Position numbers and translations under genes: made by a program
Assembly (NCBI RefSeq): GCF_022758885.1
Contig: NZ_JALEBH010000001.1
Coordinates: forward strand, 2,449,501-2,513,500
Origin: Sphingobium sp. BYY-5
GTDB taxonomy: Bacteria > Pseudomonadota > Alphaproteobacteria > Sphingomonadales > Sphingomonadaceae
Direction: 5' to 3'
Length of the DNA: 64,000 nucleotides
Part shown: one piece after another, positions 1-64,000 of the stretch
How the letters are laid out: each line of letters starts with the position of its first letter
How positions within the stretch are numbered: the stretch's first letter is position 1
Notes under the pieces: generated by a model
Told to the model about the DNA's origin: nothing
Databases searched by the model: none
What the model saw: only the letters and a program-made list of their open reading frames with translations

Positions 1-395
1 TCCAGCTTCTGGGTCGTTGCCGCTTTGACCGGGGCGTCGACCCACTGACCGTTCTGATTGACCTGACGGCTGGCCGCGACGCGCAGTGCGTCGGCCCGCA
101 GATCCTGGTCCAAGATCGATACCGTCAGCTTCATCCGCTCATTGGGGCTGTTCGGATTGGCATACCAATCCGTGACGATCACACCGCCGTTCGAATCCGT
201 CTGCACCATCGGCATAAAGGACAGCGTATCGAGGCTGGCGCGCCAGAGATAGGCGTTGACGCCGATCGTAGTCACCTTCGACGCGGCGATATCCGCCTTC
301 GGGCGCGCCTTGGAGCCACCCCCGCAGGCGGCGAGCGGCAGGAGCGCGGCCAGCAGCAGGCCGGTGGAAAGGGAAGCAGGAAGGCGACGGGCCAT
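1..395 (-). CDS. DUF3576 lipoprotein (partial, 3' end outside window)
   Basis: The reverse strand from the ATG at 395 gives 131 codons without a stop and leaves the window at base 1. The product starts with a lipoprotein signal peptide whose lipobox is LAAC, followed by GGGSK. The downstream stretch with VNAYLWRASLDTLSFMP, then VIVTDWY and NSPNERMKLTV, is typical of the DUF3576 family of alphaproteobacterial envelope lipoproteins. The molecular function of the family is unknown; the signal peptide places it at a membrane facing the periplasm. Confidence 0.85.
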   Translation of the reverse strand, partial: MARRLPASLSTGLLLAALLPLAACGGGSKARPKADIAASKVTTIGVNAYLWRASLDTLSFMPMVQTDSNGGVIVTDWYANPNSPNERMKLTVSILDQDLRADALRVAASRQVNQNGQWVDAPVKAATTQKL

Positions 396-648
396 CAGGC
401 ATGTCCTAGCTAGAAAGACGAAAATCAGCCCGCTTCTATAGTGTGCGGGCGGCAATGGGCAAGGGGGAGCAAGGACGCACGGCATCGTCCCGTCGCGATC
501 CCCGCCCACCGTCCGCCGGAACCCGCCAACCCATCATGTGTATTCCGTGCAACAGCTCCGACAAAAAGGGAGTCCCCCTCTAGTCAGTGGCGGCTTTGCG
601 GGTGTAGAGCGTTAACAAAGATGTACCGATGGGGATGAGATTCGGATC

Positions 649-1368
649 ATGCGTATGAACAGGGGACATTTGGCGGTGGCAGGCGCGGCGGTGGCCGTGG
701 CTGGCTTTCTGCTGTCTCCGGCGTTCGGCGCCGCGACCGACTTCGTCCGGCTGCGCGCGAATGCGCCCGTCTCGCTGGGCGCGCTGGGCAGCATCTCCTC
801 CTTCACCCCGACCACCAAGGATCCGCAACTCGCGGCCGCCTATGCGAAGGTCGCCGCATCGGCCAGCCGTCAAGGCTTCCGTTTCACCCCGACCAGCGGT
901 TCGTTGAGCGGTCAGCGCTCGATCACCATCATGGTCCGCGCCGCGGATCGGGTGACGAACCCGACGGCCGAACCCATCGATATCAAGCCGATGGCGTTCA
1001 GTCTGAACGGATCGCATAACTGGCGCAAATTTGCCCTGCCCGAAGCGGTAGGCCGCAAGGCGTTGGACCCGGTGCCGGTCGAAACGATGGTCGACGCCAA
1101 GAATTTCTCGCTGGATGAAGGCAAGAAGGAGCGCTTCAGCACCAAGGTGTTGATCGAAAGCCGCCGCGACCCCGCTGCGACCGTACGCAATCCATCGGCG
1201 GACAAGGATTATTCGCTGGATCTGGCCAGTTCCTATTCGCTGACCCGCAACCTCAATGTGACGGCCGGCTTGCGCTACAACAACAATGTCGCTGGCCGCC
1301 TGGCCCCGATGACCGACGACCGGCAGGACAGCCAGGCCGTCTACCTCGGCACCATCTTCAAATTCTGA
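649..1368 (+). CDS. Secreted/outer-membrane hypothetical protein
   Basis: A 239-residue protein with an N-terminal signal peptide (MRMNRGHLAVAGAAVAVAGF, cleavage near AFGA). The C-terminal 50 residues look like amphipathic strands (SYSLTRNLNVTAGLRYNN) and the chain ends in YLGTIFKF. A terminal phenylalanine with alternating hydrophobics resembles the signal of outer-membrane beta-barrels. The middle part has no motif I recognise. Location in the outer membrane or periplasm is inferred; the function is unknown. Genes on both sides run on the other strand, so it is probably monocistronic. Confidence 0.75.
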   Translation: MRMNRGHLAVAGAAVAVAGFLLSPAFGAATDFVRLRANAPVSLGALGSISSFTPTTKDPQLAAAYAKVAASASRQGFRFTPTSGSLSGQRSITIMVRAADRVTNPTAEPIDIKPMAFSLNGSHNWRKFALPEAVGRKALDPVPVETMVDAKNFSLDEGKKERFSTKVLIESRRDPAATVRNPSADKDYSLDLASSYSLTRNLNVTAGLRYNNNVAGRLAPMTDDRQDSQAVYLGTIFKF

Positions 1369-1480
1369 TCCGGTTGCACCGCCGGCAAGGCATTGTGCTG
1401 CGTCGGCGGGAACATTGCGCCTGACGGACTGACTTCCCGATCGAACGGCTGGCTTCGGCCAAAGGCGGACCTAACCTTCA

Positions 1481-1573
1481 TCGTCACCCTGAACTTGTTT
1501 CAGGGTCCATTTCGCCGGATTGAGCGAAGGTTTGTTGGGCCTGATGGATGCTGAAACAAGTTCAGCATGACGA
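1481..1573. repeat. Dispersed double-hairpin repeat
   Basis: Two 30-31-base arms at 1481-1510 and 1543-1573 are inverted copies of each other. Each arm is also a small palindrome: CCCTGAAC/GTTTCAGGG on the left, TGCTGAAAC/GTTCAGCA on the right. The dinucleotides that differ between the arms (CC/GG against TG/CA) differ in a compensating way, so both small stems stay paired. The layout resembles REP/MITE-like elements common between sphingomonad genes. Confidence 0.75.
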
Positions 1574-1603
1574 AAGGGAAATGGCAGGAAACCACCCCAA
1601 CTT

Positions 1604-1630
1604 CGTCATCCCGCATAGGTGGGAATGACG
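1604..1630. repeat. Short intergenic inverted repeat
   Basis: CGTCATCCC and GGGAATGACG form a hairpin around the short loop GCATAGGT. It lies 31 bases after the double-hairpin repeat and about 30 bases beyond the stop of the reverse-strand lipoprotein gene. It resembles the common CGTCATTCCCGC intergenic repeat and could also act as a weak terminator. Confidence 0.5.
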
Positions 1631-1660
1631 GGGGTCCTCCTCCCACCCGCCACCGCTGCA

Positions 1661-2065
1661 TCATTTCCCTGTCGGCGTGCGGTAGGGGATGAAATCACCC
1701 AGCGCGCAGGAGCCAGTGGTGATGCCGGTCTGCAGATTGGCGGTCGTGGTGAAATCACCACGGCATAGCTGCGACCCGAAACTGCGCACGATCATCGTAT
1801 CGCCATAGGTCAGCCCGCTGCAACTGCCGATCAGCTCATTCTTGTAGACCAGCTTCCTGCTGACTCGGTACAGCAGCACATTGTTGCTGATGACCGTCAG
1901 GTTGGTCTGCGGCTCACGGTTGATGCAGCTCACTTTCTCGCCCGGCACCTTGCCGGCCAGCGCCTTGTCCAGTGCGACTGTCTGCTTTTCCGTCAGCGGT
2001 TTCGGTTCATAGCTGCCAGTGCAGCCCGCCAGCAGCAGCGGCGTCATCCATATCCACGCGCGCAT
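1661..2065 (-). CDS. Small lipoprotein, hypothetical
   Basis: A 134-residue protein with a short lipoprotein signal (MRAWIWMTPLLLAGC, lipobox LAGC). The mature part has several cysteines (SCINRE, GSCSGL, QLCRGD, GSCALGD), which may form disulfides in the periplasm. I recognise no enzymatic motif. The phrase CSGLTYGDTMIVRSFGSQLCRGD recurs in short sphingomonad lipoproteins whose role is unknown. The gene lies downstream of gloB on the same strand with a gap of about 50 bases. Confidence 0.7.
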   Translation of the reverse strand: MRAWIWMTPLLLAGCTGSYEPKPLTEKQTVALDKALAGKVPGEKVSCINREPQTNLTVISNNVLLYRVSRKLVYKNELIGSCSGLTYGDTMIVRSFGSQLCRGDFTTTANLQTGITTGSCALGDFIPYRTPTGK

Positions 2066-2119
2066 CGCGACTCTCCATGTCTCAATCGACTATAGGACGC
2101 CAGTATAGGCCAAAATCCG

Positions 2120-2842
2120 TCAGGCCGCATCCTTTGCCGCGCGCCGTGCCGCCAGTTCCGCCACGTCCCGCGCACGCATGAAGATATTGGTTTCGCGCTC
2201 CTCACCGATACTTGTCGGCACCGTCGGCTCGCCCCGAGCGCGCGCAGCTTCGACCTTTGCGACGCGGCGGACCAGCGCGGCATTGCCTGGTTCCACCGTC
2301 AACGCGAACCGGCCGTTGGAGAGCGTATATTCATGCGCGCAATAAACGGTCGTGTCTTCGGGCAGAGCGGCCAGGCGCTGCATATTGTCGAACATCTGCG
2401 CCGCCGTCCCCTCAAACAGCCTGCCACAACCCATGGCGAAGAGCGTATCACCGACGAAGACAATATGATCGTCCGCCAGATGATAGGCGATATGCCCCGC
2501 CGTGTGCGCCGGCACCGCCATCACCGTTGCGACATGACCACCAATGCGAACCGTATCCCCCTCCCTCACCGTCCGGTCGAGCGTGCCGATCTTGTCGGCT
2601 TCCGCCGCCGGCCCGGTGATCGTGCAGCCTGTCGCCGCCTTGATCGCCGCATTGCCGCCGACATGATCGCCATGCCAGTGGGTGTTCCATATCTGATCGA
2701 TGGTCCAGCCCCGCGCGGCGGCAGCCTCCAGCACCGATTCCGCCACGGCGGGATCAACCACCACCGTTTCGCCGCTGGCGCCGTCATGGAGCAGCCATAC
2801 ATAATTGTCGGTGAGGACCGGGATGCGGACGACCTCCAGCAT
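2120..2842 (-). CDS. gloB: Hydroxyacylglutathione hydrolase (glyoxalase II)
   Basis: A 240-residue metallo-beta-lactamase fold enzyme that hydrolyses S-lactoylglutathione to lactate and glutathione, the second step of methylglyoxal detoxification in the cytoplasm. The metal motif THWHGDH has H55, H57, D59 and H60. Further ligands are seen in PAHTAGH, FVGDTLF and CAHEYTLSN, and the C-terminal RARD and glutathione-binding segments typical of glyoxalase II are present. An in-frame start 63 bases upstream was rejected because MLEVVRIPVLTDNY is the usual family N terminus. It follows gloA almost directly, so the two are probably one operon. Confidence 0.95.
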   Translation of the reverse strand: MLEVVRIPVLTDNYVWLLHDGASGETVVVDPAVAESVLEAAAARGWTIDQIWNTHWHGDHVGGNAAIKAATGCTITGPAAEADKIGTLDRTVREGDTVRIGGHVATVMAVPAHTAGHIAYHLADDHIVFVGDTLFAMGCGRLFEGTAAQMFDNMQRLAALPEDTTVYCAHEYTLSNGRFALTVEPGNAALVRRVAKVEAARARGEPTVPTSIGEERETNIFMRARDVAELAARRAAKDAA

Positions 2843-2846
2843 AGCG

Positions 2847-3281
2847 CTACCAGACCCCGATATTGGGCATCGACGCCCAGGGTTCGGCTGGCTCCAACCG
2901 TCCATCCTGCAGCAGTTCGATCGAGATATTATCGGGGGTGCGGATGAACGCCATGTGCCCGTCGCGCGGCGGCCGGTTGATCGTCACGCCTGCGTCCATC
3001 AGCGCCTGGCAGGTCTCGTAGATATTCTCGACCCGATAGGCGATATGGCCGAAATTGCGCCCGCCATCATAAATCTCGGCCGGGCCGCCATCCTCGGCCG
3101 GCCAGTTGTAGGTCAGCTCGACCTGCGCATCCTCATCACCCGGCGCGGCCAGGTAGACCAGGGTGAAACGGCCCTGCTCGCTGTCGTAGCGCTTCACCTG
3201 TCGGAGGCCCAGCAGTTCGAAAAAAGCCTTGGTCTTGTCCAGATCGGTGACGCGGATCATGGTGTGCAGATATTTGGGCAA
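2847..3281 (-). CDS. gloA: Lactoylglutathione lyase (glyoxalase I)
   Basis: A 144-residue vicinal-oxygen-chelate protein that isomerises the methylglyoxal-glutathione hemithioacetal to S-lactoylglutathione, the substrate of the next gene. Family features are LHTMIRVTDLDKTKAFFELLG at the N terminus, the ELTYNW segment, GHIAYRVENIYETC, and a C-terminal IELLQ containing a metal-ligand glutamate. The start is TTG (3279-3281), preceded by GGAGAAG at good spacing. The gene ends 4 bases before gloB starts, so the pair is likely co-transcribed and translationally coupled. Confidence 0.93.
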   Translation of the reverse strand: MPKYLHTMIRVTDLDKTKAFFELLGLRQVKRYDSEQGRFTLVYLAAPGDEDAQVELTYNWPAEDGGPAEIYDGGRNFGHIAYRVENIYETCQALMDAGVTINRPPRDGHMAFIRTPDNISIELLQDGRLEPAEPWASMPNIGVW

Positions 3282-3385
3282 ATTCTTCTCCGTTCGCCGC
3301 CATAAAGCAACGGTTCATCGGCGCAATGGCAGATAGACCCACAAGATAAGGGCGGGCATCATCGAACGGAAGAGGAAGGCGAAAC

Positions 3386-4087
3386 ATGGATATGCGGGAC
3401 AGGATTCTTCTGGGCAGCGCGGCGCTGCTCGCCTTCGGCCTGATCGCCGGCGGCTATCTGCTGGGCGATGGGCTCAAGCGCGCCAAAGCGGCCGATCGAT
3501 CCGTCACGGTGCGCGGCCTCGCCGAAAAGGATGTGACGGCCGACCTCGCCACCTGGTCGATCAGCTATTCGGCCACCGGCTTCGACCTGCCCACGGTCCG
3601 TACCGAAATCGACAATAATACCAAGGAATTGCAAGCCTATTTCAATAGCCTCGGTTTCAAGTCGGGGGATCTGACCCCGACCGGCGCGGGGGTGAATCAG
3701 TATCTCAACAATGGCGTCAACACCATCACCATCACCCAGCGGATGCTGCTGCGCACGACCGACATCGCCCGCGCGCAGAAAGCCGTAGCGCAACAGTTCG
3801 ATCTGGTCCGCCGCGGCGTGACGCTGCAAGAAGGGTCGGGGATGCGCTACAGCTTCACCAGGTTGAACGACATCAAGCCGCAGATGGTGGCGGCCGCCAC
3901 CAGGGATGCGCGCGCCGCCGCCGAACAGTTCGCCAAGGATTCAGGCGCGGGCGTGGGCGGGATCAAGAGCGCCACCCAAGGCTATTTCTCGATCGACGCG
4001 CGCGATGGCGAGAGTGGCGAGGGCGGAAGCGACACACCCTACAAGAAGGTGCGTGTTGTCACGACCGTCGACTTCTACCTGAGATGA
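3386..4087 (+). CDS. SIMPL domain protein (DUF541)
   Basis: A 233-residue protein with an N-terminal membrane anchor (LLGSAALLAFGLIAGGYLLG) followed by a SIMPL/DUF541 domain that starts at SVTVRGLAEKDVTADLATWSI and ends with the strand VRVVTTVDFYLR. Domains of this family are periplasmic. Some members are linked to oxidative or other stress, but the biochemical role is not settled. The gene is convergent with the TPR gene downstream and divergent from gloA. Confidence 0.85.
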   Translation: MDMRDRILLGSAALLAFGLIAGGYLLGDGLKRAKAADRSVTVRGLAEKDVTADLATWSISYSATGFDLPTVRTEIDNNTKELQAYFNSLGFKSGDLTPTGAGVNQYLNNGVNTITITQRMLLRTTDIARAQKAVAQQFDLVRRGVTLQEGSGMRYSFTRLNDIKPQMVAAATRDARAAAEQFAKDSGAGVGGIKSATQGYFSIDARDGESGEGGSDTPYKKVRVVTTVDFYLR

Positions 4088-4192
4088 CCGGGGCCGCCGC
4101 CTCAGCATTGCTTGCGGCGGTGGCACTCCTGCTGTCCATTTCGCTGTCGCCTTTACTGCGCGAATGGGCCGCAGACTGTAAATACTCTGGGC

Positions 4193-5068
4193 CTACCCCA
4201 CGGGCTTGTCTGCCGGCAGTCGCGTCAGATTGTCCGCCGCCGCCTTACCCGCAGGCGAGTCCGGCGAGAGCCTGACCGCCCGCTGCCAGGCGGATCGCGC
4301 CACATCCTCATGATTGGTGAGGATCGCCACATTGCCCTCCTCCAGCGCGACCGAGGCATCATCGGGCGACAATTGCACGGCGCGCGCAATATGTGCCTGC
4401 GCCAGGCTCATCTCGCCCGATCGCCGCGCCAGCGTCGCCGACAGCAGCCAGCCCAGCGGGTCCCTGGGCGCCTGGGTCAGTGCGACATCTAGTGAATCCC
4501 GCGCCGCCGCCATATCGCCCAGCGCCACCAATGCTCGCGCGCGGTCGAGATGCACCTCGCCCTTCTCGAATCCATCGGGCAGGCCGCGCGCCAGCGCCGC
4601 GTCGAAATCGGTACGCGCCTTGGCGGCATCCCCACCGGCCAACGCCGCATTGCCCGCCTGCGCCCAAAGCCGCGCGCCCTGCGCCATTTCACCGCCGCGT
4701 TCGGCCTCCTCCGCCGCCTGCTCGAACGCCACGATAGCGGGCGTCCAGCGCTCGGCGCGCGCATAGGCAAATCCCATACAATGTCGGGCGTAGAAGCTGC
4801 CACCTTCGATCCGCCATTTCTGCGCAAAGGCGACCCCGGCATCAGGCGATGCCATCGCCTGGTCGAGGCAGGCCTGGAAGGGCGCGGCAAATTTCTCGGG
4901 CACGGGAATCCTGCCGTCCTCCCGCGCCGGCACGCTTGCAGCAGCAGCAGGCGCCGTGGTGGCCGCCACTGCCGCCTGCGCCTCCTGCTTCTGCTTGCGG
5001 CTGCGGTTCATCACAGCCTCGATTTCGGGATCATAGGCCTGGAGCAGAAGCGGCAGCAGGAAGGGCAT
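4193..5068 (-). CDS. Tetratricopeptide-repeat protein
   Basis: A 291-residue protein that begins with a short hydrophobic stretch (MPFLLPLLLQAY) and an alanine-rich linker, then carries several TPR-like helical pairs from about residue 85 (GGSFYARHCMGFAYARAERW, ARLWAQAGNAALAGGDAAKA, PLGWLLSATLARRSGEMSLA, ASVALEEGNVAILTNHEDVA). TPRs are protein-interaction scaffolds; the partner is unknown. Its ATG overlaps the stop of the upstream hydrolase gene (ATGA at 5066-5070), which indicates translational coupling. Confidence 0.8.
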   Translation of the reverse strand: MPFLLPLLLQAYDPEIEAVMNRSRKQKQEAQAAVAATTAPAAAASVPAREDGRIPVPEKFAAPFQACLDQAMASPDAGVAFAQKWRIEGGSFYARHCMGFAYARAERWTPAIVAFEQAAEEAERGGEMAQGARLWAQAGNAALAGGDAAKARTDFDAALARGLPDGFEKGEVHLDRARALVALGDMAAARDSLDVALTQAPRDPLGWLLSATLARRSGEMSLAQAHIARAVQLSPDDASVALEEGNVAILTNHEDVARSAWQRAVRLSPDSPAGKAAADNLTRLPADKPVG

Positions 5069-5835
5069 CAGAGGCTGTCCAACAGGGTAGCGACGGTACG
5101 GATCAACAGGGCTATGTCTCCGTCGCGGGAAAGGCGATGGTCGCCGTCCTTAACCAGCAGCGTCTGCACATCGGATGAACGCAACCGCCCGGCGGTTTGC
5201 AGCGCGATCTCCCACGGCACGTCGGGGTCCGCCTGACCATGGAGCAACCGCACCGGACAATCGATCGCGATCTCGCCATCCAGCAGCCGCAACGCCTGCC
5301 CCGACTCCCAAAAGGCCAGCGTCGTCACATAGGGCTGATCGCCATAGGGCGTCGGTTCCTCGATGCGGCCCTCCGTCCGCAGCAACGCCTTGTCCGCATC
5401 GGTGAAGCCCCATTCGGTGAAATCCGGCGCGGCGGCGATGCCGACAAGGCCCACCACCCGCTCCGGCCGCGCCAGCGCGACCAGCAGCGCCAGCCAGCCA
5501 CCCATGGACGACCCGACCAGCAACACCGGCCCCCGCACCACTGCGTCGAGTAGCAGCAGCACGTCGTCGCGCCAGCTTTCCAGCGTGCCATCGGCGAAAC
5601 GCCCGTCGCTCGCGCCATTGCCGGCATAGTCGAGCCGCAGCATCGCTCGCCCCTCACTCTCCGCCCAGCCATGCAGCGCCACCGCCTTCCCTCCCTCCAT
5701 GTCGGACATATAGCCCGGCAGGAAGACCAGCGTCGGCCCCGTCCCTGCGCTATAGCGATAGGCCAGACGCAACCCGTCGGGGCGGGCGAAGAAGGCAGGC
5801 GGAACAGTATCGGCAGGCGTCATGGGCTTTTTCAT
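5068..5835 (-). CDS. Alpha/beta hydrolase
   Basis: A 255-residue serine hydrolase of the alpha/beta fold. The oxyanion region is LVFLPGYMSDM, the nucleophile elbow is VGSSMGG with S110, the acid is probably the Asp in GQADPDVPW, and the histidine lies in DGDHRLS near the C terminus. The substrate cannot be told; related sphingomonad proteins are annotated as carboxylesterases or 2-hydroxymuconic-semialdehyde-hydrolase-like. The start MKKPMTP (5835) was preferred over a longer in-frame extension, but a start 12 bases later is possible. The stop overlaps the start of the TPR gene. Confidence 0.82.
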   Translation of the reverse strand: MKKPMTPADTVPPAFFARPDGLRLAYRYSAGTGPTLVFLPGYMSDMEGGKAVALHGWAESEGRAMLRLDYAGNGASDGRFADGTLESWRDDVLLLLDAVVRGPVLLVGSSMGGWLALLVALARPERVVGLVGIAAAPDFTEWGFTDADKALLRTEGRIEEPTPYGDQPYVTTLAFWESGQALRLLDGEIAIDCPVRLLHGQADPDVPWEIALQTAGRLRSSDVQTLLVKDGDHRLSRDGDIALLIRTVATLLDSL

Positions 5836-5955
5836 ATCCTGGAGGAGATATCGTGCTTCGCCCTTAAACCGGCTTTTCCGCGAAACCCAAAAAATAATGC
5901 GGACCATGCGTTGACAGCCCCCAAGGCACCAGTTAGAGGCGCGCTCCTACCCCGT

Positions 5956-6042
5956 GCCCAGATGGCGGAATTGGTAGACGCACCAGCTTCAGGTGCTGGC
6001 GATCGCAAGGTCGTGGAGGTTCGAGTCCTCTTCTGGGCACCA
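5956..6042 (+). tRNA. tRNA-Leu (anticodon CAG), CCA encoded
   Basis: The acceptor arms GCCCAGA (5956-5962) and TCTGGGC (6032-6038) pair perfectly and are followed by A and an encoded CCA. The anticodon stem CCAGC/GCTGG closes the loop TTCAGGT with anticodon CAG. The long variable arm (GCGATCGCAAGGTCGT region) is typical of a class II tRNA, and the T arm has GGTTCGAGTCC. A P4-type integrase reads away from its 3' end, so this 3' end is the probable attachment site of the adjoining element. Confidence 0.97.
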
Positions 6043-6219
6043 ATACTGGCTCTGGATACGTCCAGGATCGTCCAGTAAGAGGCTGGTTTCACAGCATTTT
6101 TAGACAGAGAATCGCCAGACATCGTCCGGCGAAATCCGGCTAAGAGCACCAGCAGCGACCCCAAAATGTTGCTCTTTTTGGTGCCCTCGGATCGACCCGG
6201 CCTTGCTGGGAAAACGACC

Positions 6220-7308
6220 ATGCTGACGTACATCCAGATCAATGCCGCCAAGCCAAGAACGAAGCCCTGGAGCCTTTCCGATTCCCAAGGCCTCTCCCTC
6301 GTCATTCAACCCAATGGCTCGAAGCTTTGGCGCTTCAAATACCGCTTTTTGGACAAGCAGAAGAATCTGCATCTCGGGGGGTGGCCAACGGTAAGCCTCG
6401 CGGACGCGCGTGTTCGGCGCGACGAAGCCAAGAAGAAGATTGCCGAGGGGATTGATCCGGCGCTGGAGAAAAAGCGCGCGCGGATCGCCGCCAAGTACGC
6501 TGCTGCCAACATCTTCGAGGCGGTTGCCGCGGAATGGCTCGTCAAATGCGAGCGGGACGGTCTGGTGCCGGTGACCGTCGACAAGATCCGCTGGCTTCTT
6601 GCCAAGGCCTATCCCTTGATCGGCACCATCCCGATCGCGCAGATCACGCCGCATGAGGTCCTCGCCGTCCTTCGCAAGATCGAGGCGACCGGCGCCTACG
6701 AGAGTGCGCGGCGCATGCGCAGCGTCCTCAGTCGCGTCTTCCGCTATGGAGTGGCGACGGTTCGCTGCGACAAGGATGTCGCCGCCGACCTTCGGGGCGC
6801 CATCGCCGTGCCCAAAGTGAAGCACTTCGCGGCCATCACGCGACCGTCCGAGGTCGGGGCGCTGCTGCGGGCGATCGACGGCTACAGCGGGCACAAGGTG
6901 ACGGTGATGGCCATGCGCCTGTCGCCGCATGTGCTGCTGCGCCCCGGCGAGCTCAGGCAGGCGGAATGGACCGACATCGATTTCGACGAGGCCATCTGGT
7001 TCATTCCGGCCGAACGCATGAAGATGCGGCGTCCGCACCGCGTGCCCCTGTCACGGCAAGTGATCGCGATGCTCAAGGAACTGCACGAGCACACGCACCG
7101 GTGGAAATACCTGTTCCCGTGCCTCGGCAAGCCGCGCAAGGCGATGTCGGAGAACGCCGTCAACCAGGTCCGGCGTGCCTATGCGCGCGGCGAATATTGG
7201 GATGAACGGGTGCGCATGATGCAGCGCTGGTCGGATTATCTCGACCAATTGCGAGACGGCGGGAAGGTGCTGCGCCCCGACTTCAAAGCGGCACGCCCGA
7301 CCGGTTGA
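6220..7308 (+). pseudogene. P4-type tyrosine integrase with an internal catalytic deletion
   Basis: This 362-residue product has the N-terminal DUF4102 arm-binding domain (SDSQGLSLVIQPNGSKLWRF, LGGWPTVSLADAR), a SAM-like core-binding domain, and the start of the catalytic domain including the first arginine box (VLLRPGELRQAEW). After MSENAVNQ it jumps to VRRAYARGEYWDERVRMMQ at about base 7167. The usual 40-45 residues between these blocks, which hold the HGFR (HxxR) box and the LAH motif, are absent with no frameshift. The tyrosine region is kept. Such a protein should not be able to recombine DNA. Its position just after tRNA-Leu marks the edge of a genomic island. Confidence 0.85.
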
Positions 7309-7442
7309 TATAGACGGCTCGTCGCAATGGCACCGGGATGTGGTAGAGGCTCGCTCTGTCACATCCTATCGCGGCCAGATCAACGTGCCAGCGCGCACCA
7401 TTCCTGCTTGGACCTGCCACTGTTAAAGGCTATGGTCTTGGT

Positions 7443-8330
7443 ATGTTCCTTTCGTCCGCTGGTCGTGCCCATACCTCCCTTGCCGTTTCCGCAGTAGATC
7501 CGGGGGCGGTCGATTTCGTGGCGGTGGATGTCGAGACCGCATGCGGCCGTGTGAGCAGCATCTGCCAGATCGGGATCGTCGGCTTTCGCGGCGGCGCGAT
7601 CGCTTTCGAATATGAGACGCTGATCGACCCTAAGGATTATTTCAGCAGCTTCAACACACGCATCCATGGCATCACTGCCGATCATGTTGCGGGCAAGCCC
7701 TGCTTTGGTGCGCTTCATGAGATGATCGATAGCCATCTCTCCGGCCGGGTGACAGTCGCGCACAGCTATTTCGACAAGGGCGCGATCGGCGCCGCCTGCC
7801 GCATGCATGACCGCGCCACGATCGAAGCGACCTGGCTTGATAGCGTCCGCGTCGCCAAGCGCGTCTGGCCCGAGCTGCCCAGCCATCGCCTCAATGTCGT
7901 TTCGAAGCATCTCGGCATTCGTCTGAAGCATCATGACGCACGGAGTGACGCCCGGGCTGCCGGGCTCATTGTCGTAAAGGCAAGCGAGGCGACCGGCATT
8001 CCCCTTGAAGGCTGGCTCACATCCCCCAAACGTGCCTCGGCCCCGCCGGCGCCAAAGCCCGCGTCAGAGGGCGCGCTCATCGGCCAGCGCATCGCCATTC
8101 TCGGCGAGCCCCGGCATGGCGAACTCGCGCACCGTATCGCCGCGCAGGGCGGCCGCGTCGTGGCCGCGGTGGGCAAGACGACGACGATGCTCGCGGTCTG
8201 TGCCGAGGAGCCGTTCGGCTATATCCGCTATGATGCGCAGTTCCGCAGAGCGCGCGACCTGCAGGATCAGGGTAGCGGCCTAGAGATCTTGGGCGCCGCG
8301 GCGCTGGTCTCGCGCTGCGACGGCATCTGA
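7443..8330 (+). CDS. DEDD-type 3'-5' exonuclease with C-terminal BRCT-like region
   Basis: A 295-residue protein. Residues 20-185 form a DnaQ-like exonuclease: D29 and E31 in VAVDVETA, then HGITADHV, the aspartate in VAHSYFDKGAI, and the final HHDARSDARAAG (ExoIII motif with His and Asp). A proline/alanine linker follows, then a segment from about 210 (GQRIAILGEPRHGELAHRIAAQGGRV) that resembles the BRCT domain found in DNA ligases and in some DnaQ-like proteins. It probably trims 3' ends in repair or processes foreign DNA. It is 28 bases from the next gene on the same strand. Confidence 0.8.
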   Translation: MFLSSAGRAHTSLAVSAVDPGAVDFVAVDVETACGRVSSICQIGIVGFRGGAIAFEYETLIDPKDYFSSFNTRIHGITADHVAGKPCFGALHEMIDSHLSGRVTVAHSYFDKGAIGAACRMHDRATIEATWLDSVRVAKRVWPELPSHRLNVVSKHLGIRLKHHDARSDARAAGLIVVKASEATGIPLEGWLTSPKRASAPPAPKPASEGALIGQRIAILGEPRHGELAHRIAAQGGRVVAAVGKTTTMLAVCAEEPFGYIRYDAQFRRARDLQDQGSGLEILGAAALVSRCDGI

Positions 8331-8359
8331 GCCGTAAGCGACTTGGCTGTACGAACCCG

Positions 8360-9550
8360 GTGACCCTCACTCTCTCGCTAAAGCAGGCGCGGCGCATTGC
8401 GCTTGCGGCGCAAGGATTTGGCGGCGCGTTCGGCCAACGCCAGCTTCCACATGTCAGCGCCGCGCAGCTTCGGTGCACCCATGACCGGCTCGGCCTGTTC
8501 CAGATCGACAGCGTCAATGTCCTGACGCGCGCGCATTACGTGCCAGCCTTTTCGCGGCTCGGGCCTTACGATCCCGCTTTGCTCGAACGCGACGCCTGGG
8601 GACCTAAGCGCCAGCGCCACATGTTCGAATATTGGGCGCACGAGGCGTCGTTGCTGCCGCTCGACCTGCACCCGTACCTGCGCTGGCGGATGGCCAAGGC
8701 CGAACGCGGCGAAGCCGGCTATGTCGGCCTGCGCCGCTTCGCGACGGAGCGGCGCGCCGAAGCCGACGCCATTCTGGATCGCATCCGCATCGATGGACCG
8801 CTCACCGCCGCCGACTTCGAGGAAGGAAAGAGCAGGAGTGGTTGGTGGGAATGGAGCCATACCAAACATGCCCTCGAATGGCTGTTCTGGGCCGGGTTCA
8901 TCACGACGGCGACGCGCCGCGGCAGCTTCGCGCGCGTCTATGATTTGCCCGAGCGGGTCATCCCGCAGATGATCCGAGAGCTTCCCACTCCGGATGCCGC
9001 GACCGCGCAGCGTCACCTGATCGAGCGCAGCGCCCGCGCGATGGGCGTCGCGACCGCTGCCGACCTGCGCGACTATTTTCGGCTGAAGCCCAACGAAGGC
9101 GATCACGCCATTGCCGCGCTCGCCGAACAAGGCATCCTCGTGCCCGTCAAAGTTCAAGGCTGGAGCCAGAAGGCTTGGATGCATCGCGACGCGAAGCTGC
9201 CGCGCCGCTGCCAGGGCGCTGCGCTGCTCGCGCCGTTCGATCCGCTGATCTGGGAACGCGGTCGCGCCGAACGGTTGTTCGCCTTCCACTACCGGATCGA
9301 AATCTACGTGCCGCAGGACAAGCGCACCCACGGCTACTATGTGCTGCCGTTTCTGCTCGACGAGGCCCTTGCCGGGCGCATTGACCTCAAAGCCGATCGC
9401 CAGGCGGGCGTGCTGCGCGCGCACCGCGTCACGCTCGAACCCCATGCACCGCCCGAAGCGATAGAGCGGCTGACGATCGAACTGGGCCGGATGGCCACCT
9501 GGCTCGGGTTGACTTCGGTCAGTCTCGGCGAGATCGCCGCGCCGATCTGA
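8360..9550 (+). CDS. YcaQ-like winged-helix DNA glycosylase family protein
   Basis: A 396-residue member of the HTH_42/YcaQ family, which includes the E. coli interstrand-crosslink glycosylase YcaQ and Streptomyces AlkZ. The family catalytic QxD-type motif is visible as LFQIDSVNVLTRAHY (Q48, D50). Several winged-helix segments follow, including FWAGFITTATRRGSFARVYDLPERV and the C-terminal LLAPFDPLIWERGRAERLF block. The start codon is GTG. It probably excises alkylated or crosslinked bases. It forms a likely two-gene repair unit with the exonuclease upstream, next to the integrase. Confidence 0.85.
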   Translation: MTLTLSLKQARRIALAAQGFGGAFGQRQLPHVSAAQLRCTHDRLGLFQIDSVNVLTRAHYVPAFSRLGPYDPALLERDAWGPKRQRHMFEYWAHEASLLPLDLHPYLRWRMAKAERGEAGYVGLRRFATERRAEADAILDRIRIDGPLTAADFEEGKSRSGWWEWSHTKHALEWLFWAGFITTATRRGSFARVYDLPERVIPQMIRELPTPDAATAQRHLIERSARAMGVATAADLRDYFRLKPNEGDHAIAALAEQGILVPVKVQGWSQKAWMHRDAKLPRRCQGAALLAPFDPLIWERGRAERLFAFHYRIEIYVPQDKRTHGYYVLPFLLDEALAGRIDLKADRQAGVLRAHRVTLEPHAPPEAIERLTIELGRMATWLGLTSVSLGEIAAPI

Positions 9551-9892
9551 CCCGCATGCCTCCCTGTCGCGACCCTCACTCGCGCTGCCGCACATGGAAT
9601 TTGCGCCCGTGCCCGTATCGCAGAGACAGTTCCGCGGCGACAGACGAGACGACGCAAGGCCTACGCTAGCCTCGACAGATCATGAAAGAGTCGGAATGGG
9701 CAAGCGGTCGACGGCCGAAATCCCTGGCCATTGCAAACGAACCGTTGAAAATAAATCAATCGATTTGCCGCTTATTGTGAAACGGCATCCCGTCCATCTT
9801 CAGGGTGCGGCGCCAACATCGATCGCGTGACGGTCGACGAACATCGCCATGGCAGCGCGCACGTCGCGCAAACACTGAAGAAGGAATATTCG
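9551..9892. other. Non-coding stretch, nothing recognised
   Basis: About 340 bases between the YcaQ-like gene and the SDR gene. Open frames here are short, and their translations are arginine-rich and low-complexity, as expected by chance. An AT-richer patch near 9745-9775 could contain the promoter of the SDR gene. No hairpin terminator was obvious. Confidence 0.4.
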
Positions 9893-10630
9893 ATGACCGA
9901 GTTGACTGGAAAACGCGCACTGGTGACCGGAGGGTCACGCGGGATTGGTGCGGCTATCGCAATTGCGCTGGCGGAGAAAGGCGCAGACGTTGCCATCACC
10001 TACGCGCATTCCGCCGATCGTGCGGCAAAGGTGGTGGAAACGATAAAGAACAAGAGCCGTGCCGCCGTTGCAATTCAGGCCGATAGCGCAGATCCGAGTG
10101 CAATTACGCGCTCGGTGGACGAGGCAGTGAAAGCTCTTGAGGGTCTTGATATCCTCGTCAACAACGCGGCGATCGCTACCTACAAGGAGGTTGCGGACTT
10201 CACTGTCGACGAGATCGACGCGCTCTTTGCCGTCAATGCGCGGTCCCCGATCCTGGCATCTCAGGCGGCTATGCCCCACCTCACTGCCGGGGGGCGCATT
10301 ATCACGATCGGGTCCGCCGGCGCCGAGCGAATTGTCGGGCCATCGACGGTTTACTCCATGACGAAATCCGCCCTCCAATCATTTACGCGAGGTTTGGCGC
10401 GCGAACTGGGTCCTCGTGATATCACCGTCAATCTGGTGCAGCCTGGTTCAACGAATACGGAAATGAACCCGGCCGAAGGTGAGTTCGGTGACTTCCAGCG
10501 GGCGTTGATCCCATTGGGACGTTATGGCGAGCCGGAGGACGTGGCAGCTGCGGTCGCCTTCCTTGCGTCGAGTGCCGCCCGCCAGATCACGGGCACCATC
10601 ATCACGGTTGATGGAGGTACGCTTACCTAA
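9893..10630 (+). CDS. Short-chain dehydrogenase/reductase
   Basis: A 245-residue classical SDR. It has the nucleotide-binding motif TGGSRGIG (12-19), the NNA motif at 90-92, the catalytic serine S141, Y154 and K158 (YSMTK), and the structural PG motif in LVQPGSTNTEMNP. The C terminus is ITGTIITVDGG, as in 3-oxoacyl-ACP reductase-like SDRs, but the real substrate is unknown. The ATG at 9893 has AAGGA nine bases upstream; the longer frame starting at 9827 lacks a ribosome site and would add residues outside the family fold. Confidence 0.9.
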   Translation: MTELTGKRALVTGGSRGIGAAIAIALAEKGADVAITYAHSADRAAKVVETIKNKSRAAVAIQADSADPSAITRSVDEAVKALEGLDILVNNAAIATYKEVADFTVDEIDALFAVNARSPILASQAAMPHLTAGGRIITIGSAGAERIVGPSTVYSMTKSALQSFTRGLARELGPRDITVNLVQPGSTNTEMNPAEGEFGDFQRALIPLGRYGEPEDVAAAVAFLASSAARQITGTIITVDGGTLT

Positions 10631-10931
10631 CCTAGCCCATTTCAAGGAGGGGCTGCGATCGTTCTATCTATCGCGAACATTGCGTGAGATTTCCGACGCT
10701 CGCAGCCACCTTGGTCAAGATCTCCGGTGGTTCGCCCAAAGGCTGGTGCCAAGGTATGACCAAGGGCACCCAAGAGCTAGGAGCTTTCAGAACCCTCCGC
10801 GCGTATATCCCTGTCGGCCGCCTCGCTCCGCTCCAGCAGCGTCGGATCTTTTGGCGCCTCTTTAGATAGAGGCAATGGAAGTGCCCATCATTTTTTCCGA
10901 GCCAATCATCAGGGCAGGGGATTGCGTTGGC
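10631..10931. other. Intergenic stretch between convergent genes
   Basis: Three hundred bases between the SDR gene and the end of the reverse-strand LysR gene. A 61-codon frame at 10684-10869 has no ribosome site and no recognisable family, so I do not call it. No clear terminator hairpin was found. Confidence 0.35.
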
Positions 10932-11861
10932 TTATTTGAGGCTTCCTGCGAACCGTGCGCTGATGCGCTCTCGGCGAAAGTGCTCCGTATAGAAGTCGAT
11001 GAATGCTCTGGTTTTGCGCGGTTGTAAGGCGCGACCTGAGTAGTAGAGCGATATTGATCCCGCGTCTGCATACCATTTAGGCAGAATGCGTATCAGCGCG
11101 CCGCTCTCCAAATGCAGAAGCGCGTCCGGTATAGCAACCATTGCGATACCGAGCCCCGCAAGGGCCGCTTGGATCATCGGCGCGGAGTCGCTCATAACGA
11201 CTGTCTCCTTCAACAGCGCGCGCGCCTCATCGCCCTGGGCATTCCGCATCACCCATTGTCGGATGCGACCCGATGTCGAGAAGCGCATGAGAATCCCATC
11301 ATATTCAGCGAGATCGGCCGGGCTCGTCGGTTGAGCTCTTCCGCCGAAATAGCTTGGCGCACAGACGGCCACGACGTGAACGGGCGCTAGCGCCTTGGCA
11401 ACAATTCCGGGATTTAGATCAAAGCCCCCGCCGATCGCGACGTCGAAGCCTTCCGCAACCAGGTCGACCTGGCGGCTATCGAAATGCCAATCGGGTCGGA
11501 TGCCCGGATACCTGCCGAGAAACTCGGGCAGTGCGGGAAGGACGTAGCCCATGGCGAAAGAGAGGCTCATGCTCACTTTTAGGACGCCGACGGGCTCGCC
11601 CTTTATCTGAGAGGCGCCGTCGATAGCGCTCTGAAGATCGGCAAGGCTGTCGCCGATGCTTTGCAGGAAGGCTTCACCCTCCTCCGTCAGGGCCAACTTG
11701 CGTGTCGAGCGATGGAATAGCCGCACACCTAGATTTCGTTCGAGCATGCCGACGTTCCGGCTGACTGCCGCCGGCGTGAGGGAGAGGCGGCGAGCCGCGT
11801 CCGAGAAGCTGTTTGCCTCCGCGCTGCGGACAAAGGCTTCCAGGTTGGCAAGTGTCTCCAC
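10932..11861 (-). CDS. LysR-type transcriptional regulator
   Basis: A 309-residue LysR protein. The N-terminal winged helix is ETLANLEAFVRSAEANSFSDAARRLSLTPAAVSRNVGMLE, followed by the linker helix and a periplasmic-binding-like effector domain (PVGVLKVSMSLSFAMGYVLP). I chose the GTG at 11861 because it gives the usual METLANLEAF-type N terminus with AAGG nine bases upstream; a TTG three codons earlier sits too close to that site. It is divergent from the reductase gene at 11977, which it probably controls from the shared 115-base intergenic region. Confidence 0.9.
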   Translation of the reverse strand: METLANLEAFVRSAEANSFSDAARRLSLTPAAVSRNVGMLERNLGVRLFHRSTRKLALTEEGEAFLQSIGDSLADLQSAIDGASQIKGEPVGVLKVSMSLSFAMGYVLPALPEFLGRYPGIRPDWHFDSRQVDLVAEGFDVAIGGGFDLNPGIVAKALAPVHVVAVCAPSYFGGRAQPTSPADLAEYDGILMRFSTSGRIRQWVMRNAQGDEARALLKETVVMSDSAPMIQAALAGLGIAMVAIPDALLHLESGALIRILPKWYADAGSISLYYSGRALQPRKTRAFIDFYTEHFRRERISARFAGSLK

Positions 11862-11976
11862 GCGAATCAACCTTCAAGCAGAAATTGAAACTTAAACAAT
11901 CCATCTCAAACTATTGATACGACTATCCATGGTCCATTCTCTGGTCAACGGAAACACGTGGTTGAAGGACTGGCTC

Positions 11977-12573
11977 ATGACGATCGGTATTATCGGCGCA
12001 GGCGCCATCGGTGGTGCGTTCGCGAGGGCGTTAGGCAAGGCAGGCATTGAGGCCGTCATCGCGAACAGCCGCGGACCTGACAGCATTGCGGAGCTCGCCT
12101 CCACGTTCGGAGGGTCTGTTCGGGCTGGAACGGTCAAGGAAGCCGCTGCACAGGACATCGTTCTTGTGGCTGTCCAGTGGTCGAAAATTCCCGGCGCGCT
12201 CGCGGGTCTGGATTTCGGCGGCAAGGTCGTGATCGATGCCAACAACCCCATTGAGGCGCCGCTCTATCGCCCGGTGGACTTGGGTGGCCGCACCTCGTCG
12301 GATGTATTCGCCGACCTCGTTCCCGGTGCGCGGGTCGTGAAGGCGTTCAATCATCTCACCCCGGCCCAATTGTCGGGCGATCCGCAAGCGGAAGGCGGCA
12401 AACGCGTCCTCTTTTACTCGGGTGACGATCAGCGGGCCAAGGCTGAGGTAGCCGCAATCATCGATCAGATTGGTTTTTTCGGCATCGATCTCGGCTCGAT
12501 TTCAATTGGCGGTCAGCTCGTACAATTTCCCGGTGGGCCCCTGCCGGCGCTGAACCTCGTCAAGTTCGGCTGA
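11977..12573 (+). CDS. NADPH-dependent F420 reductase-like protein
   Basis: A 198-residue Rossmann protein. The N terminus MTIGIIGAGAIGGAFARALGKAG carries the GxGxxG dinucleotide motif. DIVLVAVQWSKIP, VIDANNPI and VVKAFNHL follow in the order seen in F420-dependent NADP reductase and related NAD(P)-binding oxidoreductases. Sphingomonads do not generally make F420, so a different hydride acceptor is likely. The ATG at 11977 has AAGGA at good spacing; the upstream in-frame start at 11914 is unlikely. It is divergently transcribed from a LysR gene. Confidence 0.8.
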   Translation: MTIGIIGAGAIGGAFARALGKAGIEAVIANSRGPDSIAELASTFGGSVRAGTVKEAAAQDIVLVAVQWSKIPGALAGLDFGGKVVIDANNPIEAPLYRPVDLGGRTSSDVFADLVPGARVVKAFNHLTPAQLSGDPQAEGGKRVLFYSGDDQRAKAEVAAIIDQIGFFGIDLGSISIGGQLVQFPGGPLPALNLVKFG

Positions 12574-13107
12574 CGCGTCTTTTTACCAAAACCTTCATCG
12601 AGAATCCCCAGCAGCGTCTTACGAAGCACTTTCCATTCGAAGACTTTATCAATTGCTATGGTTGTTCAAATGCGGTCGACTGTCGATCCGCCGGTGCTTC
12701 CAGGTCGTCAATGTCTATCAGACTCAGCGCGTCTCAGCGCTCCTATGCCCGCGAGCGCTTCATCGCGATCGATTGGGGATTCGCGGATCACGCCGATCGT
12801 TCCGATCCTGCATCGCTGCGCAATCCTGAGTTATCAGCCCATGTATGCGGGTTGCGGGCAGCGCTGCCGGTACTTCCTCGCGTCCAACTACCACTGCGAT
12901 CGCAATAAGAATGGGCACCGTTGGGCTTGCTTCGGTAACCCTCATGATTCGAATGACGACGCCTCCTGGCAACGGCTTCCGCAACTCCATCACACTAAGA
13001 GCGGGCGCTGTCACGCTGAGCGTCCGACCTCGAGCAGAAGTTCATCCGGTCGCGAGCGCGGACACGCGCCTCGACAGTGCGGCGATGCGTTCGACGCGTC
13101 GTCGGCG
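12574..13107. other. 534-base region without a supported gene
   Basis: No frame here has both a ribosome site and a recognisable domain. A reverse-strand frame of 84 codons (12760-13014) contains a hydrophobic stretch (SPTVPILIAIAVVVG) and could be a decayed membrane-protein fragment, but an upstream in-frame stop and lack of homology that I can recognise leave it unsupported. Both flanking genes end towards this region. Confidence 0.35.
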
Positions 13108-13758
13108 TCAGCCGGCATCGCCGGCGAGACCACGCAGCAGCCGCTCGAATTCCTCGGGGGGTTGCGCACCGGAAATCAAATGTCGGTCATTGACGATCAC
13201 CGCCGGTACGCTCCTGATACCGCGACTACGCCAAAGATCCTCTTCGGCACGGACCTCTTCGACGTATCGATCGGATTCGAGGACCGCACGCGCCGCTGAT
13301 CCGTCCAGACCTACCTCTTCGGCCGCCGCCACGAGAGCGTCATGGTTGCCGGGATCGACCTGATCGGTGAAATACAGCGCTAGCAGGCGGCGCTTCATCT
13401 CCAGCTGCCGTCCCTCATCCTTCGCCCAGGCAAGCAGCCGATGCGCGTCGAACGTGTTGTAGATCCGGCTCTCGTCGGAAGTGTTCATGGTGACGCCGAC
13501 GCCGGCGGCACGTTCCCGGATCGTCTCGCGGCTGTAGCGAATCTGGTCGTGGGGCATGCCGAACTTCCTGCTGATGTGTTCCAAGGCGTCCTGCCCGCCC
13601 GCCGGCATGTCCGGACTCAGCTCATAGGGATGGAACGTGATATCGGCGTCGATCTGGTGCTCCAAGGCCGCGAGCGCCTGCTCCAAACCTCCTAGCCCGA
13701 TCGCGCACCAGGGGCAGGCGATATCCGAAACGAAGTCGATCTTGAGCTTGGTGGTCAC
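13108..13758 (-). CDS. DsbA-family oxidoreductase (FrnE-like)
   Basis: A 216-residue thioredoxin-fold protein of the DsbA/2-hydroxychromene-2-carboxylate isomerase superfamily. The active site is CPWC (C15, C18) in DFVSDIACPWCAIG, with the helical insertion around NTFDAHRLLAWAKDEG and the cis-proline region SVPAVIVNDRHLISGAQP. There is no signal peptide, so it should act in the cytoplasm, as FrnE of Deinococcus does. The GTG at 13758 is chosen because AGGAG lies about eight bases upstream; an ATG 24 bases earlier is possible. It lies just downstream of a Gfo/Idh/MocA gene. Confidence 0.87.
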   Translation of the reverse strand: MTTKLKIDFVSDIACPWCAIGLGGLEQALAALEHQIDADITFHPYELSPDMPAGGQDALEHISRKFGMPHDQIRYSRETIRERAAGVGVTMNTSDESRIYNTFDAHRLLAWAKDEGRQLEMKRRLLALYFTDQVDPGNHDALVAAAEEVGLDGSAARAVLESDRYVEEVRAEEDLWRSRGIRSVPAVIVNDRHLISGAQPPEEFERLLRGLAGDAG

Positions 13759-13840
13759 GGCGAAGTCTCCTGCTGGCTGCATGATAAGTCGATTTCGCCG
13801 TCGGCCCGAAAAGCCCGACGACACGACCCTTCCTTGGTTT

Positions 13841-14977
13841 TCAGCGATTCGAGTTTACTAGGTCGGGTTGGGCCAGATGCTGGCGATGACCCGTTTCAGC
13901 GGCCTGTGTGATCGCCTCGAGCACCCGGTGACGATCGAGTGCGACCGCGAAGTCCGGCGCATCTGCGGTTCCGTCGCGGAGGTCGGCGGCGAGCTCGGCG
14001 TAGAGGCGGGCGACACCCGCCGCGGGCGCATCGAGCTGCAGGTCGGGAGCCGCATATGCGGGTGGGATCTGTAGCTGCTGGACAGGCTCGCTGCCGCGGC
14101 GCAACGTGATGGTCATGTCGCCGAAGTGGATGTAGCCCGACGCCGTCTCGACCCGCAGACTGCCTTCGGTGCCTTGAATTTCCCACACCGAGCCGGCGGA
14201 CTGCCCGGCACTGTAGTGAAGCGAAGTGACGATCCCGCCTTCGAGAACACCGGCAACGATGATTTCGTCCGGCGCGTCCTTCAAGAGGGACGTGCCATCC
14301 GAGAGGCGGACGCCGTCGCCGCGCTGATTGGCCACGATGGCGGACAGGCTCTCGAATGTGCCGAGGACGTGCGCGAGCGGTTGCAGCGCGTGGCCGAGCA
14401 TAATGCTTTGAAGCGTGGCGCCATTCTCTGCGCGAGCCATATACTCAAACGGCGGATCATATCGGCCGACCCACATGTCGTCGTTCAAATGCGCTCGGAT
14501 GCTCGTGCTGAGCGGCTTGCCGATCACGCCTTGCCGGACCAGGTCGTGAAGGTAGCGGATCGGCGGGTGCAGGCCGCCTTGCAAGCCGATGACCGTGCGC
14601 ACCTGCCGTTCGCGGGCCAACCCCTCCAGCGCTTCGGCTTCCGACAGGTTTCGCGCGAGCGGCCATTCGCAATAGACCATCTTGCCCGCGGCGAGCGCGT
14701 CGGAAACGATCTGCTTGTGATCCGGCACCTTGACCGCAATCACCACCAAGTCGACCTCCGGCCGCAGGACCAGCGCCTGATGTGTGTCAAAGGCGAGATC
14801 GGCGCCCAGTCGACCGGCGGTCGCTTTCGCGCTCTCCATACGAGTCGTGCTGACGGCACGGATCTGGAACGCATCGAGCGCCTGCAGCGCCGGGACGTGA
14901 GCAATTCCGCCCCAGCCTCGATCGGCACTGGCGCCGACGATTCCAACGCCGATCCGGGTGTTTGCTGAATTGGTCAT
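13841..14977 (-). CDS. Gal80-like Gfo/Idh/MocA family protein, copy 1
   Basis: A 378-residue protein with an N-terminal Rossmann domain (VGIVGASADRGWGGIAHVPAL) and a C-terminal oxidoreductase alpha/beta domain. The usual catalytic EKP of the family is E104-W105-P106 (VYCEWPLARN), so the lysine is missing. The segments TVIGLQGGLHPPIRYL and IMLGHALQPLAHVLG and the late WEIQGTEGSLRVE resemble the yeast Gal80 branch of the superfamily. It may bind NAD(P) without being a normal dehydrogenase. The ATG at 14977 follows AGGAG. A paralogue lies at 17033-18130. Confidence 0.85.
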   Translation of the reverse strand: MTNSANTRIGVGIVGASADRGWGGIAHVPALQALDAFQIRAVSTTRMESAKATAGRLGADLAFDTHQALVLRPEVDLVVIAVKVPDHKQIVSDALAAGKMVYCEWPLARNLSEAEALEGLARERQVRTVIGLQGGLHPPIRYLHDLVRQGVIGKPLSTSIRAHLNDDMWVGRYDPPFEYMARAENGATLQSIMLGHALQPLAHVLGTFESLSAIVANQRGDGVRLSDGTSLLKDAPDEIIVAGVLEGGIVTSLHYSAGQSAGSVWEIQGTEGSLRVETASGYIHFGDMTITLRRGSEPVQQLQIPPAYAAPDLQLDAPAAGVARLYAELAADLRDGTADAPDFAVALDRHRVLEAITQAAETGHRQHLAQPDLVNSNR

Positions 14978-15139
14978 GTAGGTGTGCTCCTGTGTGGTGC
15001 AGCCCGGGCAATGCTCGCCGTGCTGCTTCACCATGGTTTCGTTCCCGGACGAATGCTTGGGCGGATAGCGAGTGACCAAGCCTTGCCGGTCGCGCTGCGG
15101 ATGCGTGGGTTTGAGCCCGCGTGACGCAAGCGCAGGGAG

Positions 15140-15862
15140 TTAAACTTGAGCCCAATGGGCCTCGAGTTCGCGCGCGACATCGGCCGGACGCTCTATCATC
15201 GGCCAATGCGAGGCGCGCAGCTTCACGACGGCGCGTGCGTGGGTGGCATTGCCGAGCTCGTCGGCGAAGCGGTGCGGCAGAAACGGATCGTCCAGGCCCC
15301 AGATCACGAGCGCTGGCGCGGTGATGTTGCTCAACCCCGGCTTCCACTCCGCGCCGACCTCTATGGCGGAACGATAAAGGGCGAGGATGCTTGCCCGCAT
15401 GGTGGCATCCATATGCCGAACCGCTTCATCCGCCGCATCTTTCGGCATCTGCGCCTCGACGAGGTTCGCCGCAAATTCCTCGAGGTCGAGGTCCTGCATC
15501 CATTGCTCGCCCTCGCCTGGCGTCTGCCAGATCTTGGCGAGATAGTGCCACGGATATTCCGGATCGATCGGCCCGCTGATGCCGGTCCAGGTCCGCACCA
15601 GATCCGGTCGGATCGACGTGAGGCGGCCTGTCAGTAGGCATCCCCAGTCATGACCGACCAAATCTACGGGTTCGCCGATCTCAGCGATCCGGTTGATCAG
15701 CCATTCGAGATACTCTTCCTTTGTTGACCTGAAGTCCGACGGCAACGGATTGCCAAAGCCGGGGAGATCGACCGTAATAATGTCCTTGCACTCAAGATGA
15801 GAGCGGACGGTGTCCCAGAGCCGGTGGGTGTCGGGTACGCCGTGGACGAGGACTGCAGGCAT
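15140..15862 (-). CDS. Alpha/beta hydrolase with Asp nucleophile (epoxide hydrolase/dehalogenase type)
   Basis: A 240-residue alpha/beta hydrolase. The N terminus MPAVLVHGVPDTHRLWDTVR holds the HG oxyanion motif. The nucleophile elbow is LVGHDWGCLL with D72, as in epoxide hydrolases and haloalkane or fluoroacetate dehalogenases rather than serine esterases. The acid is probably in IWGLDDPFLP and the base is the histidine in ASHWPMIERP. The cap domain lies between about 95 and 180. It starts at an ATG with AGGAG eight bases upstream. The substrate is unknown; it sits between an aldo/keto reductase gene and a Gal80-like gene on the same strand. Confidence 0.85.
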   Translation of the reverse strand: MPAVLVHGVPDTHRLWDTVRSHLECKDIITVDLPGFGNPLPSDFRSTKEEYLEWLINRIAEIGEPVDLVGHDWGCLLTGRLTSIRPDLVRTWTGISGPIDPEYPWHYLAKIWQTPGEGEQWMQDLDLEEFAANLVEAQMPKDAADEAVRHMDATMRASILALYRSAIEVGAEWKPGLSNITAPALVIWGLDDPFLPHRFADELGNATHARAVVKLRASHWPMIERPADVARELEAHWAQV

Positions 15863-16000
15863 GTCGCGATCTCCTGATGATTGTTATCGAGGAGAATAGG
15901 GAGCTGGAGGCGTTGCGGAAGCTGGCGCACGAGAAACCCGGCGTTGCCATTCGCGGAACCCTCGCCGCCGTGTACTCTGTGCGAACGCTGGCAACATAGA

Positions 16001-17017
16001 TTACATATCTTGCTCTGCTGCCCGGTTCAGCAGCCAGCCGGGATACTCTATTGGAAGACGACTGGGTGCGCCCAGGCGGCGCATGTCGTCCGAGTCGAGT
16101 TCGACTTCCGCTGCCTGTAGATTCTCGTTCAACTGCTCGACGCGCTTTGCGCCTATGATGACGGTGGACACCACGGGCTGCTCTAGCAGCCATGCTATAG
16201 CGATCTGCGCGGGCCGGCGCCCATGCTTGATCGCGACTTCCTTCAACACGCCGATCAGCGGTTCTCCACGGACGCGATCGATCGGTGGAAAGTCGAGCGT
16301 GGTCTGCCGCGCCGCGTCAAGATTGTCGCCATCGGCATATTTGCCGCTGAGATAGCCACCGGCAAGCGGGCTCCAGACCATCATGCCGACCTGTTCGGCT
16401 GTCAGCAGCGGAACGATCTCGCGCTCCACGTCCCGGCCCACGAGCGTGTAATAGGCCTGGAGCGAGGTGATCGGTGCCAGGTTACGCGCCCGCGCGATGC
16501 CGATCGCCTTCATAATCTGCCAGGCAGCCCAGTTCGAAAGCCCGATGTATCGAACGTCACCGGCACGCATGAGCGTGTCGAGCGCTTCCAGCGTCTCCTC
16601 GATCGGCGTCGCGGGATCGAAGGCATGAACTTGGTAGAGGTCGATATGGTCGAGCGCTAACCGGCGCAGGCTGGCGTGACATTCACTCAGAATGTGTCGG
16701 CGCGATGCGCCGCGCTGATTCGGCCCTTCGCCCATCGACGAGGCCACCTTGGTGGCCACGATCACGTGATCCCGGGCGACGCCGATGTTTTTCAGCGAAC
16801 GGCCGAGAATCTCTTCGCTCCGGCCGTGCGCGTAGACATTCGCCGTGTCGAAGAGGTTCACGCCCGCGTCAAGCGCAGCGCCGACCAGCGCATCGGCATC
16901 CTCCTGTCCCAGTTTGCCGACCTGTCCCCACAGGCCATCCGTGCCGCCGAAGGTCATCGCCCCAAAGCAAAGTTCGGATACGAACAACCCACTGCCGCCA
17001 AGTTTGCGCAAGCGCAT
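16001..17017 (-). CDS. Aldo/keto reductase
   Basis: A 338-residue AKR with the catalytic tetrad D57, Y62 (FDTANVYAHG), K90 (VIVATKVASS) and H131 (LYQVHAFDP). The N-terminal RKLGGSGLFVSELCFGAMTFG and the NADPH-binding C-terminal segment VIIGAKRVEQLNENL are typical of the YhdN/Tas-like groups, which reduce aldehydes and ketones. The substrate is unknown. The gene starts 15 bases after the stop of the upstream Gal80-like gene (17033), so the two are very likely one transcript. Confidence 0.92.
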   Translation of the reverse strand: MRLRKLGGSGLFVSELCFGAMTFGGTDGLWGQVGKLGQEDADALVGAALDAGVNLFDTANVYAHGRSEEILGRSLKNIGVARDHVIVATKVASSMGEGPNQRGASRRHILSECHASLRRLALDHIDLYQVHAFDPATPIEETLEALDTLMRAGDVRYIGLSNWAAWQIMKAIGIARARNLAPITSLQAYYTLVGRDVEREIVPLLTAEQVGMMVWSPLAGGYLSGKYADGDNLDAARQTTLDFPPIDRVRGEPLIGVLKEVAIKHGRRPAQIAIAWLLEQPVVSTVIIGAKRVEQLNENLQAAEVELDSDDMRRLGAPSRLPIEYPGWLLNRAAEQDM

Positions 17018-17032
17018 GACATGTATCCCTGA

Positions 17033-18130
17033 TCAGATCGACTGCCGCTCGCCCGACTGCGCCGAACGCTCGACGGCAGCGACGAGGCGACTGTTATGGA
17101 GCGCGTGGTCGAAGCCGGGCGTGTGGTATGTGCCTGCCACCAGATCGCGCGCGAGCGAGGCATAGATCTCGCCGACATTGATCGCCGCGCCGGCCCAGAA
17201 GTCGGCTGCTGTAGGCCCGACGCCGGTCGCAATGGGCGTGTCGGGAACGGCAAAATCGACGGAGGCCGTTAGGCGGAGATCGCCGACCTGCACACCGGCG
17301 AGGTGATCGCCGGTCAGCGTGAGGCGTCCTTCCGTGCCGCGGATGTCCAGGCGGAACCGCGCTTCGTCGGCAGGCACGCCGGCCAGCACCTGGACTGATA
17401 TCGGGGTGCCGGTCGCCGTCGCGGCGATCAGGTCCAGATGATCCGGGATCTCGCGTGTGGAGATTTCACCGGTGTCGACCACCTCGATCTGCGGCCAGTG
17501 CAACGCGGTGCGCGCATCCACCTGCGTGATGTCGCCGAGCACAGTTTCGATCACGTCGAGGACGTGCCCTACGGTGATCGTCATGAAGCTGGCGCCGGAC
17601 GCGGCCTTGTTGGAATAGTCGTAGTTGCTCGTCACTTGCGGTCCATAGCCGAAGGTCGTCGCATCGACGCGCGCCGACAACAGGCGGCCGAGCTTGCCCG
17701 AAGCGACCATTTCGGCCGCGCGGCGGACGGCGGGATTGTGCCGGCCTTGCAACCCGATCGCGGTATGAAGAGATTTGCCCGCTGCCGCCATTGCTTCGGT
17801 TTCTGCGAGCGTCGCTCCCAGGGGAGACTCTGCGTAGACCGCCTTGCCCGCAACCAGCGCGGCCATCACCAGATCATGATGCGCCGGCACCTTCACGGCG
17901 ACGGTGACCACATCGATCCCCTCATCCTCGATGAGCTTGAAAGGGTCGGCATACCAGCGCTCGGCGCCGAACACTTCGGCGGCCGCCTTGGCGCTTTCCT
18001 CGCGCCGTGTGGCAACGCCAGCAAGGACCAGCGAGGGTTGCGCTGCAAGGGCGGGAATATGGGACGCGCCCGCCCAGCTTGCCTGTGTATCCGCGCCGAT
18101 AATGCCGACACGAAACTGACCGTTCGTCAT
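17033..18130 (-). CDS. Gal80-like Gfo/Idh/MocA family protein, copy 2
   Basis: A 365-residue paralogue of the protein at 13841-14977, with the same segment order: FRVGIIGADTQASWAGASHIPAL, VVTVAVKVPAHHDLV, and AIGLQGRHNPAVRRAAEMVASG. The catalytic EKP position reads E101-S102-P103 (VYAESPLGAT), again without lysine. The GLQGR-NP block, the ITVGHVLDVIETVLGD helix and the DIRGTEGRLTLTGD strand recall Gal80. The start ATG at 18130 gives the same MTN- N terminus as copy 1. It is followed by an aldo/keto reductase and preceded by a LysR gene on the same strand. Confidence 0.85.
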   Translation of the reverse strand: MTNGQFRVGIIGADTQASWAGASHIPALAAQPSLVLAGVATRREESAKAAAEVFGAERWYADPFKLIEDEGIDVVTVAVKVPAHHDLVMAALVAGKAVYAESPLGATLAETEAMAAAGKSLHTAIGLQGRHNPAVRRAAEMVASGKLGRLLSARVDATTFGYGPQVTSNYDYSNKAASGASFMTITVGHVLDVIETVLGDITQVDARTALHWPQIEVVDTGEISTREIPDHLDLIAATATGTPISVQVLAGVPADEARFRLDIRGTEGRLTLTGDHLAGVQVGDLRLTASVDFAVPDTPIATGVGPTAADFWAGAAINVGEIYASLARDLVAGTYHTPGFDHALHNSRLVAAVERSAQSGERQSI

Positions 18131-18263
18131 GATGATGCTCCAGATGTTGGCGCACGATGTCGCGCCGTTGCCGGACATTTAGGTGATGGGAATGATCAAT
18201 CTAAAATCGATATGCAGTATGCATCATCATCCACGGCATGGATGATAACGTCGCTGCCCCGGC

Positions 18264-19220
18264 CTAGTAATATTGCTGCCGGAGATCCGCACAGACCTGC
18301 TCCGACCTCTGCCAGACTTGTGGAAAAGCGCCGGACAGGCAGGTGCGAAACCAACGCTGGGCGGGGTGGTGATCGTTCCGGCGGTGCCAGTTGAGGACGA
18401 AGGGTACGGGGTTCAGGCGCAGCGGGAAGTCGCTGACCTTCAGCTGCTCCGCGCAGCCCGACCGTCGTACGACACTTTCAAGAACCGTGGCGACCATGTC
18501 GGAGGCGGCGACGAGTGCGGGCGCGCTCGCCATATGCTGTATGGTCAGCGCCACCCGACGCTTCAAACCCTTGCTGGCGAGCGCCGCGTCGGCCACATCC
18601 AGCCCTTCGTTCTCCGGCGAGACGAGGATGTGCGGGAGCGACAGGAAGCGTTCGAGATCCGGTGCCCGGTTTGCTGCGGGATGGTCCCTCCGCAGGATGC
18701 AGACGAACCGTTCCTGAAACAGGCGGGCGGACAAGATACGCCCCTCATCGACGGGCGGCAGGCCGACCGCCACGTCGACCTCGCCGGCATCGAGCATCCG
18801 CGTTGCCTCGTCTCGCGTAGCGTAGTCGCGGACGCGGAGGTCGATAAGCGGCGCGCGGGCCGCGAGGATTTGCAACAGCGGCGGCAACACGACGCTTTCG
18901 GCGTGGCCCGACAAACCGAGCGAGAAAGTCATCGACGCAGCGCTCGGCTCGAACGCCTGCGTGAAGACCAGCGTGTGCTGGATATCGCGTAATGCGCGCG
19001 AAATCGGTTCTGCCAGCTCGAGCGCGCGGGGCGTTGGATGCAGGCCTTTGGGTCCCCGGACGAATAGTTCGTCCCGGAGCAGATCGCGCAGCCGGTTCAA
19101 TGAGGCGCTCATCGCCGGCTGCGTTCGGCCGACCCGCAGGCCGGCGCGAGTGACGTTTCGTTCGGCAATCAACGCGTCGAATGCCACCAGCAAGTTTAAG
19201 TCGATGCCGTACAGGTCCAT
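18264..19220 (-). CDS. LysR-type transcriptional regulator (NodD-like subgroup)
   Basis: A 318-residue LysR protein of the subgroup that starts MDLYGIDLNLLVAFDALIAERNVTRAG and carries the HTH in RVGRTQPAMSASLNRLRDLL. The effector domain includes VDVAVGLPPVDEGRILSARLFQERFVCILRRDHP. The ATG at 19220 gives the family N terminus; the codon before it is TTG. It lies upstream of, and on the same strand as, the Gal80-like/aldo-keto reductase genes, so it may regulate them from the 133-base gap or be transcribed with them. Confidence 0.9.
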   Translation of the reverse strand: MDLYGIDLNLLVAFDALIAERNVTRAGLRVGRTQPAMSASLNRLRDLLRDELFVRGPKGLHPTPRALELAEPISRALRDIQHTLVFTQAFEPSAASMTFSLGLSGHAESVVLPPLLQILAARAPLIDLRVRDYATRDEATRMLDAGEVDVAVGLPPVDEGRILSARLFQERFVCILRRDHPAANRAPDLERFLSLPHILVSPENEGLDVADAALASKGLKRRVALTIQHMASAPALVAASDMVATVLESVVRRSGCAEQLKVSDFPLRLNPVPFVLNWHRRNDHHPAQRWFRTCLSGAFPQVWQRSEQVCADLRQQYY

Positions 19221-19412
19221 CAAGCTAGCCTATCGATGCGAAGTCGCCTCGGTAAACAACCCTCACCACTACATTGACGGCGGGCGCATATCCTCAACGA
19301 CTTAGAACATGCCACGGACGCTTCAAGGCCGCACCGCCTTTCCTCCGCGAGCGGCGACTTCCACAGGAAGAGAAGGCGGTGACGATAGATTGCGTATACC
19401 GGTATCCCAGCC

Positions 19413-19754
19413 TTAGCGTCGGCACTCCCGACGATCCGGGTTCCGGTCGCAACGTTGCCGGCGAGCACGCTCCGCCATGATCTGGCCCTCCTTGGCAATT
19501 TGAGAAGTGAGCGCCATCTTTTCTAGCGTGTCGCGTTCCTTAAAATCGCGCCGGCGTTGCTGGTCGAGCATGCACCTGCTGTAGGCAGGCGTGCCGTAGC
19601 GGTTGCCGAAGTTGGCGCAGGTGCGTGCGTCATCGCGTTGCTGTCGGCGGCTTTGCGCGTTTGTTTCAGTACTGGCGATGCCGGTCGTGACGACGGCGGC
19701 CGCACAGAGCGAAAGCAGCGCTTGGCGCATGCGGGCAGAGTTGTAGCGGTTCAT
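19413..19754 (-). CDS. Small secreted basic protein, hypothetical
   Basis: A 113-residue protein with a signal peptide (ALLSLCAAAVVTTGIAS). The mature part is very rich in arginine and has four cysteines in CANFGNRYGTPAYSRCMLDQQRRR and QRCDRNPDRRECRR. The start has AAGGAG upstream. Similar short secreted proteins occur in sphingomonads, but I know of no assigned function. A periplasmic location is inferred. Confidence 0.7.
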   Translation of the reverse strand: MNRYNSARMRQALLSLCAAAVVTTGIASTETNAQSRRQQRDDARTCANFGNRYGTPAYSRCMLDQQRRRDFKERDTLEKMALTSQIAKEGQIMAERARRQRCDRNPDRRECRR

Positions 19755-19888
19755 ATCGATTACTCCTTTCCCCCAACCAGGGGTTCACCGGCGGGCTGAC
19801 AAATCGCCTAAGCCCACCCAGCGCCAAATCATTGCCGAAGATTGCGCGAACATGGCCATGGCAGCGAAAACCCACTCCATCTAAGCAT

Positions 19889-21205
19889 TCAGCAGCCGCT
19901 CAATTCGACCCGGGCGATGGTGCCGCGGTGATCCCCGGCCAGGATGGTGGCGCGTCCCCCGTGCCGTTCCACGACCTGTTGAACCAGGTTGAGGCCCAGC
20001 CCGCTTCCCGTTGAGCGTGGACGCAGTCGGTGGAATGGCTCGAATACCCGCTCGCGTTCTTCCGGTGGGATGCCGGGGCCATCATCCTCCACTTCGAAAG
20101 CCGCACTTGAAACCCGCACGACAATGTGGCGCCCGCCGTGTTCGACCGCATTCTGGATGAGGTTCGTCAGCACCCGCTCGAGTGCGGCGGCATCGCCGCG
20201 GCAACACGCGCCTTGCTGCGCCTTCACTTCGATCGTTCGCCCGGCGGCGATCAGCAGCGGCACGAGTTCGGCGACGACCCGTCGCACCAGCGCGCCGAGA
20301 TCCACTTTCTCATCGTGCCGGTCAGTGTCGAGCCGCTGGATGTCGAGCAGCTGCTCTGCCAGCGTTGCCAACCGCTGCACATCGCCGGCCAGGTTGCGTA
20401 CCGCTGCGCTGGAGTCGACTTCGACCTTGGCTGCCAGGATGGCGATCGGCGTCCTCAATTCGTGCGCCGCAGACGCGATGAACCGGCGCTGCCGCTCATA
20501 GCCTTCGTCCAGGCGGCGCAGCGCATCGTTCACGGCGTTGACCAGCGGTACGATCTCCTTAGGAACGTGCGTCTCGTTCAGCCGCCGCCCGCGCCGGTGA
20601 GCGTCGATTTGCTCAGCTTCCTGGGCGATGTGGGAAACGCCGGCCAGCGACCGGCGGACGATCCACGGCGTCACGATCAGCGAGGTCAGTGCCAGCAGCA
20701 GGAAGGTGGGCGCTACCATGAGGTTGGACCCCATCAGGATGATGAAGCTCAGCTCCGTCAGCTTGCCGTGTGCCAGGATGGTGAGCGGTCCTGCCGGGCC
20801 GGTTTCGCGCCGGACGACGGCCGCAAGGACATAGGGCGCACGCCGGTCGCGAAGTTGCGCGTAGGACAGGTCCGCAAGCCGGCCCGCGAACGCGCGATAG
20901 GGTTCGGGCACTTGCCCGAAGGATACGCTGCGCCCCGCATCGTCCTCGACGACGAACCACAGATCGGCTGTCTCGGCGCGCAACGCCATCAGTTGCGGCG
21001 TTTGTCGGATCGTCAGGCTGTCATGGTCGTGGCGGGTGACGGCGGCTGCGATGATGCGCGTGATTTGCTCGTCCGCATACGGGCCGCCGCTGTCGACGCG
21101 CACCGCCACCGATATCAGCACGGTGAACGCCACGAGCAGCATCAATAGATTGAACAGCAACGGAAAGACGATCAGCGGCCGCTTGAGCGAGCGATATCGG
21201 CTCAC
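19889..21205 (-). CDS. Two-component sensor histidine kinase
   Basis: A 438-residue membrane kinase. Transmembrane helices lie at about 10-33 and 154-180 and bracket a periplasmic sensor domain of about 120 residues. HAMP, then the H box SAAHELRTPIAIL (H248), N box (LTNLIQNAVEHGG), and G boxes (VEDDGPGIPPEE, GSGLGLNLVQQVV) follow. The start codon is GTG, and it overlaps the stop of the response-regulator gene upstream. The pair forms a QseC/PmrB-like system; the signal is unknown. An MFS exporter gene lies upstream on the same strand. Confidence 0.93.
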   Translation of the reverse strand: MSRYRSLKRPLIVFPLLFNLLMLLVAFTVLISVAVRVDSGGPYADEQITRIIAAAVTRHDHDSLTIRQTPQLMALRAETADLWFVVEDDAGRSVSFGQVPEPYRAFAGRLADLSYAQLRDRRAPYVLAAVVRRETGPAGPLTILAHGKLTELSFIILMGSNLMVAPTFLLLALTSLIVTPWIVRRSLAGVSHIAQEAEQIDAHRRGRRLNETHVPKEIVPLVNAVNDALRRLDEGYERQRRFIASAAHELRTPIAILAAKVEVDSSAAVRNLAGDVQRLATLAEQLLDIQRLDTDRHDEKVDLGALVRRVVAELVPLLIAAGRTIEVKAQQGACCRGDAAALERVLTNLIQNAVEHGGRHIVVRVSSAAFEVEDDGPGIPPEERERVFEPFHRLRPRSTGSGLGLNLVQQVVERHGGRATILAGDHRGTIARVELSGC

Positions 21206-21876
21206 GGAGCCTCGCGCAGCAGGTAACCGATTCCCCGAATCGAATGGATTTCAACGCCCGCATCCGCCTCGGCCAACTTCCGGCGCAGGCGGGATACATG
21301 CGAGTCTAGCGCGTTGGACTGCACCTCGTCGTCAAAGCCGTAGACCGCCTGTTCCAAAGTCTCCCGTAGCACCGTCCGCCCCCGCCGTCGTATCAGCGTC
21401 TCCAGCACGCGCAGTTCTCGGCGCGGCAGGTCGAGCTGCAGGTCACCGACCGATATGTTGTCGTTGGAGACGTCGTAGATCAGAGAGCCGGCGTGGATCT
21501 GCTCGTCCGCCAGCTCGAAGGGACGTCGGCGCACCGCACGGATACGCGCCAGCATCTCGTCGATCGAGAACGGCTTGATGAGGTAGTCGTCAGCGCCTTC
21601 GTCCAGTCCGGCGATCCGGTCGGCGATTTCGCCGCGCGCACTTAGCACGATGATCGAGAGGCCGGGCCGGACGGCGCGCAATTGCGGTACTATCGAGAGT
21701 CCGTCACCATCCGGCAATGTCCGGTCCAGAAGCACCAGGTCGAAAGCGTTCATACGCGCTCCCTCCACCGCATCTGCCAGCCGGTCGAGATGATCCACGA
21801 CGAACCGCTCCCGCTCAAGCGCGGTGCGAAGAGCCCTGGCAAATTCCAGCTCGTCCTCAATAAGCAGTATTCTCAT
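21202..21876 (-). CDS. OmpR-family response regulator
   Basis: A 224-residue regulator with a receiver domain (acidic pocket IEDE, phosphoacceptor D51 in LLDRTLPDGDG, K in YLIKPFS) and a C-terminal winged-helix DNA-binding domain (LDSHVSRLRRKLAEADAGVEIHSIRGIGYLL). It overlaps the downstream kinase gene by four bases. As a cognate pair they probably control nearby transport or redox genes, but no target site could be identified. Confidence 0.94.
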   Translation of the reverse strand: MRILLIEDELEFARALRTALERERFVVDHLDRLADAVEGARMNAFDLVLLDRTLPDGDGLSIVPQLRAVRPGLSIIVLSARGEIADRIAGLDEGADDYLIKPFSIDEMLARIRAVRRRPFELADEQIHAGSLIYDVSNDNISVGDLQLDLPRRELRVLETLIRRRGRTVLRETLEQAVYGFDDEVQSNALDSHVSRLRRKLAEADAGVEIHSIRGIGYLLREAP

Positions 21877-21978
21877 GATGGCTTGGGCCTTTGCATGCCG
21901 TTACGTGCGTCACCGAGGGTGAAGACAGACCCGTTCTGAAAACCGAGCACGATTATTCCTTTACGAAGTTGAGAGATG

Positions 21979-23217
21979 TCAGAGGGCGTTGTCCTTGTGG
22001 TGCTGGCGCGTCTCGATCGCCCGACCGTTTACGACCATGAAGGCGCTGCCGATGAGCGTAGCGGCGGCCGCCAACGCAATCGGACCCTCCGGCCCGACGG
22101 TATCGATCAAAATGCCGCCGACGAGCGCGCCGCCCGCGATCGCGATCTGAAAGGCGCTCGCGAGCAGGGCGCCGGCCGGCTCCGCGATGTCGGGTGCGAT
22201 GCGGGCATTCCAGATCGACGCTGCGACGGGTACGCCACCAAAGGCGAAGCCCCACAACGCCGTTGCCGCGAAGGCGCCACCGGTGGATCGGTCGAACATG
22301 ATCAGAATGGTCGCGGCAAGGGTGATGAAGAGGGCGGATGCCGCGAACGCTGATGCAGGACTGCGAGCGGCCAACGCCCCTGCGGCCATGTTACCGGCAA
22401 TGCCTGCGATGCCAAAGGCGAAGAGTGCCATCGACAAGCTCCCAAACGACAGGCGAGGCACGGTTTCAAGAAAAGGCCGAATGAAGGTGAAGCCGGCGAA
22501 ATGGCCGGAAACAATAATGACCGAGGCAACGATGCCAACGAGAAACCCGCGGCGTGACAGCGCCGCGCGGAAGGCCGCTACGTCGGTGCCGCCGCTCGCG
22601 GGAAGGCGGGGTAGCGCAACCAATTGAACTAGCAGGGCAACTGCGCCGATGCATGCGACGGACAGGAAGGTCGCGCGCCAACCCAGTATCTCTCCGATTG
22701 CGACGGCGAGGGGCGCGGCGAAGACAATCGCCAGCGAGACACCCATCGCTACCATCGAGATCGCTCGCGGAACCTCGGCCGAGGGCACGATGCGTAGCGC
22801 CACTGCCGTCGTCAGACCATAGAAGCCACCTAGGGCGACGCCGAGCATCGCACGCGCGAGCAACAGGACCGTGAAGCTGGTCGCGATTCCCGCGAGGATG
22901 CAAGAGCCGATCATCAGCAGCATCAATCCGATAATGATGGTTCGGCGGTCGATTGCGCCCATACCGGTCACAACGATCGGACCAGAGATGGCCGCGACGA
23001 GGCCCGTTGTCGTAACCGCCTGTCCGACCGCCCCTTTTGACGCGCCCAAATCATTTGCGATGGGCGTCAGGATACTCACAGGCAGCAGTTCCGCCGTCAC
23101 TAGCCCGAAAATGCCGAAGGCCAGCGAAAAGATCGCCAGCCAAGCTGCGTTCGGCTCCGGCTGACGGATCGCCTGGTGAGCGCCCGTGTCACACGTGAGG
23201 GGAGGTTCTGCGGTCAA
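21979..23217 (-). CDS. MFS transporter, DHA1 family
   Basis: A 412-residue transporter with about 12 predicted transmembrane helices, beginning AAWLAIFSLAFGIFGLVTAELLPVSILTPIANDLG. The conserved loop ARAMLGVALGGFYGLTTAVALRIVP resembles the AraJ/NepI/chloramphenicol-resistance branch of drug and nucleoside exporters. The start appears to be TTG, preceded by a GGAGGGGAG stretch, and overlaps the stop of the small gene upstream (23214-23217). It is the last gene of a tightly packed set with aldehyde dehydrogenase, which suggests export of an aldehyde-related compound. Confidence 0.88.
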   Translation of the reverse strand: MTAEPPLTCDTGAHQAIRQPEPNAAWLAIFSLAFGIFGLVTAELLPVSILTPIANDLGASKGAVGQAVTTTGLVAAISGPIVVTGMGAIDRRTIIIGLMLLMIGSCILAGIATSFTVLLLARAMLGVALGGFYGLTTAVALRIVPSAEVPRAISMVAMGVSLAIVFAAPLAVAIGEILGWRATFLSVACIGAVALLVQLVALPRLPASGGTDVAAFRAALSRRGFLVGIVASVIIVSGHFAGFTFIRPFLETVPRLSFGSLSMALFAFGIAGIAGNMAAGALAARSPASAFAASALFITLAATILIMFDRSTGGAFAATALWGFAFGGVPVAASIWNARIAPDIAEPAGALLASAFQIAIAGGALVGGILIDTVGPEGPIALAAAATLIGSAFMVVNGRAIETRQHHKDNAL

Positions 23218-23648
23218 GTTGCGTACTCCCCTCCGAGGACTGTGTGCGTACGCCAGAGGGACGACAGTGTAGGGGCCTGGACTGATCGCAGCGCGGTCGT
23301 TCGCACGAGATGGTGCGAATAGGCGGGCGAGCAGTTGCTTTGATCAAGGCAGCGGATCGCAATGTCGACTACGGCTGCCGCATCCGCCGGTGCCATGCCG
23401 TCGTTCACGAGCGACGACAGACCGAGCCTGAGAGTGTCCGCCCAAAAGGCGAGTCCCGCGACATCTGTTAGCCCAGGCAATTCTTCCGGGAGCATTGCAT
23501 CGCGCAAACGGGCCTCCAACCGCCTTCGAGCGGGAAGACCATCTGCGGAGGCTGGCCCGCTGTGGTCATCGGTAAGATCAAGGAGGCAGGTCCTGACATA
23601 ATCCCGCACCTGCACCGGCGTCGCTGCCCGGCAACCGGGGGATGTCAT
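23214..23648 (-). CDS. TetR C-terminal-like protein without a DNA-binding domain
   Basis: A 144-residue protein. The segment AGLAFWADTLRLGLSSLVNDGMAPADAAAVVDIAIRCLD resembles the ligand-binding helices near the end of TetR-family regulators. There is no helix-turn-helix, and the gene is confined by four-base overlaps with both neighbours, so it is not simply a misread longer gene in this frame. It may be a decayed regulator or a ligand-binding accessory protein. I am not sure of the family; a helical protein of unknown function is the safe call. Confidence 0.55.
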   Translation of the reverse strand: MTSPGCRAATPVQVRDYVRTCLLDLTDDHSGPASADGLPARRRLEARLRDAMLPEELPGLTDVAGLAFWADTLRLGLSSLVNDGMAPADAAAVVDIAIRCLDQSNCSPAYSHHLVRTTALRSVQAPTLSSLWRTHTVLGGEYAT

Positions 23649-25117
23649 TGGTCGCCTCCGGTCATGGCTGTTTGCCCAGGGCGCAGCGCAATATGCTTGT
23701 ACTCGACGAAATCCTCGATCGCCGCGACGCCGTTCAGCCTGCCAAGACCTGACAGCTTAAACCCGCCTTCTTCCGTGCTGTCATAGACCTTGGCCCAGTC
23801 ATTGACGAAAACGCTGCCCACATCGAGCGCCTGCGCGACGCGCAGCGAACGGTCGAGGTCGCGGGTCCAGACGCTGGCGGACAACCCGAATTCGCTGTCG
23901 TTGGCGAGTGCGACTGCCTGTGCTTCGTCGCTGAAGCGCTGGATGGTGATGACCGGTCCGAACGTTTCCTCCTGCACGATCGCGAGCCGGTTGTCGTCGA
24001 CCTCCAGCATCGCGGGTCGGAAGAACGCCCCCGCGGCGAGCGGGCTGTCGGTTACGGGGCCGCCGCGCACGATCGCCCTGGCGCCGGCCGTGATCGCGTC
24101 TGTCACGACCTTGTCGACCCGTGCGACATTGGCCTTGTCGATCAGCGGTCCCATGTCGCTCGCAGGATCGGCTGCCGGACCGACCCTGACGTTGCGCAGC
24201 CGATCGGCGAGGCGGTCGCGCACGACCTCGTAAAGGTTGTCCTGCACCAGAAGGCGCGATCCGGTCATGCAGAACTGACCGGCGAACACCGTCAGCGCCT
24301 TTTCGAGGACTGGGATCATGGATACGACATCGGCGTCGTCGAACACGATCATCGGCGCCTTTCCGCCGAGTTCGAGGCCGAAGCGCTTCATTCGCCGCGC
24401 CCCGACCGCGCCGATCGCCGCGCCGGTCCTCGTGCTGCCGGTGAAGCTGATCGTTGGGACACCCTCGCTCTCGACGAGGTGCGCAGCGCCCTCCGAGCCG
24501 CTCTCTGCGAAGATGTTGACGACGCCGGCGGGCAGGTCAGGCGCTTCGGCAAGTATTTCGGACAGCACGGAGGCGACCTGTGCGGCCTGACCCGGCATCT
24601 TGACAACCACCGTGCAACCGGCGGCCAGCGCCGGTGCGAACGAGCGGACTGCGAGGATGACCGGGGAGTTCCAAGGTACGATGACTCCGGCCACCCCTAT
24701 CGGTTGGCGGAGCACGATCGAGATGCTTCCCGGCCGTGGCTGCAGCGCGCGCCCAGCCTCGGTACGAGCCATTGCCGCCCAGTACCGCAGCTTGCTTGGC
24801 GAACCGCCGGCTTCGAGCGCTGCCTCGCTCCCGATCTTGCCGTTCTCGAGCGAGAGGACGGCTATCAGCCGTTCGCGATGGCGTTCCATCGCGGCTGCCA
24901 TCTGATCGAGCACTCGGGCGCGCAACTCGGCATCATGCGCCCATAGCGTCCGGCGGAACGCCGTCGCAGCGGCGTCGAGCGCAACGCGCGCGGCGGTCGC
25001 CCCGTCGTCGGCATAGCTGCCGATCGTCTCGTAGGTCGCCGGGTTGATCGACGGGGAGAGCGCCGTCGGCGCGACGAAAGCGCCATTGATCCAGTTTCGG
25101 GCCGGAGAGTTGGTCAT
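23645..25117 (-). CDS. NAD(P)-dependent aldehyde dehydrogenase
   Basis: A 490-residue aldehyde dehydrogenase. The cofactor segment is PWNSPVILAVRSFAPALAAG and the glycine motif FTGSTRTGAAIG. The general base glutamate is in LELGGKAP, and the catalytic cysteine is in GQFCMTGSR near residue 285. The C-terminal FGLSASVWTRDLDRSLRVA block is typical of the family. It oxidises an aldehyde to the acid in the cytoplasm. The stop overlaps the next gene by four bases, and a long-chain redox set (MBL hydrolase, alcohol dehydrogenase) lies upstream on the same strand. Confidence 0.94.
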   Translation of the reverse strand: MTNSPARNWINGAFVAPTALSPSINPATYETIGSYADDGATAARVALDAAATAFRRTLWAHDAELRARVLDQMAAAMERHRERLIAVLSLENGKIGSEAALEAGGSPSKLRYWAAMARTEAGRALQPRPGSISIVLRQPIGVAGVIVPWNSPVILAVRSFAPALAAGCTVVVKMPGQAAQVASVLSEILAEAPDLPAGVVNIFAESGSEGAAHLVESEGVPTISFTGSTRTGAAIGAVGARRMKRFGLELGGKAPMIVFDDADVVSMIPVLEKALTVFAGQFCMTGSRLLVQDNLYEVVRDRLADRLRNVRVGPAADPASDMGPLIDKANVARVDKVVTDAITAGARAIVRGGPVTDSPLAAGAFFRPAMLEVDDNRLAIVQEETFGPVITIQRFSDEAQAVALANDSEFGLSASVWTRDLDRSLRVAQALDVGSVFVNDWAKVYDSTEEGGFKLSGLGRLNGVAAIEDFVEYKHIALRPGQTAMTGGDQ

Positions 25118-25232
25118 CGCGTCGTCCTTTGCGAAGGGGTGCGGGCGTGCCGATCCGTGGCACGCGCGTCATGGCCCGTGTCTGGAAGGAGACGGCCTGC
25201 GGAAGTTTCGGCTGCCGCGAGGCCGCGGGGGA

Positions 25233-26312
25233 TCAGGTCAGGAAGGGCGGCGCGTTCTCACCGCGCAGGCGATAGTTCGGACGCGGGCGCTCGAGCCTGA
25301 TCGACTCCAACACCGTGTAGGCGTGATACTTCGTCTGGGTGGTCACCCCGGCCAGCCGTTCCGACCACAGCTGCCCGTTGCTACTGCGCTTCTCGAGCAC
25401 ATACTTTGTGGCGTAGTTCGCCATCGAGTTGATCCAGTTCTCTGTTCCGACGAACACCTTGTCCCAGCCCGCACCGTCGAGGATGCCGATCAGCGCGTCG
25501 GAGCGCGAGAAGCGGTCGACTGCGGCCTGTGCGCCGTCGAGGACGTCGGCGAAGTATTCGATCGAGGCCTTCACCGTCTCTGGTGTGCCGTAAGACATGT
25601 GATGCCCGGCGACCAGGAAGTCGAAGTCGAATTCCGTCAACTGCTGTTGCGCCTGATACCAGCCCATGATGTTCTGCGACGCATCGCAATGCATGAAGGT
25701 GGCGCTGCCGGGGCTGATGATGTCGATGACGGTCAGCACTCTATGGGCCGGCGCATAGATGAAGATGTTACCGGGGCAGTGGTTCTCGCCCTTGTACGAC
25801 AACTCCAGAGTCACGCCGCCGACGATCAGCGTATAGTCCTTGTCGAACGTCAGAGTCGGGATCGGGCGCTTCGGGTCGGGAAAGCGTTCGAGCAGTTCCT
25901 TCGTTATCTCGTGCGCGACGATCTCAACGCCCGAGCCGAACACCGATGCGGCCCCGATATGGTCGGTGTGCCAATGGCTATAGATGACGTGCGTAACGGG
26001 CTTGTCGGTGACCTCCTCGATCGCCGCCAGCATGTTCTCGCCGATCGTCGGGGGTGCGTCGATCGCGATCACGCCGTCGTTCGTCACGACGAAGGCGGCG
26101 TCGTACCCGCCGCTCGTGACCCAGTAGAAGCCGTCGCGAAGCTCCTCGACATGGTAGCCGAGCCTTTGAAAGCGTTCGCTGGAGAAATAGGGCGGATAAT
26201 AGTTGGGTGGGTCGGCCGGATGCTCACCAGCTTCGGGGAAGCCGTAGTTGTCGATCGCGAAGAATGCCGGCGTATCGCTGGCGGTAATGTGCTTTTGATG
26301 ATTGTTGCACAT
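25233..26312 (-). CDS. MBL-fold metallohydrolase
   Basis: A 359-residue metallo-beta-lactamase-fold protein. The metal motif is SHWHTDH (H113, H115, D117, H118), with a later ligand in YKGENHCPGN and in VAGHHMSYG. A C-terminal region of about 120 residues (TVKASIEYFADVLDGAQAAVDRF onward) is longer than in glyoxalases. No signal peptide is seen. It lies between genes for alcohol and aldehyde dehydrogenases on the same strand, so a role in hydrolysing an ester or lactone intermediate of the same route is plausible, but this is inference. Confidence 0.87.
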   Translation of the reverse strand: MCNNHQKHITASDTPAFFAIDNYGFPEAGEHPADPPNYYPPYFSSERFQRLGYHVEELRDGFYWVTSGGYDAAFVVTNDGVIAIDAPPTIGENMLAAIEEVTDKPVTHVIYSHWHTDHIGAASVFGSGVEIVAHEITKELLERFPDPKRPIPTLTFDKDYTLIVGGVTLELSYKGENHCPGNIFIYAPAHRVLTVIDIISPGSATFMHCDASQNIMGWYQAQQQLTEFDFDFLVAGHHMSYGTPETVKASIEYFADVLDGAQAAVDRFSRSDALIGILDGAGWDKVFVGTENWINSMANYATKYVLEKRSSNGQLWSERLAGVTTQTKYHAYTVLESIRLERPRPNYRLRGENAPPFLT

Positions 26313-26341
26313 GGGTCTGTTTCCTTTTGGTAGTGAAGAGA

Positions 26342-27502
26342 TCAGGCGTTCGCGGCGTCAAACCGCAGCACCGCCTTGATGACGCGGCCGGCGGCTACGT
26401 CGTCGAACGCCCGGTTGATGTCCGCGAAGTCGTAGAAGGTGATGAGGCGGTCGAACGGGAAGCGACCAGTGCGGTAGAGGCCGATCAGCTCCGGGATCAT
26501 CAGCGCGGAAATTGCGTCGCCCTGGATGATGCCCTGCAGCATCTGCCCGATGGTGAGGCGCGATGCGTCGACGAACGCGCCCGAATGCGCGTTGAAGGCG
26601 ACGAAGCCGAAATGCCCCATCGGCGCCAGCGCGCCGATACCGGCATCGAGATTGGCGGCACGCCCGCTGGTATCGAGGACGAATTCGACCCCGCGTGGCG
26701 TGATCGCGCGGATCGCGGCCGTAACGTCCGGCCCATCGGCGGCGTTCACGACGTGCGTCGCTCCGAGTTCGCTTGCGAGCGCGAGCCGTTCGGCATTCAC
26801 ATCGATCGCGATGATGGTTGTGGCGTCCGCGACCTTCGCCGCCATGATGGCGGCGAGGCCGACCGCGCCGACGCCGAAGACCGCGACGCTCGCGCCAACC
26901 GGCACCTTCAACGCCTTGAGGATCGCGCCCGCGCCCGTCTGAAAGCCGCAGCCTAGCGGCCCCAAAATCTCCAGCGGAACATCATCCGGCACTTTGACGG
27001 TGTTGCGCTGGTGGGCCAGCGCATAGGTCGCGAAGGACGATTGGCCGAAGAAATGCGCGTGGAGGTCGTTGGCGCCGTGTCGCTCGACGCCGATGGTGCC
27101 GTCCAGCCGTGCCCCCGCGAAATTCGCCTCCCAGACCTTCTCGCAATAGGCGGCGTGAGAGGACAGGCACGGCTTGCATTGTCCGCAGGAATGATAGGAC
27201 AGCACGACATGGTCGCCCGGCTTTAGATGGGTGACCGATACGCCGGTCCGTACGACGACGCCGGCGCCTTCGTGACCGAGAATAGCGGGCAACGGCGACG
27301 GCATCAGTTGTTGGCGGACATGCGAGTCGGTGGCGCAGATGCCAGTCGCGACCATGCGAATTAGAACTTCGTCGGCTCGCGGCGCTTCGAGAGCGATGTC
27401 CTGCATGATGAAGGGTCCATCCTTTTGCTCGACCACGGCCGCGCGGGCATGGGTGATCGTGGCGTGTTGCCGTGCGGAACTTGCGAGTGCTGGCTGATTC
27501 AT
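26342..27502 (-). CDS. Zinc-dependent alcohol dehydrogenase (aryl-alcohol type)
   Basis: A 386-residue medium-chain dehydrogenase. The catalytic zinc ligands are C56 (GICATD) and H77-E78 (GHEGAGVV). Four structural zinc cysteines are at 106, 109, 112 and 120 (CGQCKPC and the later YC). The NAD-binding motif is VFGVGAVGLAAIMAAK. The LGPLGCGFQTGAGAIL segment is typical of aryl-alcohol/benzyl-alcohol dehydrogenases. It would oxidise an alcohol to the aldehyde used by the downstream dehydrogenase. The gene is divergent from a LysR gene with a 104-base shared promoter region. Confidence 0.94.
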   Translation of the reverse strand: MNQPALASSARQHATITHARAAVVEQKDGPFIMQDIALEAPRADEVLIRMVATGICATDSHVRQQLMPSPLPAILGHEGAGVVVRTGVSVTHLKPGDHVVLSYHSCGQCKPCLSSHAAYCEKVWEANFAGARLDGTIGVERHGANDLHAHFFGQSSFATYALAHQRNTVKVPDDVPLEILGPLGCGFQTGAGAILKALKVPVGASVAVFGVGAVGLAAIMAAKVADATTIIAIDVNAERLALASELGATHVVNAADGPDVTAAIRAITPRGVEFVLDTSGRAANLDAGIGALAPMGHFGFVAFNAHSGAFVDASRLTIGQMLQGIIQGDAISALMIPELIGLYRTGRFPFDRLITFYDFADINRAFDDVAAGRVIKAVLRFDAANA

Positions 27503-27606
27503 CGGGGCCTCCATGAGGTCGTAAGCGGTCTTCCGCTGCATCGCCGTCTGGTTTACCTCTCGTGTACTGTTGCAATAGCCGCCAAGGCAGGAACTTGGAG
27601 TTGCGT

Positions 27607-28506
27607 ATGCCGGAACCCGCGCCCGTGGATCTGCTCGATGTCATCGCTTTCGTCCGCGTGGTTGAGACGGGAAGCATTGCGAATGCAGCGGCGCGCCTCG
27701 GCATCGCCAAATCGATCGTCAGCCGCCGTGTGAGCCGCCTGGAGGGAGTGCTCGGTGCCCAGCTGCTGACGCGCACCCCGCGCGGCACGACGCTGACCGA
27801 TATCGGCCGCGAGTATCACGAGCGGGCCGCCGCCGGCCTGTTGGAGCTGGAGTCAGCGCGCGAGGTCGTCACCAAGTCGACCAGCGAGATCTTCGGGCAG
27901 CTTCGCATCCAGGTGCCGGCCGCCTTCGGCGAGTTCCTGCTGGCACCGCTCCTTGCCGAGTTCGCGGCGCGCTATCCGCGCATCGAGTTCGACGTCCGGT
28001 TCACCGATCGCCAGGTGGACATGATCGCGGAGGCCTATGATCTGGCGATCTGGCCCGGTGCCGTGCCGGACTCGATCCTCATCACGCGCAAACTGGCCAA
28101 GGTGCGATGGGCGATGGTGGCGAGCCCGGCCTATCTTGATGCGCGGGGGCGTCCCGCCCGGCCGGCGGACCTGGCCGACCACGATACCATCCTTTATGCG
28201 CTCGATCCCGGCCGCTGGCGACTACAGGGACCAGATGGCTTGGAGCCCGTGCGGATAAACTCGCGCTTCTGCACCGACAACGGGCGGATGCTGCTGGCCG
28301 CGGCGCGCGCGGGTCTCGGCATCGTGCTCGTCCCCATGTTCATGGTTGAAGAGCCGCTGGCACGCGGCGAGTTCGAGGCGGTGCTGCCGGACTTCCCGCA
28401 CGAGGGCGGCGACCTGCAGATTTTCATGCCGCCAGCACGCGCCGGTATTGCACGGGTGCGGGCACTCGTCGCCTTTCTTTACGAAAAGTTCGACCGCGAA
28501 GTCTGA
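27607..28506 (+). CDS. LysR-type transcriptional regulator
   Basis: A 299-residue LysR protein. The HTH is in FVRVVETGSIANAAARLGIAKSIVSRRVSRLEGVLG, and the effector domain has FDVRFTDRQVDMIAEAYDLAIWPG. The ATG at 27607 was chosen as it gives the usual spacing to the HTH. It is divergent from the alcohol dehydrogenase gene and so probably regulates the alcohol dehydrogenase/MBL hydrolase/aldehyde dehydrogenase set. It ends 9 bases before the stop of the convergent MFS gene. Confidence 0.92.
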   Translation: MPEPAPVDLLDVIAFVRVVETGSIANAAARLGIAKSIVSRRVSRLEGVLGAQLLTRTPRGTTLTDIGREYHERAAAGLLELESAREVVTKSTSEIFGQLRIQVPAAFGEFLLAPLLAEFAARYPRIEFDVRFTDRQVDMIAEAYDLAIWPGAVPDSILITRKLAKVRWAMVASPAYLDARGRPARPADLADHDTILYALDPGRWRLQGPDGLEPVRINSRFCTDNGRMLLAAARAGLGIVLVPMFMVEEPLARGEFEAVLPDFPHEGGDLQIFMPPARAGIARVRALVAFLYEKFDREV

Positions 28507-28514
28507 GGTGTGCG

Positions 28515-30155
28515 TCAGACCCGTCCGAATGCGGCCAAAATCAACATGACGCCGCAGATCGCCAGCGCCGCCATGATCGCTCCGATCGCCGGAAGGACAC
28601 GTGGCTGTGTCCATCCCGAACCGGCGGTAGACGCTTCCTCCTTACTTGCCGCGCCGGCGCTCACTTCGGCCCGCAGCTCGGCAAGGCGCCGACGTACGCG
28701 CAATAAGAGGAGTCCCGCCAGGTACAGGGTCGTGGCAAGACCAAGCACCGCTGCGAGCCGGATCGTGTCGGCTCGAGCCGCCTGCTCGGCCGCGCCCGCC
28801 GCGAGCCGCCAATCCATGTAACTGCCGAGCAGCGCCGGGCCGGCGACCGCGCCCAACGCATTGACGACCCCAAACAGGACGATGAAGCTGATGAGTGCGC
28901 CACTGCCATGCCGCAAGGCGCTCGTGATGCCGAGCAGCAGCGCCGGCCCAAGGAAGAAGGTGCCGGCGACCGCGATCGCGGCCTGAGACACGTAGAGGCG
29001 CGCCAGATGACGCGGTTCCGTCGCGGCACTGTCGACCAACGCTGCGATCGCGACGATGCCGATGGCCAGCATCATCGGTCGTGCGATTTTCTCGAGGTTT
29101 ACGCACATCGTGCTGGCGAGAACGCCCGTGACCGCGCTTGCGAGCATCACCGCTGCCAGCGATTCAAATTCGTTCGGACGTGCGCCGAGCCAGCGCACTG
29201 CGTCCAGCGCCATCTCCTGTTCGGCCAGCACCAGCCGGATGAGGAATACCGCTGCAGCGAAGCGCCAGACGTCTCCGTGGGTCAGCCAGCGCAGGTCGAT
29301 CAGCGGTGTCGCGCGGCGCAACTCGATGACGCCGGCCGCCAGCAGCGCTGGCGGAGAGGCAAGCAGCGTCACGACGATCCATTGGGTGTGCAGCCACCCT
29401 TCAAAACGCCCCAGGCCCAACGCAGCGGTGATCGCGGCCAGTGCGCCGCCTAGGAGGACGAACGTAAAGAGATCCAGCGGCTCGAGCACGCGCGCTCGCT
29501 CGGCGGGTGGAAGGCGCAGCACGCCGACTGCTGCGAGAGACAGCAGCGCAAGGCCGGCTTCGAGCAGGAACAGCGAACGCCACCCGTCGACGCCAAGCAG
29601 CGAGGGAGACAGGAGCCGCGCCAATGGCACGGCGCATTGCGTTATGCCAATCCCCAGGACCAGCCCGCGAAGGCGCCACTTTGTCGGAAACGCCTGCATC
29701 GTGTGGAACAGGCACAGCGGGATCAACGTCACGGAGACGAAGCCGCCAATCGCACGCAGGAGCACCATCGCCGCGATGTCTGTCACCAAAGCCTGCGCGA
29801 GCGCCGCGGCGACGTAGAGGCCGAGGGCCACCAGCGCGAAGCGCCGCAGGCCATATTGCTGCCGGACCTTGATCAGCAGCAGGTTCGCCGGGACGGCAGC
29901 GGCGACATAGCTGGTCGACAGCCATGCCGCCTGGGTCGGACTCAAGCCCAGCACCTGTCGCACCTGCACCAGATTGGCGCTCACCAGCGCCCCGCCGAGA
30001 CCTACCGTCGTTCCGACCAGTACGCCCACCACCATATGGGCCAATCGGGTCCCCGCCTTGTGCGATGGGGACGCGGGCGAACCGACGGCCGCTGGCCGCT
30101 CGTGCGCTGGAAAGTCATGGGCTTCGTCATCGAAGAACGCACGCAGCGACCTCAT
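28515..30155 (-). CDS. MFS transporter, DHA2 (EmrB-like) family
   Basis: A 546-residue exporter. An N-terminal cytoplasmic segment of about 45 residues precedes roughly 14 hydrophobic helices, the number usual for DHA2/EmrB drug exporters. The N-terminal half has VVGVLVGTTVGLGGALVSANLVQVRQVLGLSPTQAAWLSTSYVAAAV, close to the EmrB pattern. A longer in-frame upstream extension (to 30341) was rejected because it is low-complexity and has no ribosome site. It is divergent from the pirin gene and likely exports a toxic organic compound. Confidence 0.88.
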   Translation of the reverse strand: MRSLRAFFDDEAHDFPAHERPAAVGSPASPSHKAGTRLAHMVVGVLVGTTVGLGGALVSANLVQVRQVLGLSPTQAAWLSTSYVAAAVPANLLLIKVRQQYGLRRFALVALGLYVAAALAQALVTDIAAMVLLRAIGGFVSVTLIPLCLFHTMQAFPTKWRLRGLVLGIGITQCAVPLARLLSPSLLGVDGWRSLFLLEAGLALLSLAAVGVLRLPPAERARVLEPLDLFTFVLLGGALAAITAALGLGRFEGWLHTQWIVVTLLASPPALLAAGVIELRRATPLIDLRWLTHGDVWRFAAAVFLIRLVLAEQEMALDAVRWLGARPNEFESLAAVMLASAVTGVLASTMCVNLEKIARPMMLAIGIVAIAALVDSAATEPRHLARLYVSQAAIAVAGTFFLGPALLLGITSALRHGSGALISFIVLFGVVNALGAVAGPALLGSYMDWRLAAGAAEQAARADTIRLAAVLGLATTLYLAGLLLLRVRRRLAELRAEVSAGAASKEEASTAGSGWTQPRVLPAIGAIMAALAICGVMLILAAFGRV

Positions 30156-30370
30156 GGCTTTGCTCCTGCTGCGCCACCCAAGTGTTTCGGTATCGCTCCT
30201 GAGTAGAGGATCGATCGCGAAACTTCTTCCCTGTTCGGGTTGCGCGTCCAGCAACGCTGAGTTCTTCGATCCCCGTCTTGATTGTGGCGAGGGTATTTCG
30301 AAATGATGAGGCACAAATCGACACAATGACTGGGTCGGCAATAGTCGGGCCTCACCCGAAGGGATGGAAC

Positions 30371-31231
30371 ATGCTTCACAGATCGATCGATCGTGTCACC
30401 GTCATACCGCCGCTCGGACCTGGCTTCGATGGCGAGCGTCACAAGGCGGCGCTGGTGGTGGCACCGGGAAATTTCCACGCCACCGACCCGTTTTTCCTGA
30501 TGGCGGACGACCACATCACGCTGGAAGGGCGCTTCGGCGAGGCGCATCCCCATGCCGGGCTGGAAACTGTAACTTTCATGCTGAACGGCACGATGGAGGA
30601 CACCGGCGGCCGGCTGGCGGAAGGCGACGTCGAATGGATGACGGCGGGCAGCGGCATCGTCCATTCAGAAGATGCGATGGTATCGACCGGTATGCGATTG
30701 TTCCAGTTGTGGCTGGTCCTGCCTGAGGAACAGCGCAACATGCCGCCGAGAGTGCAGATCCTGCAGCGCGCGGCGATGCCGGTCCATCTCGAACCGGGGG
30801 TCGAGGCGACGGTCTACAGCGGCCGGTTGGGTGAGGCGGCGGCGGCGACGAAGAATGCGGTGCCCGTCACGCTGGCGGACATCCGGCTGGAGCCGGGTGC
30901 TAGCTTCGCGCCGGAACTGCCCGCCGCCTATAACGCCTTCACGGTGGTAATCGATGGTGAGGCGACGGCCGGTGCCGGTGGCGAACCGCTGTCGGAGAAC
31001 ATGGTCGGCTGGACCGGTCCCGCCGGCGGCGGTTCCAGCACGCTCGCGTTACGAGCGGGCGCGAAAGGCGCCCGGATATTGCTGTACGCCGGACAGCCCC
31101 AGAACGTTGAGGTCGTGGCGCAGGGACCGTTCATTGCCGGCTCCCGCGACGAGCTGGCGGAATACTACGCCGCTTATCGCCATGGCAGGTTCCCGCACGC
31201 CGGCACGATGCGGCCGGTCGCCCTCGCATGA
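30371..31231 (+). CDS. Pirin family protein
   Basis: A 286-residue bicupin. The metal-binding residues of pirins are all present: H59 and H61 (AHPHAGLETVTF) and H98 and E100 (GSGIVHSE). The C-terminal cupin carries LRAGAKGARILLYAGQP. Bacterial pirins have been shown to have quercetin dioxygenase activity or to modulate partner enzymes; which applies here is unknown. The ATG at 30371 has AAGGGA upstream. A quinone oxidoreductase gene follows 26 bases after its stop, so they are probably co-transcribed. Confidence 0.93.
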   Translation: MLHRSIDRVTVIPPLGPGFDGERHKAALVVAPGNFHATDPFFLMADDHITLEGRFGEAHPHAGLETVTFMLNGTMEDTGGRLAEGDVEWMTAGSGIVHSEDAMVSTGMRLFQLWLVLPEEQRNMPPRVQILQRAAMPVHLEPGVEATVYSGRLGEAAAATKNAVPVTLADIRLEPGASFAPELPAAYNAFTVVIDGEATAGAGGEPLSENMVGWTGPAGGGSSTLALRAGAKGARILLYAGQPQNVEVVAQGPFIAGSRDELAEYYAAYRHGRFPHAGTMRPVALA

Positions 31232-31257
31232 CGCGGTCAAATCCGGAGGTGTCGAGC

Positions 31258-32214
31258 ATGGCTAGGAAAATCGAGATACGGGAGACCGGCACGCCTGCCG
31301 TCCTGAGAGTGGTGGAGGCAGAGGTCGGATTGCCTGGCGCCGGGCAGGTACGACTGGTGCAAACAGCGATCGGCATCAACTATGTCGATGTCATGGTCCG
31401 CAAGGGTCTTTACCCGATGCGGCTTCCCGCCACGCTGGGCTTCGAAGCGGCGGGTGTGGTCGAGGCCGTCGGCTCAGGGGTGGCGGGCTTCGCACCGGGA
31501 GACCGCGTCGCCTATTTCTTCTTCGAGGGAGCATACGCCACCGCCTCGCTTGTCCCTGCCGAGGCGCTCGTTCGCCTGCCGGACGACATCTGCGACGAGG
31601 TGGCGGCGACCTTCCTTGCGAAGGGACTGACGGCCTGGATGGGATTGTACGCCCTGCATTCGTTGAAGGCAGGTGAGGTCGCCCTCGTGCTCGGGGCATC
31701 GGGTAGCGTCGGGTCGATCCTGTCGCGCTGGGCGCGGTCGCTTGGGGCAACGGTGATCGGTGTGGCAGGATCGGCCGGCAAACTGGCGTCGGTCGCGGCC
31801 GGCGCCGACCATGCATTCGTCGCCGACGATCTGACGCTTTCCGACAAAGTCCGCGCGATCGTTCCCGCCGGCGTGGATGTGGTCTACGACTTCGTCGGAC
31901 GTGCAACCTTTCCGTTGGCGGTCGCGTGCGTGCGGGATGGCGGCGTGATCGCCACGATCGGCGCCGCGTCGGGACAGGCGTCTCCCGCGGCCGATCAGCT
32001 CCGCTCCTGCGCCGTCCAACTCCGGGGCGGCGGCACGCCGCAATATGTTCGGGGCGAAACGGTTGCGGTTGCCACGGCGCAGCTCTGGGGCACGATCCGC
32101 GACGGCCTTTTTAGTGATCTCCAGGTGGCCCGATATACGTTCGACAGGATCGCCGCCGCACACGAGGACATGGAAGCACGGCGGCTTACCGGCCTTCCTG
32201 TTGCGATAGTGTGA
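31258..32214 (+). CDS. Quinone oxidoreductase, zinc-free MDR family
   Basis: A 318-residue medium-chain dehydrogenase of the QOR (zeta-crystallin) type. [15 protein letters not shown], the [13 protein letters not shown] motif and the NADPH loop [22 protein letters not shown] are typical. The zinc cysteines and histidines of alcohol dehydrogenases are absent, as expected. It reduces quinones or enones with NADPH. The ATG at 31258 has GGAGGT seven bases upstream; the ATG at 31228 that overlaps the pirin stop is less likely. Confidence 0.92.
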
Positions 32215-32272
32215 CATCCATGCAGGTGTGCGCTTCTTTTGCTCCCCGAATTCACTTCATGGGAGATATCCA

Positions 32273-33277
32273 ATGATTGAAACCATGAAGGCGGTTGTTC
32301 TTAGCCGCTTCGGCGGGGCCGACGCATTCGAACTGCTCGACGTTCCCGTGCCGCCAGTCGGCGCCCGGCAGCTGCGCGTCCGGGTTCATGCCACGGCGAT
32401 CAACCCGCTCGACTACCAGATCCGTCGCGGTGATTATGCCGATCTGGTGCCCTTGCCTGCTATCATCGGACACGACGTCTCTGGCGTCGTCGAGGAAGCG
32501 GGGACCGACGTGACGGACTTCGCGGCAGGCGATGAGGTCTACTATACGCCCCGGATCTTCGGTGACGCAGGCTCCTATGCCGAACGGCACGTCGTCGACG
32601 TCGACCTGGTGGCCCGCAAGCCGTCGAACCTCACTCATGTCGAGGCGGCCAGCCTGACGCTGGTCGGGGGTACCGTCGTGGAAGCGTTCGTGACGCGTGC
32701 GCGCCTTGCTGTCGGGGAAACCGTTCTTATCCACGGCGGCGCCGGGGGCGTGGGAACGATCGCGATCCAGGTTGCCAAGGCGATCGGCGCCCGCGTGCTG
32801 ACCACCGCGCGTGCCGGAGACCATGCGTTTGTGCAGTCGCTCGGCGCCGACGAGGCGATCGATCATAGCATGGAGGATTATGTCGATGCCGTGACGCGGC
32901 TGACGGGCGGCCGCGGCGTCGATGTCGTGTTCGACACGATCGGCGGCGATACGCTGACGCGTAGTCCGTTGGCGCTCGCGGACATGGGACGTGTCGTCAG
33001 CATTGTTGACATTCCACAGCCGCAGAACCTCATCGAGGCATGGGGCAGAAACGCTGCATATCACTTCGTTTTCACACGCCAGAATCGAGGCAAGCTTGAT
33101 CTGCTTACCGATCTCGCGGAACGCGGCCTCGTCCGGCCCGTCGTAGGTGCGGTTCTGCCGCTGGCCCGCGTCGGAGAGGCGCACGAACTTTTAGAGGGCA
33201 GAAGCGCCTATGCCCTTCGTGGGAAGGTGGCGATTGACGTAGTGGGAGACACCGTCTCTCTCCCGCCCCGCCGCTAG
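32273..33277 (+). CDS. NADPH quinone oxidoreductase/MDR family dehydrogenase
   Basis: A 334-residue medium-chain dehydrogenase, related to but distinct from the preceding gene. It has [52 protein letters not shown], and the cofactor loop [22 protein letters not shown]. Zinc ligands are not present. Likely reaction: NADPH-dependent reduction of an activated double bond or quinone. It follows the other QOR gene by 58 bases and closes the redox operon that starts with pirin. Confidence 0.92.
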
Positions 33278-33335
33278 CCGCCGACGATTCAGCAGCCCTC
33301 TCCTAAGTGGTGATCGCAAGGTTCGCGCAACCTTC

Positions 33336-33820
33336 ATGGTGCTCTCGCGTGCGGCCATGTCGCCGATGTCTCAGCGGAAACGCTGCCACGTCGGCGCGCA
33401 GGCGTCATCAGGCATCCTGTTCGGCGAAATCGGTCAGCCGCTACTCGAATGGCTACTCGGGACCCGTGTCGACTACAGCGGTTACGGCGCGCTCGTCGGT
33501 AACGAGAGAGCGGCACTGCAACTGCTCGCTTACGCCCTGACCAGCGCGGCGATCGGCGAAGAGGTGCTGTTCCGCGGCTTCTTCCTGCATCAGATGACCG
33601 CTATCTTCGGCGAAGGTGCCGCTGCGCGGCGCGCCGCGATCCTAGCGAGCGGGGCGCTCTTTGGTATCGCGCACTTCATTCAGGGATGGCTCGGTATCCT
33701 CTTCATCGGTATCATGGGCCTTGTCTTCGCAGCGGGCGGAACCTTTGGGCGTTGATCATGGCGCACGCGCTGATCGATACCTACGGCATCGCGATGATGT
33801 ACCTGGGCCGCTATAGCTGA
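33336..33820 (+). pseudogene. CPBP-family intramembrane protease, frameshifted
   Basis: The first frame (33336-33755) encodes the EExxxR motif as EEVLFRGFF and the second histidine block FGIAHFIQGWLGILFIGIMGLVF, then stops after GGTFGR. The next frame continues with GRNLWALIMAHALIDTYGIAMMYLGRYS, which is the conserved third block (AH-x3-D) of CPBP proteases, and stops at 33820. A frameshift near 33740, with loss of several residues of the preceding loop, therefore separates the two parts. The N-terminal region is also short. The gene is probably inactive. Confidence 0.8.
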
Positions 33821-34138
33821 GGTGGCCAGCCTATTCCGGTGTAGGACCAAGACTAACGGTCCTTGGTACGGCATCTCGCCCCCCAATTTGGTCGATCAGT
33901 TCACGAAGACCGCGAAAGACGCTAATCTCAATCGGCCCCGGGCTGCAAAACCTCCATCTTTCGTCGAGCTGAAGCATCGTAGTCACCGTGCCGCAGAACG
34001 CAGCCGCCGTCCCGTGGCCGGTGTTTTAGAGCTTGAGGCCGGCGCCGGGTGATATCCAGTTCCGCGGCTGGACGGTCGCATCCGTACAGTTTCGATGTCA
34101 AGTTGCGGGACCGCTGGGTGACGAGGTCCCGGGCACCC
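33821..34138. other. Region without a recognisable gene
   Basis: About 320 bases between the CPBP pseudogene and the conjugation remnant. No long frame, terminator or repeat could be supported. It lies at a junction between two different accessory segments and may contain decayed sequence. Confidence 0.35.
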
Positions 34139-34354
34139 TCAGTCAGGCCCCCCAGCCGAAGAACCGATATTGTCCGTTAGCAGCTTCAGGCTTCGATACT
34201 GCACCAGCGTCGCCCTCCCGACTTTGGTCACTTCAAGCTCGCCAGTCTGGATGAGCTCGTAGATTCGCGAACGGCTCAGCCCGGTAATCCGCACCGCCGT
34301 CGAGATCCGCACCGTCAGCGGTTCGATCTTCTTCTCCCAGGCGCGCTCGATCAT
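34139..34354 (-). CDS. Helix-turn-helix protein, excisionase/AlpA-like
   Basis: A 71-residue protein with an MerR-type HTH of the HTH_17/excisionase group: VRISTAVRITGLSRSRIYELIQTGELEVTKVGRATLV. The ATG at 34354 has GGAG at good spacing and overlaps the DUF2274 stop (ATGA). A GTG at 34372 is an alternative. Such genes often sit at the end of trb modules in integrative conjugative elements and control excision or transfer. Confidence 0.8.
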   Translation of the reverse strand: MIERAWEKKIEPLTVRISTAVRITGLSRSRIYELIQTGELEVTKVGRATLVQYRSLKLLTDNIGSSAGGPD

Positions 34355-34581
34355 CTCGCACTCCGTGCCCACGCCACGCGCGACCGCGCGAAGCCGCGAT
34401 CGCTCTCAAGAAAGGCGGAAAGCATAACAGGGATCAATTCCGCGACAGGTTCCTCCATCCCATAGGTGTCGGCATAGATCGCGGCGTAGGCCTGCAAGGC
34501 TGCCTGCAGATCCGGGGTGATCGTGATGGTCAGCTTCACTGCAGTTCGATCCGGCAACTTCCTAAGTTTCAGGTTGGTCAT
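34351..34581 (-). CDS. DUF2274 protein
   Basis: A 76-residue protein starting MTNLKLRKLPDRTAVKLTITITPDL, with the downstream EPVAELIPVMLSAFLESDRGF typical of DUF2274. The family is nearly always found directly downstream of trbI in alphaproteobacterial Trb conjugation operons; its role is unknown. Here it follows a trbI fragment by 19 bases. Confidence 0.88.
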   Translation of the reverse strand: MTNLKLRKLPDRTAVKLTITITPDLQAALQAYAAIYADTYGMEEPVAELIPVMLSAFLESDRGFARSRVAWARSAR

Positions 34582-34600
34582 GTCATTCTGCCTTTCCACG

Positions 34601-34801
34601 CTACGGCGCGAGGTCGATGTCGCGAGTTACCAGCACGCGCACAGGCGCACCCGGGCGGATGGTGATCGTCGGCTCGATGTCGAGATTGCGTCGCGTGATC
34701 CGGTCGCCGCCGCGGATCGTATTTGATTGCGCGGATTCGCGAAGCGCCTGCACGAGATCGCTCTCGCCCGAGATCGACAGTTCCGACCCAACCCCCAGCA
34801 T
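34601..34801 (-). pseudogene. trbI: trbI 3'-end fragment
   Basis: The 66 residues SGESDLVQALRESAQSNTIRGGDRITRRNLDIEPTITIRPGAPVRVLVTRDIDLAP match the C terminus of TrbI, the VirB10-like scaffold of Trb type IV secretion systems. TrbI is normally over 350 residues; the upstream part is gone, and sequence beyond 34801 belongs to the AbiE operator region. This shows that a conjugation operon once ran through here and was cut at this point. No other trb gene is present. Confidence 0.85.
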
Positions 34802-34877
34802 TTGTTAGAAATCCGCGTCATGTATCTGACAAACTGATTGCGGTTTGTCAGAATTGCGTATACACGCTTCTGACAAA
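34801..34877 (+). promoter_or_regulatory. Probable AbiEi operators: two inverted repeats upstream of abiEi
   Basis: Four copies of an eight-base word alternate in orientation: TTTGTTAG (34801), CTGACAAA (34826), TTTGTCAG (34844) and CTGACAAA (34870). They form two inverted repeats, 34801-34833 (one mismatch) and 34844-34877 (perfect TTTGTCAGAA/TTCTGACAAA). The second ends nine bases before the abiEi ATG. AbiEi proteins are known to repress their own operon by binding paired inverted repeats, so this is the likely autoregulatory site. Confidence 0.75.
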
Positions 34878-34886
34878 GGAATTGCC

Positions 34887-35558
34887 ATGCGCGGGCCGGG
34901 TCTCGATCTCAAAAGTGCCATATCAAGCCGGATGGTCTCCGGAGGCGTGCCTTCAGTCTGGACGCCGCAGGACTTTCTCGATCTCGGCTCTCGCGACGCC
35001 GTCGATCAGGCGCTCCATCGACTGACCCGCAATGGCGACATTCGCAGGATTGCCCGTGGCCTCTATGACAAGCCCAAACTCAACCCCCTCACGGGCAAGT
35101 CCACGCACCCCGATCCGCGCGCCGTCGTCGATGCGCTGGCTCGCCGGGACCAAGCCCGTATCCTCGTCGATGGCGTAACCGCGGCCAACGATCTAGGACT
35201 CTCCGATGCCGTCCCGGCTCGCATCGTCGTCCATACCGATGCAAGATTGAAGCCCATTACGCTCGGCAACCTCAAGATCGATTTCAAAACCACTGCGCCA
35301 AGTCGGCTTCACTGGGCTGGGCGGCCAGCGATGCGTGTCGTTCAGGCCCTGCATTGGTTGCACGACGCCGGGGGCGACACCGATCCGGCTGTTGCCAAGC
35401 GCCTGCGCACCATCTTCGCCCACCCTGATCACGGCGCCGACATCGTCAACGACCTCCAGGCCGATATGCTGACGCTCCCGCTCTGGATGCAGAATATCCT
35501 GCGCGATACGATACCGGTTACCTCGTCAGCTGACCGCCTGAAGACCAAGCGAGCATGA
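34887..35558 (+). CDS. abiEi: Type IV toxin-antitoxin antitoxin AbiEi (DUF6088)
   Basis: A 223-residue protein. The N-terminal winged helix is VWTPQDFLDLGSRDAVDQALHRLTRNGDIRRIARGLYDKPK, as in DUF6088/AbiEi antitoxins; the C-terminal domain has ILVDGVTAANDLGLSDAVPARIVVHTDA. AbiEi represses its own promoter and counters AbiEii. The ATG at 34887 has AAGGA upstream; an upstream in-frame start lies inside the operator and was rejected. Its stop overlaps the toxin start by four bases (ATGA), the usual arrangement of this system. Confidence 0.93.
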   Translation: MRGPGLDLKSAISSRMVSGGVPSVWTPQDFLDLGSRDAVDQALHRLTRNGDIRRIARGLYDKPKLNPLTGKSTHPDPRAVVDALARRDQARILVDGVTAANDLGLSDAVPARIVVHTDARLKPITLGNLKIDFKTTAPSRLHWAGRPAMRVVQALHWLHDAGGDTDPAVAKRLRTIFAHPDHGADIVNDLQADMLTLPLWMQNILRDTIPVTSSADRLKTKRA

Positions 35559-36613
35559 CAATGAACCCCGCTTACGCCCAGTTTCTGGCGGCCGATCCCA
35601 CGGATCGACGGGATGTATTCATCGGCGCCGGGCAGCGGCTCGGCACAGCGCCCCAGAATATCGAGAAGGATTTCTGGGTCTGCTGGACCCTCGACGCGCT
35701 GTTCAACGGTCCGGCATCCCATGGTCCGCGCTTCCTGTTCAAAGGGGGTACGTCGCTGTCGAAGGGCTTCGGCTTGATTCAGCGTTTCTCCGAGGACATC
35801 GACATCACGGTATTTCGCGAAGACATCGGCCAAGATGCAAGTGTCGAGGCGCTGGAGGAGATGTCCGGTAAGAAGCGGCAGGCCAAGCTCGATGCCATCA
35901 AGGCGGCATGCCAAGCCTTCATAGGCGGAGACCTGCTCGCCCAGCTTTCGGAGACCCTAGCCGGTGCAGTTGGCGAGGGCATGGCAGGCGCAAAGGTCGA
36001 ACTCGATCGGGACGATGAAAGCGCCCAGAGCATTCTCCTTTGGTATCCAAGCGTGACCGCCGAGTCCGATGGCTACATCCGCAAAGCCGTCAAAATAGAA
36101 TCCGGGGCCAAATCCGCTCTCGACCCTCATGCCCGCCATAGCGTCGTTCCCTATCTCGCCGATGATCTGCCCGGCCTCGATCTAACGGTCGCCAACGTGA
36201 CCATCGTCGACGCGGAACGGACCTTCTGGGACAAGGTCGTCATTCTCCATGGTCTCCGCCGCTGGTTCGACGCCCGTCAAGTTCTGCGTGCGGGTGGCCA
36301 GCGCGTCTCACGCCATTATTACGACGTGCATCAACTGATGATTGCCGGAACGGGCGCTTCCGCGATGGCTAATGAAGAACTTGGCAGGGATTGTGTCGCG
36401 CACGCTCGAATGTTCTTTAATAGCCGCGACCTTGATCTTGCCCATGCTGAGCCCGGCAGCTTCTCCCTAATGCCGACCGATGCGATGATCGCTGACCTTC
36501 GCCGCGACTATGGTGCCATGGCCGGCATGATCTTCGGCGATGTGCCCGACTTCGATGCCGTCCTCGCAACCGTCGAAACGCTCCAGCGCTCGTTGAACGA
36601 ACCGGCTGCATAA
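35555..36613 (+). CDS. abiEii: Type IV toxin AbiEii, nucleotidyltransferase
   Basis: A 352-residue DUF1814 nucleotidyltransferase. Motif I is KGGTSLSKG (63-71) with the catalytic acidic motif FSEDIDI (D81, D83). Motif IV-like ERTFWDKVVILHGLRRWFD is present near residue 222, and the length is normal. AbiEii toxins arrest growth, and AbiE gives abortive phage infection. In the related MenT toxins the mechanism is addition of nucleotides to tRNA; here it is inferred. The gene is intact and is followed 24 bases later by a resolvase-like palindrome. Confidence 0.93.
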   Translation: MTMNPAYAQFLAADPTDRRDVFIGAGQRLGTAPQNIEKDFWVCWTLDALFNGPASHGPRFLFKGGTSLSKGFGLIQRFSEDIDITVFREDIGQDASVEALEEMSGKKRQAKLDAIKAACQAFIGGDLLAQLSETLAGAVGEGMAGAKVELDRDDESAQSILLWYPSVTAESDGYIRKAVKIESGAKSALDPHARHSVVPYLADDLPGLDLTVANVTIVDAERTFWDKVVILHGLRRWFDARQVLRAGGQRVSRHYYDVHQLMIAGTGASAMANEELGRDCVAHARMFFNSRDLDLAHAEPGSFSLMPTDAMIADLRRDYGAMAGMIFGDVPDFDAVLATVETLQRSLNEPAA

Positions 36614-36636
36614 TTACCACCGGCGGCATCGCTCAT

Positions 36637-36666
36637 TGTCCGAAATTTGTAGGTGTATTTCGGACA
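36637..36666. repeat. 30-bp palindrome resembling a serine-resolvase crossover site (copy 1)
   Basis: Half-sites TGTCCGAAAT and ATTTCGGACA face each other across a ten-base AT-rich centre. They resemble the TGTCYGATAATTT half-site of Tn3/gamma-delta resolvases. A copy with four differences lies in the same orientation at 46692-46721. Both copies follow an AbiEii gene, and their right flanks share the pattern AGCCG...ACTCG(A/G)ACC...CCGTC.ATTCA. Confidence 0.7.
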
Positions 36667-36998
36667 TGAGCAGCCGGATGCCAAAAGGACTCGAACCATC
36701 CCGTCATTCAGGTGCAAGCTCGTTTACCGGCGTCCAGATACCCAATGATTTGAATGGCATGGCACGGTCCAACGATGACCTTCTGAGGGCATCTCCTTCA
36801 ATACAACAGTCGCCGTGCGCCATCAGCGGTTCGCGGTCGCTTCCGACCCAATGCACGAACGAACGAACATGACGTAATCGCGGGAGCGCCGGCCACGGGC
36901 TAGAGGCACGAGATTACTGGAAGGTTGGTTGCCCCCCGATAAGATGAAGAACGCGCTCACGATTTTGGACCGGGCCCAGCATCAAACGGAGGACAACC
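36667..36998. other. Non-coding region after the palindrome
   Basis: About 330 bases between the palindrome and the IS110 fragment. The first 60 resemble the right flank of the second palindrome. I found no gene. The GGAGGACAACC just before 36999 is the ribosome site of the IS110 transposase fragment. Confidence 0.4.
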
Positions 36999-37325
36999 GT
37001 GGATCAGCATATAGGACTCGATGTCTCCCTAAAAGACACTTCGATATCGGTTCGTCAGGATGGCAAGCGCGTTTGGCGCGGCAAGTGTGCATCCGATCCG
37101 AAGCTGCTTGCCGAAGTGATCCGCAAACGCGCGCCGAATGCAAAACGCGTGGTATTTGAGACCGGACCGTTGTCGGTTTGGTTTTACCATGCGCTCACTG
37201 CGGAGGGTTTAGGCACGATAGATTGCCCTCTTTTTAAGGGGGGCGACAAAGTCCGGCCGCGCACAGGAGGCGCTGGCGGTTGTCCGATCAGCTTGTTTTT
37301 GCTAGTCAAACTTGCTGACCTCTGA
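36999..37325 (+). pseudogene. IS110-family transposase, 5' fragment
   Basis: GTG start after GGAGGACAACC. The first 73 residues (MDQHIGLDVSLKDTSISVRQ, FETGPLSVWFYHALTAEGLG) match the N-terminal DEDD RuvC-like domain of IS110 transposases. Homology stops at about base 37220, and the rest of the frame (IDCPLFKGGDKVRPRTGG) is unrelated. The remaining three quarters of the transposase is missing, so the element is dead. Confidence 0.82.
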
Positions 37326-37992
37326 GGTGGCGCCTGACTCTGCGGCCTCGGCGCGAGTCGAAACTTCCATGCGGATTGGCTCATGGCGCTCGCAGCGCGG
37401 TGACGGCCGTGCGCGCCACACCCCGTGATCAAACGGACGAAGTTCAATTCGATGAGCGGGAAGAAAGATGCGTAACGTTGATGAAATCGATCTCGGTCCC
37501 GTCCGAGCGGCGTCGGCGACCAATCCTTCGCATGCTCGGCCCCCTGGAATGCACGACGCCGCGGAGCATCTCGCCGCGATCGTCGAATCCTCGGATGACG
37601 CCATACTGACGAAGGATCTAAACGGGATCGTTACCAGCTGGAATAACGGAGCGGAACAACTGTTCGGCTATTCCGCGGCAGACATCATCGGAAAGTCGAT
37701 TACGCTTCTTCTGCCCGACGATCGGCAGGACGAGGAAGCGCCGATCCTTGCCCGCTTGCGCCGTGGCGAGCGCGTGCGCCATTATGAAACCGTGAGGCGA
37801 CGCAAGGATGGAGGGCTGGTGGATATCTCGCTCAGCGTTTCGCCGCTGCGCGACGCCACCGGCACGATCATCGGCGCATCCTCGATCGCCCGGGATATCA
37901 CGGAACGCAAACGTGCCGAGGAGCAGCAACAGTTGCTGCTGCGCGAGATGGATCATCGCATTAGGAATCTGTTCACGCTGTCCGCCAGTCTA

Positions 37993-38813
37993 AGGATTGT
38001 GGGGATTTAGGATTCCCATTTAGCGGCAACTGTGCTTCCTGGTGCGGATGGATCGTTTTGTACTGACGGACGCCCAGTGGGCGAAGATGGAACCGCATTG
38101 TCTTGGCAAGATCACCGATCCCGGACGCAGCGGCAGGAACAATCGACTATTCATGGAGGCGGTGCTGTGGATTGTGCGAACGGGCAGTCCTTGGCGCGAC
38201 CTGCCCGCCCAGTTCGGCAACTGGAGTACGGCGTTTCGGCGGTTCCGTGATTGGCGCGAAGCGGATGTTTTCAAGCGGATTTTCGATGCTTTGACGGAGG
38301 AGCCAGACATGGAATACGCCATGATCGATGCGACCATCGTGAAAGTTCACCGGCACGGTCAAGGTGCAAAAGGGGGACTTCGAGCCAGGCCATTGGCCGC
38401 TCCAAAGGCGGCATGACGACCAAGATATTGGCGCTAACCGATGCCTTGGGCAACCTTGTGCGCTTTCGCCTGATGCCGGGCAATCGTTTCGATAGCGTCG
38501 GTGTTGCCCCGCTGATCGAAGGCGTCGAGTTTGGGGCGTTGCTTGCCGACAAAGCTTTCGACAGCAACGACATCATTGCCGATCTCAACGAACGCGGTGC
38601 CAGGATCGTCATCTCTCAGCATCCACGCCGCGCCATACCTATTCGGCTCGACACTGAAATGTATAAATGGCGACACCTGATCGAAAACTTCTTCTGCAAA
38701 CTCAAAGAGTTCAAACGTATCGCCATGCGTGCCTGCAAAACAGACCAAAGCTTCTCAGCAATGATCTATCTCGCTGCCGCCGTCATCAATTCACGATGAA
38801 TCCCCACAACCCT
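37993..38813 (+). mobile_element. IS5-family element (IS427-like), 821 bp, with TA target duplication
   Basis: The ends are AGGATTGTGGGGATT on the left and AATCCCCACAACCCT on the right, an inverted repeat with one mismatch in 15. TA is duplicated at 37991-37992 and 38814-38815. It carries a transposase in two overlapping frames. The target is the histidine-kinase gene, and the sharp ends suggest a recent insertion. Confidence 0.92.
38048..38799 (+). CDS. IS5-family transposase made by -1 frameshift
   Basis: OrfA (38048-38416) starts MDRFVLTDAQWAKMEPHCLG, holds the DUF4096 N-terminal domain and the first catalytic Asp in MIDATIVKVH. OrfB continues in the -1 frame to 38799 with GRSKGGMTTKILALTDALG, the second Asp in LLADKAFDSND, and Glu in HLIENFFCKLKEFKR, completing DDE. 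A run AAAAGGGGG at 38368-38376 is a typical slippery sequence for this group. All catalytic residues are present, so the element may be active. Confidence 0.88.
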
Positions 38814-39564
38814 TAGTGGGCATGAGCGCAGGCGAGACCGGGAGTGTCGAGGAATTGGCGACTATCGTGCAAGATCGACTGGGGGCGTTGGCACGAGCGC
38901 ATGCCTTTACGATATCAAAAACTCCCCTCTCGGGAGCCGGCGAAACCGTTGGGCTGCATGCCCTGCTCGAGACGATCGTCGCTCCTTATCAAATCCGGGC
39001 CGATCACCCTCGCATACGGATCATCGGTGATGACCTCGACCTCGCCGGCGGAGCCGTTACGGCGCTCGCGCTGATCTTCTATGAGCTTGCCACGAATGCC
39101 GCCAAATACGGCGCTTTGACGTCGCCATCGGGTGTCGTCACGATCGAAGCCATCGCGGAAGATGATACCGTTTCGCTGATTTGGAACGAATGTGGAGCGT
39201 TGCTTGATGCAGGGCCGAAGAGGGAGGGCTTCGGAAGCCAGCTCGAACGGCTGGCCACGGTACAACTGGGTGGCCGCATCGAGCGCGAATGGCGGCCGGA
39301 CGGCGTGCGGATCGTCCTGACAATGGCACGCGAGCGCCTTGGCGGACCAAATCTCCTCTGAGTTTCGCCGGCCGTGGCTCAACGCATGGCGGCACGCCCA
39401 ATTCAATGCCGAACTCACCGTCCCCGGGCGCCAGAATCGCTCTATTCCCGCCAATGACCTTGCCGCGCCTATAGAGCGAAGGGCCGATATCAAGCGGTTT
39501 GAGCGGCTGGCCGGATCGTCTTACCGCAGACGGCACGGGGGCGTCGGCCAATCGAAAAATCTCT

Positions 39565-39593
39565 CTTGAAACCGGTTCACTGCTGCCTAAATT
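39565..39593 (+). promoter_or_regulatory. Sigma32-like heat-shock promoter of hsp20 genes
   Basis: CTTG (39565-39568), 17 bases, then CCTAAATT (39586-39593). This fits the alphaproteobacterial RpoH pattern CTTG-N17/18-CYTATNT with one mismatch. It lies about 100 bases before the first hsp20 start. The rest of 39362-39693 contains no gene. Confidence 0.65.
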
Positions 39594-39693
39594 TTCCTCG
39601 CCGGACGCCGAAAACGGGTCTGGTGGACATTGAGAGCGCCGGCTCTCTCCGGCGTGTCTCATGCCCGAATTGCTCAATCAGGAGGATTTGGAA

Positions 39694-40167
39694 ATGAGAA
39701 CTGCATTTGACTTTACACCGTATCGGCGTTCGACGGTTGGTTTTGATCGTCTGTTCAACCTGCTCGAAGCCGGCACGCGCGAAGACGACGGCTATCCGCC
39801 ATTCGACATTCTGAGAGAAGGCGACGACAGCTATCGCATCACGCTGGCGGTCGCCGGCTTCCGCCTCGAGGACATCGAGGTGGTGGCCCAGCAGAACCAG
39901 CTCACCGTCACCGGCAAGCTTGCCGAGAACAACGGTCAGGACGAATATCTGCATCGCGGCATTGCCGCGCGCGCGTTCGAGCGGCGCTTCCAGCTTGCCG
40001 ATTTCGTGGAAGCTGGCGATGCCCGCTTCGAGAACGGCCTGCTGAGCATCGCGCTCAAGCGCGTTGTGCCCGAGGCAATGAAGCCGCGCCGGATCGAGAT
40101 CAGCGGCGGCAAGGCTGCCCAGGATCAGATCGAAGCGCCCAGGGATGAGGCCCGCGAAGCGGCCTGA
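39694..40167 (+). CDS. Small heat-shock protein Hsp20 (IbpA-like)
   Basis: A 157-residue sHSP of the IbpA class: MRTAFDFTPYRRSTVGFDRLFNLLE, then an alpha-crystallin domain from PFDILREGDDSYRITLAVAGF to RFENGLLSIALKRVVPE, and a C-terminal IEI motif (RRIEISGG) for oligomer contacts. It is an ATP-independent holdase that keeps unfolded proteins for refolding by DnaK/GroEL. The ATG at 39694 follows AGGAGG; an upstream in-frame ATG at 39661 has no such site. Downstream of a sigma32-like promoter and upstream of a second Hsp20 gene. Confidence 0.94.
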   Translation: MRTAFDFTPYRRSTVGFDRLFNLLEAGTREDDGYPPFDILREGDDSYRITLAVAGFRLEDIEVVAQQNQLTVTGKLAENNGQDEYLHRGIAARAFERRFQLADFVEAGDARFENGLLSIALKRVVPEAMKPRRIEISGGKAAQDQIEAPRDEAREAA

Positions 40168-40251
40168 TCCTCTGATGCAAAGGTTTGCCGGCGCCGCCCC
40201 CAGCGGGCCGGCAGGCCTTGCCCCTTCCAGTCAGAAAAGGAGATGACCATC

Positions 40252-40773
40252 ATGGCTTTTCGTGATCTCATTCCCTGGAGTCGGCAGGAAAACCGGCTCT
40301 CCGTCCCGGTCAGCGCCGAGCGCGGCCGCGACAGTGATACCCACCCGTTGCTGTCGCTCCACCGCGAGATGAACCGGCTGTTCGACGATGCCTTCCGCGG
40401 CTTCGGCGTGCCCGCATTAGCCGGGTTCGACCGCGCTGCCGGCTGGCCGCATGTCGAGCTCGGCGAGACCGACAAGGAAATCCGCGTCACGGCCGAACTG
40501 CCGGGTCTCGACGAGAAGGACGTCGAAATCACCGTCGAAGACGGGGCGCTGACGCTTCGTGGCGAGAAGCGCTCCGAGGTCGAAGACAAGGATCGTGGCT
40601 ATACCGAGCGCAGCTACGGCCGCTTTGAACGCCGTATCGGACTGCCCCAGGGCATCGACCGTGACCACGCCGCCGCAACCTTCAGGAACGGCGTGCTGAC
40701 GGTCACCCTGCCGAAGACGGAGGCGGCGAACGAAAATGTCCGCCGCATCCCGGTCAATGGCAAGGCGGCCTGA
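40252..40773 (+). CDS. Small heat-shock protein Hsp20 (class A/HspC-like)
   Basis: A 173-residue sHSP of a second type: MAFRDLIPWSRQENR, a mid-region LHREMNRLFDDAFRGFG, and an alpha-crystallin domain WPHVELGETDKEIRVTAELPGLDEKDVEITVEDGALTLRGEKRSE through FRNGVLTVTLPKTE, with a C-terminal RRIPV motif. AAGGAG lies nine bases before the ATG at 40252. It probably forms hetero-oligomers or a tandem holdase system with the preceding protein and shares its promoter. Confidence 0.94.
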   Translation: MAFRDLIPWSRQENRLSVPVSAERGRDSDTHPLLSLHREMNRLFDDAFRGFGVPALAGFDRAAGWPHVELGETDKEIRVTAELPGLDEKDVEITVEDGALTLRGEKRSEVEDKDRGYTERSYGRFERRIGLPQGIDRDHAAATFRNGVLTVTLPKTEAANENVRRIPVNGKAA

Positions 40774-41269
40774 CGATCTGGCCCGGGACTTCGGTTCCGG
40801 GCCATCCGCCAACGATAACCTCACCGGACCAAGCGCGGCGAGCGCGCTACCGCCAGATGCGCGAGCCGTGATCGAGCCGGTGCCGCGCGCGACCAACCAG
40901 GGCGGGCTCGGCGGGCGTGGACAATGGTGGGTGCGCTTCGCGCCGCGCTGGCGGCCCGTGGCCGATCCCCTGACTGGATGGACCGGCGGCGGCGATCTAC
41001 TCGAGACGATCGAGCTGCGCTTTTTAGACGCAGAGACCGCAGCGAGCTACTGCCAGCGCCAGGGATTGGACTTCTCGCTCCATGGCGCGCCGGGTCGCCA
41101 GCATCCGCTTCCCAGTCGCCTGCCAGCGGAACCGACGCCGGTGCTGTGCTGCTGGCCAACAGGTCCGCACGCACGATGCTACGGCCGCTATCCGGCCGCG
41201 CTTGAAAGCGCGCTGGGCTCGGGAAGCGCGGTTGACGTCGGGGGGATGGCATTTTCACATTCACCATGA
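40736..41269 (+). CDS. Stand-alone NDUFS4-like protein (ETC complex I subunit domain)
   Basis: A 177-residue protein. Residues 43-120 (AVIEPVPRATNQGGLGGRGQWWVRFAPRWRPVADPLTGWTGGGDLLETIELRF) match the conserved NDUFS4 region of a supernumerary complex I subunit, including the PLTGWTGGGD loop and ETAASYCQRQGLDF. The C-terminal 55 residues have no clear match. The start overlaps the end of the hsp20 gene by 38 bases; an ATG at 40757 is an alternative. Chromosomal NDUFS4 is normally not in heat-shock operons, so a stress role is possible. Confidence 0.78.
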   Translation: MSAASRSMARRPDDLARDFGSGPSANDNLTGPSAASALPPDARAVIEPVPRATNQGGLGGRGQWWVRFAPRWRPVADPLTGWTGGGDLLETIELRFLDAETAASYCQRQGLDFSLHGAPGRQHPLPSRLPAEPTPVLCCWPTGPHARCYGRYPAALESALGSGSAVDVGGMAFSHSP

Positions 41270-41285
41270 TCAGAGGAGACGATTG

Positions 41286-41834
41286 ATGCGAAAAATTCGT
41301 ACAGCCGTCCTGGCCGGCGTGGCGGCGGTCGCCGCCATCGGTACCGCGCTGGCGGCGAGCCATGGCAGCCATGTTATGAAGGTCGGCCTGCCGGACGGTA
41401 CGGTCGCTCGCATAGAATATGAGGGAGATGTCGCGCCCAAGGTCACGGTCACGCCTGCCTCCAGCGTTGCACCGATCACCTGGCTCGATCCATTCGAGCC
41501 GGCCGCATTCGCGCCGTTCGATCGGATCGTGGCGGACATGGACCCGCAGAGCGACCTGATGATGCGTCAGGTTCGCGCCTTGCCGCTCCCGGCAATGGCC
41601 GATGGCGGGAAGATCGACCTGACGGCGTTGCGCAGCCTGCCTCCGGGGACCGTCAGCTACAGCTTCGTCTCGACGACCAATGGGGGAAGCACCTGCAGCC
41701 GCAGCGTTCAGGTCACCTCGCTTGGCTCGTGGCAGCCACCGAAGGTCGTGTCGCACAACTCCGGTGACTGCCGCGAAGCGCCGCCGGCGGCTGCCGCGCA
41801 CCCGAACCGAACGGACGGAATGCGCCGCACATGA
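41286..41834 (+). CDS. Secreted hypothetical protein
   Basis: A 182-residue protein with a signal peptide (MRKIRTAVLAGVAAVAAIGTALAA). The mature part contains MKVGLPDGTVARIEYEGDVAPKV and a Cys-containing C-terminal segment GGSTCSRSVQVTSLG...NSGDCRE that could form one disulfide. I do not recognise the family. GAGGAG lies before the ATG. It is in the same direction and close to the NDUFS4-like gene, so it belongs to the hsp20 transcript, which ends at the strong terminator at 41887-41914. Confidence 0.75.
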   Translation: MRKIRTAVLAGVAAVAAIGTALAASHGSHVMKVGLPDGTVARIEYEGDVAPKVTVTPASSVAPITWLDPFEPAAFAPFDRIVADMDPQSDLMMRQVRALPLPAMADGGKIDLTALRSLPPGTVSYSFVSTTNGGSTCSRSVQVTSLGSWQPPKVVSHNSGDCREAPPAAAAHPNRTDGMRRT

Positions 41835-41886
41835 CGCAGCCTGCTGTCGGCCATCCCGGCAGCTCATTCAAAGCCACCTGAGTCAT

Positions 41887-41914
41887 AAGGGAGCGGCGTG
41901 TGCGCCGCTCCCTT
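41887..41914 (+). terminator. Rho-independent terminator of the hsp20 operon
   Basis: Perfect 12-bp stem AAGGGAGCGGCG/CGCCGCTCCCTT with the loop TGTG, followed by TTTG. It closes the transcript running from the first hsp20 to the secreted protein, just before marC. Confidence 0.85.
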
Positions 41915-41938
41915 TGCTAGTTTTCCGTTACTTGACCC

Positions 41939-42571
41939 ATGCACATATCACCCAGCATCCTTTCCACCTTTATCACCCTGCTCGTCACCATCGGTCCGAT
42001 CGAGACGGCGGTGGTCTTCGCCGGCCTGACGGCCGGAATTCACCGCAGCGAGCGGATCAGTCTCGCCTCGCGCTCGGTCACGATCGCCGCTGGCGTGCTG
42101 CTGCTGTTCGCTGTTGCGGGCGGCGTCGTTCTTTCGCTCCTGCATATCTCGCTGCCCGCATTCCGGGTGGCAGGCGGCGTGCTCCTGTTCCTTCAGGCTT
42201 TGACGCTCACCTTCTCCAGTCCTGGACTCTCATCCATCAGCGAGGGCGAGCGCCGGGAAGCCGAAGGGTCCGGCGATATCGCGGTCTTCCCGCTGGCGTT
42301 TCCCTTGATCGCGGGCCCCGGAAGCCTTTCGGCCGCCGTGCTCGTCATGGGCCGCACCGAGAACTGGATCGAGGGCGGCAGCGTGCTCGCGATGATCATG
42401 GTTTGTATGCTGTCGACCTGGCTCGCGATGCTCGCGGCCGACCGCCTTGTCCTGCTGCTCGGCAGCACCGGTGCCGACGTCGTCGGCCGCATCTCCGGCG
42501 TGCTTCTCGCCGGCCTCGCCGTCCAGTTCGTCTTCGACGGTCTCGCGGCCGCGCCATTCCTGGCCGGCTGA
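41939..42571 (+). CDS. MarC family membrane protein
   Basis: A 210-residue protein with about six transmembrane helices, starting MHISPSILSTFITLLVTIGPIETAVVFAGLTAG. The PLAFPLIAGPGSLSAAVLVMGR motif is the family signature. MarC proteins were once linked to multidrug resistance, but that role has been disproved and the function is unclear. The gene is on the same strand as the hsp20 set but beyond its terminator, and it is convergent with the small operon ending at 42580. Confidence 0.9.
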   Translation: MHISPSILSTFITLLVTIGPIETAVVFAGLTAGIHRSERISLASRSVTIAAGVLLLFAVAGGVVLSLLHISLPAFRVAGGVLLFLQALTLTFSSPGLSSISEGERREAEGSGDIAVFPLAFPLIAGPGSLSAAVLVMGRTENWIEGGSVLAMIMVCMLSTWLAMLAADRLVLLLGSTGADVVGRISGVLLAGLAVQFVFDGLAAAPFLAG

Positions 42572-42579
42572 ATCAGCCG

Positions 42580-42939
42580 CTATGCGGCCTCGTTGAGCAC
42601 CCGAAGCACCCGGTCCAGCATGGCGGCGTTGGAAGCGGCCTTGGGCAGTTCGCGGCGGGCGAAGCGCTGAAGCGGTGTGAGGTACCGTCGCGGCAGCCGC
42701 AGCGTGATCAGGCTTTGCCCCAACGCATCCCGGGGCACGCGCTGGGCTGCCTTGCCGGAGCGCAGGAAATGATCGTGGAGCCGCTTGCGGTCGGCAAAGG
42801 TCCAGCCCAGCGTCTCAAGCTCATCGGGCGGCACTGACAGCAGCGCGAGCGCGAATTCCATGATGTCGTCGAAGACAAGTACGAGGCGGACTGTCCGTCC
42901 GCCTCGTCGACGCCAGCGCTCGCCAAGACCGCCTGTCAT
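42580..42939 (-). CDS. Hypothetical protein, third gene of the usg operon
   Basis: A 119-residue protein, ATG at 42939 overlapping the usg stop by four bases. It has DDIMEFALALLSVPPDELETLGWTFADRKRLHDHFLRSGKAAQ and RRYLTPLQRFARRELPKAASNAAMLDRVLRVLNEAA, probably an all-helical protein. No domain is recognised. The tight overlap with usg suggests joint function. Confidence 0.7.
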   Translation of the reverse strand: MTGGLGERWRRRGGRTVRLVLVFDDIMEFALALLSVPPDELETLGWTFADRKRLHDHFLRSGKAAQRVPRDALGQSLITLRLPRRYLTPLQRFARRELPKAASNAAMLDRVLRVLNEAA

Positions 42940-43205
42940 GGGAGCGGGATGATGCCATCGACCGTACGCCATTCGGTGGGTCCGATCAGCCGGCCATGGG
43001 CGATCCGGACCGAATGGAGTGCGGCCTCGATCTCGCGCCGCCAATGGTCGAGGAAATCGAACAGCGTTGGGAAGTCGGGCGCAAGATCATATTCCTGCCA
43101 TATGAACAGCTGGAGGAGCGACGGCGCATCGGGCCGGTAATAATGGATCTCGGCTGTGGTGAGACCGTAGCCCTCCAGCTGTGCGATGAAGCCGCGATCA
43201 CTCAT
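42936..43205 (-). CDS. usg: Usg family protein
   Basis: An 89-residue protein of the Usg family, first seen upstream of trp genes in alphaproteobacteria. The family core is [61 protein letters not shown]. Function is unknown. Here it is not near trp genes but between hsp20 and groESL on an accessory segment. It overlaps its neighbours by four bases on both sides. Confidence 0.88.
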
Positions 43206-43438
43206 TGCAGCGGCCGGCCGTCAGTCCGCGGTTCATCGAGCGATCGGATGGCGGCGAAGACCTCGTCGATCGGCACGGCGCGCCTGGCGCCGGGCGGCTT
43301 TCGCATCGCCGGCTGGTCCTTTACCGCAGAGCGGTCGGACGCCCAGGAGGCGAGGATTGCGCGTTTGACTTCGGGCTCCAGGCTTGGATGGTGCGCAACG
43401 TCGAAGGGGTGCAAGAAACGGGAAAATGGCTGCGACAT
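43202..43438 (-). CDS. Small conserved alphaproteobacterial protein
   Basis: A 78-residue protein with [61 protein letters not shown]. This pattern (conserved [11 protein letters not shown] and RAVPIDEV) occurs in many alphaproteobacteria as an uncharacterised small protein. AAAGGAG precedes the ATG. It is the first gene of the usg operon and is divergent from groES. Confidence 0.8.
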
Positions 43439-43567
43439 GGCCGTGGCTCCTTTCCTTGTGTCGCTCCTTTCTCATGCGTGCGGTGCCGCACGCGGCTCAA
43501 GATTTTGGTGCTGATCCGAGTCGCGTCAAGAGGGATGATGTCCGCCAAGTCGCTTAAAAGGGCTGGA

Positions 43568-43594
43568 TTGGCACTCTGCGCGGGCGAGGGCAAA
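43568..43594 (+). promoter_or_regulatory. CIRCE-like element upstream of groES
   Basis: TTGGCACTC, exactly nine bases, then GAGGGCAAA. The HrcA operator CIRCE is TTAGCACTC-N9-GAGTGCTAA, so this site has the right spacing with one mismatch on the left and two on the right. It suggests HrcA repression of this groESL operon. Confidence 0.65.
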
Positions 43595-43611
43595 AAATTT
43601 TCATTCGCCCT

Positions 43612-43640
43612 CTTGAACCCGAAAATCTCTTTTCCTAGTT
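43612..43640 (+). promoter_or_regulatory. Sigma32-like promoter of groESL
   Basis: CTTG (43612-43615), 18 bases, then CCTAGTT (43634-43640), matching CTTG-N17/18-CYTATNT with one mismatch. It lies just downstream of the CIRCE-like site and 69 bases before the groES ATG. Dual HrcA and RpoH control of groESL is known in alphaproteobacteria. Confidence 0.65.
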
Positions 43641-43708
43641 CACGCGAACCTGTCGTTCAGATGAACGGCAGGAACATCACAACCTGTTTTGCATCTGGAG
43701 GTTTTGCC

Positions 43709-44023
43709 ATGCATTTCCGCCCCTTGCACGACCGTGTGGTCGTCCGCCGCATCGAAGCCGAGGAGAAGACCTCGGGCGGCATCATCATCCCCGACACCGC
43801 CAAGGAAAAGCCGCAGGAGGGCGAGATCGTCGCCGTCGGCCCGGGTGTCCGCGACGATAGCGGCCAGCTCGTCGAGCTGTCCGTCAAGTCCGGCGACCGC
43901 ATCTTGTTCGGCAAATGGTCGGGCACCGAGGTCAAGATCGACGGCGAGGATCTGCTCATCATGAAGGAGAGCGATATCCTCGGCGTGATCGACAATGTCG
44001 TGCCTCTCAAGCAGGCGGCCTGA
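43709..44023 (+). CDS. groES: Co-chaperonin GroES
   Basis: A 104-residue Gro[48 protein letters not shown] holds the mobile loop ([12 protein letters not shown]) that binds GroEL, and the chain ends ESDILGVID. It caps the GroEL cage during assisted folding. The ATG follows GGAGG. A frame running in from 43205 is a longer artefact without a start at the right place. GroEL follows 55 bases later in one operon. Confidence 0.97.
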
Positions 44024-44063
44024 TCGACCGCCCTTATCCCTCGAACATTCAGGAAGGATATAG

Positions 44064-45698
<1,635 letters not shown>

Positions 45699-45704
45699 TT
45701 GGGT

Positions 45705-45736
45705 GGGAGGCCGGGCGCACCGGCCTCCCGTCTTTT
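45705..45736 (+). terminator. Rho-independent terminator of groESL
   Basis: Stem GGGAGGCCGG/CCGGCCTCCC, loop GCGCA, then GTCTTTT. It starts six bases after the groEL stop. Confidence 0.9.
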
Positions 45737-45883
45737 CCGACATGCGCCTGTTCTCGATGTTTCGATAGCGCAGTTGCCGCGCAACTTCGACGCAGGTCGG
45801 ATTGCCTGTTTGTGCTTTAAGGAAGCGGCCCAATTGGACGTTAGAGGTGAACTGGGCAGCCGCGTGGCGCCTTCAAGCGCCCG

Positions 45884-46483
45884 ATGGAGACGGTGACCTG
45901 GCAGGGCGCGCTGTACAGCCTGCAGGCTCAGTTGCGACTACCCGTCCATGTCGGAGCGCTGATCGCACTCGAGATGTCGGGGAACAGCCATTATGTCCGG
46001 TTCGCCAAAACCAAGGCGTATTTGTTCTCGCCGCTCAACGTCGCGCTGCCGCTCTGGTTCAGAACCCATTGGGGAGATGACGTGCGGCATGTCCGAACCA
46101 AGCTATTGCCTCCGGAACTCGGACTGACAGAGCAGCAGGCACCCGAGGGCTTTGCGTTGAAGACATCTGGCGTCGAACGCGCTGCCTCGGAATTGCTACA
46201 TCTCGCACCGAAGGAATTCGACCTGTTCGAGGCCGGGATGATCATCGAGAGCATGACCTCCATACGGCCAAAGCTCATGCAAAGCCTGCTGGAGCAATGC
46301 ACCTCGATCAAGGTGCGAAGGCTGTTCCTCCACCTTGCGGAGCGCGCCAACCTGCCGGTGGCGCGGCATCTTGATCTTGACCGGATCGATCTGGGGACGG
46401 GGGATCGCAGCCTCGTGCCGAACGGGCGCTATGTCGCAAAATATCAGCTTCTGCTTCCCAAGGAACTGGTCGATCGTGGCTGA
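45884..46483 (+). pseudogene. AbiEi-family antitoxin of a second AbiE pair, N terminus lost
   Basis: The 199 residues beginning METVTWQGALYSLQAQLRLPVHVGALIALEMSG and ending KYQLLLPKELVD match the C-terminal domain of the larger AbiEi family (AbiEi_3 type), with ERAASELLHLAPKEFDLFEAGMII and RRLFLHLAERANLPVARHLDL. In-frame upstream codons read RGAFKRP, the end of the expected winged helix, then meet a stop near 45855. The N-terminal DNA-binding part of about 50 residues is thus missing or frameshifted, so the gene may not repress. It overlaps the next gene. Confidence 0.78.
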
Positions 46484-46808
46484 GCCTTATGGCGACCAAG
46501 TTCGGCTGCTCCTCGATATTCTGGTGATGGCGGAACCGGCCTTCGCGCTTAAGGGCGGGACCGCCATCAACCTCTTCGAATGGAACCTGCCGCGCCTGTC
46601 GGCGGATATCGACCTTACCTATCTGCCAAACCACGACCGCAAGGAGTCGCTCGGTGCGATTGGCAAGGCGTTGGCGCGAATACCTGCCGGCTGTCCGAAA
46701 ATTGTACGTAAATTTCGGACACAAACTCCAGCCGTTCGCTGCCTGGAAGAACTCGGACCGCGCCGTCCATTCACATCCAGTCTTTTCCATGAATCCAGAT
46801 CGTGCTAA
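46476..46808 (+). pseudogene. AbiEii nucleotidyltransferase toxin, truncated at the recombination site
   Basis: GTG start overlapping the antitoxin gene. The first 71 residues have the nucleotidyltransferase motifs LKGGTAINLFEW and SADIDLTYLP of AbiEii. At base 46691 the frame enters the second resolvase-like palindrome and continues with unrelated residues (GCPKIVRKFRTQTPAVRC) to a stop. At least 200 C-terminal residues are lost, so the toxin is dead. The break coincides exactly with the palindrome. Confidence 0.85.
46692..46721. repeat. 30-bp palindrome resembling a serine-resolvase crossover site (copy 2)
   Basis: Half-sites TGTCCGAAAA and ATTTCGGACA around TTGTACGTAA. It differs from copy 1 at 36637 by four bases and lies in the same orientation, so recombination between them would excise about 10 kb. 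It cuts the second AbiEii gene. Confidence 0.7.
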
Positions 46809-46948
46809 TGATGCCCTTGGCAAATTCGTAAGTCTATGATTTAGCTGCGAAATCAACCGCTTAGCTGTCCAGCAATCAAGCTCTTCTGGCACCATTTTAC
46901 CCTTCCGATCATATTCGGTGATGGCCGATTTTCCAGTGCGAAAATCGC

Positions 46949-46970
46949 GGAAGGGAAACCGGTCCCTTCC
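46949..46970 (-). terminator. Hairpin after the beta-barrel gene
   Basis: GGAAGGGA/TCCCTTCC with a six-base loop, 20 bases beyond the reverse-strand stop at 46989, followed on the reverse strand by CGCGATTTT. Likely terminator for the ABC/beta-barrel operon. Confidence 0.5.
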
Positions 46971-46988
46971 CCATATATCGCCGATGCA

Positions 46989-47669
46989 TCAGCGACGGAT
47001 CGTCACGCCGATCGAAACCGAGTTTCGCGTTGCGCCATCGACATAGCGTCCACCGATAAGGTCGAGATCGACCGCCCCGCCCGCGACGGTCCAACGTAGA
47101 CCCGTCTGGCCGCCCACCTTGCCTTCGTCGCGCGTGAACGTCTCCACCATCAGGTTGAGGTCGCTCCTGATCGCAACCTCCGCCTGGGCGCCCAGGAACA
47201 GATCGTGGCGATCACCCGCGCGAGTCCATTGCCAGCCCGCGTTGAGATTGAACCGCAACCTGCCGCCCGCCGGAATCGTCACCGGCACGATGACGGATGC
47301 GGTCTCGAACCGGCTGCGATCGATGCCGTAGCCGACGCTGGCCGCTATGCCGATCCCGACACCGCGATCCTCCGAACGAAGCATCAGTTTCGGCGACAGG
47401 CCGATCAGCGTATCATCGGTTCGATCGGCCCAACTATGCGCAACGAACCCGCCCAGTTCCAGATTGGGCCAGGCCTTGCGCGTGCAGGCTGGAGCGCTGT
47501 TGATGAGACCGGCGTCACCACTCGATACTGTCACCCAGTTTTCGAGGTGGCAGGCGCCGGGCGTCTCGACCGCCGCATCATCGACGACATGTTCGCCACC
47601 GGCCGCGAAGGCTGGCCCCGCCACCAGCAACGCCAGCAGCAGGGCCGTCGCCCCGTTCACCAACCGCAT
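46989..47669 (-). CDS. Secreted beta-barrel-like hypothetical protein
   Basis: A 226-residue protein with a signal peptide (MRLVNGATALLLALLVAGPAFA). The mature part has alternating-residue strands (LELGGFVAHSWA, VGIGIAASVGYG, RLRFNLNAGWQWT, DLFLGAQAEVAIR, NSVSIGVTIRR), as expected for a small outer-membrane barrel. Its start overlaps the ABC ATPase stop by four bases (ATGA), so it is part of the transport operon and may help the substrate cross the outer membrane. Confidence 0.78.
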   Translation of the reverse strand: MRLVNGATALLLALLVAGPAFAAGGEHVVDDAAVETPGACHLENWVTVSSGDAGLINSAPACTRKAWPNLELGGFVAHSWADRTDDTLIGLSPKLMLRSEDRGVGIGIAASVGYGIDRSRFETASVIVPVTIPAGGRLRFNLNAGWQWTRAGDRHDLFLGAQAEVAIRSDLNLMVETFTRDEGKVGGQTGLRWTVAGGAVDLDLIGGRYVDGATRNSVSIGVTIRR

Positions 47670-48973
47670 CAGCTTGGATCGTCCAGGCTGAACTGGTCGG
47701 CATCCTCATGATAGGCAAAGATTTCGGCGTACCGGCCCCAATGCGTCACCGCATTCAGCGTCGCGGCGGCATAATCCGGCGACATATGATCCTCCAGCTC
47801 GTCACGAAAGCGCCGGGCGGGCGCCACATGGCTCGGACGTTCGTCGAGAATGCGGCGGATATGTTGCGTCAGCGGGACATGCGCCAGCAGCGCCTGCGCG
47901 AACAGCGCCTTGCGCGCGTCGACGTCCGCCTGCGCAAAGTGCCGCGCGGCGGGGGTCAGGCTGATATCGGCGCCGGTTAACTCGGCAAAGCGCATCAGTT
48001 GCAGGGTCTCTGCCATCGGGAAAAGTTCGTCGATCTCAAGCTGGAGCTGGTCGGCCAGGTCGGCCATGCTGGCGCGGCCGTCGAAGGGCGCGCCGTCCAC
48101 TTCCTCGATCAGCCCGGCGAGCGCATTGGTCGACACGACGGGAAGCACCATCGCAATGCCGGTGCCGGGAAACAGGCCTTCATTGACCGACGTCATGGGC
48201 GCGCGCGCCGTCATCCGCGCGTAAATATCGTCCACCAGCGCACGGAAAGCCGGGTCGAGCCGATCGCGCGGCTGCGGTAGATCAACCGTGATTTCCGCCG
48301 CCACCCGGCCCGGATTGGACGAGAAGACAAGGATGCGGTCGCACATCAGCACCGCTTCCTCGATATTGTGGGTGACGATCAGGATCGACTTGATCGGCAT
48401 CCGCCCCTCGCACCACAGGTCCAGCAGGTCGGTCCTGAGCGTCTCGGCCGTGAGCACGTCGAGCGCGGAAAAAGGCTCGTCCATCAGCAGCAGCGCAGGA
48501 TCGACGACGATCGCGCGGGCCAGGCCGACGCGCTGGCGCATCCCCCCCGACAATTCCTTGGGATAGGCATTTTCGAACCCGTCGAGGCCGATCAGGTCGA
48601 TCGCCGCAAGCGCGCGGGTGCGGCGTATTTCGGCCGGGACGCGCTGCGCCTCCAGCCCCAGTTCCACATTCTGGAGGACCGTGAGCCAGGGGAAGAGCGC
48701 GAAGGTCTGGAAGACCATGCTGACGCTTGGCTGCCGGCCCGCTTCATCGGGGATGAAGCGGATCTCGCCCTCGTCCGGGCGAAGCAGCCCGGCAATCGAA
48801 CGCAGCAGGGTCGACTTGCCCGACCCGGAGCGGCCGAGCAGACCGACAATCTCATTCTCATTGAGCGTCAGGTCGACATTGTCGAGGACGAGCATCTGGC
48901 CCTGGCCCTTGCCATAATGATGGCGGACGTTGGACAGTTCGACGATCGGGCGGATTTCTGCGAGGGTGGCCAT
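47669..48973 (-). CDS. ABC transporter ATP-binding protein, nitrate/taurine type with AAA-associated C-terminal domain
   Basis: A 434-residue protein. The ATPase domain has Walker A GRSGSGKST, the signature LSGGMRQRVGLARAI and Walker B ALLLMDEPFSAL, as in the NrtD/SsuB/TauB group. After about residue 265 comes a second domain (PMTSVNEGLFPGTGIAMVLP, LQLEIDELFPMAETLQLMRFAEL), the AAA-associated domain found only in some nitrate/bicarbonate-like ABC ATPases. A longer reading frame upstream is a shadow of the permease gene; ATG 48973 is right. It pairs with the double permease upstream. Confidence 0.92.
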   Translation of the reverse strand: MATLAEIRPIVELSNVRHHYGKGQGQMLVLDNVDLTLNENEIVGLLGRSGSGKSTLLRSIAGLLRPDEGEIRFIPDEAGRQPSVSMVFQTFALFPWLTVLQNVELGLEAQRVPAEIRRTRALAAIDLIGLDGFENAYPKELSGGMRQRVGLARAIVVDPALLLMDEPFSALDVLTAETLRTDLLDLWCEGRMPIKSILIVTHNIEEAVLMCDRILVFSSNPGRVAAEITVDLPQPRDRLDPAFRALVDDIYARMTARAPMTSVNEGLFPGTGIAMVLPVVSTNALAGLIEEVDGAPFDGRASMADLADQLQLEIDELFPMAETLQLMRFAELTGADISLTPAARHFAQADVDARKALFAQALLAHVPLTQHIRRILDERPSHVAPARRFRDELEDHMSPDYAAATLNAVTHWGRYAEIFAYHEDADQFSLDDPS

Positions 48974-49002
48974 GATCGAGGCTCCTTTCGATTCCAATGA
49001 TG

Positions 49003-50751
49003 TCAGGCGAGGCGCAGGCGGCGCTCGGCGAAGGTATAGAGCGGCCGCCACAGCAACCGGTTGAAGGCGATCACGAAAAGCGACATGACCGCGATGCCCA
49101 GTGCGACGCGGGGATAATCGCCCGCGGCGGTGGCCTTCGCGATGAAGGCGCCCAGGCCCGATGCCTCCAGCCGCGCATTGCCCCAGGACACGGCTTCCGC
49201 GACGATGCTGGCGTTCCACGAACCGCCCGACGCCGTCAGCGCGCCGGTGACATAATAGGGGAACACCCCCGGCAGGGCGACCTGCCGCCACCATTGCCAG
49301 CCCTTGACCCCGAACATGTCGGCGGCCTCGCGCAGGTCGGTGGGAATGGCGCTGGCGCCCGCGATGACGTTGAACAGGATATACCATTGGGTGCCCAGGA
49401 TCATCAGCGGCGACAACCAGACGTCGGGGCTGAGCTTCCAATGGACGATGGCGATCACCGCGAAGGGAAACAGCACGTTGGCGGGGAAGGCGGCGAGGAA
49501 CTGCGCGACCGGCTGCAACCGTTCGGCCCATTTCGGTCGCAGTCCGATCCACACGCCGATCGGCACCCAGATCAGGCTGGCGAGAGCGATCAGCACCAGA
49601 ACCCGCAGCATCGTCACACAAGCGAGGCCGAGGACGCTGAGCGCATCACCCCAGCTCAATGTCCGCGCCACATAGGCGATGATGGTCCAGCCGGCGAACA
49701 GCACGGCCACCCCGATGAGCGCCGTCCAGATCGCATTTCCGATCCGCCCGGCTTGCCAATCGCGCTTCGGCGCAGCCCGCTCCCTAGGGCCGCGATCAAG
49801 CGTCAGCAGCAACCGGCCAAGACCAGCGACAGGCGCGAACAGCAGGGGCAGCAGACGGGTGCGACGGAACAGATCAAACGCCCAGGAGCGTGGCCGCTCG
49901 CTGCTCGCCGTCTGTTCGAAGCGGAAACGGTCGGCCCAGGCCACCACCGGCCGGAAGACGAGCTGGTCGTAGAGCAGGATCACCACCGCCATCGCGCCCA
50001 CCGCCCAGCCGATCGCCGCGAAATCCTCCCGCGCGATGGCCAGCGCAAGCCAGGAGCCGATGCCCGGCAGCGTGACCGTGGTGTTGCCGACCGTGATCGC
50101 CTCCGACGCAACGACAAAGAACCAGCCGCCCGACATCGACATCATCATGTTCCAGACGAGCGCGGGGGTCGCGAACGGCAGGTCGAGCCGCAGGAAACGG
50201 CGTACCGGCGACAGTCCGAAGCCGCGCGACACCTCGTCCAGGTCGGACGGGATCGAACGCAGCGACTGGTAGAAGCTGAACGCCATATTCCATGCCTGGC
50301 TGGTGAAGATCGCGAACACCGCCGCCAATTCGACGCCCAGGATTCGCCCCGGAAACAGGCCCATGAAGAAGGTGACGGTGAAGGTCAGGAAGCCGAGGAT
50401 CGGCACCGATTGCAGGATGTCGAGCGCAGGCACGATGATCTGGCTCGCGCGCCGGCTCCTGGCGGCCAGTGTTGCAATGACGAGCGTGAAGACGAGCGAT
50501 ACGAACAGCGCCGCGAACATCCGCAGCGTGGTGCGCAGGGCATAATAGGGCAAATAGGCGGGATCGAGCGTGACCGGCTCGATGCGCAGACGCGACAGAG
50601 GCTCGGCGATCCCCTCCGCGCCGCGGAAGACGAACATGGCAAGCGCCGTCAGCAAAACGAACGCGACAGCATCCGCCCGGTTCGGCGCGGTCAGGCGGAA
50701 CATGCGCGAGAAAGGGCGCACGCCCCTGGCAATGGGGGTCATTTTTTTCAT
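49003..50751 (-). CDS. ABC transporter permease, two fused membrane domains
   Basis: A 582-residue inner-membrane protein containing two BPD_transp_1 domains in tandem. The first has the EAA-like loop SIPSDLDEVSRGFGLSPVRRFLRLDLPFATPALVWN near residue 195; the second has AIPTDLREAADMFGVKGWQWWRQVALPGVFPYYV near 480. Each half has about five or six helices. Fusion makes a single protein replace the usual homodimer. The substrate is unknown: SsuC/NrtB/TauC homologues carry nitrate, sulfonates or pyrimidine precursors. No periplasmic binding protein gene is adjacent. Confidence 0.93.
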   Translation of the reverse strand: MKKMTPIARGVRPFSRMFRLTAPNRADAVAFVLLTALAMFVFRGAEGIAEPLSRLRIEPVTLDPAYLPYYALRTTLRMFAALFVSLVFTLVIATLAARSRRASQIIVPALDILQSVPILGFLTFTVTFFMGLFPGRILGVELAAVFAIFTSQAWNMAFSFYQSLRSIPSDLDEVSRGFGLSPVRRFLRLDLPFATPALVWNMMMSMSGGWFFVVASEAITVGNTTVTLPGIGSWLALAIAREDFAAIGWAVGAMAVVILLYDQLVFRPVVAWADRFRFEQTASSERPRSWAFDLFRRTRLLPLLFAPVAGLGRLLLTLDRGPRERAAPKRDWQAGRIGNAIWTALIGVAVLFAGWTIIAYVARTLSWGDALSVLGLACVTMLRVLVLIALASLIWVPIGVWIGLRPKWAERLQPVAQFLAAFPANVLFPFAVIAIVHWKLSPDVWLSPLMILGTQWYILFNVIAGASAIPTDLREAADMFGVKGWQWWRQVALPGVFPYYVTGALTASGGSWNASIVAEAVSWGNARLEASGLGAFIAKATAAGDYPRVALGIAVMSLFVIAFNRLLWRPLYTFAERRLRLA

Positions 50752-50975
50752 GTCTCACCTCATCGGACGCCGCCTGGCGACACCCCGAAGCGAGACTGAT
50801 GCGATCAGGCTCGGCCAGGTGCCTCCGGCGGCGTGGACAATCGACTACTGTCGCTTGGCATGGTTTGGTTGCTTTCCTGATCGCCGGCAAATCTTGCCGA
50901 CGGGCGGCGGATGCCCCCACCACGCGACAATGTCAATCGAAGCCCGGCGCACTATACCAAAGTATCGCTGCCCTA

Positions 50976-51611
50976 TTACCGCCCCGAAGCGATCAGGTCG
51001 AATATCCGGACCAGTTGCGGCAGCGATGTCGCGCCCATCTTGAGCATCACCTGTCGCCGTCTCACCTTGACGGTGATCTCGCTTACATGGAGCAATCCGG
51101 CGATCTGCTTGTTGAGCAGGCCCTTGACCACCAGTTCCATGACCGCATCTTCGCCGGGCGTCAGGGTGCGATGCCGGGCCTGCAACGCCGTGACGTCACG
51201 CTCGGCCGCGCGGCGCAGCCTGTCGCGTCCGATCCCGCTGTGAATCGCATCGATCAATGCCTGATCGTCGAACGGCTTCATGAGGAACTCGATCGCCCCG
51301 TCCTTCATCGCCCGCACCGACATCGGAACGTCGCCATGTCCGGTGATGAAGATCACCGGAAGGCTGATTCCGAGCGAAACCATCTGCCGCTGAAAATCGA
51401 GTCCGCTCTGTCCCGGCATACGAACGTCGAGAATCAGGCATCCCGGCGCGTCCGGAATATCCTTTTCGAGAAAGGCCCCTGTCGAAGCGAAGGATCGCGC
51501 CTCAAGTCCCACCGAGGCAAGCAGATCTTCAAGCGCCAGGCGCACCGACACATCGTCATCGATGATGTGAACGACCGGCGGCGTTTCTTCGGGATCGATC
51601 GCAATATTCAT
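50976..51611 (-). CDS. FixJ/NarL-type response regulator
   Basis: A 211-residue regulator. The receiver domain has VVHIIDDDVSVRLALEDLL, phosphoacceptor D62 (LILDVRMPGQSG) and K in FLMKPFDDQ. The LuxR-type HTH is near the end (LTPGEDAVMELVVKGLLNKQIAGLLHVSEITVKVRRRQVM). This is the FixJ/TodT arrangement. It overlaps the kinase stop by four bases. It lies 225 bases upstream of the ABC permease gene on the same strand, so it may control the transporter. Confidence 0.94.
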   Translation of the reverse strand: MNIAIDPEETPPVVHIIDDDVSVRLALEDLLASVGLEARSFASTGAFLEKDIPDAPGCLILDVRMPGQSGLDFQRQMVSLGISLPVIFITGHGDVPMSVRAMKDGAIEFLMKPFDDQALIDAIHSGIGRDRLRRAAERDVTALQARHRTLTPGEDAVMELVVKGLLNKQIAGLLHVSEITVKVRRRQVMLKMGATSLPQLVRIFDLIASGR

Positions 51612-52636
51612 GATTCGGTCCGTACCGGCAGGCTGATGTGGATTTCCAGCCCGACCGGCTCGGAAAGGCGCGCCTGGATCGTGCCGCCATGGTCCTCGAC
51701 GATCGTCCGGCAGATCGCCAGGCCCATGCCGATGCCCTCCTTCTTGGTTGTCCAGAATGCATCGAACAGAAAGGGGAGATTCTCTTCCACCGCGCCAATG
51801 CCATCATCCTTCACGCATAATCGCACCGCAGCGCCATCCCGCCATGTGCGAAGGTCGAGCGAACGACGGGACGCCGGCAGATCCGCCATCGCCTCCACGG
51901 CATTGAGGGTCAGATTGCCAAGCACCTGCTGGAGCTGGACGGCGTCTCCCAGGATCAGAGGAAGGTCTTCCGCCAGATCCAGACGAAGTGCGATTCCGTT
52001 TCGATCGATCTCGCTCCGCGCAAGCGCCACCGATTCGATCACCAGCTCATTGAGCGACATCTCTCTCTTTTGGGCGACCTCGCCGCGGATATGCTGCCTG
52101 ACGCGGGCGACCACCTTGCCCGCCCGGTCGGCGTCGTCGACAATCCGGCCGGCCGCCAGCCGCGCCCTGTCGAGATTGGGCGGATGGGCCGCCAGCCAGC
52201 GCAGACAGGCGTTGCCGCTGGTTGCGATCGCCGAAAGCGGTTGATTGACTTCATGCGCAATCGATGCCGCCAATTCACCCAGGCTGTTGACGCGCGCGAT
52301 GCGGATGAGTTGGGCGCGGGCTTCATGCGCAGCGCCCTCGGCAGCGATCATCCTGAGCCCCAGCCATGTCGTGATGGCGATGGCGACGATACTGATGCCG
52401 GAATTGATTAAACCGGCGTCGTGGGAACCGGTCTTGGTGAGCGCGGCGCTGCACAGCGTCAGGGCGATGCAGATCATCGACAATATTATCACGCCACGTC
52501 GCCGAAACCGGCCGATCGCGACCAGGATCACCGCAATGTAGAATACGGCCGTTGCGATCTCCAGATCGGTGATCGTGTCAAAAACGAACACCAAACCGGT
52601 CAGCACCGCGATGATCGATGCGTATCCAATCCGCAT
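51608..52636 (-). CDS. Membrane sensor histidine kinase (HPK4-like)
   Basis: A 342-residue kinase. Three to four transmembrane helices occupy residues 1-95, without a large periplasmic domain, so sensing is probably in the membrane. The H box is LGELAASIAHEVNQPLSAIATSG (H128), followed by N box GNLTLNAVEAMADLP and G box GIGMGLAICRTIVEDHGG. The H-box type matches FixL/TodS-like kinases. The ATG at 52636 fits; an earlier in-frame start at 52657 is possible. It forms a pair with the downstream regulator. Confidence 0.93.
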   Translation of the reverse strand: MRIGYASIIAVLTGLVFVFDTITDLEIATAVFYIAVILVAIGRFRRRGVIILSMICIALTLCSAALTKTGSHDAGLINSGISIVAIAITTWLGLRMIAAEGAAHEARAQLIRIARVNSLGELAASIAHEVNQPLSAIATSGNACLRWLAAHPPNLDRARLAAGRIVDDADRAGKVVARVRQHIRGEVAQKREMSLNELVIESVALARSEIDRNGIALRLDLAEDLPLILGDAVQLQQVLGNLTLNAVEAMADLPASRRSLDLRTWRDGAAVRLCVKDDGIGAVEENLPFLFDAFWTTKKEGIGMGLAICRTIVEDHGGTIQARLSEPVGLEIHISLPVRTES

Positions 52637-52738
52637 TCCAATCCCCTTCTGGCCCAAGGGATATAAGCATTAGCTCAACTGCGCCACCAGCGCAGCGACC
52701 ATCGATTATCCGGGATATGCGCTTCCGACGCGCAGGCC

Positions 52739-52766
52739 TTTTCCTCTCTTCGACAAGAGAGGAAAA
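52739..52766. repeat. Perfect inverted repeat upstream of the histidine kinase gene
   Basis: TTTTCCTCTCTT and AAGAGAGGAAAA with the loop CGAC, a 12-bp perfect stem. There is no T-run after the stem on either strand, so it is not a standard terminator. It lies 103 bases upstream of the kinase start and 104 bases after the stop of the AlpA-like gene. Confidence 0.6.
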
Positions 52767-52869
52767 ATGGCGGAGACGGAGGGATACATTAAGATCAACA
52801 TAGTGAACTGAAATATCATGATATTCTTTTTGCCTTAGACAGCCGATGCCCCCAAGGATGCCCCCGATC

Positions 52870-53139
52870 TCAGCGGTCATTGGCACCTCCCGCGATGCAG
52901 TTGGCAATCCACGCTTCGACGTCGGATTCGAGCCATCCAACGGCCCGCTGGCTCAACTGATGCGGCCGCGGGAACTCTGAGCTCTGGATCTTGCGGTATA
53001 TGGTCGCTCGGCTCAGCCCCGTCCTTGCCTTGACCGCAGGCAGCCGAAGGATCGCCATGGGGGCACGCCCACCGAAAACGTACATCTCGCGTGCGGGCTG
53101 TTGTTCATCTGCTTGTATGATATGGGGGGTCTTAGCCAT
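52870..53139 (-). CDS. AlpA-family/excisionase-like regulator
   Basis: An 89-residue protein with a short N-terminal tail and an AlpA-type HTH: ILRLPAVKARTGLSRATIYRKIQSSEFPRPHQLSQRAVGWLESDVEAWIANCI. Such proteins control prophage or integrative-element excision. GGAGG lies before the ATG at 53139. It is downstream of a MerR-like gene on the same strand. Confidence 0.88.
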   Translation of the reverse strand: MAKTPHIIQADEQQPAREMYVFGGRAPMAILRLPAVKARTGLSRATIYRKIQSSEFPRPHQLSQRAVGWLESDVEAWIANCIAGGANDR

Positions 53140-53218
53140 ATGTTCCTCCAGGATCGATTGTGGTGAGGGTCGGGACGATGTTGACGCATCCCCCGACCCG
53201 CTTCGTTTATGGTGTCTG

Positions 53219-53902
53219 CTAACGCATCCAGATCGGCCTGATGATGCGCGACAGATTGATCATGATGTAGCTCCGCATATGCTCCGGCCGAATGGATGCC
53301 AGCCCCAGATCTTCAGGAATTGCGATCAGTTCGTTGCCGGCATGGGTAAAGAGCCATCGCGTGTCGAAGTTGTCGAAAATGGCCGGGGTGAACAAATCGA
53401 GGTAAAGGGCAAAAGCCAGCTCGGCCTCTTCATCAAACCAGGGTTCGATTTCGAAAGCCTTCGGATAGATTTTGCCCTGACTTTCCAGCCAATCCTCGAA
53501 ACAGCTGAATGCAGTACCGGGGTTCTCTGTACCGGGGACAACAGATGCCCGAACCGGATAGCGGGCTCGCGCCCGGCGCACGGATGCGGCTTGGAACAGA
53601 ACCTCCTCGGTGATGTCAGGATGCTGGGAGCAAAATGCCAAAACGCTCCAGAGCAGTTGCGCGACCTGCTTGAGCCCGGCGGTCTGGACACCATAAAGCC
53701 CCAGTTCTTTCAACAGGGCAGCGATGTGGATCGCCTCGAAGCCGAAGCGCCGGTATTTGCCCTTGCCCAGACCTTCACTTTCGGCCGCGACCAGCAGGCC
53801 CTCCTTGGTCCAGTAGGCAAGCAGTTCACGATCCACCCCCGTGGCTTCAGCAATCTGCTGCCGGGTGTAACGTCCGTCGGTGTTGAAGAGGATAGAAACC
53901 AT
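53219..53902 (-). CDS. MerR-like HTH protein, uncharacterised
   Basis: A 227-residue protein. The N-terminal part resembles a MerR HTH (RYTRQQIAEATGVDRELLAYWTKEGLLVAAESEG...YRRFGFEAIHIAALLKELGLYG). The C-terminal 130 residues (IEPWFDEEAELAFALYLDLFTPAIFDNFDTRWLFTHAGNELIAIPEDLGL) have no family I recognise. It is probably a mobile-element regulator of sphingomonads. Confidence 0.75.
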   Translation of the reverse strand: MVSILFNTDGRYTRQQIAEATGVDRELLAYWTKEGLLVAAESEGLGKGKYRRFGFEAIHIAALLKELGLYGVQTAGLKQVAQLLWSVLAFCSQHPDITEEVLFQAASVRRARARYPVRASVVPGTENPGTAFSCFEDWLESQGKIYPKAFEIEPWFDEEAELAFALYLDLFTPAIFDNFDTRWLFTHAGNELIAIPEDLGLASIRPEHMRSYIMINLSRIIRPIWMR

Positions 53903-54226
53903 GCCCCTGCGTAGAAGCGAATTTCCTACATGAAAAGGGAAATAATCCCTTTGTTTGAATTATTCTGAATCAATAGCTTAAGTAATAGACACCCCGTCCT
54001 TTCCTCTCGAACCAGGGCGGAGCAACCGATGCGGTCAATGACGGATAGATTGCTCCTGAGGGCAAAAGGCGAGCACAGCCGCTTCAGCACGCGCGAGTTC
54101 AGCTGCGATATCGTCGCGAATCCTGATGGCCACAGCGCAACGAACCTCACAAAGGACACAGCCGCGCGAACAGCCTGGTGTTTCGCGATATGCCGTCGTA
54201 CGGTCGGTTCCAATCATCCCCGCCTC
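53903..54226. other. Mostly non-coding stretch between regulators
   Basis: A 324-base interval of AT-richer sequence near 53930-53990 (possible promoter of the MerR-like gene). It includes one weak small frame, listed separately. No terminator was clear. Confidence 0.35.
54035..54217 (-). CDS. Possible small cysteine-containing protein
   Basis: A 60-residue frame just after the S24-like gene on the same strand. The product has two close Cys pairs (GCSRGCVLCEVRCAV) and a helical IRIRDDIAAELARAEAAVLAFCPQE. AGAGG lies five bases before the ATG. It could be a real co-transcribed gene, but no homology was recognised and a frame of this size can arise by chance. Confidence 0.35.
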   Translation of the reverse strand: MIGTDRTTAYRETPGCSRGCVLCEVRCAVAIRIRDDIAAELARAEAAVLAFCPQEQSIRH

Positions 54227-54688
54227 TCAGGCCCGTTCGGGTCGAAAGCCGATATTCATGATGCCGACCACCTTGCCGATGATCTTGCGCTGAAAACAGG
54301 CCGCACGCTCACCATCGGCGGCATAGGGACCGTCAGACCACCCGCCTGTGCGACCCATTCTGATCCACGCCTGGCGCTCTTTTAGAGACCGCGGCCGGTG
54401 ATAACTATGGACCCACCAAACCGCTCCGGCATGACCATCGCGAAGCGACAATTCCATGATCGCTCGTCTGCCCGATGACTCCCAGCGGATAAGGAACAGT
54501 TCGCCCGACATCGGGTTACGATCCTCTGTATCCACCGCAACCCATTCGCCTTCGTGCAGATGTGGTTCGCAGCTGTCGTCCTCAATCGGGAAGGCGATGC
54601 AGCTGTCCGGCAGCCGGTCATAGACGATGTAGGAACGCAGCCCTTCTTGCATCGCAAGAGGGCGTGGCGGTATGTCGGCAAAAGCCAT
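54227..54688 (-). CDS. S24/LexA-like peptidase domain protein
   Basis: A 153-residue protein. The segments MAFADIPPRPLAMQEGLRSYIVYDRLPDSCIAFPIEDDSCEPHLHEGEWVAVDTEDRNPMSGELFLIRW resemble the C-terminal S24 peptidase fold of LexA/CI repressors (SCEPHLHEGEWVAVD near the serine of a catalytic dyad). It lacks a DNA-binding domain of its own. Function is unknown; such proteins are common near sphingomonad mobile regions. GGAG lies before the ATG. It is divergent from a small ribbon-helix-helix gene with a shared palindromic operator. Confidence 0.72.
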   Translation of the reverse strand: MAFADIPPRPLAMQEGLRSYIVYDRLPDSCIAFPIEDDSCEPHLHEGEWVAVDTEDRNPMSGELFLIRWESSGRRAIMELSLRDGHAGAVWWVHSYHRPRSLKERQAWIRMGRTGGWSDGPYAADGERAACFQRKIIGKVVGIMNIGFRPERA

Positions 54689-54757
54689 GATCGTTCTCCA
54701 TAAACGAATGTGGTCAGGCCCGGGTCGATGTTGGTAGCATCGATCCGGGCTGCATAG

Positions 54758-54810
54758 ATGTAATTACATGCACTATTGATTGAGGTCAACAATGTAATTA
54801 CATTGTTGAC
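54758..54810. promoter_or_regulatory. Two palindromic operators between the S24-like and RHH genes
   Basis: Site A, ATGTAATTACAT (54758-54769). Site B, a perfect 26-bp palindrome (54785-54810) with half-site GTCAACAATGTAA that contains AATGTAATTACATT at its centre. The centres are 34 bp apart. Site B ends one base before the RHH ATG. Both are probably bound by the RHH protein, which would autoregulate and control the divergent S24-like gene. Confidence 0.75.
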
Positions 54811-54966
54811 ATGACCCGGGACAAGAACCACCCATTCCAGATGCGCGTCTCAGCCGAGTGGCTCGCGATCATTGATGATTGGCGCCGCAAGCAACAGGAT
54901 ATTCCATCCCGTGCAGAGGCTATCCGTCAGCTGGTGAACAAAGGTCTGGAGGCCGATAAGGCCTGA
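54811..54966 (+). CDS. Ribbon-helix-helix protein, 51 residues
   Basis: The frame encodes MTRDKNHPFQMRVSAEWLAI, then a helix of charged residues (DDWRRKQQDIPSRAEAIRQLV) and ends GLEADKA. This is the strand-helix-helix layout of Arc/MetJ-type repressors: strand FQMRVSAEW, then two helices with RAEAIRQLV. There is no Shine-Dalgarno sequence: the ATG directly follows the 26-bp palindrome, so translation may be leaderless or depend on the operator region. It is short but well supported by the composition and by the adjoining operators. Confidence 0.75.
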   Translation: MTRDKNHPFQMRVSAEWLAIIDDWRRKQQDIPSRAEAIRQLVNKGLEADKA

Positions 54967-55715
54967 CTACGTCTGCTGGAATGACCGGGCTTTGGACCCT
55001 GGCGACTGACCGGAATTGAAGAGCAAATCAGGATATCGGCAGTAGCGCGGTGGTGCTACAGGCGAGCAAACGTGGCGCAGCGAAGGGATCGTGGATCGAG
55101 CAGATGCTGGCCCGCAAGCCACGCATGCTGGTGACGGTCGCGCTGGCAAATAAGATGGCGCGGATCGTCTGGGCGCTGCTGATGAAGGATGAAATTTACA
55201 AAGCTCCGGTCGCAGCCGCGGCATAAGCCAAGGCGGGCCAGAGGTCGTCGGAACGTAGTCGGTCGAAGGAGGGTATGGCACAACAGTCGGCGAGACGGGA
55301 TCGGAAGAACCAGGTTAATCCACCGTGCTTCATCAGCACGCGTTAGTGATGTGGTTCCGGTCCGCGAACTCCCATACGGGCCCGCAGCTATCATCGCTGC
55401 ATCAGAGGTCGGGCAGATGGCAGCATCCGACTACGAGCCTAACTCCAAATACCACTTGCGTTACTCGGGGCGTCCACAGATGGCAATCATGGTGGTGACC
55501 CTCTCAGGATTGCTCGTGCTGCGTTACGGCCTCTACTAGTGAAGCACAACACGAGCAGGCGAAAATGTCGGCTGTCGCCGGAAGCCGCCGTTCGCTTCCT
55601 CCATCCTGAAAGACGGCAAAGTCCCAGATGTCACCTACTGCTGTCGACCCTAATAAGACGCTCGAAACTTCAACTCGCGTGCCTTGAACCGGACGGTCGG
55701 CTTCTAAGGGCAGAT
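54967..55715. other. Region with a transposase remnant and no intact gene
   Basis: About 750 bases containing the IS110 remnant at 55050-55226. The rest shows only arginine-rich chance frames on both strands. A frame on the plus strand to 55539 has a hydrophobic end (MAIMVVTLSGLLVLRYGLY), but no ribosome site. Confidence 0.4.
55050..55226 (+). pseudogene. IS110-family transposase, C-terminal remnant
   Basis: In-frame translation gives VVLQASKRGAAKGSWIEQML, then ARKPRMLVTVALANKMARIVWALLMKDEIYKAP and a TAA. This matches the C terminus of IS110/IS1111 transposases (LARKP..LVTVALANK.ARI.WA). The 5' part is absent; it belongs to a different subgroup from the 5' fragment at 36999, whose usual C terminus is different, so two separate elements decayed here. 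Confidence 0.72.
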
Positions 55716-55937
55716 TCAAGCACGCCTCCGATCGCTGCCAGGCAAAATCCAAGGCAAGAGCGTGATCGGAAACATAAGCGTTAACAGAAAAGCGAAAACG
55801 CCGTCTTCAAGTGATCGCTGTAGCCAAAGAAATATCCCCGCCAGAACCATCGCGGCCGATGCAATGCAAAGTCCGCAATAGAGATGCGACCCGACAGCGG
55901 CTTTTGTCGTAAGCGAGTGTAGGGGCTGGCCAATCAT
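55716..55937 (-). CDS. Small membrane protein with two hydrophobic segments
   Basis: A 73-residue protein with two probable transmembrane helices (YCGLCIASAAMVLAGIFLWL and VFAFLLTLMFPITLLPWILPG) and a basic C terminus (SDRRRA). It overlaps the upstream gene stop by four bases (ATGA at 55934-55937), which is the main support. No family is recognised. Confidence 0.6.
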   Translation of the reverse strand: MIGQPLHSLTTKAAVGSHLYCGLCIASAAMVLAGIFLWLQRSLEDGVFAFLLTLMFPITLLPWILPGSDRRRA

Positions 55938-56335
55938 CGACGTGGCTCGCTACGCAAGATAAGGCGCTTGGCCTCGTCGAGCGCCGACGGCGACAAACCA
56001 GCCGCATGGGCTCTCTCCCTTGCTTCCGCATATGGGGCGCCGGCACGAAACAATATGCAATAGCTGCGCAGTGCCTCAAGCCGCTCATCTGCGAGCCGGT
56101 TGGGGGCATAGTTACCACTTAGCCACGCTATAAACCGTGCAATTCCCAAAGGCGGTTCAAGGCTGGAGGGGTGATCGAACAGGGATAGCGCGACGACGCA
56201 CTGCTCCAGTGTCGTCAGGGCGTTCTCCTGCGATGGCTCAGGTCTGCAGTGCGTTCCGCCTGAAAGTTGGAGTTCTTCGGGCAACGAGATTTCATCGTGA
56301 TTGCCGTTTGACCAATCCTGATTTGCCAAAAACAT
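55934..56335 (-). CDS. Hypothetical protein, helical
   Basis: A 133-residue protein: MFLANQDWSNGNHDEISLPEELQLSGG, then CVVALSLFDHPSSLEPPLGIARFIAWLSG and a helical tail (RLADERLEALRSYCILFRAGAPYAEARERAHAAGLSPSALDEAKRLI). GAGGAG lies seven bases before the chosen ATG at 56335; an ATG at 56353 is possible. Unknown family. Paired with the small membrane protein downstream. Confidence 0.65.
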   Translation of the reverse strand: MFLANQDWSNGNHDEISLPEELQLSGGTHCRPEPSQENALTTLEQCVVALSLFDHPSSLEPPLGIARFIAWLSGNYAPNRLADERLEALRSYCILFRAGAPYAEARERAHAAGLSPSALDEAKRLILRSEPRR

Positions 56336-56431
56336 GGGACAACTCCTCGTCATGAGGGACTGCGTTTCAGCGTCATCGCAGGCGGGGTGGCAGCGTGCCG
56401 CCACCCCGTGGGACGTGGCTGATCAGTGCCG

Positions 56432-57643
56432 TCAGAAGTCGATCGTGCGTGCAGCCAGGACATTCTCATAGGCTGCCGACCGGTCGGCAGCCGGAGGATA
56501 GATCCAGACCTCGTTGATCTCCTTTTTGATGCCCTTAGCATCCGCACCGGTCACCTCGACCTGAGAGTCCCAGCCGCGCGTGAAGATTGCAGTGTCTGGC
56601 CCCAGGTCGAGACAGGTCACATAAGCAGGCTGATCATAGGGCAAGGTCGGCTCACCCAGCAGGTCGGCCGCCGCATTATGCCCTGCGAATGCACCGAGCC
56701 GACGGGCGTGCTGACAGGACATGGCAGCATAATTGCCGGCCGCATCGGTCTTCGCCTTGGCCGTGTCGCCAGTTGCGAAGATCGCGGGCGCGCCGGGGAC
56801 ACGCAGGTCGGGATCCACGATCACACGCCCGAGATTGTCGCGTTCGCCCGGCAATTGGGCTGTCAGGGCGGAGGCGCGCATGCCGGCCGACCATATGACG
56901 GTCGACGTCTCGATCCGACTGCCATCACTCAGCGTGACGCCATTTTCATCGAGACCTGCGATGCCCAGGCTCATCCGTGTTTCAATCCCTAGATCGCGCA
57001 GCTTCTGCTCGATATAGGGGCGGGGCCTTTCGCCCATCGCCGGCGCGACATGTTCGGATCGATCGACGATGATGACGCGAATGTCCGCGGCTTCGCCCAA
57101 TATGCTGCGCAGACGGGCCGGCATCTCGGTCGCGAATTCCAGCCCAGTGAAGCCGGCTCCGCCGACCACGACCGTGTTGCGAGCGGGTAAAGACGGTTTC
57201 TCGGCCAGCGCATGAAGGTGGCGGTCGAGCGCAACCGCCTCGGCCAGTTGCGTGGCAGCAAAGCCGAATTCCGCGAGCCCGGGAATCGGGGGCGTAAAGC
57301 CATCGCTCCCCGCCGCCAGGATGAGGCGATCAAAGGGGAAGATTGCCGAGGCGCCGTCAGAGGACAAGACGGTGACGCAGGAGGCATCTCGGTCGATCGT
57401 CTCCACATTGCCCTGATGATGGAGGATATCGGTCGCCGCGAACAATTCGCTGAGCGGGGCGACCATCTCGTGCGGATGCGGTTCGTAGAGCCGCGGACGG
57501 ATGACCATTTCCGGGGCAGGCGACACCACGGTGATGGTGAGGTCCTCCGGAGACACGCCCTTCTCGTCCCGCAGGCGCGATGCGCCCAGCGCGGCCATCA
57601 TGCCTGCGAAACCGGAGCCAATTATCAGGATATTTTTCGACAT
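56432..57643 (-). CDS. Type II NADH dehydrogenase-like FAD oxidoreductase
   Basis: A 403-residue flavoprotein. The FAD motif is ILIIGSGFAGMMAALGASRL at the N terminus; the NAD(P) motif is TVVVGGAGFTGLEFATEMPARL near 158; ATGDTAKAKTDAAGN near 295 is the second FAD block. It resembles NDH-2 and transfers electrons from NADH to quinone at the membrane surface without pumping. AGGAGA lies before the ATG. No close partner gene is seen. Confidence 0.9.
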   Translation of the reverse strand: MSKNILIIGSGFAGMMAALGASRLRDEKGVSPEDLTITVVSPAPEMVIRPRLYEPHPHEMVAPLSELFAATDILHHQGNVETIDRDASCVTVLSSDGASAIFPFDRLILAAGSDGFTPPIPGLAEFGFAATQLAEAVALDRHLHALAEKPSLPARNTVVVGGAGFTGLEFATEMPARLRSILGEAADIRVIIVDRSEHVAPAMGERPRPYIEQKLRDLGIETRMSLGIAGLDENGVTLSDGSRIETSTVIWSAGMRASALTAQLPGERDNLGRVIVDPDLRVPGAPAIFATGDTAKAKTDAAGNYAAMSCQHARRLGAFAGHNAAADLLGEPTLPYDQPAYVTCLDLGPDTAIFTRGWDSQVEVTGADAKGIKKEINEVWIYPPAADRSAAYENVLAARTIDF

Positions 57644-58074
57644 GGCAATTTCTCCTCACGCCTGGTGAAAGCTGATTTGAGAATGGCTGCCGTTTTCCGT
57701 CCGCGCAGACGGACGCCCTGCAGAACGCAAGACTTGTCGCGGTTACGAAGGTTAGAAATCGGCAGCGATACTCTTGTCGGATGGCGCCCACATAGGGTCT
57801 GGAGGTCATCCGTTGCGCTTGAGGTCGGGATCTCGACTTCGTTGCCGAAAACATCCTCTGCTCAATCGATCGACAGAAGCTGTCGACACGATCTTTATAA
57901 CCGCGCGGGATCAATGCCGTCGAGACTGAGACACCCTATACAAAGGTAGAGGCTGTCCTGGCCGGTCCATGAACAGGCCTAGTCTATCGGCATTATCAAC
58001 GAGGATAAGTGTGCCGGCGCAGTGGAGCAAATGACCCGAAATGACCTTGCCGAGCAGCCCATGCTCCGCCGCCA
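57644..58074. other. Non-coding stretch
   Basis: About 430 bases between the NDH-2-like gene start and the SDR gene end, both on the reverse strand. A promoter for NDH-2 is expected near 57660-57720. No gene or terminator could be supported. Confidence 0.4.
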
Positions 58075-58824
58075 TCAAGTCAGCGCAATCCCCCCATCCA
58101 CCAGCAGATTCGCTCCGGTGACGAAGCCCGCATCATCCGACGCGAGATAAAGAATTGACCGCGCCAGTTCATCCGCCTGTCCAAGGCGTCCCATCGGAAT
58201 GACATTGGCCAGATGCGCTTCAAAGCCGTCGCGCGCGTCATCCGGCACGCCCAGCTTGCCCAGGATCGGTGTGTCGACGGGGCCGGGGCTCACCACATTG
58301 ACCCGGATGCGCCGCGCCTTGAGTTCCAACGCCCAACTGCGAGCGAACGCTTCCATGGCGGCCTTGGCGCCGGCGTAGACGGCATGGCCCTCCAGGATTT
58401 TCCGGGTCGCGATCGAGCTGGTCAGGACGATGCTCCCGCCCTCGCGCATCAGGGGCACAATCTTCTGGACACCAAAGAAGACGCCACGCGCGTTGATTGC
58501 GAACTGCGCGTCATAATCCTCCTGCGTTACTGCTTCGCTCGGCTGGATGACGTTCACGCCGGCATTGGCGATATAGATATCCGCGCCGCCAAACCGATCG
58601 CGCACCGTCTCCGCGACCCGATCATGCGTCATCGGGTCGGCCACATCGCCCACCAGGCCAATGACATGCTTGCCCAACGCGGCGACGGCCTCGTCCACGG
58701 CTGCCTGACGGCGGCCGACGATCAATACCCGTGCGCCGGCAGCTGCAAGCGCAGCCGCCGTCGCGAAACCGATCCCACTATTGCCGCCGGTAACGATGGC
58801 GACCTTGTTCAAAAAGCTGTTCAT
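58075..58824 (-). CDS. Short-chain dehydrogenase/reductase
   Basis: A 249-residue classical SDR. Motifs: TGGNSGIG (12-19), NAG (87-89), S137, Y150 and K154 (YAGAK), and VVSPGPVDTPI. The C terminus is FVTGANLLVDGG. It oxidises or reduces a hydroxy/keto group with NAD(P); the substrate is unknown. It is divergent from a LysR gene with a 92-base shared region, which suggests control by that regulator. Confidence 0.92.
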   Translation of the reverse strand: MNSFLNKVAIVTGGNSGIGFATAAALAAAGARVLIVGRRQAAVDEAVAALGKHVIGLVGDVADPMTHDRVAETVRDRFGGADIYIANAGVNVIQPSEAVTQEDYDAQFAINARGVFFGVQKIVPLMREGGSIVLTSSIATRKILEGHAVYAGAKAAMEAFARSWALELKARRIRVNVVSPGPVDTPILGKLGVPDDARDGFEAHLANVIPMGRLGQADELARSILYLASDDAGFVTGANLLVDGGIALT

Positions 58825-58916
58825 GATTGTCTACTCCTGGTTGGAAGCCGACAAATAACTATTGCTTTTTCGCTATCCCATACGTTCAAATGTGCTTTCA
58901 TTTGTTCCATGAAGGC

Positions 58917-59804
58917 ATGAATTGGATGGATCGCACGCAGGGGCTGCTGGCCTTCATACGATCGGTGGAGGCCGGTTCCTTTTCTGGCGGGGCACGACTG
59001 CTGGGCACGACGCCATCGGCCGTCTCGCGCAGCATTGCCCGTCTGGAACGCCGGCTCGAAGCCAGGCTGTTTCAGAGATCGACGCGAAGCTTGACATTGA
59101 CCGATGAGGGGCAGGCCTATTTCGACAGGGTGTCGCCATTGTTGCGCGAATTGGAGGCTGCCGATGAAGTGCTGCGCCCGGATGGCGCCCTATCGGGAAC
59201 CTTGCGCGTGACCATGCCGACTGTCCTTGGCGATGTCCTCATGGATGCGATTGTGTCGGACTTCCTGCCGGCTCATCCGAGCTTGCGGTTGCAGGCGAGC
59301 ATCACTGACCGGCATGTCGACATGATCGCAGAAGGCTTTGACCTGGCATTGCGCGCGGGCCCATTGCCTGACAGCGGCTTGATCGGTCGCCCCCTGGGAA
59401 CGGTGCCGCTGCGTCTTGTCGCATCGCCGGCCTATCTCGACCAGATGGGACGGCCGCAGATGCCGGCCGATCTCGCCAGCCATCGACACATCCGTTACCT
59501 GGCTGGCAATCGCCCCTATCCGTTGCTATTTGCAGACGGCACAAGGATGGTGCCGGAGGGTCGGCTCGATGTCGATGACGGCACCGTCATGCTGCGCAGC
59601 GCACTCAACCACGCCGGTCTCGCCCAACTCCTGCATCCCGTCGTTGCCCCGCATCTGGCGAGCGGCGCACTGGAAGAAGTTCTGCCGCGCCATCCGCTGG
59701 CACGGATTGCGTTGCATTTCCTACATGCCTTCGGGCACCGTCTGCCGCCGCGAGCTCGAGCCTTCATGGACTTTGTCGCAGATCAGGTCATAGCCGGCAC
59801 ATGA
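58917..59804 (+). CDS. LysR-type transcriptional regulator
   Basis: A 295-residue LysR. The HTH is in GLLAFIRSVEAGSFSGGARLLGTTPSAVSRSIARLERRLEARLF, and the effector domain has LQASITDRHVDMIAEGFDLALRAG. ATG 58917 is preceded by GAAGG; ATG 58926 is the alternative. Divergent from the SDR gene, which it probably regulates. After it, an interval of 180 bases has nothing recognised. Confidence 0.92.
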   Translation: MNWMDRTQGLLAFIRSVEAGSFSGGARLLGTTPSAVSRSIARLERRLEARLFQRSTRSLTLTDEGQAYFDRVSPLLRELEAADEVLRPDGALSGTLRVTMPTVLGDVLMDAIVSDFLPAHPSLRLQASITDRHVDMIAEGFDLALRAGPLPDSGLIGRPLGTVPLRLVASPAYLDQMGRPQMPADLASHRHIRYLAGNRPYPLLFADGTRMVPEGRLDVDDGTVMLRSALNHAGLAQLLHPVVAPHLASGALEEVLPRHPLARIALHFLHAFGHRLPPRARAFMDFVADQVIAGT

Positions 59805-59987
59805 TTGCCCTCGACGAGCAGGCGGCTGACGCAATAGCAGTCATTGCCCTGGATGATTTCTGATGCCTGTTGGGCGGTCCAACTGGCATCACGCCGATAG
59901 CAGAGCTGATTGATCGGTAGGCTCTCCGCGGCCGGCGACGCCCATATAGTGACCGGGCGATACGATCGGACCGCCCGGCCCAGCGCA

Positions 59988-60416
59988 TCAACCCACGTTG
60001 ATATCTACGGCAATATTCCCGCGGATGGCATGGCTGTAGGGGCAGATGGTATCCGCCTCCGCAACCAATGCCTGGGCCGCTGTGCGTTCGACGCCAGGCA
60101 GAAATACCACCAGCGCGACTGTCAGGCCAAAGCCCTTGTCATCGCGCGGGCCGATGCCGACTGTGGCCTCGACCGCCGCGTCGACCGGGATACGGGGCAG
60201 GTTTGCATCCTGCGCGGCAGCGAATTTCATGGCCCCCAGGAAGCAGGCGGCATAGCCCGATGCGAACAATTGCTCGGGATTGTTACCCACGCCATTGCCG
60301 CCCAGTTCCTTTGCTGTTCCAAGCGTGACGGCAAAACTGCCGTCGAGCGTTGCGGCCTTGCCGTCGCGACCGCCAACGGCACGGGCTGTCGTCGAATAGA
60401 GGATCTTGGTTGTCAT
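59988..60416 (-). CDS. Organic hydroperoxide resistance protein (Ohr/OsmC)
   Basis: A 142-residue peroxidase. The start is MTTKILYSTTARAVGGRDGKA; the two catalytic cysteines lie in GYAACFLGAMKFA and in DTICPYSHAIRGN, the Ohr pattern. It reduces organic hydroperoxides using lipoyl-linked thiols. The ATG at 60416 is preferred to one at 60437. No OhrR gene is adjacent. Two tandem hairpins separate it from the MBL gene upstream. Confidence 0.94.
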   Translation of the reverse strand: MTTKILYSTTARAVGGRDGKAATLDGSFAVTLGTAKELGGNGVGNNPEQLFASGYAACFLGAMKFAAAQDANLPRIPVDAAVEATVGIGPRDDKGFGLTVALVVFLPGVERTAAQALVAEADTICPYSHAIRGNIAVDINVG

Positions 60417-60450
60417 GTCGGTTTCCTTCGAAATCATAAGGGGGGAGCAC

Positions 60451-60515
60451 GAACCGCCAGACGCGCGAGGGCGCCTGGCGGTTCGGAGACCATCACGGGG
60501 GAGGTTGATGGTCTC
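60451..60515. repeat. Tandem perfect hairpins between MBL and Ohr genes
   Basis: GAACCGCCAG/CTGGCGGTTC (60451-60484) and GAGACCATCA/TGATGGTCTC (60486-60515), both perfect ten-base stems, separated by one base. They lie between the stop of the MBL gene (60573) and the Ohr start (60416) on the reverse strand and could be a terminator plus a leader hairpin. Confidence 0.6.
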
Positions 60516-60572
60516 TGGGGGAGAAAGGGCTCAAACGCTATTGGAGTGCCCCAGGGTCTTATTACGCGGCGA

Positions 60573-61487
60573 TCAATAGTCCCAGAAACCTGCGACCCAG
60601 CGGAAATTGCCTCCATCGCTGGCTACGCGTCCGACCGACGGGAACGGCAAGTGCGTAGCGACCAGCAGTTCACCGCTCGCCGCTGCATCCTGCAGCAGTT
60701 GGATACGCACACGGACTGATTCTTCGGGATCATGCTCAAAGCCATTGTGCCAGTCGGGATGGTCGAACCCCACCGGGAAGATCGCATCGCCCGCAAAGGT
60801 CAGGCGCTCACCGGCCGACGTCAGGCGCACCACGCTGTGGCCGGGCGTATGGCCGCCGGTGCGCCAGGCAAGCACGCCGGGCGCGACTTCATGTTCCTCC
60901 TCGAAGATCTGCAGTTGCCTGCCATAGGCATCCATGAATTGGTTGGCAGTCCTGCGCAGCACATCGGGTACTGGCGCCGGCATGTCCGTCATCGAGAAAT
61001 CGGGCGACGCCCAGAAATCGACTTCGGCCGCCGCCACATGAATCCGCACGTCGGGCCGCAACTGGTTCTTCACTTCGTCGACCAGCAGGCCGCCGATATG
61101 ATCCATGTGCATATGGGTGATGACAATGTCGGTCACGGACGACAGCTCGATGCCGGCGGCCTTCAGGCGCTTGGGAAATTGGCCGGCGCGCGGGAAACCG
61201 GCAAACTGACCGCCAAGACCGGCATCGACGAGAATGGTCTGCTCGCCGCTGCGCACGACCAGCACGTTGAGCGCCCAGTCGAATGCATCGGGCCCCAGGA
61301 ACATGTCGTTGAACCAGGCGGCCCGATCAGCCGGCGTGACGTTGGTGGACATCGTCTGGGTCGGCAGCGGCAGCACGCCGTCGCTGACCACCAGCACATC
61401 GATCTCGCCAACCTTTAGCGCGTAACGCGACGGGACCAGTTCCTCGAACGCCGCCGGGGCGGCGGGCGTGATATTGTCTACCTTCAT
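60573..61487 (-). CDS. MBL-fold metallohydrolase
   Basis: A 304-residue metallo-beta-lactamase-fold protein. The metal motif is THMHMDH (H125, H127, D129, H130), with later ligands in GHTPGHS and FAGDAIFP and in VATHLPFP. It resembles N-acyl homoserine lactonase/AttM-like and related lactonase proteins. GGAGGATA precedes the ATG at 61487; a longer in-frame extension is a shadow. Its substrate is unknown. About 240 bases upstream contain no gene. Confidence 0.9.
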   Translation of the reverse strand: MKVDNITPAAPAAFEELVPSRYALKVGEIDVLVVSDGVLPLPTQTMSTNVTPADRAAWFNDMFLGPDAFDWALNVLVVRSGEQTILVDAGLGGQFAGFPRAGQFPKRLKAAGIELSSVTDIVITHMHMDHIGGLLVDEVKNQLRPDVRIHVAAAEVDFWASPDFSMTDMPAPVPDVLRRTANQFMDAYGRQLQIFEEEHEVAPGVLAWRTGGHTPGHSVVRLTSAGERLTFAGDAIFPVGFDHPDWHNGFEHDPEESVRVRIQLLQDAAASGELLVATHLPFPSVGRVASDGGNFRWVAGFWDY

Positions 61488-61730
61488 GTCTCTATCCTCC
61501 TGAGCCGCCCTAATCACGGCACATACGAGGCTATGGGGAGGCACGATCCTGGTCGATTGGGTGGAGGAATGGCCGGAGCCATACTGGAGTATAGGTTTGC
61601 TCATTCGCAAAGCGGAACGGCAAACTACCAGAAGCATATGCCTATAAGCCGCCGCGTCCATAACGCACGCAAGGCCCCGCAGAGTGCGATATTTTCTAAC
61701 GAAAGGCCGTCGATGAGATTGTACGGAGGG

Positions 61731-63764
61731 CTAAGCTAGCGTTGCGCCACTCGGAATGGTGAAGCGGAACTCGGCACCGCCCAGCGGATGATTATCCGCC
61801 ATGATCCGGCCGCCATGGGCCATGATGATGGACTGGCAAATTCCCAGTCCGATCCCAAGCCCATTTTCCTTGGTCGTGAAGAAGCCTTCGAACACGCGGT
61901 CCAGATTGGCAGCCGATATACCCGGACCGGTATCTCGGATCGAAAAGCACAATAGCCCGGTTATGTCCTGGCTAGTCTCCAGGATAATCGCGCACTCCGA
62001 CCCTCGCACATTCTCGAGCGCCTGAATGCTGTTCATCAGCAGATTGACGATCACCTGCTGCAACTGGATACGGTCTCCGCGCACCCTAGGAAGACCCTTT
62101 GCAAAAATGGTCGTGATGCCGATGCTGCGGGTTTCGATCTCGTGGCGCAGAAACAGCATGGATTCCTGTGCCACCTGGTTCAGATCGAGCATCATCTGTT
62201 CAGGCTGATGCTTGGCTGCCATGCCGCGGATGCGCTGTACGATGTCGTTGGCGCGATGTGCGCTCGTGGCGATCCGCGTTGTCAGTTCCTTAACCTTGTC
62301 GAGATTGGGCTCGACACGGGCAAGCCAGCGCAGGCTGGTCTCCGCATTGGTCAGGATCGCTGCCAAGGGCTGGTTGACCTCATGCGCGATCGACGTCGTC
62401 AGTTCCCCCAGCATGGAAATGCGACAGGCATGGGTGAAATCGGCCTGTAGTTCGCGCAACTGCGCTTCCATCTGAACGCGCGCAGTCACATCCTCTATGC
62501 TGAAGATCGTGACGTCCAGTTCGCCTGGAGGGATCGGGTAGGTGACGGACAGTTGCACATCCAACGTGCGACCATCCAGTGTCTGCACCTTGGTTAGTTC
62601 TCTATGGCTGGGCTGGCCGTTGAACCGGCCAATCATGACGTTGCGCAAGGTATCACGATTGGCGAGGAACAGGTTGCCGACCGGACGGATCAGATCGAGC
62701 GCGCCCTGCCCCCCGAACATCTCGACCGCCCTGCGGTTTACATCCGTCACCGTCACGGTTTCGGCGGCCAGTTCGACCAGTTCGGGATGATCGGCGAGAT
62801 AGGCGCCGAAATCTTCCACGCCGCTGGACCGAAGCCCCGCATAAATCTTGCCCATATGGCTGGCATCGACCTGTAAAAGGGCCGTGGGCATATAATGGAT
62901 GAGCTTGCGATATCGTGCTTCGCTTGCCCGCAGATAGAGATAGGATCGGTCGTCGTCGGCGGTGCCGTTCACTGCCACGAATATCCGGTCGACCTTGTCA
63001 ACCAGCCACAATGTCACCACCGGATCGCGCAATATCCCGTCCGAAGCCAGTTGCCGACGATGGGTCTGCCCCCGCTGGTCGGCGACAACCGCCTCTACGA
63101 TCAGTTCCCCCAGGGTTGCCCTGCTTTCGATCGGCCAGAACGCTGCGACCGATTGATCGATCATGACGCCCGGCCCGCGATTGCCACCGACAAGACGTGC
63201 CGCGCGATCATTGACCTCGATCACACGACAGGCCTGGACCAGCGACAATAGCTGCGCTTCGCGGGCTTCGGCCTCCTGACCAGTCCCGCCGGCCACGACG
63301 GCATCAATCCATGGACGCGCGCCGGCAATATCTATCTCCCAACTGGCCGCCATCAGCCTGTCGGGAATATGCCAGTCCGTACCGGCCCTTTCGCCGTCCG
63401 TCAGGGCCCGCTGACCATACTCCACGATATCATGCAGCGTGCCGTCGCTGTGGAAACGAACATATTGCCTGATATCGACGACCACATGGCTGTTCGAAAA
63501 GCTGCGCCGGCTCACCTGCCCCTGCCATCCACCCTCGCGCAAGAGCAACTGCCAATGATCCTCGTCATCCATCACCCCCTTGGACAGGTCGACGATGCTC
63601 CGCCCCTTAACGCTCAGTGCCGGCCAGCCGTACAATGCCTCCGATGCCGGATTCCAATATTGGATCTTGCCTGCGCTGTCGAAGATGATGACGCTTTCCG
63701 ATGCCAGATCGGCGATATGCAGGTCGGCCTTGATGGCCCCTACGTCCGACACCGCCGGCTTCAT
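61731..63764 (-). CDS. PAS-domain sensor histidine kinase, soluble
   Basis: A 677-residue kinase without transmembrane helices. PAS domains: about 15-130 (ESVIIFDSAGKIQYWNPASEALYGWPA), a middle sensor region, and about 285-440 with IEDVTARVQMEAQLRELQADF. The H box is LGELTTSIAHEVNQPLAAILTNAE (near residue 460), with N box VNLLMNSIQALENV and G boxes RDTGPGISAANL and GLGIGLGICQSII. This is the same H-box type as the kinase at 51.6 kb. It overlaps the upstream response regulator by four bases. Confidence 0.93.
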   Translation of the reverse strand: MKPAVSDVGAIKADLHIADLASESVIIFDSAGKIQYWNPASEALYGWPALSVKGRSIVDLSKGVMDDEDHWQLLLREGGWQGQVSRRSFSNSHVVVDIRQYVRFHSDGTLHDIVEYGQRALTDGERAGTDWHIPDRLMAASWEIDIAGARPWIDAVVAGGTGQEAEAREAQLLSLVQACRVIEVNDRAARLVGGNRGPGVMIDQSVAAFWPIESRATLGELIVEAVVADQRGQTHRRQLASDGILRDPVVTLWLVDKVDRIFVAVNGTADDDRSYLYLRASEARYRKLIHYMPTALLQVDASHMGKIYAGLRSSGVEDFGAYLADHPELVELAAETVTVTDVNRRAVEMFGGQGALDLIRPVGNLFLANRDTLRNVMIGRFNGQPSHRELTKVQTLDGRTLDVQLSVTYPIPPGELDVTIFSIEDVTARVQMEAQLRELQADFTHACRISMLGELTTSIAHEVNQPLAAILTNAETSLRWLARVEPNLDKVKELTTRIATSAHRANDIVQRIRGMAAKHQPEQMMLDLNQVAQESMLFLRHEIETRSIGITTIFAKGLPRVRGDRIQLQQVIVNLLMNSIQALENVRGSECAIILETSQDITGLLCFSIRDTGPGISAANLDRVFEGFFTTKENGLGIGLGICQSIIMAHGGRIMADNHPLGGAEFRFTIPSGATLA

Positions 63765-64000
63765 GCGTCGGGTTCCTGCGGCAGATCGACACCCTTGTCC
63801 TGCAGCGCCCGTCGCAGCGCGTGCAACAGCACACTGTCAGCAACCGGCTTCCCTAACCACGCCTGGGCTCCAACCCCCAGTGAACGTGTGCGGCTCTGGT
63901 CATCAACGACGGACGTAAGAACGATGGCGGGTAGATTTTCGCCACGCGCATGAAGATGTTCGAGAAGGTCCAGCCCGTTCATACCGGGCATGCGCATATC
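63761..64000 (-). CDS. Response regulator, partial (5' end outside the window)
   Basis: The last 80 codons of a receiver domain are present: MRMPGMNGLDLLEHLHARG just after the phosphoacceptor Asp, IVLTSVVDDQSRTRSLGVGAQAWLGKPVADSVLL with the conserved Lys, and a short tail ending QEPDA. No DNA-binding domain follows, so it is a single-domain receiver or has its output domain before the receiver. It overlaps the kinase start by four bases. Confidence 0.88.
   Translation of the reverse strand, partial: DMRMPGMNGLDLLEHLHARGENLPAIVLTSVVDDQSRTRSLGVGAQAWLGKPVADSVLLHALRRALQDKGVDLPQEPDA

Follow-up and report, generated by a model that had tools for sequence, protein, structure and literature searches.

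Transmissible loci of stress tolerance (tLST, also named LHR or TLPQC) have a dna-hsp20-clpG core, and ClpG-based mobile heat tolerance has been described mainly in beta- and gammaproteobacteria, with some alphaproteobacteria carrying mostly the protein homeostasis part of the locus (PMC8290217). The word groEL is absent from the text of that paper. AbiEi proteins of the AbiE type IV toxin-antitoxin systems each bind their own promoter at inverted repeats (PMC7319586). In the open-access literature that was partly accessible, with subscription journals mostly outside its scope, we recognised no description of the chaperone cassette or of the island ends analysed here.

The window, which is the whole stretch of 64,000 nucleotides from Sphingobium sp. 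BYY-5, likely carries a composite tRNA-Leu(CAG) island with tandem right ends that enclose a mobile chaperone cassette. Positions 6043-46894 (~40.9 kb) would form a composite genomic island in the 3' end of tRNA-Leu(CAG), within an array of 81 kb that has built up at this gene by accretion. Many islands of this family end in a palindrome, a tail and an att core, and two such right ends in tandem would explain the two direct palindromes around the cargo. The bay between them holds a ROSE-controlled Hsp20 pair, an NDUFS4-like protein, MarC, usg and groESL of the RpoH/CIRCE type, which presumably add heat-inducible folding capacity. Transfer would proceed through integrase islands and conjugative plasmids, not through resolvase action at the palindromes, which are probably AbiEi-type operator sequences retained in island ends.

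Table 1. Features of the tRNA-Leu(CAG) island and its chaperone cassette (window coordinates)
Feature	Position	Strand	Basis or remark
tRNA-Leu(CAG), integration target	5956..6042	+	last 15 bases, 6028-6042 (CTCTTCTGGGCACCA), = attL core
P4-type tyrosine integrase	6166..7308	+	Arm-DNA-bind_3, Phage_int_M, Phage_integrase 4-118 of 172
Tandem operator-like palindromes before AbiEi-A	34801..34877	+	43 bp apart (TTTGTTAGAA.., TTTGTCAGAA..)
AbiE-A toxin-antitoxin pair	34845..36613	+	DUF6088/AbiEi ORF 34845-35558, AbiEii 35555-36613
Probable degraded right-end module	36637..36799	+	palindrome 36637-36666 and tail
PAS and HWE kinase pieces	37468..39361	+	37468-38010 and 38816-39361, with DDE transposase fragment 38251-38799 between
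RpoH-like promoter CTTG-N17-CCTA	39565..39589	+	assumed consensus
ROSE RNA thermometer	39601..39700	+	AGGAGGA and the AUG at 39694 lie within the final hairpin
Hsp20-1	39694..40167	+	start set by ROSE fold; ORF opens at 39661
Hsp20-2	40243..40773	+	Pfam
NDUFS4-like protein	40736..41269	+	Pfam
ORF without Pfam match	41082..41834	+	recurs in some cassettes
MarC family membrane protein	41939..42571	+	Pfam
usg operon: small protein, Usg, small protein	42580..43438	-	Pfam (Usg, 42936-43205)
CIRCE-like site	43568..43594	+	3 mismatches, degenerate 3' half
RpoH-like promoter of groES	43612..43637	+	assumed consensus
groES	43709..44023	+	Pfam Cpn10
groEL	44079..45698	+	Pfam Cpn60
AbiEi-B, AbiEi_3 type	45884..46483	+	Pfam
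AbiEii-B, 5' fragment	46467..46690	+	Pfam; ends at palindrome
Right-end module	46692..46894	+	palindrome 46692-46721, conserved tail, attR core 46881-46894

The chaperone block spans ~39.5-45.7 kb. Pfam matches to Hsp20 (twice), NDUS4, MarC, Usg, Cpn10 and Cpn60 agree with the initial annotation, which had placed two Hsp20 genes, an NDUFS4-like protein, MarC, a usg operon and groES-groEL between the palindromes. The groEL of the cassette is the third, divergent copy of the genome (76-77% to the other two), and MarC occurs in only four of 20 other cassettes. A heat-shock promoter had been proposed for each chaperone block, and the motif CTTG-N17/18-CYTA, which we take to be RpoH-like, lies upstream of both. 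The ROSE element was found in all 14 cassettes tested, a check that took in 13 of 20 cassette loci.

The mobile boundary at this locus is the tRNA-Leu att pair with its tyrosine integrase. The distal att core repeats the 3' end of the tRNA in direct orientation, one G short of the tRNA copy. Taken alone it is statistically weak: with two mismatches allowed, 0.32 chance matches are expected, and its alignment score is no higher than the top score among 200 shuffles. Of 28 relatives, 21 have a related integrase (40-92% identity) no more than 1.4 kb behind this tRNA; the comparison used the 30 best loci from 94 genomes. The integrase of the window falls ~47 residues short, including the HxxR box present in the two relatives compared (L267 and L258). 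As judged from its sequence it is probably dead, and because it lacks this box the island probably cannot move unaided. Compared with relatives that have no insertion, ~81 kb has accreted from tRNA-Leu(CAG) to the next core gene. Sequences matching the window up to 6042 and the extended coordinate from 87061 onwards lie 193 bp apart in G338 and 381 bp apart in G322, the latter with a second tRNA-Leu between them; these uninserted sites concern the whole 81-kb array and not the 6043-46894 island by itself. The layout of G067 is alike, with an integrase, AbiE-A, a palindrome, different cargo, a second palindrome, a tail and att. From the integrase to AbiE-A the window holds 27.7 kb that the island model does not account for, which we count against it.

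The second palindrome (46692) heads a conserved ~200-bp right-end module of tRNA-Leu(CAG)-integrating islands. Among seven tail-side palindromes, the right flanks are 78-90% alike in 21 of 21 pairs, an agreement that is partly by construction since G155 and G280 were retrieved through tail similarity; for the left flanks, three of 21 pairs rise above the random 95th percentile. Judged by alignment, this module is a right end. The first palindrome probably heads a degraded copy: its tail resembles that of the second over ~50 bp and carries an inverted tRNA-Leu 3' end. Against this, its right flank is only 62-69% like the tail-side ones (random 95th percentile, 63). No direct att core was found in 36637-36799. 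The inverted tRNA-Leu 3' end scored above all 200 shuffles for nine of the 12 palindromes examined, the exceptions being the second palindrome of the window, that of L076, where the tail begins 199 bp from the palindrome, and the AbiE-side palindrome of G067, which has no tail at all; the latter two arrangements also count against the tandem-end reading. A search of the tail against Rfam gave no family at gathering level and a single chance-level match, and the tail contains no intact tRNA or tmRNA.

Of 94 genomes sampled from the genus, one per species, 24 carry the cassette itself. DNA 92.2% identical over 6.1 kb resides on the conjugative Novosphingobium plasmid pHR1a, further copies occur on other sphingomonad plasmids, and the cassette GroEL forms a group with the G379 copy and two copies from plasmids (support 99/97). 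Cassette identity does not track that of a core gene (rho 0.25, p 0.25, n = 23). This distribution shows that plasmids and islands carry the cassette from one replicon to another, and together with its place inside a tRNA-associated array it supports the mobility proposed initially. The cassette as a regular passenger of the tRNA-Leu island family was considered and rejected: in no island compared does it lie between integrase and tail, and it was not seen in the stretches, several of only 8 kb, of G067, G155, G280, G011, G133, G164, L107, L076, L035, L117, L064 and C2 of this genome. In G144 a distance of 21-29 kb separates it from tails, and the array there has no tRNA in 120 kb. The order Hsp20-Hsp20-usg-groES-groEL is shared by 15 of the 16 stretches from the genus (12 genomes), as would suit a chaperone block that belonged to the ancestral chromosome before islands gathered around it. 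However, this reading is scarcely credible given the patchy presence in the genus, the plasmid copy in another genus, the four nearest genomes by core gene (G338, G339, G333 and G322) with no match or only a distant paralog, and the absence of the whole 81 kb between the core flanks in two of them (G338 and G322). The gene order is kept in relatives without the palindromes, but the genes are accessory, not core.

The palindromes, TGTCCGAAA-N12-TTTCGGACA of 30 bp, are 87% identical and lie in the same orientation 10,055 bp apart, as had been reported. They are the only matches in the window with up to three mismatches (chance expectation 0.04), none of 100 shuffles gave two, and among the matches listed in a scan of the genome contigs they are the only two occurrences of the exact 30-bp form. 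Each was said to follow an AbiEii gene, which holds for the first, since an intact DUF6088/AbiEii pair ends 23 bp before it; the second interrupts an AbiEi_3/AbiEii pair, whose AbiEii covers profile positions 10-64 of 238 only. The initial annotation had further read them as resolvase crossover sites, recombination between which would delete or mobilise the 10-kb segment. Their direct orientation, several homology breaks at their left edges and a serine resolvase that the same array carries 27 kb further right would be in line with this, as would the same half-site with spacings of 26, 31 and 33 bp beside serine recombinases (for example L031, L061 and L074). Against this, AbiEi lies directly behind the 30-bp form in 36 of 93 loci versus three with a relative of the L061 recombinase anywhere in the stretches examined (one recombinase query), and no half-site was found within 25 kb of any of the six PF00239 genes of this genome. 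Moreover, 19 of 20 other cassettes have no palindrome (up to two mismatches) in the stretches examined; the twentieth has two, 24-26 kb away. The motif thus recurs at unrelated places without a recombinase link, AbiEi (DUF6088) gene starts being far commoner than serine recombinase neighbours, and we regard resolvase sites as very improbable. Continuous cassette homology falls short of the first palindrome by 2.7-2.8 kb and of the second by 0.9-1.0 kb (39510-45735 for pHR1a, 39326-45776 for G379), and no repeats bounding the cassette itself were seen. The upstream PAS/HWE kinase gene recurs in some cassettes (G305 and, weakly, pHR1a).

Working operators of AbiEi (DUF6088), with island ends that are AbiE-controlled or relics of lost AbiE operons, are quite possible, if short of an even chance. 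The 29- or 30-bp form stands directly before AbiEi in 55 of 143 loci versus 0 of 39 for other lengths, all 12 listed loci (seven distinct sites) with two 30-bp palindromes 42-46 bp apart have AbiEi, and the promoter binding of AbiEi noted above is consistent with this role. Yet the AbiE-A operator-like palindromes of the window carry another half-site, TGTCAGAA, no AbiEi starts behind either 30-bp palindrome of the window, and no AbiE was seen in 82 of the 143 loci in the stretches examined, including 42 of 44 viral ones. Orphan palindromes were observed at the family loci L010, L011, L013, L015 and L019. A role as arm site for an integrase or excisionase in the island attP would match a palindrome that heads a conserved module ~160 bp from att, but the palindrome is missing beside six of 14 tails and is found, besides, where AbiEi genes start and elsewhere with no island end, making this role unlikely. 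A broader proposal, which we advance tentatively and hold to be rather doubtful, is an alphaproteobacterial transmissible stress locus of a complete GroES-GroEL and a ROSE-Hsp20 pair in place of ClpG, found on conjugative plasmids and tRNA-Leu islands, with an AbiEi-operator-type palindrome at the island ends that doubles as a recurrent junction of cargo modules.

The composite island with tandem right ends resembles tRNA islands with P4-type tyrosine integrases in its tRNA 3' target, adjacent integrase, distal att, tandem accretion and variable cargo. What sets it apart from them is an integrase without the HxxR box and a right-end module in which an AbiE-operator-like palindrome is combined with an inverted tRNA 3' end. 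As inverted repeats the palindromes match the kind seen where AbiEi genes start, but unlike AbiE operators they are placed at island ends, either after an AbiEii gene or inside one. With the tLST the locus shares horizontally moved proteostasis genes, hsp20 among them, as well as xenologous heat shock proteins and mobile-element flanks (PMC8290217). In contrast to the tLST, it has a GroES-GroEL pair, usg, MarC and an NDUFS4-like protein instead of a Clp ATPase: ClpB_D2-small has no match in the array, and the four matches of the genome lie at 0.64, 1.27, 1.59 and 2.62 Mb of C1. Its content is distinct from the locus of heat resistance, as the initial annotation had held. A cassette built on GroESL, with an RNA thermometer of its own, on plasmids and islands of sphingomonads, a group used for pollutant breakdown, would represent another mobile solution for heat tolerance, and would allow a test of whether an extra chaperonin acts as a buffer against heat or for enzymes newly acquired. 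The ROSE thermometer at the first Hsp20 gene is shared with the ROSE-controlled small heat shock operons (Rfam RF00435), but here it is joined with groESL in one mobile unit.

The initial annotation had read this locus as a mobile proteostasis cassette lying between two resolvase-like sites. A mobile proteostasis cassette is indeed present, but its boundaries and mechanism differ from that reading. The two palindromes point the same way, are separated by 10,055 bp and stand far above chance, and the genes named were confirmed; no third exact copy was found in the host genome. Cassette homology with the conjugative Novosphingobium plasmid pHR1a spans 39510-45735 (91.7%) and that with G379 spans 39326-45776 (90.0%; G numbers denote genomes of relatives and L numbers compared loci). 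Still further upstream, a PAS/HWE kinase gene is found again in G305 and, as a weak match, in pHR1a. The analysis as a whole shows the architecture and accretion of the island, and the patchy and plasmid-borne distribution and thermometer family of the cassette.

Features of the window discussed in the text
Feature	Position	Description
tRNA-Leu(CAG)	5956-6042	3' end is the CTCTTCTGG(G)CACCA core; integrase next
AbiE-A	34845-36613	DUF6088/AbiEii, intact
First palindrome	36637-36666	30-bp form, AbiE side
AbiE-B	45884-46690	AbiEi_3/AbiEii; AbiEii cut at the second palindrome
Second palindrome	46692-46721	30-bp form, tail side
att core	46881-46894	end of the tail

Hsp20-2 had matches at E 1e-10 in 43 of the 94 genomes of the genus, and in 24 of the 94, host included, at ≥74% identity over nearly the full length. 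The four nearest relatives, judged from the core gene next to the tRNA (G339, G338 and G333, 87%; G322, 86%), have no Hsp20-2 or a mere paralog at 46-55%, and in G305 the core gene is 73% identical yet Hsp20-2 94%. Across 23 genomes the two identities showed no correlation (rho 0.25, p 0.25). Hsp20-1, Hsp20-2, usg, groES and groEL were complete in 15 of 16 stretches from the genus (12 genomes), in all three plasmid stretches and in G144; the G368 cassette is partial. The NDUFS4-like gene occurs in 16 of 20 other cassettes and MarC in only four (G379, G196, pHR1a and, at 47%, pKN1). Some part of the cassette was matched by 2466 plasmid records, and in two of these the match extends over 80% of the query; usg alone matched 138, many of them rhizobial, and groEL is not adjacent in all. 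In a 16-row tree with 6 of 12 inner branches open, the window GroEL shares a clade (support 99/97) with those of pHR1a, pKN1 and G379, and the host's two other GroELs (76-77% identity) fall outside it. The cassette may have been spread by conjugative plasmids and then captured by islands. No palindromes were found in the examined stretches around 19 of the 20 other cassettes, the exception being G144, with two palindromes 24-26 kb off. This more distant cassette (L222, L215; G144:C1:2874501-2914500) belongs to an array in which AbiE-A and two tails are 21-29 kb away from it; no tRNA was found in the 120 kb examined, and the tRNA-Leu-locus core gene of that genome lies at 0.15 Mb.

All 14 cassettes tested carry a ROSE element, and in the window its final hairpin pairs AGGAGGA and the AUG at 39694. 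A motif matching what we take to be the RpoH consensus precedes groES in 18 of 19 cassettes (G379 lacks it) and is found ahead of Hsp20-1 in 8 of 20; of 2000 random 300-bp window pieces, 0.9% have it. CIRCE-like sites (≤4 mismatches) precede groES in 18 of 19 cassettes, all except G196; that of the window has a degenerate 3' half. Heat would open ROSE and RpoH would raise Hsp20 and GroESL; the Hsp20s would then hold unfolding proteins, which GroESL would refold. In a G305 cassette, an Rfam terC RNA motif lies on the opposite strand closely upstream of the ROSE-Hsp20 start (L320:10958-11017).

G067, G280 and G164 each combine the tRNA-Leu with integrase, cargo and tail. Among the best 30 loci of 94 genomes (28 relatives with the tRNA, the host and one incomplete locus), a related integrase lies ≤1.4 kb from the tRNA in 21 of the 28 relatives. 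A second integrase follows the att core in 5 of 13 sequences scanned (L107, L076, L035, G144 and G133), as tandem accretion would predict. Matches to window 4212-6042 and to 87061-88192, in window numbering carried past the right edge, are only 193 bp apart in G338 (L252) and 381 bp apart in G322 (L250), with a second tRNA-Leu in between in the latter; tRNA-Ser(GCT) stands on the right in these two genomes as well as in the host. Since the flanks nearly adjoin in these relatives, sequence comparison indicates that ~81 kb has accreted at tRNA-Leu, the left part being visible in the window. The checked part of the array right of the window contains an IS110 transposase and a serine resolvase; an IS3-type transposase was judged by eye. 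Compared with L267 and L258, the window integrase is missing ~47 residues with the HxxR box, so island movement would need help from elsewhere; its Pfam match covers positions 4-118 of 172. The ~27.5 kb between integrase and AbiE-A (7309-34800) contain genes that are mostly metabolic or regulatory. The sister island of G067 has a palindrome-flanked bay (L197:8184-16775) with VIT1, NADPH-FMN reductase, SBF symporter, TauE, rhodanese and metallo-beta-lactamase-fold genes, which we read as arsenic/sulfur-type cargo.

The two AbiE pairs of the window are of different types, and AbiE-A has its own tandem palindrome pair, with a half-site unlike that of the two window palindromes. A second AbiE-A copy on the host's second contig (own C2:917627-932800, L217; 99.65% DNA identity over 1,143 bp) has a cut AbiEii and is fused to the beginning of the same integrase gene, approximately 34 codons of it; a tail lies at a distance of 14 kb.

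Seven tail-side palindromes were compared (window second, G067B, L035, L117, L064, G155 and G280); G155 and G280 were located via the tail, so that for both the independent finding is the palindrome. Their 120-bp right flanks are 78-90% identical in 21 of 21 pairs, whereas the random 95th percentile (63) is surpassed by only 3 of 21 left-flank pairs (L035/L064, 87%; L117/L064, 65%; L035/L117, 64%). For 9 of the 12 palindromes examined, an inverted tRNA-Leu 3' end nearby scores higher than every one of 200 shuffles; the window's second palindrome is not among the nine. The direct CTCTTCTGG(G)CACCA at the far end of the tail is present in full in the window, G067, L035, G155, G280 and L076; L117 and L064 have part of it. 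The window, L107 and G144 agree with one another on either side of their AbiE-side palindromes (88-98%), and their right flanks resemble those of the tail-side palindromes at 62-69%; no flank of that kind was found at the AbiE-side palindrome of G067. Because of this partial likeness and a blastn match continuing ~50 bp beyond the first window palindrome (79% to L035, E 5e-13 including the palindrome), that palindrome is probably a degraded right end.

Homology edges coincide with operator-type palindromes at three places: 34800 (window versus own C2 copy, L107 and L076), 36634 (versus L076) and 46691 (versus L035, L117 and L064). On a bolder reading, the operator-type palindrome would double as a module junction. 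Such breaks may reflect a conserved operator or end module with unconserved sequence outside, and nothing more; three observations count against a junction, namely that the L062 match begins at 46675, that window and L107 stay alike left and right of the first palindrome, and that sequence left of the 34800 edge is common to L107 and G144.

Motif scans yielded at least 116 stretches in genome contigs and 49 in viral contigs, and the motif in 12 of 298 family genomes; AbiEi and AbiEii profiles were made from these loci. Of 44 viral loci that have the 29/30-bp form, 42 had no AbiE in the examined DNA; these AbiEi-operator-like palindromes (L146, L149, L157, L172, L174, L176, L177 and others) could be decoys or phage regulators. 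In Burkholderia (L031, L061 and L074) the same TGTCCGAAA half-site, in sites of 26, 31 or 33 bp total, adjoins serine recombinases and represents a different site class. Among the matches listed, relatives of the L061 recombinase occur at 3 of 93 30-bp-form loci, two of these with AbiE too, and at seven places among the 26-, 31- and 33-bp forms. The accreted array also contains a serine resolvase (L335:17906-18505), 27 kb to the right of the second palindrome; TGTCCGAAA was not found beside this gene. In the profile search, among the matches listed, AbiE was absent from the examined DNA around 82 of 143 loci with the 29/30-bp form; an AbiEi gene starts directly behind the palindrome at 36 of 93 loci for the 30-bp form, 19 of 50 for the 29-bp form and 0 of 39 for other lengths, some sites being counted under two locus ids. 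A published account describes AbiEi proteins as binding inverted repeats within their own promoters (PMC7319586). Together with its placement before AbiEi genes, this identifies the motif, as judged from sequence, as of AbiEi-operator type at 55 of the 143 loci with the 29/30-bp form among the matches listed.
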